Virus record (IMG/VR): IMGVR_UViG_3300042945_001277
Coordinates: 1 to 32,157 of that record
Source: a virus
DNA: 32,157 bases
Strand: one strand, 5' to 3'
In this document: positions 1 through 32,157 of the stretch, one piece after another
Numbering within the stretch: the first letter of the stretch is position 1
How the letters are laid out: each line of letters begins with the position of its first letter
The notes under the pieces: model-generated
The model's database searches: none
Told to the model about the DNA's origin: nothing
The model's input: only the letters and a program-made list of their open reading frames with translations
Position numbers and translations under genes: made by a program

Positions 1-798
1 TAAACGATATTCACCTTCTTCTGTAAAGTTTGTTGTGATAAATTCTGCAATTTCTTTTTTAATATTGTTCTGCGAAACTTTGCCGTTGGATGGTTCAAAT
101 CTTTGAACTCTCTGTTTCATTGCTTCATATTCAGCATCTTCCATTATTTTACGGCGAAGAATTAAATACTCGATATGTATTTCTTCGGGACTAACACCGT
201 ATTGTTTTGCATAATATGTTTTGTAAAGTATCAACTGTGATGTTTTTACTTTATCTGTCTTTGCATATTTGTTCCAACCATTTGTGCTAGTTTTGAAATC
301 ATATATGTATATCTCACCGGTCTTTGTATTTCTGATTACCAAATCAAGAAACCCAACTAATCGTACCGTTGGATGACTTTCAAGTGGAACTATGTTTAGC
401 GGAACTTCTATACCAACCAATTCATAATCTTTCTTTTGAAAGAAATCTGCACGATGTGCTTTAAACCATTGAAGAATTTGAACACCATCGGAATAGTATT
501 CTTTCAACTCTTTATCATTTGAGAAATGAATACCCTTTGATTCTTCGAGTAATTTTTTATATTCACCACGAATACCAGTGTGTAACATTTCATCGAGGTC
601 AAGTTTATTTGCCTCAACTATTGATTTCTCATAAATGTTTTTCACATACTCTTGTAACACTTCATGCATTACTGTTCCGAAAAGGGCAGCAGTTGATGGT
701 TGAAATGTATAGTGTTTATCTATGTAATTGAGTTTCCATCTATTAGGACAGACTTTCCACATTTGATATTGTGAGAAAGATACTTTACGATTAGGCAT
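1..798 (-). CDS. PD-(D/E)XK nuclease, RecB/Cas4-like (3' end outside window)
   Basis: The reading frame opens with ATG at 798 and runs off the window edge, so only the first 266 residues are visible. Residues 41-46 (GTVMHE) match the conserved Gly/His/Glu helix motif of the RecB/Cas4 branch. Asp152 in LVGFLD and Asp167/Lys169 in YDFKTS match the D...DxK metal-binding core of PD-(D/E)XK nucleases. The N-terminus (SFSQYQMWKVCPNRWKL) is also typical of this branch. Family knowledge predicts a Mg-dependent DNA exonuclease or endonuclease used in phage recombination or DNA processing. It overlaps the end of the preceding gene (stop at 791) by 8 bases, so the two are probably co-transcribed with metK. 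No Cas4 Fe-S cysteine cluster can be judged because the C-terminus is missing. Confidence 0.85.
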   Translation of the reverse strand, partial: MPNRKVSFSQYQMWKVCPNRWKLNYIDKHYTFQPSTAALFGTVMHEVLQEYVKNIYEKSIVEANKLDLDEMLHTGIRGEYKKLLEESKGIHFSNDKELKEYYSDGVQILQWFKAHRADFFQKKDYELVGIEVPLNIVPLESHPTVRLVGFLDLVIRNTKTGEIYIYDFKTSTNGWNKYAKTDKVKTSQLILYKTYYAKQYGVSPEEIHIEYLILRRKIMEDAEYEAMKQRVQRFEPSNGKVSQNNIKKEIAEFITTNFTEEGEYRL

Positions 799-1279
799 TC
801 ATTTTTTTCACGGTTAATGGTACAAATAAATTTACGATTGGTAAACCACCGGTAACATAATAGACACCGATGAATTTTTGTTTTGCCATACGCAATAGTG
901 AATCTATATTTAAAACATTATAGTTCATAGAATGTTTTATCATATTAAACACATCTTTATTTTTTGCTTCAAGAGAGTTTGGATTATTTACATATTCATT
1001 TACACTATCTGTTAAATTCAGTATATTGGATCCATTGACTTCACCAACATAAAGATTTTTAGTTTTAACCATCCTTTCAGTTTTGTTCAAGTCTGTATAA
1101 TAAAATACTCTTGGAACATCTGAAATTTTGTAGTCATTATTTGTCCAAAAAGATTTATTTTTTATAGCAATTTGAGGATCAAGTATTACTGAATCACCCA
1201 TTTCATTTTGTGTATAATGATATAACTTAACTGATCCAGAAAGTGTAATCTCCTCTTTAATCAAATCTTTAAGCTTCAC
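791..1279 (-). CDS. Leader-bearing protein of unknown function; candidate internal-head protein
   Basis: I place the start at GTG 1279, preceded by GGGAG at good spacing. The protein then begins MKLKDLIKEE and fits the leader shared by other genes here; earlier in-frame TTG (1312) and ATG (1303) starts lie deep inside metK. The frame gives 162 residues and overlaps metK by 11 bases, suggesting translational coupling. After the leader come motifs VKLYHYT, ILDP and PRVFYYTDLN that resemble a conserved phage hypothetical family I cannot name. An ADP-ribosyltransferase-like fold (compare the injected T4 Alt) is speculation only, since I cannot identify an R-S-E or H-Y-E triad. The [ILV]-x-E site after residue 9 would be the predicted cleavage point. 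Unlike other leader genes it has no late-type promoter immediately upstream. Confidence 0.7.
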   Translation of the reverse strand: MKLKDLIKEEITLSGSVKLYHYTQNEMGDSVILDPQIAIKNKSFWTNNDYKISDVPRVFYYTDLNKTERMVKTKNLYVGEVNGSNILNLTDSVNEYVNNPNSLEAKNKDVFNMIKHSMNYNVLNIDSLLRMAKQKFIGVYYVTGGLPIVNLFVPLTVKKMNA

Positions 1280-2411
1280 CAATTTTCTCCCATTCAAATT
1301 CATTATTTCCAAAGTGGCCTTTCTTTGCCGTTTGTAAATAAATAGGAGTTTTTAATTTTAATCTTTCTATTATTTTACTTGGTGTCAAATCTTGTTCTGT
1401 TAAATTTCCAAGACCATATTCCTTTCCTGTTGTTGGATCGTAGATTCTATATGAAACTGGATATTCTTCTCCGATTGCATAAGCAAGTTGAACCTTAATC
1501 TTCTTTGCTTCTGGATTTTCATTCAGAGTTTTCTTGGCAATATATCTTGCCATATAAGCGGCACTTCTATCAACTTTACTTGGATCCTTTCCAGAGAAAG
1601 CACCACCACCAATCTCACAATCAGCACCATATTGATCAACAACAATCTTTCTACCAGTCAATCCACAATCCGAAATAGGTCCACCAATATTCCATTCACC
1701 GGCAGGATTGATAAAATATCTTGTATTTTTTGTGAACAAACTTCTAAGACTTGATGGTATTTCTCTGAATACTTCTGGTAGTATCATTGAATGAAACATA
1801 GTTTGTAATCTTTCCAAGTTGATTTTTTCACTATGACACATAGACATAACAACATTATCAACGGAAACGGCTCTACCATTTTCAAATACAATAGATACTT
1901 GACTCTTCATATCAGGACGAAGAATATCTTCATTCTTATAGTGATTTTTAACAAGTTTGTAAGCAACATCGATTAGTTTCTTTGCTAAGTAAATTGGTAT
2001 TGGCATTCCATTTGGTGTTTCTCTTGTAGCGAATCCAAACATGATTCCTTGATCACCCGCAGTTGTTATTTCACCTTTATCAACTGCACCGTTTATTTCA
2101 GGTGATTGTGCACTCAAATTAAAATGTATGTTGCAGGTATAACCATTAAAACCAATTTCTTTTGTAGTATAACCAATATCACAAATAGTTTTACGAACTA
2201 TTCCAGTCAAGTCCACTTTTGATAAAGAAGCAGTTGATGTTATTTCACCAGCAACATATACATCAGTATCTTTTACCATCACTTCACAGGCAACTTTTGA
2301 ATTTGGATCCTTACTTAAATAAGCATCCAATACTGCATCTGAAATCTGGTCAGCAATTTTATCAGGATGACCAGGTGAAACATATTCCGAAGTCCATACA
2401 TATTTACTCAT
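1269..2411 (-). CDS. metK: S-adenosylmethionine synthetase (MetK)
   Basis: The 380-residue protein is essentially full length for MetK (about 385-400 residues). It would make S-adenosylmethionine from methionine and ATP. Visible motifs are GHPDK (14-18) in the ATP site, a TAGDQGIMFG segment (about 117-126), the NPAGEWNIGGP and GLTGRKIVVD segments (about 235-258), and the phosphate loop GGGAFSGKD (about 268-276) followed by KVDRSAAY. All key regions look intact. The ATG overlaps the upstream stop by one base (TAATG), placing it in the gp44-gp62-Nmad1 operon. Phage MetK is uncommon. With three SPPY methyltransferases in the same window, the simplest role is raising the methyl-donor supply for DNA modification; this role is inferred. 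Confidence 0.97.
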   Translation of the reverse strand: MSKYVWTSEYVSPGHPDKIADQISDAVLDAYLSKDPNSKVACEVMVKDTDVYVAGEITSTASLSKVDLTGIVRKTICDIGYTTKEIGFNGYTCNIHFNLSAQSPEINGAVDKGEITTAGDQGIMFGFATRETPNGMPIPIYLAKKLIDVAYKLVKNHYKNEDILRPDMKSQVSIVFENGRAVSVDNVVMSMCHSEKINLERLQTMFHSMILPEVFREIPSSLRSLFTKNTRYFINPAGEWNIGGPISDCGLTGRKIVVDQYGADCEIGGGAFSGKDPSKVDRSAAYMARYIAKKTLNENPEAKKIKVQLAYAIGEEYPVSYRIYDPTTGKEYGLGNLTEQDLTPSKIIERLKLKTPIYLQTAKKGHFGNNEFEWEKIGEA

Positions 2412-2782
2412 TATTTACCCCACTTACCAGATTGAACAAGTTGTGCAATAATACCATATACAGAAATATCTTTGAATGTATCATCAAGACTTTCACCAAC
2501 GGCATCTTTTGATCCAAACATAATCATTTGTTTGTATCGATTTATTTTATCATTTAATCTGAAAAACAAACCTTGTAGGGAAAGTTTACGGTCTTCCTCT
2601 CTTTCAAGGGAACTACCCATTGATATATTATCGGGTCCATAATTACTTTGTTTTGCACAAAACAATTCATATTGTGCCTGTTGAATACGCTTAAATTCCG
2701 CAGTCATAACAGGAAATTTCTTTTCCATTTCACCCACAACTTCTGATTGTTTCATACTTAAATCTCTTTCGGTAATTGCCAT
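2411..2782 (-). CDS. DUF1599 / Nmad1-type nucleotide-modification-associated protein
   Basis: The region FCAKQSNYGPDNIS ... LFFRLNDKINRYKQM ... GESLDDTFKDISVYGIIAQL matches, from memory, the DUF1599 family (Pfam's 'nucleotide modification associated domain 1'). It is all-helical with acidic E/D pairs, like nucleotide-binding MazG/dUTPase-type helical folds. Its molecular role is not established, but it is associated with phage base-modification pathways. I chose ATG 2782 (MAITERD...) because GAGGA lies at good spacing upstream. ATG 2797 overlaps the gp62 stop (ATGA) and is the alternative, adding five residues. It lies directly before metK and overlaps it by one base, which fits a role in nucleotide or DNA modification. 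Confidence 0.75.
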   Translation of the reverse strand: MAITERDLSMKQSEVVGEMEKKFPVMTAEFKRIQQAQYELFCAKQSNYGPDNISMGSSLEREEDRKLSLQGLFFRLNDKINRYKQMIMFGSKDAVGESLDDTFKDISVYGIIAQLVQSGKWGK

Positions 2783-2793
2783 TTTAGTATTCC

Positions 2794-3246
2794 TCATTTT
2801 ACAGTCTTTAATTGTTTTTCAAATTTTTTAATATCTGCTTCAGGTGTTCCATATTGTTTTAGTATATCAATCAATTCATCTGGATTTTCTTTTGCCAGAT
2901 ATTTGATATACCCATAAACTTCGTTCCTTCCCAATTCATAATGGTTACAAAATACCGATACCATTTCTGGTTCAATATCTATTTTGTTTTTACCTTTTAT
3001 GTATTTGAGAAAGAACGATTTTTTTGGGAGGACATCATGTAAAAGTTTATAGTAATCCTTTGAAGATAGTATTCCATTTGAATATGTTTGAAACTCATTT
3101 ATGGCTTCAACAAATTCAGGTTCCATTGAAAAGAAACGAGCAATCATATAGTTGCTCCAAGATTTTGTATCTTCTTCGGATAGTTCTTCCCATTTCGTTT
3201 TACGAATGGTAACACCTTTTATGTGATCAAATAAACTTTTTGCCAT
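2794..3246 (-). CDS. 62: Clamp loader small subunit, gp62-like
   Basis: This 150-residue protein lies two genes downstream of gp44. Its N-terminus SLFDHIKGVT, followed by SNYMIARFFSMEPEFV, matches the pattern of gp62 in T4-like marine phages (a short acidic stretch, then N-YMINRFLSM). T4 gp62 is 187 residues, so this is a shorter form. gp62 has no ATPase motifs and forms the 1:4 clamp-loader complex with gp44, opening the gp45 ring at primer ends. The assignment rests on the YMIxRFxSM segment and on gene order, not on overall similarity to T4. The start has AAGGA upstream. The stop overlaps the first possible start of the next gene. Confidence 0.75.
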   Translation of the reverse strand: MAKSLFDHIKGVTIRKTKWEELSEEDTKSWSNYMIARFFSMEPEFVEAINEFQTYSNGILSSKDYYKLLHDVLPKKSFFLKYIKGKNKIDIEPEMVSVFCNHYELGRNEVYGYIKYLAKENPDELIDILKQYGTPEADIKKFEKQLKTVK

Positions 3247-3254
3247 GATAGTCC

Positions 3255-3524
3255 TTAATCATTAAGTTGTTGTCTTTTACTTGGTAAAAATTCATCGTTA
3301 ATATTTCCACATTCTAAACAAGCATAAGTTGGAATTGGAATAATACCTTCTTGTCCTGTTGGTGAAAGCAATGCAGAAATCTTTTTAAAGAATGTAACTT
3401 CGTGGAAAAATTTATTTCCACACTTTGAACAAGAAATATCACTTGCTTGATTCAAGTCAATGTTCACTTGTTGCTGTTGTTGTGGTACTTCACTACCACC
3501 ATTGATGTCATAAATACCCATCAT
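3255..3524 (-). CDS. Small zinc-ribbon protein
   Basis: The 89-residue protein has two CxxC knuckles, Cys32/Cys35 (CSKC) and Cys69/Cys72 (CLEC), spaced as in a zinc ribbon. A poly-Gln run (15-19) and an acidic N-terminus precede them. Between the knuckles lies FFKKISALLSPTGQEG, a segment I have seen in conserved hypotheticals of T4-like marine phages. Its function is unknown; a protein or nucleic-acid binding adaptor in replication or transcription is possible because it sits between gp44 and gp62. ATG 3524 overlaps the gp44 stop (ATGA), with AAGGAG upstream. A second in-frame ATG follows immediately at 3521. Confidence 0.75.
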   Translation of the reverse strand: MMGIYDINGGSEVPQQQQQVNIDLNQASDISCSKCGNKFFHEVTFFKKISALLSPTGQEGIIPIPTYACLECGNINDEFLPSKRQQLND

Positions 3525-4462
3525 TTTCTCCTTTGTTCAATTTCCATAATAATTTGAATAAACATAGCCATGGCATTTATTTCATGGTCTACAACAAAAC
3601 TGTCTTTGTATTGTGCTTCTGCAATAATCAAAATGATAGTTGAAACAAAACCATTGGCAAATGTATCAACATTATCATATAGATAACGAAACATCTGATT
3701 AAAGTCTCTGACATGATTATCAGCAAGTAACTGACGAATACCATCGAACTTTTCTTTTTTACTTTTACTTGATTTCAGAACATCTAAAATAGATGAAAGA
3801 TAATTATGTTCTACCAAAGTTGTTTCATCCAATTTCAAAACACCACCGATAACACATCTTTGAGTTGTGTTAATCACACGGCGAATATCTGGATAAGATT
3901 GATTGATGATTGTTACAAGACTATCTTTCTCATACTTTACACTTTCACCATCAAGAATTTTTACAAGATGTGATGCAACTTCTTTCTTTGACGGTGGAAC
4001 TATATTGAATATCTGACAACGAGACTGAATAGGATCGATAATCTTATCTACATAGTTACAAGTCAAAATGAAACGAGTTGTCTTACTGAATGTTTCGATA
4101 ACATTACGAAGTGCTGCCTGAGCATTCGGTGTCATGTAATCACATTCATCAAGAATAATCAGCTTCAATCCACCGAAACCAATCGAAGAAGCAAACTGTT
4201 TGATTTTATCACGAACAGTATCTACCGAGTTTTCATCGGAAGCATTGATATAAATGTAGTTATCTTTTGCAATAGTATTTGCAACAATCTTAGCAAGTGT
4301 GGTTTTACCACTACCAGCATCACCATAGAGTAGTAAGTGAGGAACATCATTCGTGTCAATATACTGTTGAAATGTTGCCTTTACCGTATCATTGCCAACA
4401 TAAGTGTCAAGTGTCTGTGGACGATACTTTTCATTCCAAATTGTGTGTGAGGGGTTAAACAT
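3521..4462 (-). CDS. 44: Clamp loader AAA+ ATPase, gp44-like
   Basis: The 313-residue AAA+ protein carries Walker A GDAGSGKT (47-54), Walker B LIILDECD (about 101-108), a sensor-1 segment FILTCNY (131-137) and the SRC arginine-finger motif (147-149) typical of clamp-loader subunits. T4 gp44 is 319 residues. Four copies plus gp62 load the gp45 ring onto primed DNA for gp43. It is the first gene of an operon running gp44, zinc ribbon, gp62, Nmad1, metK, leader protein, nuclease. A promoter with a -33/-35 type box sits directly upstream (4494-4526). The start ATG is preceded by TTAAGG. Confidence 0.96.
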   Translation of the reverse strand: MFNPSHTIWNEKYRPQTLDTYVGNDTVKATFQQYIDTNDVPHLLLYGDAGSGKTTLAKIVANTIAKDNYIYINASDENSVDTVRDKIKQFASSIGFGGLKLIILDECDYMTPNAQAALRNVIETFSKTTRFILTCNYVDKIIDPIQSRCQIFNIVPPSKKEVASHLVKILDGESVKYEKDSLVTIINQSYPDIRRVINTTQRCVIGGVLKLDETTLVEHNYLSSILDVLKSSKSKKEKFDGIRQLLADNHVRDFNQMFRYLYDNVDTFANGFVSTIILIIAEAQYKDSFVVDHEINAMAMFIQIIMEIEQRRK

Positions 4463-4493
4463 AACATACCTTAATGATTGATAATTTCATATA

Positions 4494-4526
4494 CTAATAT
4501 ACAAAATTTCTAGATAAGATCCAAAA
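4494..4526 (-). promoter_or_regulatory. Early-type promoter for the gp44 operon
   Basis: On the minus strand the sequence reads TTTTG, 20 bases, then TATATTAG, followed by TATA. The same arrangement precedes gp45, the flap nuclease and gp32. It fits a Bacteroidota-like TTTG/TAnnTTTG pair, or equally a sigma70-like TTGGAT-N17-TATATT. Confidence 0.7.
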
Positions 4527-4541
4527 CATTTCTAAAAATAA

Positions 4542-4574
4542 AGGTTGGCATTAAATATAAAATAATGCCAACCT
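4542..4574 (-). terminator. Hairpin terminator after the repeat-protein gene
   Basis: A perfect 12-base inverted repeat (AGGTTGGCATTA ... TAATGCCAACCT) with a 9-base loop is followed on the minus strand by TTATTTTT. It lies 32 bases past the stop of the gene ending at 4606 and just before the gp44 promoter. Confidence 0.85.
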
Positions 4575-4605
4575 AATAATTTTATTGAATTATATTGTGT
4601 ATAAT

Positions 4606-5361
4606 TTAGCCATTGTATTCCTCATACTTAGGACCAAAATTAAAGCTATCTGCTTGTATATTTTTTAGTGCCCATTTTATTTCAGACTTTCCAATTTTAT
4701 TGTTATTACTGGCCATAAAAGTTTCCTTGACAATTTTTGGGCCACCTTTGAATGAAGTAAGGAGGTTGAAAGAACAATCAAAAACACCATTAACGGTAGC
4801 TGGTGATCCTTCGAGTGATACCAGATTATTGTAATTACACATAAATGTTTTGCAAGATGATGGAGCACCTTTCAAAGATTTCAAAGAATTACCTGAAACA
4901 TTATATCGCCCACCAACTTTTTTTGGACAACCTTCCAATGATATTAGTTTTGTATTATCGCTAATTTCAACATCACCATCAACAACTTCTGGTGCACCTT
5001 TCAATGATTTTATTTGAGTTCCCTGACACATAAAATCACCATGAACTATTTTCGGAGAACCCTCTAATGACAAAAGAGTGGAATTTTTACAAATAAAGTC
5101 TCCCTTTACTTCGCCAAATTTAACAAGAAGTTGTTTCATTCCTGTTTTTTCAAGATGTAATCCAACATTCACATCTACCGTTAAATCTGCATTTATTTTA
5201 CAATATTTAAGAGGAATTGACATTTCTTTAAGAGCAACTTTCACTTCTTGTATTGTTGTTGGAAAACTTATCTCTTTTAATACTACATTCTCCGCAAATC
5301 CAGTTCTGAATTTGTCTTGAATGTTTCTACCTTCTTGTACCAGATCTTTCATCTTTATCAT
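4606..5361 (-). CDS. Leader-bearing protein with leucine-rich-like repeats
   Basis: The 251-residue protein begins MIKMKDLVQEGRNIQDKF, the shared leader with a V-Q-E/G site. From about residue 90 it has six repeats of 20-22 residues with consensus [LI]xS[LF][EK]G[ASCG]P followed by a xxGxFxC/N strand. This is a leucine-rich-like beta-solenoid repeat seen in phage and bacterial hypotheticals. Such solenoids usually bind other proteins, but no partner is evident. The gene stands alone between a late-type promoter (5396-5405) and a strong hairpin terminator (4542-4574), with GGAG before the ATG. I infer a late-expressed protein packaged in the head and delivered to the host. The leader itself may be removed on maturation. 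Confidence 0.8.
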   Translation of the reverse strand: MIKMKDLVQEGRNIQDKFRTGFAENVVLKEISFPTTIQEVKVALKEMSIPLKYCKINADLTVDVNVGLHLEKTGMKQLLVKFGEVKGDFICKNSTLLSLEGSPKIVHGDFMCQGTQIKSLKGAPEVVDGDVEISDNTKLISLEGCPKKVGGRYNVSGNSLKSLKGAPSSCKTFMCNYNNLVSLEGSPATVNGVFDCSFNLLTSFKGGPKIVKETFMASNNNKIGKSEIKWALKNIQADSFNFGPKYEEYNG

Positions 5362-5376
5362 ATTATACTCCGAAAA

Positions 5377-5405
5377 AAAATACTATTTGTATACCATATA
5401 AATAT
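5377..5405 (-). promoter_or_regulatory. Late-type promoter for the repeat-protein gene
   Basis: The minus strand reads ATATTTATAT (5405-5396), then ATAGTATTTT (5386-5377). There is no -33 TTG box. The same two-part element occurs before the genes starting at 18896, 26252 and 31287. Confidence 0.6.
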
Positions 5406-5408
5406 AAT

Positions 5409-6473
5409 CTATTTTTGAAAAACAAAGATTGGCTCTCTTTTATACCCTGCACCCATGACGGCAGATAGTATCAGTTGTAGGGTATCGGTGTGAGTAAAGC
5501 CAACTAAGTTGGCATACTTTATAGTCATTTCTTCGAGGTCTTTATACTTTGGTGTGTTGGCTATGTTGATTAACATATAGCCACCTTTTTTAAGACCATG
5601 ATAACAATTCCGAAATGTTCCTTGAAGAAATCCAGAACCCCAATCTTCTCTCGTTGGAAACTTATTGTATGACTGTGTTTCTTCATCTGCATATTTCTCT
5701 GTATCAAAATATGGTGGTGAAGTGAAACATAAGTCTAATGTTTCTGCCTCTGGAAGATAGTCCTCTGAACCCATCATGTTTAATTGAATATCTTTCCCAA
5801 GATAATCAAAGTCATCACGAAGTTTACAAAGTCCTTCAAATGTTTTCGTAGATGGTTCTGTTCCGATATAAGTTTTGATGTATGGTGATGCAAGAGCACC
5901 AACCAATCTTCCACCCCAACCACAAGACATATCCCACATTACACCATCACCACCAAAGTTTTTATAGATGACACCGGCTGCTGTTGGTCTGAAATTAGAA
6001 ACACCTTGAACACCAGAATATATTTTAAGTGATTGACGCAAACGGTTTTCTTGAAAAGTACCACCCCAATGTTTTGATAACCATTTCAAACATTTACGAA
6101 TAGTCATTTTGAATGTTTGGTCATTCAGAAAATTATCCATAGGAGACATTTTAGAATTGCCACACTTTACTTCCATTGCATGAGGAAAGTATGACCACGC
6201 CAATCGAAGTCCGTTCATGGTTTGAATTATATCACCGTCTTTGAAAATAGAATCATAATCAAACTGTTGAAGTTTTCTCATGTGTTCATGTTTTTCTTGT
6301 TCGGTGATTTTCATATACGGATAACCATGTTTGCGGTAATACTGAAAGATACAATCAATCGTATCATCCAATTCTCTTTTACCTGCAAAGTATTCGCCCG
6401 TTTCTTTCCACAGACGAACTTCTAGCGGATCAACATCAAAAAATTTACCTAAACTTTCACTATCTACTTTCAT
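5409..6473 (-). CDS. SPPY-type DNA methyltransferase (paralogue 1)
   Basis: This S-adenosylmethionine-dependent methyltransferase has its binding loop DMSCGWGGR (about residues 181-189 from this start) and catalytic TSPPY (about 251-255), followed by the family signature YADEETQSY. A TSPPY motif is usual for N4-cytosine methylation but also occurs in N6-adenine enzymes, so the target base is not decided. Motif I precedes motif IV. I place the start at ATG 6473, one base after the upstream TAA (TAATATG), a layout also used by gp43; an upstream ATG at 6506 would overlap the previous gene by 32 bases. The N-terminal half is helical and without recognised domains, possibly for target recognition. 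No endonuclease partner is adjacent. Confidence 0.85.
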   Translation of the reverse strand: MKVDSESLGKFFDVDPLEVRLWKETGEYFAGKRELDDTIDCIFQYYRKHGYPYMKITEQEKHEHMRKLQQFDYDSIFKDGDIIQTMNGLRLAWSYFPHAMEVKCGNSKMSPMDNFLNDQTFKMTIRKCLKWLSKHWGGTFQENRLRQSLKIYSGVQGVSNFRPTAAGVIYKNFGGDGVMWDMSCGWGGRLVGALASPYIKTYIGTEPSTKTFEGLCKLRDDFDYLGKDIQLNMMGSEDYLPEAETLDLCFTSPPYFDTEKYADEETQSYNKFPTREDWGSGFLQGTFRNCYHGLKKGGYMLINIANTPKYKDLEEMTIKYANLVGFTHTDTLQLILSAVMGAGYKREPIFVFQK

Positions 6474-6474
6474 A

Positions 6475-8097
6475 TTATGGCTTATAGAATACAAATATTG
6501 GCTCATGTTTAAACCACTCACCGTTGAATAAAACTTTATTTGCAAGTCTTTCCGGATCAGAATTACCAATCATCTTTGTCATCAACATACACATTTTGCC
6601 TTTGTATTCCATTCCAAGTGATTTCAAAATGTTAATTGAATCTTCTTCAAGGTTTATAGTTTTAGTTGCAGATACTTTGATATTTGCAATGTTCCAACAA
6701 AGGTATCTATCATTCTTCAAATATCTAACAGAAGTTTCAAGTGTTGGACGAAGAAAGTTGTCTCTCCAATCTGCATACTCTCCGTGTGATTTGTAAGATT
6801 GTGTATCATCATCTGAATACATTTCACGATTAAAATATGGTGGTGATGTGAAAACAAAATCCAACTTACCTTCATACTTTTGGAATTTAGGATTGTTTTG
6901 AATCAATTCAGAACCATCTTGAAAAACATCGTATGTATGATCTTCTTTTACATCGAAGAATCTTGATGAAAGAGAACTACCCTTTTCACCGATAGACTTC
7001 AAATAAAAATCTGCAAGATACTCATAACGAGTTGTTCCCAATTCCGGAATAGAATTGTCTGTATTTGGATCAGTTCCAACATAATGTATCGGGCGACTTA
7101 CAGACATTGCACCAAGTATTCTACCACCCCAACCTGCACTTGGATCATATACCGTAACCATTTCACTTGCCGGAATATGTTTCGTAAAATGTTCATACAA
7201 AAACTTTGCAGTCATTGGTGGAAAGTTTACAGCAGGTTGTGAGAATGAAATACGGAATATCTGAAATGCCTGTGGAAATAACTTTGCACTCTTTTCATAT
7301 ACTCTAACCAAGAAAACATTTACTCTTGGTTCTTCACCGTCTTTTTTTATCATAAAGTTATCAGACAGTTCATCTATATCACCCAAATAAAAAATCATAC
7401 TCGCATCAAGTATTCCATCCTTAACAAACTCACGAATTTGATCGGCTTTGATAGTTAAATACTTTGTATATTTTTTATTGTAGGTTTCAAGTGTGCAAGA
7501 TATTTTTGAAATACGCAAACCTTGTCCATCAAATCTACCATCACCATTCTTAAATGCTAAGAAGAAATCTCGAAGTGTTTCTCCCTCACGAAAGTATGGA
7601 TTCTTAATTTGATTTGAAGAAATTGATTTACTATACAAATACATTGAATCATTGTATAGAGTTCTACGCATAACATGATGAAATGTATCTTTCATTTCAT
7701 CGGTGAAGAAATCGTAAATTGATCTTGAAGTTTCACCATTTGTTCCACTTGCTATTTTTGTTTTTAACATTGTTGGAAAAAATTGGTTAGCAGCAGAACC
7801 ATTTTTAGAAAAATTGGCAATGACGCCGATGATGTCAGCGTCATTACCTTTTTCTGGATTATGAAAAATCTTTGAAGAATTGAATTGACGGAGCTTTGAA
7901 AATGATTGTATGATTTCTTCTTCACTTCTGCCAACAAGTGGCGGTTTACCATTTTCATCCCAATCTTTCAAAAACCTCATTCGTAAATCTTCTACCCATT
8001 CGGAAAACTTTTTATCGTCATAAGTTACCAACTCACCATATGTTATATTACATGGCCAGGATAGAACATTACCTTTTTCATAAAAATATTTTTGCAT
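6475..8097 (-). CDS. SPPY-type DNA methyltransferase (paralogue 2)
   Basis: At 540 residues this is the largest of the three paralogues. It has a binding loop DPSAGWGGRILG, a catalytic FTSPPYFNREMY and the signature SDDDTQSY, then NIANI. The N-terminal roughly 300 residues are longer than in the other copies and may hold a different target-recognition region. The ATG overlaps the gp45 stop by one base (TAATG), so it is translated from the clamp operon. It presumably methylates phage DNA as it is replicated. Specificity cannot be read from the sequence. No frameshift or missing key residue is visible. Confidence 0.87.
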   Translation of the reverse strand: MQKYFYEKGNVLSWPCNITYGELVTYDDKKFSEWVEDLRMRFLKDWDENGKPPLVGRSEEEIIQSFSKLRQFNSSKIFHNPEKGNDADIIGVIANFSKNGSAANQFFPTMLKTKIASGTNGETSRSIYDFFTDEMKDTFHHVMRRTLYNDSMYLYSKSISSNQIKNPYFREGETLRDFFLAFKNGDGRFDGQGLRISKISCTLETYNKKYTKYLTIKADQIREFVKDGILDASMIFYLGDIDELSDNFMIKKDGEEPRVNVFLVRVYEKSAKLFPQAFQIFRISFSQPAVNFPPMTAKFLYEHFTKHIPASEMVTVYDPSAGWGGRILGAMSVSRPIHYVGTDPNTDNSIPELGTTRYEYLADFYLKSIGEKGSSLSSRFFDVKEDHTYDVFQDGSELIQNNPKFQKYEGKLDFVFTSPPYFNREMYSDDDTQSYKSHGEYADWRDNFLRPTLETSVRYLKNDRYLCWNIANIKVSATKTINLEEDSINILKSLGMEYKGKMCMLMTKMIGNSDPERLANKVLFNGEWFKHEPIFVFYKP

Positions 8098-8816
8098 TAG
8101 TTATTATCCAATTTTACTAAATAATATTTGGCTTCAAAATCATCAATATCAAATTCAACTTTTGCCAAACCTTGTGATGAAACTTTAAGTGTTCCACCAT
8201 TAAGGTCTTTATTAGCAGCAAGAATACCATTAAAATATTTTGCAGAGAAACTAATTGCATCAATATCTGAACTAGCATTGCAATCAATATCAATCGAGAT
8301 ACGATTTGAATTTGTATTTGAATAACCAAGAACAATCTGATACTTGTTCAATTTATCATTCTTCAATACAGTAAACTTCTCAATGTCAGACAAAGCAGAT
8401 TTGGCTTTGATGAACTTATCAATAAATTCTTTTGTAATTGTAATATCCAATTCAAATTCTGGCAATTCTTTGAGGTCTGGAGCAGGTGGAATAACTGCAA
8501 GGTCAGCCAACATATAATTTACCGTAGTTGATTTATCATCAATAGTTAATGAGAATGCCTTGTCACCGGCACCATTAACTTGAAAGTTTACCGTGTTTCC
8601 AAGAACACCCAACAAACTTACAAGAAGGTCTGTATTGTAAACTCCAAATTTCCAAGAGTCTCCTTGAAAACTTTTTAACTTAACTTCCCCAACAACACAC
8701 TTATCATCAGAAATGAAACGAGTAGAAAGTCCACCGTTCATATTCCAAGCAACAGATTGAATCAACTTACCCAAGTGATACTTGCTGATAAAGTTGAGCA
8801 ACTTTGATTTTTCCAT
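8097..8816 (-). CDS. 45: Sliding clamp, gp45-like
   Basis: The 239-residue protein is close to T4 gp45 (228 residues) in length and layout. It starts with a KLLNFISKY helix, has repeated beta-rich halves with segments such as KFGVYNTDLLVSLLG and EFELDITITKEFIDKF, and ends in KYYLVKLDNN. It should form the trimeric ring that tethers gp43 and, in T4, also activates late transcription. Conservation at the sequence level is weak, so the call leans on overall pattern and on its position just after gp43. A well-formed early-type promoter (8852-8883) precedes it, and AAGGA sits upstream of the ATG. Confidence 0.88.
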   Translation of the reverse strand: MEKSKLLNFISKYHLGKLIQSVAWNMNGGLSTRFISDDKCVVGEVKLKSFQGDSWKFGVYNTDLLVSLLGVLGNTVNFQVNGAGDKAFSLTIDDKSTTVNYMLADLAVIPPAPDLKELPEFELDITITKEFIDKFIKAKSALSDIEKFTVLKNDKLNKYQIVLGYSNTNSNRISIDIDCNASSDIDAISFSAKYFNGILAANKDLNGGTLKVSSQGLAKVEFDIDDFEAKYYLVKLDNN

Positions 8817-8851
8817 AACAAAAATCCTTAATGATTAGAAAATAATGTATA

Positions 8852-8883
8852 CAAATATACGAAAAAAATTTGAATTATCAAAA
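8852..8883 (-). promoter_or_regulatory. Early-type promoter for gp45 and methyltransferases
   Basis: The minus strand reads TTTTG, 19 bases, then TATATTTG and TATAC. The TTTTG box overlaps the stop codon of gp43. This is the best match in the window to the Bacteroidota TTTG ... TAnnTTTG pattern. Confidence 0.7.
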
Positions 8884-11394
8884 CGAAAAAAACTTTTGTG
8901 CAACTTTTTTATTCTCCGTTGGGAAATCCCACTTCATTGCTTCATAAAAGTTTCTTAACTTGCCATCCAATTCAGACACAAATAATTCGTTGGCATCAAA
9001 ATGTTCTTTGATAAACTCAATGATTTCTTCTGGATCCGAATCACCACGAAATGCCAACTCTTCCAAACCATATTTGTTGGCTTTCAAATAAGCAATCTTA
9101 ACCTTATCACCATTTTTGATTGGCGGAAACTTTGGAGGACAACCAAATACTTTTAACAGATTATTATAGTTCATAGCCGCCTTAATATGTGACGGTGTTC
9201 CCTTTCCAAACTTACCAAGAACACCACCAGTAACCATACTTGCATATTTTTTGATGTCTTTTATCGAAGATGTTTTGGCAACCTCTGAATACAAAACAGT
9301 ATTCAAATTTCTTTTGAAAGTCAATATGTTTTCATCTATTTCTTCTTTGTCTTTATCTTTCAAAATATCAACCATAACATCTTTCATAAGTTTCTGAAAT
9401 GATTTTGGGAATGATGAACGAACAATATCCAATCCTTTTACTTCTAACTTATCCATCGGAACACCGTTATCAGAAATAATCCAAAGAGCATATCTCTTTT
9501 TCTTTTGCCAAAAACCAGTCCTACCAATCATTTCTTGTTTAATTTCTAAACGATGTTTTTCTGTATTGAATATCTTTTTGGCAAACACATCATAAAATTG
9601 ATTAACATAGTTTTGAACTTCCGTTGCAATCTCGTAAATCTTTGGTGTCATCAATTCGATGTTGTCCGTATCAATATCCGGAAATCTATTCTTAACAAGT
9701 GGAAGACAAGAAACAAACACGGAATCAGTATCAACATATTGAACATAATCAGTATCATCTGTCTTCAATTCTTTGTTGTATTTCATATTGATTGCAGCTT
9801 CTGTTTTCTTAATAACAGTTTGACCAGATAGAGTAACTGCCTCTGCATTATCAATATCATAAAAACGAAATGCAGGTAAACCTAAAATACCATACATAGA
9901 ATTAAGAAGAATCTTTTGAACTAGCTGTCTTTTCTTATAGAACTCATATTTTTCATTATCACCGGCATTACCCCACTTCTTCATTTCATTTTTATATTCC
10001 ACCCTCTTATCAAACCAATCAGAAAGAATTGCGGGAATTAGTCCTGTTCTATCTGAACTATACATAACACCGTTTGATGCAACTGTATATTTGTATTTAT
10101 CTAAAAATGCTTTTAACTTTTCTTTAGATACCGTTTCATCACCAACAATATATTCTTCCACATTACCACGAAGAAATTCTTCTGCATTCCAATTCTCAAT
10201 CTTCGCAATCTTTGTTTCTGGCGAAATGTTTAGTGTCATAATGATTGACGGATAAAGTGATGTTAAGTCCAAGTCATACATCCATTCATATCTACCAGGT
10301 ACAGGATCCTTAACAAATGCTCCAATAAATCCCTTCTCACCACTATCTTTCAATTCTTGCATCTTCTCTTGTCTATCTGCTGGTTTGTTCGGAGCAACAA
10401 CCCCACCAATATGTTTCAGATATGTGAGCATCGCACCTTCAAGATACTTTGATGAATAAACAAAATCTTCATACGGAACATGACCGACATGAGCAATACC
10501 TCTAACCAAATCAATGTATTGTAATTTCTTATCCAAATCAATTACCAACTCAACGTCAGTAATGTTGTATTCAATAAATGTATCAATATCATTTTCCATC
10601 AAATCATCAAGGTTTCCTTCATACTCAACCTTACCACGACCAAGTTCTGTATTAGAAACATAATTGAGAGAATAAGATGGCAATTCTTTGTAAGAAAACT
10701 TTTTGTAAACTGTCATGTAATCTAATACGGATGTTCCACCGATTGTATATCGGTTTCTGTATGGTGAATAAAACATTTCACCGATAACGGAAAGATTGTT
10801 TGCTTGTTTTTTTCCAAGAACTCGTTTGATACGATTATACAAATATGGAATATCGAATGCATCACAATTCCAACCGGTCATAACATGAGGTTGAATTTCT
10901 TGAATTGCATCTATAAATTTCAATAACAAAGTTTTTTCATCGTAACATGGAATAACTGTTTTGTTATCGGTAGTTTTTGAATCTAATTTTCTTTGTTTAT
11001 CTAACACAAGAATGGTATAATGGTCTGATGCAGAATCATGGTAAGCAATAGATGTTACTTCATTATTACCTTGTGTTGGATCCGGAACACCGGTAATCAT
11101 TTCCACCTCAATATCGAATGTCATCGTGACAATGCCCTTCGATGGCATATCTGAATCACCATACATATCAACAAGAATACGAGTAGTCTCGGCAATATCA
11201 GACTCGAACAAGTCTGGATCATTCTTAACAAAGTTTGTAACCTTTGAAAGTTTATCACCATACAAAGAAACATATTTACCATTTGAATCTTTCTTGTAAG
11301 CATACGGAGTATATTCAAAGTGCATTAAACCTTTGACATCATCCCAAACCCATGCTTCTTTTGTATTTGTTTTTACGAAAATGTTTTGATACAT
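8878..11394 (-). CDS. 43: Family B DNA polymerase, gp43-like
   Basis: This is the replicative polymerase with 3'-5' proofreading. Exonuclease motifs are FDIEVE (about 93-98), GWNCDAFDIPYLYNR and YNITDVELV. Polymerase motifs are A DLTSLYPSII, B KILLNSMYGILG and C YVDTDSVFV. All catalytic aspartates are present. The C-terminus KKVAQKFFSF resembles the clamp-binding tail of T4 gp43 (SLFDMFDF). I start at ATG 11394, one base after the upstream TAA; an earlier in-frame start at 11457 would overlap the methyltransferase by 62 bases. That gives 838 residues against 898 in T4. It shares a transcript with methyltransferase paralogue 3 upstream. Confidence 0.97.
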   Translation of the reverse strand: MYQNIFVKTNTKEAWVWDDVKGLMHFEYTPYAYKKDSNGKYVSLYGDKLSKVTNFVKNDPDLFESDIAETTRILVDMYGDSDMPSKGIVTMTFDIEVEMITGVPDPTQGNNEVTSIAYHDSASDHYTILVLDKQRKLDSKTTDNKTVIPCYDEKTLLLKFIDAIQEIQPHVMTGWNCDAFDIPYLYNRIKRVLGKKQANNLSVIGEMFYSPYRNRYTIGGTSVLDYMTVYKKFSYKELPSYSLNYVSNTELGRGKVEYEGNLDDLMENDIDTFIEYNITDVELVIDLDKKLQYIDLVRGIAHVGHVPYEDFVYSSKYLEGAMLTYLKHIGGVVAPNKPADRQEKMQELKDSGEKGFIGAFVKDPVPGRYEWMYDLDLTSLYPSIIMTLNISPETKIAKIENWNAEEFLRGNVEEYIVGDETVSKEKLKAFLDKYKYTVASNGVMYSSDRTGLIPAILSDWFDKRVEYKNEMKKWGNAGDNEKYEFYKKRQLVQKILLNSMYGILGLPAFRFYDIDNAEAVTLSGQTVIKKTEAAINMKYNKELKTDDTDYVQYVDTDSVFVSCLPLVKNRFPDIDTDNIELMTPKIYEIATEVQNYVNQFYDVFAKKIFNTEKHRLEIKQEMIGRTGFWQKKKRYALWIISDNGVPMDKLEVKGLDIVRSSFPKSFQKLMKDVMVDILKDKDKEEIDENILTFKRNLNTVLYSEVAKTSSIKDIKKYASMVTGGVLGKFGKGTPSHIKAAMNYNNLLKVFGCPPKFPPIKNGDKVKIAYLKANKYGLEELAFRGDSDPEEIIEFIKEHFDANELFVSELDGKLRNFYEAMKWDFPTENKKVAQKFFSF

Positions 11395-11395
11395 A

Positions 11396-12622
11396 TTAAA
11401 CTCTCTTGAACATCCATATTGGTTCACAAAACTTTTTATCTTTATTCTTCTCTGCAAATTCTACACTATCGTCAAGGAAATGTCCGTCTCTCGTTGCAGT
11501 TCCTGCACCAGCAGAGTTTGGTCTCTTTGACATTTCCATTCCGATACAACCGATATATTCCATTCCATTCTCTACAAGAAAATCACTCATTGGATTTGTT
11601 ATCTCTAACCATTGACGACCGGTAGACCACGCAGAGTTTGTGTATACATCTGCAATGTTTATTGCCATGATACCACCAACTCTTAATGATGGAATGATGT
11701 TACCTAATGTTTTATGTAGAAAGTTTTTATTCCATTCATCAATACCTTTATATCGAACCCAACTTTGTGTGTTTGATTGTGAATACTTCTCAACATTAAA
11801 ATATGGCGGTGATGTAAACACCAAGTCAAAGTGTTCTGGATATTGTGTGAAATCGAAATCTTCTGCTGGTGATGTATAGAAATTTGTTTTCTTTTTACTT
11901 TCAAAGAAACCCAAATTCTTTTCATAGAACTCTTTTTGTTCTTCATATATCGGATGATTTTCTACTCTTGGATCCAATCCAACATAATGTTCGGTACATG
12001 ATGATGCATAAAAACCAGCAAGTCTATCACCCCATCCCATAGAAAAGTCTAACACATTCTTTGCACCCAACATTTCATAAAGAACTTTAGCAACATTTGG
12101 TTTGAATTGTGAACAAATATATTTACGAAGACCTAACATTGTTCTCAATTCTGATTTACCAAGTGTTTCCATTTTGAGTGAATACATGGAACCCATAAGT
12201 GATTTCATAAACTTGTGGTTAGACCATGTTCTAGCAGGACCGGGCGAAACTGATGCATCAACTTCCCAACGATTCTTTTGTTGAAAATAATTTGATGCAT
12301 CATTGCCGGTATTCAAACGACTGAAATATAACTGTTTTCCCTCATATGTCAAAGCATATTTTGGTTCGGATGCCTTTCGTGGAAACCACTCACCTTCGGT
12401 GAGCAATTCATTCCAACGAATACCTTTGAGTTTTAGAAACGCTCGTTGTGCATCGTCAATAGTAATTTCAGCATACGGTAAAGGATATGTCATTGCTATT
12501 TCAGCAAGACGATCCTTTACGTATTCTTTATCAAAGTTTTCTTTTATGTATGTTATTTGTTCAGCAGGTATTGTCAGATACGGTTCCATACCGTAAAATT
12601 GTTGGAAGTAATCTTGATTCAC
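11396..12622 (-). CDS. SPPY-type DNA methyltransferase (paralogue 3)
   Basis: The 408-residue enzyme has a binding loop DFSMGWGDRLAG, a catalytic FTSPPYFNVEKY and the signature SQSNTQSW, ending in PIWMFKR like the other two copies (PIFVF). The start is uncertain: GTG 12622 lies 13 bases after the upstream stop with no clear ribosome site, and ATG 12589 would remove 11 residues. The N-terminal half (a stretch with PGPARTWSNHKF) differs from the other two, so the three may recognise different sequences. It is directly upstream of gp43, one base apart, tying modification to replication. The target base and site are unknown. Confidence 0.86.
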   Translation of the reverse strand: MNQDYFQQFYGMEPYLTIPAEQITYIKENFDKEYVKDRLAEIAMTYPLPYAEITIDDAQRAFLKLKGIRWNELLTEGEWFPRKASEPKYALTYEGKQLYFSRLNTGNDASNYFQQKNRWEVDASVSPGPARTWSNHKFMKSLMGSMYSLKMETLGKSELRTMLGLRKYICSQFKPNVAKVLYEMLGAKNVLDFSMGWGDRLAGFYASSCTEHYVGLDPRVENHPIYEEQKEFYEKNLGFFESKKKTNFYTSPAEDFDFTQYPEHFDLVFTSPPYFNVEKYSQSNTQSWVRYKGIDEWNKNFLHKTLGNIIPSLRVGGIMAINIADVYTNSAWSTGRQWLEITNPMSDFLVENGMEYIGCIGMEMSKRPNSAGAGTATRDGHFLDDSVEFAEKNKDKKFCEPIWMFKRV

Positions 12623-12635
12623 AAAACACCATTAG

Positions 12636-12935
12636 TTAATCTATTGAGTAAAAATTTCCAACTCTATCTTGCATATTGTAAACTACTCTGAATTTTCTTA
12701 CAAATTCATCTTGTTTGTATATTTTTGTATTATTATTTTCAATTACAATATAATCTCCGGGAAGAACTTCTTCTCCGGACTTAAATATAAATTTGTATAA
12801 TGAAACGGGTATGTCTTGTGCTAATGAAATAACACCATCCCATTTATCAACGGCTTCAAGTGCAGATTCTTTTGTTCCATCGAAGTGATATGCAGAGAAT
12901 TTAGAGTGTATCGGTTCAACCATCATAAAATTCAT
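12636..12935 (-). CDS. Small conserved phage protein with GDYIVI motif
   Basis: The 99-residue protein contains GEEVLPGDYIVIENNNTKIY followed by an FVRKFRVV segment. It resembles a widespread small phage family with a pattern like 'R-PGDWII-G--GEFYPCKPDIFE', whose role is unknown. The N-terminal part has an amphipathic WDG-containing stretch. It lies between the gene ending at 12941 and methyltransferase 3 and is probably co-transcribed with both. GAGG lies 11 bases before the chosen ATG, a slightly long spacing; a second ATG pair three codons in is possible. Confidence 0.6.
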   Translation of the reverse strand: MNFMMVEPIHSKFSAYHFDGTKESALEAVDKWDGVISLAQDIPVSLYKFIFKSGEEVLPGDYIVIENNNTKIYKQDEFVRKFRVVYNMQDRVGNFYSID

Positions 12936-12940
12936 AACAA

Positions 12941-13225
12941 TTATTTCCTCATAAGTTTTTTCTTAAAATCTTTTAACCAATCTGGATCATTTTCAGTATC
13001 GTCAATGTCATAATATGTTTTACCATCTTTTGCCATTGTCCAGCTATCAGATATTTCATCTTCTTTTGGCATTAAAATCTCCTCTAAAGAATCCAAATCA
13101 CCATGAGTGGATGTAATGTAATCCTTTATGTGTTTTCTACTCTTTCGATGAGCATGGACTTTATCATATTTTTCAGAAGAACCGGTATTGCCTATAATAG
13201 GATTTTTTCTATAAGAACGGCTCAT
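12941..13225 (-). CDS. Small basic protein, MSRSYRKNPI family
   Basis: The 94-residue protein begins MSRSYRKNPIIGNTGSSEKY, a start found in many small phage proteins (RSYRK-PI--NT---EK-DK). A basic first third rich in Arg, Lys and His is followed by an acidic second half with the segment DDTENDPDWLKDFKKK. No enzymatic motif is visible and the function is unknown; nucleic-acid binding is possible from the charge. GAGG lies upstream of the ATG. It is in line with the gene starting at 13890, with an 17-base gap. Confidence 0.65.
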   Translation of the reverse strand: MSRSYRKNPIIGNTGSSEKYDKVHAHRKSRKHIKDYITSTHGDLDSLEEILMPKEDEISDSWTMAKDGKTYYDIDDTENDPDWLKDFKKKLMRK

Positions 13226-13242
13226 AATATAACCTCATAAAA

Positions 13243-13890
13243 TTAAAGTTGAATATCTTTCCAATTTCCATTTGCAATAGTTTTTGTTGCCCACTTTCCC
13301 ATATTGTTTGCAACTTCGTAATAATTGTAAACATCGGTTTGTTCTAACATTGTATTTTCAAAAGTAAATGGTCTACCTTTTACTTTTGTCATAAACTCTC
13401 CACCTTTGCCCATATTTCTATCATTAAAAGTTTGTGTTTTATGATATCCAGGAAAAGAATTTGGACATTCATTCGTTCCAATTAAAACAGATCCCTTGCC
13501 ACCTTTTGGTATAAAAAGAATAGAATCTTGCATATACTTTTCACCCAATCTCATTAAATCTGATTTCAATGTTCCCTTATCCTTTAAATCGACTACGAAA
13601 TATACATCCTCCCTCACTTCTTTTGCATCCTGTGTTCCATAGTTTTCGATGTAAGCACCATCAACTCTTGTTACACCATATCCAAGAACTTCAATATTTG
13701 CATACAACTGTCTATTTCTTTTTTTATTATCATCAAATGAATACTCGGCATCATCTGGACCACCACATCCTTCTTTTGAACGAAATGCTGTTATTGTTCC
13801 ACAGTCGTGTTCGTCCATGTGTTTTGTCAAACGAGAAAGCCCACTCTCATTTATATTTTTCTTTGGTAATAAATCTTTTAACTTTGCCAT
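13243..13890 (-). CDS. Leader-bearing protein, possible DUF3293-like domain
   Basis: The 215-residue protein begins MAKLKDLLPKK, close to the shared leader, and has an I-N-E/S site at about residues 13-15. Next comes GTITAFRS, then an N-rich KKRNRQLYANI helix, GYGVTRVDGAYIEN, a VYFVVD strand and a late LGEKYMQDSILFI segment. This order resembles the DUF3293 pattern (ITA- ... N---L---L---G ... E-SF-V ... QD---F), whose function is unknown; the match is from memory and partial. A late-type TATATTTATAC motif lies just upstream (13921-13930). I infer a late-expressed, possibly packaged protein. Confidence 0.6.
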   Translation of the reverse strand: MAKLKDLLPKKNINESGLSRLTKHMDEHDCGTITAFRSKEGCGGPDDAEYSFDDNKKRNRQLYANIEVLGYGVTRVDGAYIENYGTQDAKEVREDVYFVVDLKDKGTLKSDLMRLGEKYMQDSILFIPKGGKGSVLIGTNECPNSFPGYHKTQTFNDRNMGKGGEFMTKVKGRPFTFENTMLEQTDVYNYYEVANNMGKWATKTIANGNWKDIQL

Positions 13891-13920
13891 AATTTCTCTC
13901 TGTTATGAAAATCATTTTAG

Positions 13921-13930
13921 TATAAATATA
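13921..13930 (-). promoter_or_regulatory. Late-type promoter motif before the gene at 13890
   Basis: The minus strand reads TATATTTATA, then CTAAAATGATTTT. It lies 31 bases before the ATG. The second half of the element is a weaker match than at 5377 or 18927. Confidence 0.45.
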
Positions 13931-13934
13931 CAAA

Positions 13935-14438
13935 TCATTTTTTATCGGTTGAACCAAATCCACCATCGCCTCTATTAGTATCAGACAACTCTTGAACTTC
14001 TTCAAAATATACCTTTGGATATGGAAGAATTATTAACTGAGCAACTTTATCACCAACAACAGGAATATTCCGACCATAAGTTTCATGTGTTGGTTTTTCA
14101 AATCTAACCAGTATTTCACCACGATAATTTGAATCAATAACTCCAACTGAATTTTTTAGAGAAACACCCGATGGTGCCTTTGTAATCGAACTTCTTGGGA
14201 AAAGAAGACCAACATGACCAGTTGGAATTTCCACGGCAATACCTGTTCCGTATTCCATAAATGTATCAGTAAATCTAAATGACGTTGCAGTTAAATCCAA
14301 ACCTGCATCACCGTTTTGAGCATACTCCGGTGTTACTGCCTCTGGTACTAATTTACGAAATTTTACTGACAATCCCAAACTTCTTTCAAAATTTAATTTG
14401 TAATTGGGAAACCATCTATCATGCCAACTCATACTCAT
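13935..14438 (-). CDS. dut: dUTPase (deoxyuridine triphosphatase)
   Basis: The 167-residue trimeric-type dUTPase hydrolyses dUTP to dUMP and pyrophosphate, keeping uracil out of DNA and feeding dTMP synthesis. All five motifs are visible: AGLDL (45-49), PRSS (81-84), NSVGVIDSNYRGEI (96-109), GDKVAQLIILP (129-139) and RGDGGFGSTD (156-165). A 20-residue N-terminal extension (MSMSWHDRWF...) is not part of the core. The ATG at 14438 has GGAGG at 5-base spacing, inside the end of the PLP gene. It is the last gene of the thioredoxin, PLP-enzyme, dUTPase unit. Confidence 0.95.
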   Translation of the reverse strand: MSMSWHDRWFPNYKLNFERSLGLSVKFRKLVPEAVTPEYAQNGDAGLDLTATSFRFTDTFMEYGTGIAVEIPTGHVGLLFPRSSITKAPSGVSLKNSVGVIDSNYRGEILVRFEKPTHETYGRNIPVVGDKVAQLIILPYPKVYFEEVQELSDTNRGDGGFGSTDKK

Positions 14439-14439
14439 T

Positions 14440-15189
14440 CTAACCTCCTACATTCCAAAATAATGCATCATCCGATGCGTGTTCTTTAATAAATGACCAA
14501 ACTTTTGAATCGTAATAATCCGAAGATGGAAACGGTGGTTTCTCTGCGGTTTTACATTTTTGTGTGAATTTATATTTTGATAAAAATAATTCTGCTCTAC
14601 CTCTTTCTCTATCGGTAGTGTTGTGACCAACTCTAACACCATAAACTTTTGCATCCGGCCATGCCTTCTGCAAACCTCTTGAAAGAACACCTGAACTTAT
14701 ACATGACCAAACTTCTTTTGGTTGTATAGGAAGTGAACTTGCAATTCTAGCAACTTCATCTATAACAACAGGATGGTCAAGCCCAAACGGTAGTAATTGT
14801 GTACCAGGCGTTTCTACTGCATACGTTTTAGCAACGTGTTGAATGTGTGTGAGAAATCCCATAGGAACTTCTATAATGTTTGCACCAATAGAAATTGCTT
14901 CTTCGGTTAAAGGTAGATGTTTTCCTTTCGGAATGATAACTGTTGCCTTCAATCCCAAGTCTCTACAAGCATAAGCAAGTGCAACTTGAGCATAGCCAAC
15001 TCTCGGTGAAGCATAAACCCATTCTCTAACATGAGATTGTGATTGAAGATAACGGTATAAAAATCTTCTTTTTGTTCCACCAGGAAGTAAGTCATCACGA
15101 ACTACCCAAATGTTTTCATGTCTTTCAATAACAACATCTGGCAAAGTTATCGTAACATCTTTCGTTGGATATTGAAAGAAGTCTGACAT
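14440..15189 (-). CDS. PLP-dependent enzyme, tryptophan-synthase-beta fold
   Basis: The 249-residue protein has DLLPGGTKRRFL, where the Lys fits the PLP Schiff-base position of the ACC deaminase/D-cysteine desulfhydrase branch (GGNK-RK). Further on, SSGVLSRGL resembles the phosphate-binding loop and TVIIPKGK the cofactor-domain strand. It is shorter than the usual roughly 330 residues, so part of the second domain is missing or reduced. The substrate is unknown. PLP enzymes occur in some phage DNA hypermodification pathways, so a role in base modification is possible but not shown. It ends NVGG, with the dUTPase ribosome site in its last codons. AAGGTGA precedes the ATG. Confidence 0.75.
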   Translation of the reverse strand: MSDFFQYPTKDVTITLPDVVIERHENIWVVRDDLLPGGTKRRFLYRYLQSQSHVREWVYASPRVGYAQVALAYACRDLGLKATVIIPKGKHLPLTEEAISIGANIIEVPMGFLTHIQHVAKTYAVETPGTQLLPFGLDHPVVIDEVARIASSLPIQPKEVWSCISSGVLSRGLQKAWPDAKVYGVRVGHNTTDRERGRAELFLSKYKFTQKCKTAEKPPFPSSDYYDSKVWSFIKEHASDDALFWNVGG

Positions 15190-15197
15190 AAATCACC

Positions 15198-15455
15198 TTA
15201 CAGACTATTGATAATTTCTTCGTAGTATTTTAGTCCATGTAACCCCATAACTCTTTGAACTTCTTGTCCATTCTTTTCAAAGATTATAGTTGGAACTGCT
15301 TTAATACCAAGTGTTGATGCCGCATCTGGATTTTCATCAACATCTATTATTTGATAGTTAGTGTTTGAATATTTGTTTACTAAATCTCGCATAATAGGAG
15401 ATAGTTGTTTACATGGTTGGCACCATGTTGCTGTGAAGTGTTTGATTGTAGTCAT
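15198..15455 (-). CDS. Thioredoxin
   Basis: The 85-residue thioredoxin has the active site WCQPC (Cys12/Cys15) and the cis-Pro loop AVPT (Pro55), within a compact fold about 20 residues shorter than E. coli thioredoxin. It reduces disulfides. The likely client is the class II ribonucleotide reductase at 20092-21945, whose C-terminal Cys pair needs a reductant. An early-type promoter lies just upstream (15489-15519). It heads the unit that also contains the PLP enzyme and dUTPase. A glutaredoxin is less likely given the WCxPC sequence and the single cis-Pro loop. Confidence 0.93.
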   Translation of the reverse strand: MTTIKHFTATWCQPCKQLSPIMRDLVNKYSNTNYQIIDVDENPDAASTLGIKAVPTIIFEKNGQEVQRVMGLHGLKYYEEIINSL

Positions 15456-15488
15456 AACTATTATTAATTGTTTGTTAAAAACTTATTT

Positions 15489-15519
15489 CAAATATACACA
15501 TTTTTTTAATAACTAGCAA
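15489..15519 (-). promoter_or_regulatory. Early-type promoter for thioredoxin
   Basis: The minus strand reads TTG, 20 bases, then TATATTTG. It sits in the gap between the 923-residue structural gene and thioredoxin. Confidence 0.6.
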
Positions 15520-15522
15520 GCA

Positions 15523-18294
15523 TTAAATATCTAATTTAACATTTATTAGAAGTTCTTCACCCATAGTTTTTTTGAGGGGTTTACTCAGTTTAGCAACAGC
15601 AAGTAGCTCATTCAATTCATTATACAAACCAACATTCGTTACAAAAGTAACAGGTTCATATTGAAATTGTGGGTGATATAACACTCCATTATTATTCTTA
15701 TCAGAATATGTTGGATTGTTAGAATAATTTGCCACATGAGAAGGAACTCGAACAAAATAATTTGTATTTATCTGTTGAACGGAGCTTCTTGATAAAAATG
15801 GATGACCTTCTTTTATTGCATTATTGATACTATTGAATAACAATAATTCATTTCTAACATCAATATTTGTAGATAAATCTGTATCTATACCAATTACATT
15901 TTTAAGTTTATTGGAATCAAATATTATTATGCCCATACTTGGATAAAAAACTCCGTATGTTGTATATTGTGTATTCGTTTTGGGTGTGCCCATGCCTGAT
16001 GAATGCATTCCATTCAATAAACTGCCACTAACTATATTAAAATATGTATCAGGGGAATCTGAATAAAATCTATTATTTGTTAAATCGGTTGAATCATCAA
16101 TAAAATGATATATCGATCCGTCTTCTGCTTTTAATGAGAATTGTAAATTTCCAGGATCTATTCTATCATACATCAAATCTGTATTAAATTTTAAAGCATA
16201 AAAATCATCGGATGTTGATTCTAAAGATCCTGTATTGTAGAATACATAATCTTCTTCAAAATTATCCAATGTCAATAGTTTATATTGGGTATAGTTTGAT
16301 TTTGATGGTGAATCTTTTTCTCTTTCACCTATTGTTTTTGAACCATATCCAAACTTATTACCGTATAACAATGAGAAACATACTATTTCTTGATCTGGTG
16401 TTATGACAGATTCATCATAACTTGTGTCACCAAACCTAAACATATATCTTGTCCATGTAGATTGTACAGTGTCCCATTCTTCATATTCTTCTGTAAAAAT
16501 ATTTTCTGATATGCATATATTGGTATAATACATTTTAGTATTTAAAGATTGTAGTGAACTTGTAAAACAATTATCCAAAGAACCAGTTGCATTAAATGTA
16601 CCTTTTGTTTTTTGTAAAGGGAATGCATTTAAAAAATCTTTTTGTATATTTATCGGATGATATACTCCAACTTCTATCTTAGGACATTTTTTTCTATCAA
16701 TATGTCTTATTTCCAATCTTGTAGGATATGCATTCGGTGGAACTATTCTATTATTGTAATAGTATCTACCGTCATCTGGACAAATAGTGTATATTGTGTC
16801 TGTGTGTAAAACATTACAATTATTTGGATCATTTGGATCCATGTAAGGAGGATTTTGTATAGATAATTCATAACATTCACACGTTTTATCTATTGTGTTT
16901 CTTATTATGTTTTCCCACTCTATAACTCTTTCAATCGAACTAGTTATTTCGTATTCATATTTTATTACACGATTCCCATAAAGATTTCCGTTTGAGTCTA
17001 TCCTGCCATCAAAACATTCTTTACTTGAAGTATATTCATAAAAACTAGTAACATCATAGGTTGCTGGTAATCCATGATAACAAGGTTTTCCTGGAATTGG
17101 ATAAAACTTTGTCATGTCTTTTGATATAAAAGTGTAAACGTTTAAATCTGGTCTATTTTTTATATCCAACAAAGTAAATGGTATTTTTGTGCAGTCATCG
17201 CTTGAGAGTTTGCTGACGCATTTTGTTTTACCTCTACATATATTTTCATAACCATCATCATCTAATCTTGTACTAACTCTCAGCCATTTTGCACCACGTG
17301 GAATGTAGTAACCGGGAGCAAAGTCTGATTTCAATGGATGTCCGTCTGCTTCTAATGCAAGAAGTACGCCATCATAATAATCATCGCCGTCATCTAGTCT
17401 AGGATTAGTTGGATCAACAGAGACTTCATCATATCTCCACCCCATCCAAGTTTTCCATATTGTTTGCCAAACTATATTTTGCACTATTGGATTGTGATGC
17501 TTTACATATCCACCTTCTGCATCTAGATTTGTTGGTATCGTTTCATTCTGATCTATTGTAAATCCGTCCCAAGTTATTATTGTTGATCTTCTTGAATCTA
17601 CAAATTCTCCACTTTCTGGAACAATCCCTTTGCCCTTTGGTGTTGCACCTCTCTTTGCAAGCGGAACTAATTTTTTAACTGTATTTTTTCTATCACCTGT
17701 TATTCTGGATCTGACTTCTACATCTTTACCTGTTGTATTTGATTTTTGTTTTACAGTTATATTGCCCAAAGATTCTATATCATCAATCGAGAACTTATAG
17801 TACCAATCAACAATATTCCTATTATTACCACAATCTTCTATTTTATATTCTAACTCTCCATTTGCCAATAATATATCACTTTGAATGATACCAGATACAA
17901 CTTCTTTTAAAACCGATTCACCTTGTGATTCAACTATAACATCTCTTCGTAAATATAAATAAAGATCCGCAACCAAATCCCATCTTCCTGGTAAAATATT
18001 ACCAGCAACAATTTCAGTTAATCTATTATTAGTTTCATCATATATGGGAACAAGTCTAATATCACGAAATGCATACGATATATTATTTCTTGAAAATTCT
18101 CCCTTTTCATCAAAAATATTATATTCGGGCAATATTCCCCCATCCGATGAATCTTTGAAATATAATCTCCAATCTGTTAATGGTGTTTTAGTTCCATCTT
18201 GATTTTTTATAGGACTATATCTTATTTCTTCAGCAGGTGCAGGTATATTACTTCTAGGTACACCACCTAATGTATTTCCGTAGGTTAGTCTCAT
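15523..18294 (-). CDS. Large virion structural protein
   Basis: The 923-residue protein ends with YFVRVPSHVANYSNNPTYS ... FVTNVGLYNELNELLAVAKLSKPLKK, a C-terminal pattern I recognise from structural proteins of T4-like marine phages (TYITTVGLYN-NNELLAVAKLS). The body is Tyr/Asn/Asp-rich and beta-like, without enzyme motifs. It contains several Cys clusters, including a CECYEL segment. No signal peptide is seen. It is the third gene of a late-type unit (promoter at 18943), consistent with a virion part such as a baseplate or neck component; the exact location in the particle is not known. The gene is long and intact. Confidence 0.7.
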   Translation of the reverse strand: MRLTYGNTLGGVPRSNIPAPAEEIRYSPIKNQDGTKTPLTDWRLYFKDSSDGGILPEYNIFDEKGEFSRNNISYAFRDIRLVPIYDETNNRLTEIVAGNILPGRWDLVADLYLYLRRDVIVESQGESVLKEVVSGIIQSDILLANGELEYKIEDCGNNRNIVDWYYKFSIDDIESLGNITVKQKSNTTGKDVEVRSRITGDRKNTVKKLVPLAKRGATPKGKGIVPESGEFVDSRRSTIITWDGFTIDQNETIPTNLDAEGGYVKHHNPIVQNIVWQTIWKTWMGWRYDEVSVDPTNPRLDDGDDYYDGVLLALEADGHPLKSDFAPGYYIPRGAKWLRVSTRLDDDGYENICRGKTKCVSKLSSDDCTKIPFTLLDIKNRPDLNVYTFISKDMTKFYPIPGKPCYHGLPATYDVTSFYEYTSSKECFDGRIDSNGNLYGNRVIKYEYEITSSIERVIEWENIIRNTIDKTCECYELSIQNPPYMDPNDPNNCNVLHTDTIYTICPDDGRYYYNNRIVPPNAYPTRLEIRHIDRKKCPKIEVGVYHPINIQKDFLNAFPLQKTKGTFNATGSLDNCFTSSLQSLNTKMYYTNICISENIFTEEYEEWDTVQSTWTRYMFRFGDTSYDESVITPDQEIVCFSLLYGNKFGYGSKTIGEREKDSPSKSNYTQYKLLTLDNFEEDYVFYNTGSLESTSDDFYALKFNTDLMYDRIDPGNLQFSLKAEDGSIYHFIDDSTDLTNNRFYSDSPDTYFNIVSGSLLNGMHSSGMGTPKTNTQYTTYGVFYPSMGIIIFDSNKLKNVIGIDTDLSTNIDVRNELLLFNSINNAIKEGHPFLSRSSVQQINTNYFVRVPSHVANYSNNPTYSDKNNNGVLYHPQFQYEPVTFVTNVGLYNELNELLAVAKLSKPLKKTMGEELLINVKLDI

Positions 18295-18308
18295 TTTTTA
18301 TTTTATTC

Positions 18309-18680
18309 TCAAAAACAACTTGCTATTAAAGCAAATTCTTTGTTATTGAATTTTTCTCTTGTTGAATTAAAAAGAAGTGCTTGTATAGAATCTCTGTATA
18401 ACATCAAGTAATGGGTATCTAACGCAATGCCATCTTCAAATTTTTCATATGTTTTTTCAACATCTTTTATAGAACCCAATATGGATTTGTAATTATTATC
18501 ATCCACAAGTTTAGCAAGTTCAATGAGAGCAGATGTTTTGTCTTGTTTTTCTATACACATCTCTTTCATTTTTTTTACGGCAGTTTCTACTTTTGAATCA
18601 ACGCCCTCAGTTTCTTCTTTAATAACATTTAACAATTTTTCGGCGTCTTTCATTAATTTAGTTCTTGATGATATTTTCAT
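18309..18680 (-). CDS. Conserved-type hypothetical protein
   Basis: The 123-residue protein is mostly helical and charged (MKISSRTKLMKDAEKLL ... VETAVKKMKEMC), with probable coiled coil in its first half and no recognisable motif. It lies between the two-helix membrane protein and the 923-residue structural protein, in a late-type unit, so a virion or assembly role is plausible. CGGAGG lies at good spacing before the ATG. No family is recognised. Confidence 0.65.
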   Translation of the reverse strand: MKISSRTKLMKDAEKLLNVIKEETEGVDSKVETAVKKMKEMCIEKQDKTSALIELAKLVDDNNYKSILGSIKDVEKTYEKFEDGIALDTHYLMLYRDSIQALLFNSTREKFNNKEFALIASCF

Positions 18681-18692
18681 CGTTTCCTCCGA

Positions 18693-18896
18693 TTATTTAC
18701 GGGATAATAAAAAATAAAGTCCAAAAAATAACAGCGCTACTGAGTAGAATATAATATCGGTAACGATGTAACTCTTTGTAAGTTTTGTCATTAAAGCAAA
18801 AGCCGCATCGAATCCAAGCGGATTGAAAAAAGTCCCAAGTATTAAACATACTTTTGCCAACACATCTTTGTATTTTTTTGGTTTTCTTTCTGACAT
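18693..18896 (-). CDS. Small membrane protein with two predicted helices
   Basis: The 67-residue protein has a basic start (MSERKPKKYKDVLAK), a hydrophobic segment around VCLILGTFFNPLGFDAAFAL and a second one at IIFYSVALLFFGLYFLL, ending in basic SRK. Similar two-helix proteins occur in T4-like marine phages. It is not an obvious holin by sequence, but small size and two transmembrane helices make that one option. ATG 18896 gives this frame; an overlapping frame starting at 18909 is a shadow. It is the first gene after the late-type promoter at 18943. Confidence 0.75.
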   Translation of the reverse strand: MSERKPKKYKDVLAKVCLILGTFFNPLGFDAAFALMTKLTKSYIVTDIIFYSVALLFFGLYFLLSRK

Positions 18897-18926
18897 TACG
18901 CCATCCCATGTAATTACCTTTGTGTG

Positions 18927-18952
18927 AAAAATACTATTGTAAATATAAATAT
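18927..18952 (-). promoter_or_regulatory. Late-type promoter for the structural-protein unit
   Basis: The minus strand reads ATATTTATAT (18952-18943), TTAC, then AATAGTATTTTT. There is no -33 box. It precedes three genes ending with a virion protein, which supports late timing for this motif class. Confidence 0.6.
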
Positions 18953-18961
18953 GGCATAACT

Positions 18962-18988
18962 AAAAAAGGGGTGGAAATCCACCCCTTT
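18962..18988 (-). terminator. Strong rho-independent terminator
   Basis: The minus strand forms a GGGGTGG/CCACCCC stem with flanking AAA/TTT pairs and the loop ATTT, then a run of T. It lies 7 bases past the stop of the 59-residue gene and ends the nucleotidyltransferase unit. Confidence 0.95.
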
Positions 18989-18994
18989 GAATTT

Positions 18995-19174
18995 TTATTG
19001 TTTAGCGGATTTTGCTTCGGCAACAGATGCTTGATTATACGGTGTAATCAATTTTTTGATTCCACTTGCTGCTTTACGAGCAACTGCCGCATCTTTCTTC
19101 TTTGTTGAATTATGTGCAACTGTAAACTCATTAAATAAGTTTGTTAGTTGTTCATAAAGTTCTTGCTTAGTCAT
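18995..19174 (-). CDS. 59-residue basic, Ala/Lys-rich protein, possibly H1/Hc1-like
   Basis: The ATG at 19174 follows AGGAGG at near-ideal spacing, and the 59-codon frame ends at 18995, just before a strong terminator. The protein begins MTKQELYEQLTNLFNEF, then KKKDAAVARKAASGIKKLI, then SVAEAKSAKQ. A Lys/Ala/Arg-rich helical middle resembles the small histone H1-like Hc1 pattern (an AR/KRKA helix followed by KLV) and similar small proteins in T4-like marine phages. A DNA-binding or nucleoid role is inferred from composition only. It shares a transcript with the nucleotidyltransferase upstream. Confidence 0.75.
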   Translation of the reverse strand: MTKQELYEQLTNLFNEFTVAHNSTKKKDAAVARKAASGIKKLITPYNQASVAEAKSAKQ

Positions 19175-19193
19175 AGAAACCTCCTATGTAAAA

Positions 19194-20069
19194 TTAAAGT
19201 ATTTCAGGTATCGGTAGTTTTGCTTTTGTTACATTTTGTATAAACAATTCACGAATTGTCTGCTTAACATCCGAAACCTTACTTGGTTTATTAAAAACAA
19301 TATCATATAGCTTTTCAAAAGATGATATATCTTCTATTGTATATTCCTCTCCCAAAAAGAAATCGACTAATTCTTCTGGTACTTGTGTTAAAAACGTTTC
19401 ACTTCCTGCGATAGTTTTTCCGGCTTTTATTATACTACCTCCTTTTCCGGCATAACTTTTTGTTAATTGATAAACACCTTTATCATGTCTCAATACATAT
19501 TTACGAATTTCTATTGGAATACCTGCATCAGATTGCTTTAGTATTTCATATTTGAATCCAGCAATAACAGAAGACAATAAAAAGTTTCTATATGCAGATT
19601 TATATTTTGATTCACCCTTTGAATAATCTGGTGAGGAATAAATGAATTTTGTCCAATCCATGTTACTTGACAACATAAAATCAACTTGAACTGGTTCATC
19701 GGTAACTCTATCTACTATTGGATATGGTATTGACACTTGTGAAAATCCACGCAAAGGTTCCACATCATATCCCATTTCTGTTAATTTATTTATCAACCAA
19801 TCTAAAACATCACTCAACTTTAGTTTATTTGCAGATGCAAGTTGATCAATTGAAACACCTATGTCCAAATCACCAGATAATTGTTCTTCACTTTTTTTAC
19901 CAGCACTTCCCAATAAAAAGCAATCCGTTCCAAGTCCAATAAGACCGAGTGGTTTCAATACATCTGTCTCAATTTTTGAGACAGTTGCAGAGACTTCACT
20001 CTGTTTTATACCAACAACATCTGGAAATAAATTTCCACCTTCTAATAATATATCTTTTAATTTAATCAT
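19194..20069 (-). CDS. Leader-bearing nucleotidyltransferase-fold protein
   Basis: The 291-residue protein begins MIKLKDILLEGG, the shared leader with an L-L-E/G site. It then shows a polymerase-beta-type nucleotidyltransferase core: LLGSAGK with Gly54-Ser55, DLDIGVSID with Asp67 and Asp69, and a third acidic residue in VQVDFM (Asp130). Such enzymes transfer NMP to tRNA, protein, antibiotics or other targets; the substrate is not known. An adenylating toxin-like or host-modifying role after injection is one hypothesis. All three carboxylates are present, so it looks active. A late-type motif ends 5 bases before the ATG. The 59-residue gene follows. Confidence 0.8.
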   Translation of the reverse strand: MIKLKDILLEGGNLFPDVVGIKQSEVSATVSKIETDVLKPLGLIGLGTDCFLLGSAGKKSEEQLSGDLDIGVSIDQLASANKLKLSDVLDWLINKLTEMGYDVEPLRGFSQVSIPYPIVDRVTDEPVQVDFMLSSNMDWTKFIYSSPDYSKGESKYKSAYRNFLLSSVIAGFKYEILKQSDAGIPIEIRKYVLRHDKGVYQLTKSYAGKGGSIIKAGKTIAGSETFLTQVPEELVDFFLGEEYTIEDISSFEKLYDIVFNKPSKVSDVKQTIRELFIQNVTKAKLPIPEIL

Positions 20070-20074
20070 ATCAA

Positions 20075-20082
20075 TAAATATA
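20075..20082 (-). promoter_or_regulatory. Late-type promoter motif abutting the nucleotidyltransferase start
   Basis: TATATTTA on the minus strand ends 5 bases before ATG 20069. Transcription from a -10-like element here would begin at or near the ATG, implying a leaderless or nearly leaderless message. No ribosome site is visible. Confidence 0.4.
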
Positions 20083-20091
20083 AACTATTTT

Positions 20092-21945
20092 TTATTTTAT
20101 CTCACAGGCACCACCTGCACACGCAAGTTCACCTGATAAGTCTGTATTATCTTCCAATTCAATTACCTTACTCAAATCAACATCATGTAGAGTTTCCATC
20201 AACTGATTATATTTTTCTTCGGTAATGTCTTCAAAAGGTGCCTGAATATATGTACCACCGTCATAAGGCAATACTGAAAGACCATTGAAGTGTTCTTTAT
20301 TTTCCCACATCCAGTTACCAACAGCATCCCATTCATGTTCACGGATGGAAACTGTTGCAGAAATGTTGTGAGTATTCATACCAGTTCTATGTCCAGGTTT
20401 AATCCAATTCTGATTGAACCACTTTACTCTTTCCAACAACTGCAATGGTGATTCGGTTCTCATAATAGCACCGTCTGGTGCCTTTTGTGGAACACCAATA
20501 ACAGCAGTATCATGTGGACGGAAGTATTCATCTTCAACTAATTCAGGATGATTGATTGCAAGATAAGAATAAATTGCCTCGTTCTTACCAACACGAACAC
20601 GGCGTAAATAGAAATCATTATGCCACGCATGAATGCCGGATGAACAACCTAATGTCAATGATGATGTTCCAGCAGGTTTAATTGTTGTTGTTCTTGCACT
20701 ACGATTGATACCGATGATACCAGCAACTCTCTCATTTTCTTCACGAGAAACTTTAGCAGCTGCCTTCAAATCTAATTTTTGAACTTTACCCGATCCTATA
20801 CCAGTCATACCAACACCGAGTAATGAATCTTTTTCAGTTGTTCTTTGCCAAATTGGACGAAGATAATGGAAGTCTGTATATCCAGCTTGTAGGGTGCCGA
20901 TGAACGAAGCTGCACGAACTCTTGAATCCAAATCTTCTTGATTAACAACATCGGAAACATTCACCTCACAAAGATTACAGAATTGGAATGGACGTAGTGC
21001 AATCTCACAACAAGGGTTTGTTCCCCAATCTTTATCATTTGAAAGATAAATTCCAGGTTCACCTGCATTAGATAATTCTATTTTCTTCCAAATTGATTTG
21101 AAAAATTCTTCCGATACTTTACTACGAAGAATAACTGCCGAATTATTAGCTCTGCCTCTTTGGGGATTTAGTTCCCACCAATTTCCAAACTTAGATGAAA
21201 TCATATCGTCATCATCTGCAGAGAAAAGAGAGATAAGAGCGGCACGGCGAATACCACCCGCAAGAACTGCATCTGCAATATGACAAACAATATCGTGAAC
21301 TTCGATAGGACTTAATTGTTCACCGTCTTGTTTCAAATCAAGTATTGCCCTGATTTTCTCAATACAAATACGAAGTGGTTCTGGACCAGGTGCCTTACCA
21401 CCACTTGTAATCAAACGAGCACCCTTGTGACGAATATCTGAATAATCAAAACGGATAGATGAACCACCTGTAAAATATGACTTCATAAGTGCCTTAATAG
21501 AATCTGCCCACCCTTCTATCGAATCTCCAATCAAAAATCGTCTTTCCTTATTCTTTGGTCTGTGGATTGGTGGAAGTTTTTCTACGTGATGTTTCTGAAC
21601 GGAATAACCAACTCCAGTTCCACCAAGAAGTAGAAACATAACTTCACCGAATGCACGCCAGTCATCAATCGGCAAATAAGCACAGTTGTAAATTCTGTTT
21701 GGAGAAATCTCTATCGGTTTACCACCAAACTGCAATGAACGCATTGACGGTAAAACTTTTTTATCATATACAAATTTATAGACATTTTCAATCTCGTCTT
21801 TTAATTGTGGATATTTTCTTTGGTGCATTTCTTTGTTTCTCGTTACCAATTCTTCCCACGTTTCCCTACGATTATTTTCAGGAATAAAACGAGCGTATTT
21901 CATATACACAGTAATTTCAGACAAAATTCGATTGCTAATGTCCAT
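20092..21945 (-). CDS. nrdJ: Adenosylcobalamin-dependent (class II) ribonucleotide reductase
   Basis: The 617-residue protein has the active-site arrangement of the monomeric triphosphate reductase. Cys88 sits in YNCAYL, and Asn310, Cys312 and Glu314 in TNPCCEI. Cys323 is 11 residues further on, as in the Lactobacillus leichmannii enzyme (408/419). The C-terminal pair Cys609/Cys614 (CAGGAC) would shuttle reducing equivalents, probably from the phage thioredoxin. It would convert ribonucleotides to deoxyribonucleotides without oxygen, using a B12 cofactor taken from the host. It is shorter than the 739-residue L. leichmannii enzyme. The GTGVGYSVQ loop and the KPAGTSS segment are present. GGAG precedes the ATG. 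Confidence 0.95.
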   Translation of the reverse strand: MDISNRILSEITVYMKYARFIPENNRRETWEELVTRNKEMHQRKYPQLKDEIENVYKFVYDKKVLPSMRSLQFGGKPIEISPNRIYNCAYLPIDDWRAFGEVMFLLLGGTGVGYSVQKHHVEKLPPIHRPKNKERRFLIGDSIEGWADSIKALMKSYFTGGSSIRFDYSDIRHKGARLITSGGKAPGPEPLRICIEKIRAILDLKQDGEQLSPIEVHDIVCHIADAVLAGGIRRAALISLFSADDDDMISSKFGNWWELNPQRGRANNSAVILRSKVSEEFFKSIWKKIELSNAGEPGIYLSNDKDWGTNPCCEIALRPFQFCNLCEVNVSDVVNQEDLDSRVRAASFIGTLQAGYTDFHYLRPIWQRTTEKDSLLGVGMTGIGSGKVQKLDLKAAAKVSREENERVAGIIGINRSARTTTIKPAGTSSLTLGCSSGIHAWHNDFYLRRVRVGKNEAIYSYLAINHPELVEDEYFRPHDTAVIGVPQKAPDGAIMRTESPLQLLERVKWFNQNWIKPGHRTGMNTHNISATVSIREHEWDAVGNWMWENKEHFNGLSVLPYDGGTYIQAPFEDITEEKYNQLMETLHDVDLSKVIELEDNTDLSGELACAGGACEIK

Positions 21946-21989
21946 TTATTTCTCCATTGATTTTTTTATTGAAAACGTTGATTTGCTAC

Positions 21990-22026
21990 TATAAAACAAA
22001 ACGATATAGTAATAACTATACCGTTT
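21990..22026 (-). terminator. Hairpin terminator after the transferase-like gene
   Basis: The minus strand forms AAACGGTATAG / CTATATCGTTT (one G-T pair) with a 6-base loop, followed by TTGTTTTA. It lies 36 bases past the stop of the gene ending at 22062 and upstream of the reductase. Confidence 0.65.
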
Positions 22027-22061
22027 GAAAGAAAAAAATTGGGTTTTGCTAAATTATTTTT

Positions 22062-22643
22062 TTAATGATTTCCCACATTCCAAATTTTACCATCCCACCA
22101 TTCAAAGTTGGGATAATGTGATTTGTAATGGAATTGTTCATACCATTCACCAATATAAAGATATGGATATGAATGATCTACTAATTCATTTAAGAAAAAA
22201 TAACAAGTCATTGGTGTTATACCTTCTCTATGCAACTTTCCACCTACTACAAGTGAAAAATATGGTATTTCACCGAACCAATTAAGAACACCAAATACAC
22301 TATTATTAAAATAATATATTTCGTGATCAAACGATAAAACAGTGTCCAAGTATTCTTCTATCATAGGATCGTAAAGATACTTTGAACTTTCAAAGATTTT
22401 TTGATAATCACCGGATTTGCTTATTCTAATCTTAGCAAGTTGATATTGTCTTCTTGTAGAAATAGGAGCAATATTCAATCTTGATGATCTCGATTGATAC
22501 CATTCACCGTTTGATGTTGGCAACCAACCCATTTCAAAAAGATATTGTGGAGTTTCATTCTCCGGAGTACAAAACAGTTCACATAAATCAGAGTGATTTG
22601 TCAAATCATACTGACCGTTCAGATGACTGATTCGTATTTTCAT
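22062..22643 (-). CDS. Possible GNAT/arginyl-tRNA-protein transferase-like protein
   Basis: The 193-residue protein has a C-terminal pattern HSYPYLYIGEWYEQFHYKSHYPNF EWW that resembles a small phage family related to the aminoacyl-tRNA-protein transferase (ATE) fold, where YVYLGYW precedes a K-KF-P- segment. If right, it would transfer an amino acid or acyl group onto a protein N-terminus or other amine. The match is from memory and covers only the C-terminal half, so a different GNAT-type role is possible. It overlaps the upstream gene by 38 bases, with GAGAGG before the ATG. A terminator follows. Confidence 0.5.
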   Translation of the reverse strand: MKIRISHLNGQYDLTNHSDLCELFCTPENETPQYLFEMGWLPTSNGEWYQSRSSRLNIAPISTRRQYQLAKIRISKSGDYQKIFESSKYLYDPMIEEYLDTVLSFDHEIYYFNNSVFGVLNWFGEIPYFSLVVGGKLHREGITPMTCYFFLNELVDHSYPYLYIGEWYEQFHYKSHYPNFEWWDGKIWNVGNH

Positions 22644-23328
22644 TTAACCTCTCGTTATAGTGCTTTGACCGTTCTTCATTAGATTCACCGGCATCTAAAT
22701 CTGTATGGTCATAATTCATGTTTTCCGTGTCCGGCGTAACCCATCGGTGATTCCGTTCAGCTGTCCATAATGTATTATTATACATTCTGTCTACTACAAT
22801 ACGTTGTTTTGTAGTAAATGCTGGATCGTGAAGCAAAAAACGATTATTGGGTTGTATGGCAAAATTACCATTGTCCATCATTATTACATGGCCACACTTA
22901 TGTTGTGAGGGGTATTCGGAAAATAAATAATTAGTATCTCCCGAATCTGTGCTAGCAGCCCAGTCTAACGTAAATAAATATCTACCTTTGTATTCTTTTC
23001 TTCGTCTTGAAATAAATTTTACTACTTTATTTTTGAAGTAAGGAAATTCTGTTGCAGATACGTGATAAGAAAAAGAATCCCATAAAACCAATTCATCTAA
23101 TTCTTGTTCCGGAGCATCTTCTTTCCAACAAAAGGCATGAATGGGCATTCTCCACCAAATACCACCATCCTCCATAACAAAATGAAACAGTGGTGATTGA
23201 CCAGGTATTGATGACATTCCTATGATTAGACATGGAAATTTTTTATCGAACATATCTTTTTGGTCACGAAGAAAATTACCACGAACATATGCATCAATAA
23301 TTGGTATTGGTGTATTTAGATAAGCCAT
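22606..23328 (-). CDS. Conserved phage protein of unknown function
   Basis: The 240-residue protein resembles a family found in diverse phages, recognised by IPGQSPLFHFVMEDGGIWWRMPIHAFCW, LVLWDSFSYHVS, YLFTLDWA and GNFAIQPNNRFLLHDPAF. I know no activity for it. It has many Trp, His and aromatic residues but no enzyme motif I can name. The C-terminal roughly 40 residues are acidic and low in complexity. The ATG overlaps the gp41 stop by one base, so it is part of the flap nuclease-gp41 operon. Confidence 0.75.
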   Translation of the reverse strand: MAYLNTPIPIIDAYVRGNFLRDQKDMFDKKFPCLIIGMSSIPGQSPLFHFVMEDGGIWWRMPIHAFCWKEDAPEQELDELVLWDSFSYHVSATEFPYFKNKVVKFISRRRKEYKGRYLFTLDWAASTDSGDTNYLFSEYPSQHKCGHVIMMDNGNFAIQPNNRFLLHDPAFTTKQRIVVDRMYNNTLWTAERNHRWVTPDTENMNYDHTDLDAGESNEERSKHYNERLNENTNQSSERSV

Positions 23329-24680
23329 TAGAAACCTTCTAATTCTTTGAATTTCTGTGAAAGAGCCTTTTTAACATTTACATCACCCTTCATTGAAACA
23401 GTCACACTTTGACCCATATCTGATGATGGTTCGTATATTTCAATATGACCAGTCATTGTATTTATTTTACTTGGAAACGTCATACCGTCTGGACCAAAAC
23501 GATTTTTAACTATATGCCATCTACCGGTTCCACCAACTTTGTCATTGAGCTTTCTTGACAGCGACATGATAAAGTCTGCAATCATAATCTTATTATATGA
23601 TTCTGAAACCTTACCACCTTCGATAACATCATCTTCAAGGGCAGAACGATTTGCCTGTGAAGCAGTCCATATAGGGATTTCATAAGTTCCACCGATACCA
23701 CGTAGGTCTTCGTAAATATCATTTAGTTCCAATCTCTTATCGGTTGCCTTTGCAGGTCTAATCAAATCTGCATAATCAATAATAACCAAATCAGGTTTTT
23801 TACCTTGACTAATACATTTCTCAATGTGTGACGATATAGTATTTATACTTGCAGTTTTAGTTGGATAATACTTTACAATCAATTCACCTTTAAGAGTTTC
23901 CATTGTGGAACGAATTTTTTCTTGAGCGTGTTCTTCGGAAAGATTTTGAAATGCAATCTTTGTAAAATAAGCATCAAATCTTCTTGCAACATAAAATTGA
24001 TTTAATTCTAATGTATAATATATTACTGTCTTTCCTTCACGAACGGCATTTGCTGCAATACTAACCAATCCCCAAGATTTACCGCCACCGGCAGGAGCAA
24101 TAATAACACCAAGTTCACCGGCAGCTAATCCACCATTTGTAATATCATCTACAACATTCCATCCAGTAGCAACACAAGTTCTTGCACCTTCTTCATATCT
24201 TGCAATAATATCAACAAGATATTCGTGACCAATATCTTTGTCTGTTCCCGCTTTCAATGCAGTATCAATTTTCTTTTTTATCAAATCATATTTACCACTC
24301 TTAAGCAAATCAACAGATTCAATGATTGCAACTTTCATCTTTTGGTTTTTACAAAATTCTAAAGTTGCATTTTTTACATATTCTGCATCAGAACTGTCTT
24401 TATATTTTTTTGTTTCCGTAAGAGAATCAACAATAGTAGATTTCAAAACTTTATCATCTACTGCAAGTATTTCGGATTTGAAAACCTCTTGTGTTGGTGC
24501 ACTACGATAACGATTGTAATATGATATTACCTTTTCAACAATCCAAGAATTTGCTTGTGATTCAAAATAATTTGGTTCTATAATATCGGAGACTTGTTGT
24601 AGAAATGATTTATCAGATAACAATGCGGTAATTACTTTCGTTTGAAAAGTATGACCGAATTGTGATAGATTATCCTGCAT
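23328..24680 (-). CDS. 41: Replicative DNA helicase, gp41/DnaB-like
   Basis: The 450-residue hexameric helicase has Walker A APAGGGKS (195-202), Walker B LVIIDYADL (298-306) and the C-terminal segment RWHIVKNRFGPDG typical of DnaB-family helicases (K-R-G/GxG). The N-terminal domain (about 1-150) is helical, as in T4 gp41 (475 residues). It unwinds DNA ahead of gp43 and interacts with the primase, which is not in this window. It overlaps the flap nuclease end by 11 bases, and the two are co-transcribed from the promoter at 25749-25780. Confidence 0.93.
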   Translation of the reverse strand: MQDNLSQFGHTFQTKVITALLSDKSFLQQVSDIIEPNYFESQANSWIVEKVISYYNRYRSAPTQEVFKSEILAVDDKVLKSTIVDSLTETKKYKDSSDAEYVKNATLEFCKNQKMKVAIIESVDLLKSGKYDLIKKKIDTALKAGTDKDIGHEYLVDIIARYEEGARTCVATGWNVVDDITNGGLAAGELGVIIAPAGGGKSWGLVSIAANAVREGKTVIYYTLELNQFYVARRFDAYFTKIAFQNLSEEHAQEKIRSTMETLKGELIVKYYPTKTASINTISSHIEKCISQGKKPDLVIIDYADLIRPAKATDKRLELNDIYEDLRGIGGTYEIPIWTASQANRSALEDDVIEGGKVSESYNKIMIADFIMSLSRKLNDKVGGTGRWHIVKNRFGPDGMTFPSKINTMTGHIEIYEPSSDMGQSVTVSMKGDVNVKKALSQKFKELEGF

Positions 24681-25716
24681 TTTTATTCCTAAACTTGTTT
24701 AATTGTGTAAAATTCTTTTTCAACCATTCATCCCAATCCGCAATTATGGATTGTAACTTGTCTTGTAAATACAATTTACCCAACTCCACTGTATTCATAG
24801 AATCAATCTCACCATCAACTAAACCACGAATATTTGATTTATGACTCTGTGAAATATCAACATCATGTAATTGCATGATGTCATAATTCGTTTGTAGTTT
24901 ATTTGTACTATGTTTAAGTGTTTGTAGTGCTTTTAATTTACCGTCATATAATTTACAAATTTCTATGAACTTTTCCAAATTTATTTTTTCTTTTTCTGAT
25001 AATTGTGGGAAATGTTTTTTTATTGTTGTTTCGCCAACACCATGAATACCAGCAACATTATCACTTTTATCACCCATTAGTGCCTTGTATATGATATAGT
25101 TCTCACACCATATACCAGTTTCTTCAAGTAGATTTTCCGGATTATACATTTTCTTTTTTGTTGGCAAATACACATTAACCCTATCTGAAACTAATTGTAG
25201 GAAGTCTCTGTCATTAGAAAGTATTACCACTTTTTCTTTTAAATACGAAGAAAGATATGCAATAACATCATCTGCTTCTATATTATCTATCATTATTATA
25301 GTTACTGGCAGATTTTGTAGATAAGAGAAAACCCGCATCATTTGATGTTTCATTGCCGCCTGTTCATCATCAATACCTTCAAATCCTACAACACGGTTCA
25401 ACTTTGATTTTATTGCCCTACCTTCTTTGTAGTTTGAATATATTTTTTTTCTTCGATGTGAACCACCCTTTCCATCAAAGACAACAACAACCCGCGTGGG
25501 ATTAACCATACGGATTGTTGCTCCAAGCGACTTTAAGAAACCAGATAGACCACCGACATGAATACCATCTTCGTTCAATGTTGGGATGGCAGAAAAGGTG
25601 CGTATAAATAAATTCATCCCATCAACAATCAAAACCTTACTATCACGATGTAGGTTTCCTTGTTCGGCTTTTTCCGTTTCTATTTCTTGTAAAAGTCTTT
25701 GATATTTTTTGTTCAT
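24670..25716 (-). CDS. rnh: 5'-3' exonuclease/flap endonuclease (T4 RNase H-like)
   Basis: The frame is open from 25773, but I place the start at ATG 25716 (MNKKYQRLLQEIE) because the early-type promoter lies inside the first 19 codons of the longer frame. From this start there are 348 residues. Metal-binding acidic residues appear in VLIVDGMNLF (Asp32), VVVVFDG, IEADDVIAYL and VVILSNDRDFLQL. The helix-3-turn-helix is MGDKSDNVAGIHGVGETT. The enzyme removes RNA primers and flaps from Okazaki fragments, as T4 rnh does. T4 RNase H is 305 residues. The promoter placement supports the shorter start. Confidence 0.93.
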   Translation of the reverse strand: MNKKYQRLLQEIETEKAEQGNLHRDSKVLIVDGMNLFIRTFSAIPTLNEDGIHVGGLSGFLKSLGATIRMVNPTRVVVVFDGKGGSHRRKKIYSNYKEGRAIKSKLNRVVGFEGIDDEQAAMKHQMMRVFSYLQNLPVTIIMIDNIEADDVIAYLSSYLKEKVVILSNDRDFLQLVSDRVNVYLPTKKKMYNPENLLEETGIWCENYIIYKALMGDKSDNVAGIHGVGETTIKKHFPQLSEKEKINLEKFIEICKLYDGKLKALQTLKHSTNKLQTNYDIMQLHDVDISQSHKSNIRGLVDGEIDSMNTVELGKLYLQDKLQSIIADWDEWLKKNFTQLNKFRNKNAG

Positions 25717-25748
25717 TGTAATCAATTCCATATATCGTTTTATCAATA

Positions 25749-25780
25749 CTAATATACGAAAATAATATGACATTGCAAAA
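25749..25780 (-). promoter_or_regulatory. Early-type promoter for flap nuclease-gp41
   Basis: The minus strand reads TTTTG, 19 bases, then TATATTAG and TATTG. It is 33 bases before ATG 25716 and lies inside a longer open frame, which decides the start. Confidence 0.7.
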
Positions 25781-25781
25781 T

Positions 25782-25809
25782 AAAAAAAGAGAATCGAGTG
25801 ATTCTCTTT
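25782..25809 (-). terminator. Rho-independent terminator after the helical leader gene
   Basis: A perfect 10-base stem (AAAGAGAATC / GATTCTCTTT) with loop ACTC is followed on the minus strand by a run of T. It lies 38 bases past the stop of the gene ending at 25848 and next to the following early promoter. Confidence 0.92.
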
Positions 25810-25847
25810 GTATAGTTCTTAATTGGCTATTAGTTAATAATCATTTA

Positions 25848-26252
25848 TTAAATGTAATCATTTGCAGATATGCCTAATTTTGTAGCCAACTCGCGTATTT
25901 CTTGTTCTATCTCTCTTGATTGTTGGGGTCCAGCATATTCTTCATTGTAAATAACCAACCTTGATAATTCATGTACCATTTCAAAAAATGCATTACCTTT
26001 CATTTTTTTTATTTGTTGCTCTAATGATTTTATTTGCATTTCAGCTTCTTTTGTGTCTTCCGTATTTCCGCTGTATTCCGCTTCTTTACGGAAAATCACA
26101 TAATCTTTAATCAATTCTTTTATATCGGTGGATTGACCTGAAATTTCAGGAGGTACATTTCCGAAAGGTGCTTCATTCATTTTTTTGTTAAACTTTTCAT
26201 GTATGGATCTCCCTTCTTGCACTAGATCCTTTAATTTTATCGTCTTACCCAT
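25848..26252 (-). CDS. Leader-bearing all-helical small protein
   Basis: The 134-residue protein begins MGKTIKLKDLVQEGRSIHEKF, the shared leader with a V-Q-E/G site. The first 22 residues closely match the protein starting at 5361 (KDLVQEGRNIQDKF). The rest is charged and helical (EAEMQIKSLEQQIKKMKGN, then LSRLVIYN), with probable coiled coil around residues 65-85 and no enzyme motif. Function is unknown. It stands alone between a late-type promoter (26286-26295) and a terminator (25782-25809), with GGAG before the ATG. It is a good candidate for a small internal-head protein. Confidence 0.72.
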   Translation of the reverse strand: MGKTIKLKDLVQEGRSIHEKFNKKMNEAPFGNVPPEISGQSTDIKELIKDYVIFRKEAEYSGNTEDTKEAEMQIKSLEQQIKKMKGNAFFEMVHELSRLVIYNEEYAGPQQSREIEQEIRELATKLGISANDYI

Positions 26253-26261
26253 ATTAAATGC

Positions 26262-26295
26262 TCCAAAAAAAAATACTCTATTTGAATATAAATAT
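26262..26295 (-). promoter_or_regulatory. Late-type promoter for the helical leader gene
   Basis: The minus strand reads ATATTTATAT, TC, AAATAGAGTATTTT and a T-run, then GGAG. The layout closely matches the region before the gene at 5361. Confidence 0.6.
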
Positions 26296-26317
26296 GGGGA
26301 TAAACAAATTTATCCCC
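26296..26317 (-). terminator. Hairpin after uvsX
   Basis: A perfect 9-base stem GGGGATAAA / TTTATCCCC with loop TTTG lies 8 bases past the uvsX stop. There is no clean T-run, only ATATTTAT, which belongs to the next promoter, so termination is likely but not certain. Confidence 0.65.
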
Positions 26318-26324
26318 AATAAAA

Positions 26325-27473
26325 TTATACTTCATCTTGTAATAATGGTTCATTTGAAAGTGTTACATCGTCAATTCTGGCTTCATCCAATTTCTTGTAT
26401 TTCATAATCACCTTATCAGCAATTTCATCATATACTATATCGTATAATTCAGAATTACTCATAATCTTTTCAACAAATTCTTTGGATTGAAATTTGATAA
26501 CTTCTCCAGAACGCTTGTCTGTCCATGAATACCAAGCACCCGATTGAGATACAAGGTTGTGTTCTTTCATAACAGTAAGCCAACTACTGTAATCATCAAT
26601 ACCACTATCAAAGTAAACCTCATATTCACACTCTCGTAATGGAGGACCACAACGATTTTTTACTAACTTTGCCTTAACTCTCGAACCAACTATTTCATCA
26701 CGACCTTCTCTCTTTGCCTTAATAGCACCGATTGAAGAAAGACGAAGACGAACAGATGCATGGAAAGGAATACCTTTACCACCCGGTGTTGTCCAAGGAT
26801 CAGAGAATGCTGGTGCATTGAGTTTCTGACGAAGTTGGTTTGTAATAATCAAACAAATACGCTCTCTACCGATAAGATTTGTAATCTTTCTCATTGCCTT
26901 TGAAATGATAAGTGCCTTTGCCGTAGCATAACCATCTTTATCAAAATCTGCAGCCATTTCTGTTTTAGTGGATGCACCGGCGATTGAATCAACTACAATA
27001 GTTACCAATCTATCTTTATCGGATGAACGAACTTTGTCAATGATAACATCAACGGTTTCAAAAATATCTTCTACGGTTTCCAATGGAATGTATAACATAT
27101 CTTTTAAGTTCAAACCGATTGCACTCAAATACTCAGTAGCAATAGCATTCTCGGTATCAATATAAACAGCAAGACCACCTTTCTTTTGTGTGTTGAGAAG
27201 TGCATGGGCTGCCAATAGAGATTTACCAGATTGTTCGAGACCTGTTATTTCAGATACACGACCAACAGGAAAACCACCATACTTACGATTGGAAATGGCC
27301 AAGTCCAACATGGTTGAGCCAGTTCCTACCCATTCTTTTACTATCGTAGGTGCATCACTATCACCTTCAAGAAAGTAAGCGGTCTTAACATTTTGTGTTT
27401 TGAATTGTTTGTTTATAGTTTCGGCAATGACTCCACCGAGTTCATCGGATAAATCACTTTTTGATTTTGCCAT
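26325..27473 (-). CDS. uvsX: UvsX/RecA-like recombinase
   Basis: The 382-residue RecA-family recombinase has Walker A GLEQSGKS (78-85), Walker B VTIVVDS (157-163) and a RecA-like ITNQLRQKL segment followed by PGGKGIPFHASVRLRL. T4 UvsX is 391 residues. It forms filaments on single-stranded DNA and drives strand exchange in recombination-dependent replication and repair. The N-terminal 45 residues are helical, as expected for the oligomerisation region. It lies 12 bases downstream of gp32 and is co-transcribed with it; in T4 the two act together with UvsY. Confidence 0.95.
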   Translation of the reverse strand: MAKSKSDLSDELGGVIAETINKQFKTQNVKTAYFLEGDSDAPTIVKEWVGTGSTMLDLAISNRKYGGFPVGRVSEITGLEQSGKSLLAAHALLNTQKKGGLAVYIDTENAIATEYLSAIGLNLKDMLYIPLETVEDIFETVDVIIDKVRSSDKDRLVTIVVDSIAGASTKTEMAADFDKDGYATAKALIISKAMRKITNLIGRERICLIITNQLRQKLNAPAFSDPWTTPGGKGIPFHASVRLRLSSIGAIKAKREGRDEIVGSRVKAKLVKNRCGPPLRECEYEVYFDSGIDDYSSWLTVMKEHNLVSQSGAWYSWTDKRSGEVIKFQSKEFVEKIMSNSELYDIVYDEIADKVIMKYKKLDEARIDDVTLSNEPLLQDEV

Positions 27474-27485
27474 AAAACACCCTTA

Positions 27486-28247
27486 TTAAAATAGGTCATC
27501 AAATGTAACACCAATATCATCAGTAGATGTGGATGATGTTTCTGATTTTGTTTCTTTCTTTTCTTGTTTGTAATTAAGATCCTCAGCAGGTTCATCTGAT
27601 TTACCTAACCATGTTTGTAATTGAATTTTTAATTCATCATACGTTGGTTCAGGATAAAGTTCTGTGATTTTGGATTGCTCTTTTATTTTTTCAATAACCG
27701 ATTGATCTTCTGTGACTACTGTTTCTTTTGGTTTGATTCGGATAGTAGTTTCTGCATAATCTCTGCCAGTTTCTTCTGGTGATTTTACAGTTACAACAAT
27801 ATCTCTACCGGTTTTCAAATCAGATAAATCACCGTAATCAGGATCAGCAAAGAAACCAAGAAGTTCTTGGTAAAGTTGTTTACCAAATCCCCAAAACTTT
27901 ACACCTTCATTTTCTTGTCCACGAATGATAACAGGAACATAAATTCTCATTTTTGGTTCAAGTTTTCTTCCCATAATCCAATCACTCTTATCGCCAGTTT
28001 GTTTCAATTTTTCTGCAAAGTCTACGATTGGATCAGGTCTACCAAAAGATACGGGTGAAAGAATTGATCTTTTACCGAGATTGTAGTGAAAATACATTTC
28101 TAAAAATGGATTCTCTCTGTTATGAATGTAAGGGACAATACGGATTTGGTGTTCACCCGGTTCGGGTTTCCAAAGATTAGATGTGCGATTGTTTGTGTTT
28201 TTTAAAGAGTTCAAACGACTCTTGATTGCATCAAGATTAATGCTCAT
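27486..28247 (-). CDS. 32: Single-stranded DNA binding protein, gp32-like, lacking the zinc site
   Basis: The 253-residue protein has the gp32 plan: a basic N-terminal stretch (SRLNSLKN), the core motif WKPEPGEHQIRIVPY, a FHYNLGKRSILSP region and an acidic, Ser/Thr-rich tail ending DDIGVTFDDLF that would contact partner proteins. T4 gp32 (301 residues) binds Zn through His64 and three Cys; this protein contains no cysteine at all, so the zinc finger is absent. It coats single strands during replication and recombination. A strong early-type promoter and a hairpin lie upstream. uvsX follows in the same transcript. Confidence 0.93.
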   Translation of the reverse strand: MSINLDAIKSRLNSLKNTNNRTSNLWKPEPGEHQIRIVPYIHNRENPFLEMYFHYNLGKRSILSPVSFGRPDPIVDFAEKLKQTGDKSDWIMGRKLEPKMRIYVPVIIRGQENEGVKFWGFGKQLYQELLGFFADPDYGDLSDLKTGRDIVVTVKSPEETGRDYAETTIRIKPKETVVTEDQSVIEKIKEQSKITELYPEPTYDELKIQLQTWLGKSDEPAEDLNYKQEKKETKSETSSTSTDDIGVTFDDLF

Positions 28248-28282
28248 GATGTAACTCCTAATGTGTAATAAAAATAATGATT

Positions 28283-28296
28283 AACCACTAATGGTT
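28283..28296. promoter_or_regulatory. Inverted repeat in the gp32 5' untranslated region
   Basis: AACCA-CTAA-TGGTT forms a 5-base stem between the gp32 promoter and its ATG. T4 gp32 represses its own translation by binding a structured leader. This could be a similar site or a protein operator; nothing further can be read from it. Confidence 0.4.
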
Positions 28297-28311
28297 ATTG
28301 TTTAATGTATA

Positions 28312-28342
28312 CTAATATACTAATTTAATGTTTAATAATCAA
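28312..28342 (-). promoter_or_regulatory. Early-type promoter for gp32-uvsX
   Basis: The minus strand reads TTG, 20 bases, then TATATTAGTATAC. It shares TATATTAG with the gp44 and flap nuclease promoters. Confidence 0.65.
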
Positions 28343-28351
28343 GCAATTTTT

Positions 28352-29182
28352 TTATTTTTTTAATAAGTCTTTCAACTTAATGCCAACCGATTCTGGTAGT
28401 TTTTCAGTATTGGTGGCACTATTCTTCCAATCTGGAGCATCATCGGTTTGCGGCATAACCTCTCTTGATGGTGCATCTTCTACTGGCTGATTGTTTTCAT
28501 TCATCTTTTGGACATTAGACCAAATGTAGTTAGCAATCTTTTCTGGACTATCACCTTTTTCATATTTTGCAAATGTCTGAACAACTTCATCCGTTATGTT
28601 ATCTACCACGTATTTTTTTAATACATTCTCTTCTATTGTAAATAAATTTATACCGCCACCTTCTGCACTTGGGATTTCACCCAATTCTGCACCAATACCT
28701 AACTGTGTTGTTTTTAACGCCTCTATTGGTTTTTTAACATTTGTCAAATCCATTGAACTTATTTTTGCATATGGATTTATACAATAAAGCTGTGACCAAC
28801 GATGATGGCCGTCAATAATAAACTGTCCTCCACCACCGGTTACTATTGGTCTGTTATCAACGGTAACTATACCACCACGAAGATATGTCTCTGTATTGGA
28901 TGCATCTTTTAATGGGTAACTCAATGATTTACTCAATACAACTTCGTTTTGAGTTGGTTTCAATTTAATACATTGAGGAGAAATCTTACTTGTTTGAACC
29001 GGAGATTCCGATGATAATGATTTAATGGCAGCCAAAAATTTAGGATCTTCTATTTTATCACCAAGTTCTTTTACAAAAGTAACATAATCTTTTTTCAAAA
29101 TTCTTTTTAATTCATCTCTTGTATCTTCTTCGTTTATTTTTATTTTGATTTCTTTTATTAAGTTTACTAATGAATATTTCAT
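28352..29182 (-). CDS. ParB/sulfiredoxin-fold protein with leader-like ends
   Basis: The 276-residue protein has the ParB-like nuclease-fold motif FIIDGHHRWSQLY (121-133), with GHHR at 125-128. Such domains act in DNA binding, nicking, ATP/CTP use or kinase-like reactions; which one applies here is not known. The N-terminus MKYSLVNLIKEIK is a weaker match to the shared leader, with an I-K-E site. Remarkably, the C-terminus ends GIKLKDLLKK, a near copy of the leader core. The middle has an acidic, Pro/Asp-rich stretch (about 230-265). It is the last gene of the late-type operon starting at 30850. Confidence 0.75.
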   Translation of the reverse strand: MKYSLVNLIKEIKIKINEEDTRDELKRILKKDYVTFVKELGDKIEDPKFLAAIKSLSSESPVQTSKISPQCIKLKPTQNEVVLSKSLSYPLKDASNTETYLRGGIVTVDNRPIVTGGGGQFIIDGHHRWSQLYCINPYAKISSMDLTNVKKPIEALKTTQLGIGAELGEIPSAEGGGINLFTIEENVLKKYVVDNITDEVVQTFAKYEKGDSPEKIANYIWSNVQKMNENNQPVEDAPSREVMPQTDDAPDWKNSATNTEKLPESVGIKLKDLLKK

Positions 29183-29192
29183 AGAATTTTCT

Positions 29193-29837
29193 CTATACAG
29201 TTTTTACAAAATCTTCTTGTATTTTTAGTTCTTCGTCTGTTGCCTTTCCAGTTGAACCCCAATCTGGAAGCACTGACATTATGTGGAATGCTTTAGCACT
29301 TCTAACATCTTTAATCCATTTTCCGGATGTTGGGTTTTCTTTGTTTTTTAATATACTGACATGATTTAGTTCAGGAAATACGTAAAGTGGCATACCACTT
29401 TCTTTCGCAAGAATAACAGAATGCTTTAGTGGAACTATATTATCACTACCACCGTGAATTATTGCACCTTCTCCACTAATTTCAGATCCAGTCAATGATA
29501 TAGTAGGCCATTGTCTATTCCACGCAGGAGCAACTAAATAAACTGTATCTGGTTTTTTAGCACCCATTGATAATGCTTGAAGAAGTATTGCACCGCCACG
29601 AGAATATGCAATAAGAGTTTTCGGCGTTTCTTCATTTAAATATAATATCGCCTTCTCAATGTCTTCTTTTGATATTTTACTCGAATCAGAAAATGCAGGA
29701 CATCCAGTATCTTGATCCGGATTTGTCCATTCAACATTGCAGGTATCAACTCTCATATCTTTTGGTTTCATACCAAAACCATGAAACGCCCCCTTATCTA
29801 TGCCAATCTCTGTTAATATATCTCTTATTTTTATCAT
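29193..29837 (-). CDS. Leader-bearing alpha/beta hydrolase
   Basis: The 214-residue protein begins MIKIRDILTEIG, the shared leader with an L-T-E/I site. An alpha/beta hydrolase triad can be assigned: nucleophile Ser79 in AYSRGGA (a variant of G-x-S-x-G), Asp132 in HGGSDNIVP, and His159 in ELNHVS. The strand-loop context (TLIAYSRGG, TVYLVAPA) fits a small esterase, lipase or peptidase. The substrate is unknown; phage relatives could attack the envelope or modify host components after injection. It overlaps the upstream gene by 4 bases (ATGA) and is followed 10 bases later by the ParB-like gene. Confidence 0.8.
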   Translation of the reverse strand: MIKIRDILTEIGIDKGAFHGFGMKPKDMRVDTCNVEWTNPDQDTGCPAFSDSSKISKEDIEKAILYLNEETPKTLIAYSRGGAILLQALSMGAKKPDTVYLVAPAWNRQWPTISLTGSEISGEGAIIHGGSDNIVPLKHSVILAKESGMPLYVFPELNHVSILKNKENPTSGKWIKDVRSAKAFHIMSVLPDWGSTGKATDEELKIQEDFVKTV

Positions 29838-30508
29838 GCCTTTTTATTTATTCGTTGTGTTTTTTTATCAATAACAACACTTCTAACCATTTCACGAATT
29901 TTTTTACTCAATCTTCTTCTATAATATTCACTCATCTTATTTTCTTGTTTTGGTTCTTGAGATTGTTGATCGTCATTATTATCGTCTGACGGTGGGTTTT
30001 CTTTTTGATTAGATTCTTCTGATGATCCCATGCTAGATAAAACTATGGAATCTATTTTGTCCGATAGATTTTTTGTTGCATCGTTTAAATCTGATTGAAT
30101 TTTTTCAAATAACTCCTTATCGGAATCCGTTAATCGTTGTTGTATGTATATTGATATTTTTTTTATCATTTTTTTTACATCTTTATCATGTGAAACTTTA
30201 TCTGGCTCTGTATACGGCATTGTTATTAATTGACGCAGCGATTTATACAAAATTTTTAATGTACCATCATCATAAAAACGAGAAGATATTGACTCCAATT
30301 TTGTTCTGTTATCTTTATTCCCATAATTTTCTGATTCAGATAGTGATTCATACCATTGTAATACTTTTTGTAATTTTATATTTGGTATCAAATGAAAAAT
30401 CATTCCACGATTATTTTGTAAAATCTCAGTGGAATCTATTAAAATTAAATACTTTAAAAACTTTTCATTTGATTCATCCAAATCTTCTTTGATATAATTC
30501 GGTTTCAT
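29834..30508 (-). CDS. Unknown helical protein with acidic linker and basic tail
   Basis: The 224-residue protein begins MKPNYIKEDLDES, with an I-K-E site but otherwise only a loose leader match. It is helical for about 150 residues, then has a Gln/Asn/Asp/Glu-rich low-complexity stretch (KENPPSDDNNDDQQSQEPKQ), and ends with a basic tail (YYRRRLSKKIREMV ... KKTQRINKKA). No enzymatic motif is visible. The charge layout would suit binding to DNA or capsid. It is the second gene of the late-type operon and overlaps the alpha/beta hydrolase by 4 bases. Confidence 0.65.
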   Translation of the reverse strand: MKPNYIKEDLDESNEKFLKYLILIDSTEILQNNRGMIFHLIPNIKLQKVLQWYESLSESENYGNKDNRTKLESISSRFYDDGTLKILYKSLRQLITMPYTEPDKVSHDKDVKKMIKKISIYIQQRLTDSDKELFEKIQSDLNDATKNLSDKIDSIVLSSMGSSEESNQKENPPSDDNNDDQQSQEPKQENKMSEYYRRRLSKKIREMVRSVVIDKKTQRINKKA

Positions 30509-30517
30509 TTAAAAATC

Positions 30518-30850
30518 CTATGGTGTCAAAGATATTATGTTTTTAGGTTGTTCGATATACAAACTTATACTAGTTTGTTTATTAAAGAAATGCATTTTAT
30601 TTCCAAATGCTTTCTTATATTCATAACCACTTTTTTTCAAAACATCAGTAATTTGTTTTTCGGTATAGTAACTACCATCTATTTTACTATCTGGAAGTAT
30701 TTCTATCTTTTCAAGATTCTTTTTTAGCTCTTGGAATATATTATCAAAACCATTTCCTTCGGAAACTTCTAGTTTTTCCAATAGTCTTTTCATAACTTCA
30801 TTTGTTATGGATTCTACTATTTGATTATAGTTATTGTTTTTCTTTTTCAT
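30518..30850 (-). CDS. Unknown small protein, first gene of a late-type operon
   Basis: The 110-residue protein starts with basic MKKKNNNYNQIVESI and continues with a long helix (NEVMKRLLEKLEVSEG). A C-terminal half containing YTEKQITDVLKKSGYEYKKAFGNKMHFF may form a small alpha/beta or winged-helix-like domain. I recognise no family. A late-type TATATTTATA motif lies about 33 bases upstream. It is followed 9 bases later by the next gene of the operon. No good ribosome site is visible. Confidence 0.55.
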   Translation of the reverse strand: MKKKNNNYNQIVESITNEVMKRLLEKLEVSEGNGFDNIFQELKKNLEKIEILPDSKIDGSYYTEKQITDVLKKSGYEYKKAFGNKMHFFNKQTSISLYIEQPKNIISLTP

Positions 30851-30882
30851 ATAAATTCACTAATAATATAAAATACACCTAC

Positions 30883-30892
30883 TATAAATATA
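30883..30892 (-). promoter_or_regulatory. Late-type promoter for the four-gene operon
   Basis: TATATTTATA on the minus strand, followed by GTAGGTGTATTTTA, lies 32 bases before ATG 30850. It overlaps the promoter-proximal end of the small gene ending at 30895. No -33 box is visible. Confidence 0.5.
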
Positions 30893-30894
30893 TT

Positions 30895-31287
30895 TTAATT
30901 CAAATTATAGACTTTTATTAAGAATATTTTTACAACACGAAATCCATCTTTGTTTTTCAATAATGCACAGTTTCTATATCTTTCCCATTCGATTGGGTAT
31001 GATTTATCAAGAATACCGTTATTTAAATTCATTATTAATTCATTCAATGCATTAATGGTGTATATCGTATTCGTTTCACGCTTTTGATGAACCATTATCG
31101 AATTTGGTAAGAATTTTTTGTAACTATCCATGATGACATTATATGACAATATAGAATCACCCTTAACATCAAATGTTTTGAAATGAAAAACTTTATTGTT
31201 AAACAAACTAAATGTATTTTGTATTTCTTTAATTGTAGAATCTACTTTGTATTTTGGAGTAAATGTGCATACTAACTGTGTCTTCAA
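30895..31287 (-). CDS. Conserved T4-like phage protein of unknown function
   Basis: The 130-residue protein resembles a small family common in T4-like marine phages, with MKTQLVCTFT at the start, RETNTIYTINALNELI in the middle and NNGILDKSYPIEWERYRN after it. The role is unknown. It is a mixed alpha/beta protein with no catalytic motif I can name. A late-type promoter (31311-31330) stands between it and the upstream polymerase gene, so it is probably expressed separately. AGAGAGAGG lies upstream of the ATG at a longer than usual distance. Confidence 0.75.
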   Translation of the reverse strand: MKTQLVCTFTPKYKVDSTIKEIQNTFSLFNNKVFHFKTFDVKGDSILSYNVIMDSYKKFLPNSIMVHQKRETNTIYTINALNELIMNLNNGILDKSYPIEWERYRNCALLKNKDGFRVVKIFLIKVYNLN

Positions 31288-31310
31288 TACCTCTCTCTCT
31301 ATTTTTGTAA

Positions 31311-31330
31311 ATACTATTACATATAAATAT
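31311..31330 (-). promoter_or_regulatory. Late-type promoter for the gene at 31287
   Basis: The minus strand reads ATATTTATAT (31330-31321), GT, then AATAGTATTT. It is the tightest match to the 18927-18952 element. Confidence 0.55.
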
Positions 31331-31334
31331 GTTT

Positions 31335-32157
31335 CTAAATTTGCATAATACTACCAAAAGTATCGCCTTTGTAAATTTTTACTGACATATTATCAGTCTC
31401 GAAAGCACAGTGAAGAATATCTATTAAGTCCATTTCATCTGGATGAATATCAAAAATGAAAGCATCATATAGATACATCATAAATACTGACTTTCTGTTT
31501 TTCAAATGTGGTAAAATAGTTTTTATCTTACGGACATTATATTCAGTTTCCAATGATTGCAATACATAGTTAAATACTTTATTAGGTGTTGCATCTTGTA
31601 TATCACGAAATACTTTGTCATAAAACCAAGATTTAACCACACCATGCGTTTTATATTGTTCATACATAGTATCAATCATAGCTTGAACAGTTTGAAAAAA
31701 CGAATGATTCATAAACTCAGGAGTTATTGTGCCATAAATGTTTTGAAACACCTTACCTTTGAATTGGTCATAATCCATATCAATTCCCAATTCATCACGT
31801 ATTTGTTCGTATGGATGATAGTCAAATTGATAATCCAATATCTTTGCCAATAACTTTATGTGAAATGCATCATAATCGAATTGAACAATTTTACCACCTT
31901 CAAATCTTGAACGAATCTTATCACGAGTTCCGTCTTTCTTATTCATGGCAGAAAAGTTAAATCCACCCCAAGCATTACTTGGTCTGCCTGTTGCGGTATA
32001 CCACATATAGTTTTGTTTTTTTATTTCGTCATCAACAACAATATGATTTTTTTCTATCTCATGGAATACTTCTATGAAATCATTACAATAATTTACACAT
32101 TTTTCTTTTTTGAACTCGAATGGTTTTAATCTCAATACATATTTTGCAATACCTCTT
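31335..32157 (-). CDS. Family A DNA polymerase, C-terminal palm region (5' part outside window)
   Basis: The frame is open to the window edge; the visible 273 residues are the C-terminal part. In order they show the Pol I landmarks. TATGRPSN, then a GTRDKIRSRF segment, match TGRLSS ... GRRIRQAF. Motif A FDYDAFHIKLLAKI matches ADYSQIELRIMAH. Motif B DQFKGKVFQNIYGTI matches AKAINFGLIYG. Motif C MMYLYDAFIFDIHPDE matches QVHDELVFEV. The catalytic Asp of A and C are kept, but the Glu after Asp in motif C is Ala. It would be a second polymerase beside gp43, perhaps for repair or priming; its job is not known. Whether it carries an exonuclease domain lies outside the window. Confidence 0.85.
   Translation of the reverse strand, partial: RGIAKYVLRLKPFEFKKEKCVNYCNDFIEVFHEIEKNHIVVDDEIKKQNYMWYTATGRPSNAWGGFNFSAMNKKDGTRDKIRSRFEGGKIVQFDYDAFHIKLLAKILDYQFDYHPYEQIRDELGIDMDYDQFKGKVFQNIYGTITPEFMNHSFFQTVQAMIDTMYEQYKTHGVVKSWFYDKVFRDIQDATPNKVFNYVLQSLETEYNVRKIKTILPHLKNRKSVFMMYLYDAFIFDIHPDEMDLIDILHCAFETDNMSVKIYKGDTFGSIMQI

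Follow-up and report, generated by a model that had tools for sequence, protein, structure and literature searches.

The question raised by this locus is why a ParB-like phage protein should carry leader-like sequence at both of its ends. The stretch of DNA analyzed here (the window) is a virus record of 32,157 bases from a T4-like phage, and the gene, which is proposed to encode an internal protein with a ParB/Srx fold, lies on its minus strand at 28352..29182 (stop codon included). The open reading frame encodes 276 amino acids and neighbors genes for a UvsX-like recombinase and an ssDNA-binding protein. A sequence-only reading of the window had noted a loose leader, MKYSLVNLIKE, at the N-terminus and a decapeptide, GIKLKDLLKK, directly before the stop codon, and had offered two explanations for the latter: a remnant of recombination between leader cassettes, or a second docking peptide. 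Both peptides were found again in the translation, and the C-terminal one agrees with the leader core MIKLKDLLKE at eight of ten positions, with G in place of M and K in place of E.

The likeness of the tail to the leaders was scored with a matrix derived from 13 N-terminal leaders of the window and its relative G002, none of which came from the ParB-like protein. The heptamer IKLKDLL of the tail ranked first among the 9,922 heptamers of 37 window proteins, above the true leaders too, with a score of 21.7 vs 9.0 for the top non-leader heptamer, and a heptamer as good as the tail occurred in none of 300 shuffled proteomes. Chance as the source of the match was ruled out by these two results, which confirm that the tail is leader-like. 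The leader set was also compared with the C-termini of 822 genes predicted in seven phage records by a longest-ORF rule, spurious genes included, where the ParB-like proteins of the window, G001, and G002 took the first three ranks (scores of 21.6, 21.6, and 18.6) and the next C-terminus scored 10.3. A matrix trained on scaffold proteins placed the window tail at rank 143 of 822, outside the scaffold-type C-terminal peptides. In sequence, the window tail is thus similar to the cargo leaders and not to the scaffold.

Based on the matrix ranks and low pLDDT, the proposed docking peptide comprises the last 12 residues, SVGIKLKDLLKK (residues 265-276; 28355..28390, minus strand). A candidate protease site, L-P-E (residues 262-264; 28391..28399, minus strand), stands directly before it, proposed from the sequence and its recurrence in homologues, so that the end of the protein reads ...NTEKLPE/SVGIKLKDLLKK. 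This L-P-E had been overlooked in the sequence-only reading; L/I-x-E is described as the cut site of the T4 prohead protease gp21 (PMC9026906). The tail carries the targeting core but not the Glu with which the leaders end, and has the processing motif in front instead. Since the terminal Glu is missing, a cut is predicted to fall before the tail and not after it. A scan of the collection with a degenerate nucleotide pattern covering the tail and its stop codon found 13 stretches: seven ParB-like homologues, one other protein (L053, 155 aa, ending VIKLKNLLKK), and five that were tiny frames or had no stop codon there. A widespread C-terminal cassette was rejected, as seven of the 13 stretches were ParB-like homologues, and the exact tail is almost bound to one clade. 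Additionally, a protein encoded in the head operon of immuto, between the portal and protease genes (L055 13168-14250), ends with the KLKDLL-like sequence ESKSLKDLL.

The N-terminal leader extends farther than had been noted, to I-N-E at residue 18. The proposed capsid-targeting sequence covers residues 1-18, MKYSLVNLIKEIKIKINE (29129..29182, minus strand), as suggested by the recurrence of L/I-x-E and low pLDDT, and the front of the protein with its candidate cuts reads MKYSLVNLIKE/IKIKINE/EDT. The first candidate site, I-K-E (residues 9-11; 29150..29158, minus strand), was recognized in the sequence from the T4 gp21 motif (PMC9026906), and the second, I-N-E (residues 16-18; 29129..29137, minus strand), occupies the register common to the homologues: all nine sequences of an alignment have E18, and in each it closes an [IL]-x-E motif. 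The leader itself is variable among homologues, with L/I-x-E nearly always kept. For example, the leaders of the close relatives L002-L008 were replaced wholesale (MIRLKALLNE, MIKLSNILKE, and M[PS]NKLPLLKSIL[KN]E). A scaffold N-terminus was considered as the origin of the long leader in L093-L099, but a profile of 11 scaffold N-termini searched against 1,281 sequences found L099 at an E-value of 0.042 with GroEL above it at 0.0022, and the match was kept as a lead only.

Seven window genes, the ParB-like one included, carry a leader of the MIKLKDILLE type or a loose form of it, and the other six are unrelated. These six leaders, all on the minus strand, are MIKIRDILTE (29808..29837) of the neighboring gene 29193-29837, which has a weak alpha/beta-hydrolase match, MGKTIKLKDLVQE (26214..26252) of gene 25848-26252, MIKLKDILLE (20040..20069) of gene 19194-20069, MAKLKDLLPKKNINE (13846..13890) of gene 13243-13890, MIKMKDLVQE (5332..5361) of gene 4606-5361, and LVKLKDLIKE (1253..1282) near the start of ORF 791-1312. 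The leaders MIKLKDILLE, MIKIRDILTE, and MIKLKDILKE have Leu at position 8 and Glu at position 10, the two positions reported to control processing of the T4 capsid-targeting sequence (PMC9026906); hence, the leaders share its geometry. The protein that begins with MAKLKDLLPKKNINE belongs to the S-AdoMet lyase family (PF23780, 41.5 bits, cut-off 28), and such a leader makes this putative anti-restriction enzyme a candidate for packaging and ejection. In G002 (22097-25729; L021 2597-6229), groEL is followed by five successive genes that all have KLKDLL-type leaders (MIKLIDILNE, MIRLKPLLEQ, MIKLKDILTE, MNIPKLKTLLEN, and MIKLKNLLEE). This run is a possible cargo cluster, where a Pfam match was found in the last gene only (DUF7178).

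For the body of the protein, the label "ParB-like" given in the sequence-only reading was fair by structure comparison, which indicated a ParB/Srx fold, but was not reached by Pfam: ParBc_2 (PF08857) matched residues 73-134 with 18.6 bits, below the gathering cut-off of 23.6, and nine of 33 family members had a match at E<=0.01. The ParB/Srx-fold domain spans about residues 64-172 (28667..28993, minus strand), as delimited by the VIA-align ranges and the ParBc_2 match, and includes the motif IDGHHRWS (residues 123-130; 28793..28816, minus strand), which is invariant in all 33 alignment rows. An AlphaFold2 model with 31 homologues as input had a mean pLDDT of 89.2, with values below 50 at residues 1-3, 8-14, and 265-276 and a short helix at 268-275 in the tail; both terminal peptides are thus loose, flexible ends of the model. 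The top Foldseek match in the PDB was a pNOB8-like ParB N-domain (E 0.035), the top BFVD match was named ParB/Sulfiredoxin (E 5.4e-22), and 29 of the 30 VIA-align matches listed were ParB, Noc, PadC, KorB, SbnI, SerK, Srx, or similar, where the top Z-score of 5.1 (5k5a) is modest. By sequence, no solved structure was found at E<=10 with the single protein as query, and a profile gave weak and short matches only, including one to a free serine kinase (E 0.86). Proteins of the ParB-CTPase fold, among which are serine kinases, are described as binding CTP, ATP, or GTP depending on the family (PMC12704722), and the ParB-like domains of phage polyvalent proteins have been predicted to be packaged and injected nucleases regulated by NTP (PMC5512222). 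The favored interpretation of the body is an ejected protein that would bind NTP and perhaps act as a nuclease.

Homologues were collected by a first search (13 loci) and an alignment search, which contributed 80 loci (the best 80 of 222 viral relatives) and two more in cellular genome contigs. The resulting 84 loci yielded 60 distinct complete proteins and 32 representatives of less than 80% identity, after loci without a stop codon or with an open 5' end (L090, L103, L109, and L112) were left out. Start codons were assigned by a simple rule, except for L007, L106, L107, and L108, where they were set by hand, and the counts include L121, L122, L127, L131, L132, and L134, which may have wrong starts or extra domains. 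A strict L/I-x-E ending within the first 25 residues was found in 27 of the 32 representatives, with a background of 14.6% in equal windows within the cores of the same proteins. Similarly, a strict site at 9-21 residues before the C-terminus was found in 20 representatives and was absent in the other 12, where the core background was 9.0% and shuffled tails had such a site in a mean of 4.1 and a maximum of 12 of the 32 (1,000 runs). Among all 60 proteins, the N-terminal and C-terminal sites occurred in 54 and 45, respectively.

The idea of a second docking peptide gained support from these homologues. The tail GIKLK[DN]LLKK was kept in all seven close relatives (L002-L008), and most of the other homologues had different basic tails at the same place behind L/I-x-E. 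More distant tails followed the same plan, such as KLPE/AVVRRLKELMKYNKK, KMPE/GVVKRLKKLMNYNK, DIKE/ITRLQKLAGIK, and KTE/SSIKLKDLIKRNK, of which M-P-E and K-T-E depart from the strict motif. The tails of the 60 proteins included 26 of the type RLKxLxxYN, eight KLKDL, eight RLxxLAG, and 18 others, and the last 12 residues had a net charge of +2.4 on average vs +0.06 in the core. The sequence-only reading had asked whether the C-terminal peptide persists where the N-terminal leader is absent. A full tail was indeed present in L102 and L106-L108, in which the leader is shortened to about 6-8 residues (MKIRIKE, MRIRIKE, or MRIRIIKE). Unrelated C-termini with no repeated peptide, which that reading had named as evidence against its claim, were seen in a minority only: L010, L015, L132, and L101 have no tail, with L101 ending at the site itself (TDKMPK), and the tail is therefore dispensable in these proteins.

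The genomic context of the gene connects it in part to head assembly. The 32-kb window is a fragment in which neither head genes nor Peptidase_S77 (the gp21-type prohead protease) were recognized. Counting fragments, this protease was found in four of seven and 12 of 17 records that contain a homologue, and it is present in G002, the longest close relative. At most of the 84 loci, the window among them, the ParB-like gene stands beside ssb and recA. At seven loci (L102, L104-L108, and L113), it follows the protease gene either immediately or at a distance of up to about 350 bases, and at six of these it precedes the scaffold and major capsid genes. Of the other loci, six are near a portal gene and three near a major capsid gene.

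A likeness to the scaffold was observed in one of these clades, and this scaffold-type end beside a scaffold gene is also in favor of docking. The ParB-like proteins of L102 and L105-L108 end with RLKKLAGIQ, RLQKLAGIK, RLKKLAGL, RLQKLAGLK, or again RLKKLAGL, and the scaffold encoded downstream ends with RRMQQLAGIIK or RRMQQLAGIVK. By a scaffold-only matrix, the tail of the G004 ParB-like protein ranked fourth of the 822 C-termini, among the scaffolds. All 15 scaffolds carried R-[LMFW]-x-x-L-A-[GN] near the C-terminus, preceded by L/I-x-E in 14 (for example, L055 15216-16457, L031 10207-11328, and L025 9197-10348). A looser pattern of tail plus site, composed only once the tails were known, matched five scaffolds, four ParB-like proteins, and one other among the 822 genes. 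As judged from the sequences, the leader-like tail of the window and the scaffold-like tail of G004 are joined by their position, the preceding site, and a series of intermediates (KLKDLLKK, KLKDVLAYKK, RLKELMKYN, RLKELARYN, and RLQKLAGLK), and by no single matrix. The scaffold of herpesviruses has a C-terminal tail that the maturation protease frees at a cleavage site, a parallel to the C-terminal scaffold peptide that would be released in these phages.

Several other genes were recorded along with these. The scaffold gene in immuto is annotated as "DNA polymerase phi-like protein". A head-region protein of G006 (58649-59398; L029 149-898) ends with QLSE/SLQLNRWKVLAGIK, a scaffold-type tail with its site, and a small protein of G007 (L152 12514-12813) begins with MNKQRMQKLAGLLKE, where the scaffold-type motif serves as the N-terminal leader; the same phage carries MIKLKDIL-type leaders too. 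In Mel-JY01, the gene between protease and scaffold (22429-23595; L035 2929-4095) has a C-terminal half that appears ADP-ribosyltransferase-like by eye, and it occupies the place held by the ParB-like gene in L102 and L105-L108.

Of the two explanations offered by the sequence-only reading, the recombination remnant was not supported. A leader cassette that had become fused in frame with the 3' end of the ParB-like gene, and had drifted since without function, would account for a tail that is almost a leader. It would also suit L103 (4021 bases) and L109 (4256 bases), where the frame continues past the ParB body and enters a close copy of the N-terminal peptide (KKQILSEEF[KQ]RMQKLAG) that extends to the contig end; these frames, which make an old fusion conceivable, may represent a fusion, a lost stop codon, or an assembly fault, and fusion to a following leader gene could be one way for such a tail to start. 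However, the DNA of the tail resembles six window leaders no more than expected from the amino acids and the codon usage (P 0.15-0.96), and a protease-site motif has been kept before tails of very different sequence. In a tree of 35 core sequences (from 60), the KLKDL tails had at least two origins and the RLxxLAG tails at least four label changes, and such repeated gain argues for use and against drift. Within this tree, L123 grouped with Mel-JY01 (95/75), whose protein has the N-terminal leader and no tail, and runs on with TESSIKLKDLIKRNK where the proteins of Mel-JY01, L015, and L132 stop, while long branches make its placement less sure. In the sister clade, pS and pN were 0.579 and 0.164 in the tail, 0.550 and 0.107 in the core, and 0.605 and 0.256 in the N-terminal leader, by which the tail is under purifying selection there. 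A functionless remnant is accordingly very improbable. In the clade of the window, pS was 0.090 in the tail vs 0.455 in the core; with synonymous sites conserved too, selection on the peptide cannot be claimed for this clade, and DNA-level constraint or a recent spread could be the cause of the uniform tail. The conservation among close relatives covers the tail codons and the DNA just past the stop codon (28253-28390 of the window), synonymous sites included; the tail may share this DNA with a regulatory element that precedes ssb.

Two further alternatives accept a functional tail or a role in the head. The N-terminal targeting sequence may be real and the tail a basic helix that binds DNA or a partner and merely resembles a leader, with no docking. 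The basic character of the last 12 residues agrees with this, as do the rank of the window tail in the scaffold matrix (143 of 822) and the loss of the tail in some homologues, but it leaves unexplained the protease-site motif ahead of the tail in 20 of 32 representatives, the scaffold-type tails adjoining a scaffold gene, and the tail being the best leader match of all heptamers in the window; we consider it unlikely. Alternatively, the protein could be no cargo at all but a minor assembly protein of the core or scaffold with a coincidental ParB/Srx fold, destined for degradation along with the core. Such a role is compatible with the scaffold-type tails of L102 and L105-L108 and the head-operon location in L102, L104-L108, and L113. 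It is at odds with a gene that mostly accompanies ssb and recA instead of head genes, with the same leader type on enzymes such as the S-AdoMet lyase, and with a body that, unlike proteins cut to pieces, is strongly conserved between the sites and invariant at IDGHHRWS, and it appears quite improbable.

In the preferred reading, the product of the gene is probably an internal (ejection) protein of a T4-like phage, in which a ParB/Srx body lies between two cleavable docking peptides. This reading draws, from sequence data, on the peptides, the site motifs and their recurrence, the scaffold likeness of one clade, and the partial head-gene context, and it predicts binding, cleavage, packaging, ejection, and an activity of the body. 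At the front, a capsid-targeting sequence of the T4 IPIII type would bind the prohead core and be removed by the prohead protease at L/I-x-E. The back would dock through a 12-residue basic amphipathic peptide with the core motif I-K-L-K-D-L-L and no terminal Glu, with the L-P-E cut site ahead of it, at a position that in relatives holds the type of peptide found at the C-terminus of the scaffold protein. The cargo would thereby be anchored by both termini in the assembling core. At maturation, the protease would trim both ends, and the freed body would remain in the head and then enter the next host, where the ParB/Srx domain would act, most likely by NTP binding, nuclease activity, or both.

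Parts of this plan are known from T4, where N-terminal targeting peptides and their cleavage are established and Alt is trimmed at both ends. As in IPI-IPIII, unrelated cargo proteins share a leader that is about 10 residues long and terminates in L/I-x-E (PMC9026906, PMC3012670), and the same protease family is encoded by relatives of the window genome. Unlike IPI-IPIII, for which the cited texts describe an N-terminal leader only, the window protein adds a C-terminal leader-like peptide, whose cut site lies toward the body of the protein. The closest parallel for two trimmed ends is T4 Alt, an ejected enzyme whose propeptides at both termini are removed by the prohead protease (PMC9026906). 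The window protein likewise has a protease motif near both termini (IKE and INE; LPE 12 residues before the end), where cleavage is predicted, but within the final 60 residues of Alt, the sole strict L/I-x-E stands 52 residues from the end and is followed by no leader-like or scaffold-like tail. The T4 core proteins were rejected as a model of the tail: gp22 ends with VYAKVASRF and has no LAG motif, and gp21 has ITE and LAE near its end. A C-terminal propeptide of the SPN3US protease gp245 has been proposed to target the prohead core (PMC7411985, PMC10052503); it differs in its length of 64 residues and its place on the protease itself, and the available text mentions no leader motif. The DdrB-like ParB domains of polyvalent proteins belong to the same ParB/Srx superfamily and occur in proteins predicted or known to be head-packed and ejected (PMC5512222), although these proteins are large and multidomain and the window protein is short. 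In the text available from open-licence papers, no phage internal protein was found with a C-terminal targeting peptide that resembles a leader. As far as this literature shows, three features are new: a C-terminal peptide that repeats a cargo leader, the scaffold-like form of that peptide in a sister clade, and, in this phage group, a conserved scaffold C-terminus bounded by a protease site.

The presence of two tags, each beside a predicted protease site, suggests that both termini of some cargo are anchored during particle assembly. More tentatively, T4-like phages might use a two-ended loading code, where cargo termini mimic leader or scaffold peptides and a protease site delimits each of them. 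The cargo would thereby be integrated into the core at two points and cleanly freed at maturation. The conserved, cleavable scaffold peptide R-[LMFW]-x-x-L-A-G would serve as prototype for tags at the C-terminus, and leader-type and scaffold-type tags would swap ends and proteins by repeated convergent evolution. With the tail a copy of the leader in one clade and of the scaffold end in another, the family would offer a direct handle on core, scaffold, and shell binding. If true, this would provide a rule to spot ejected proteins from their C-termini, as well as a second end for the loading of reporter proteins into phage heads.
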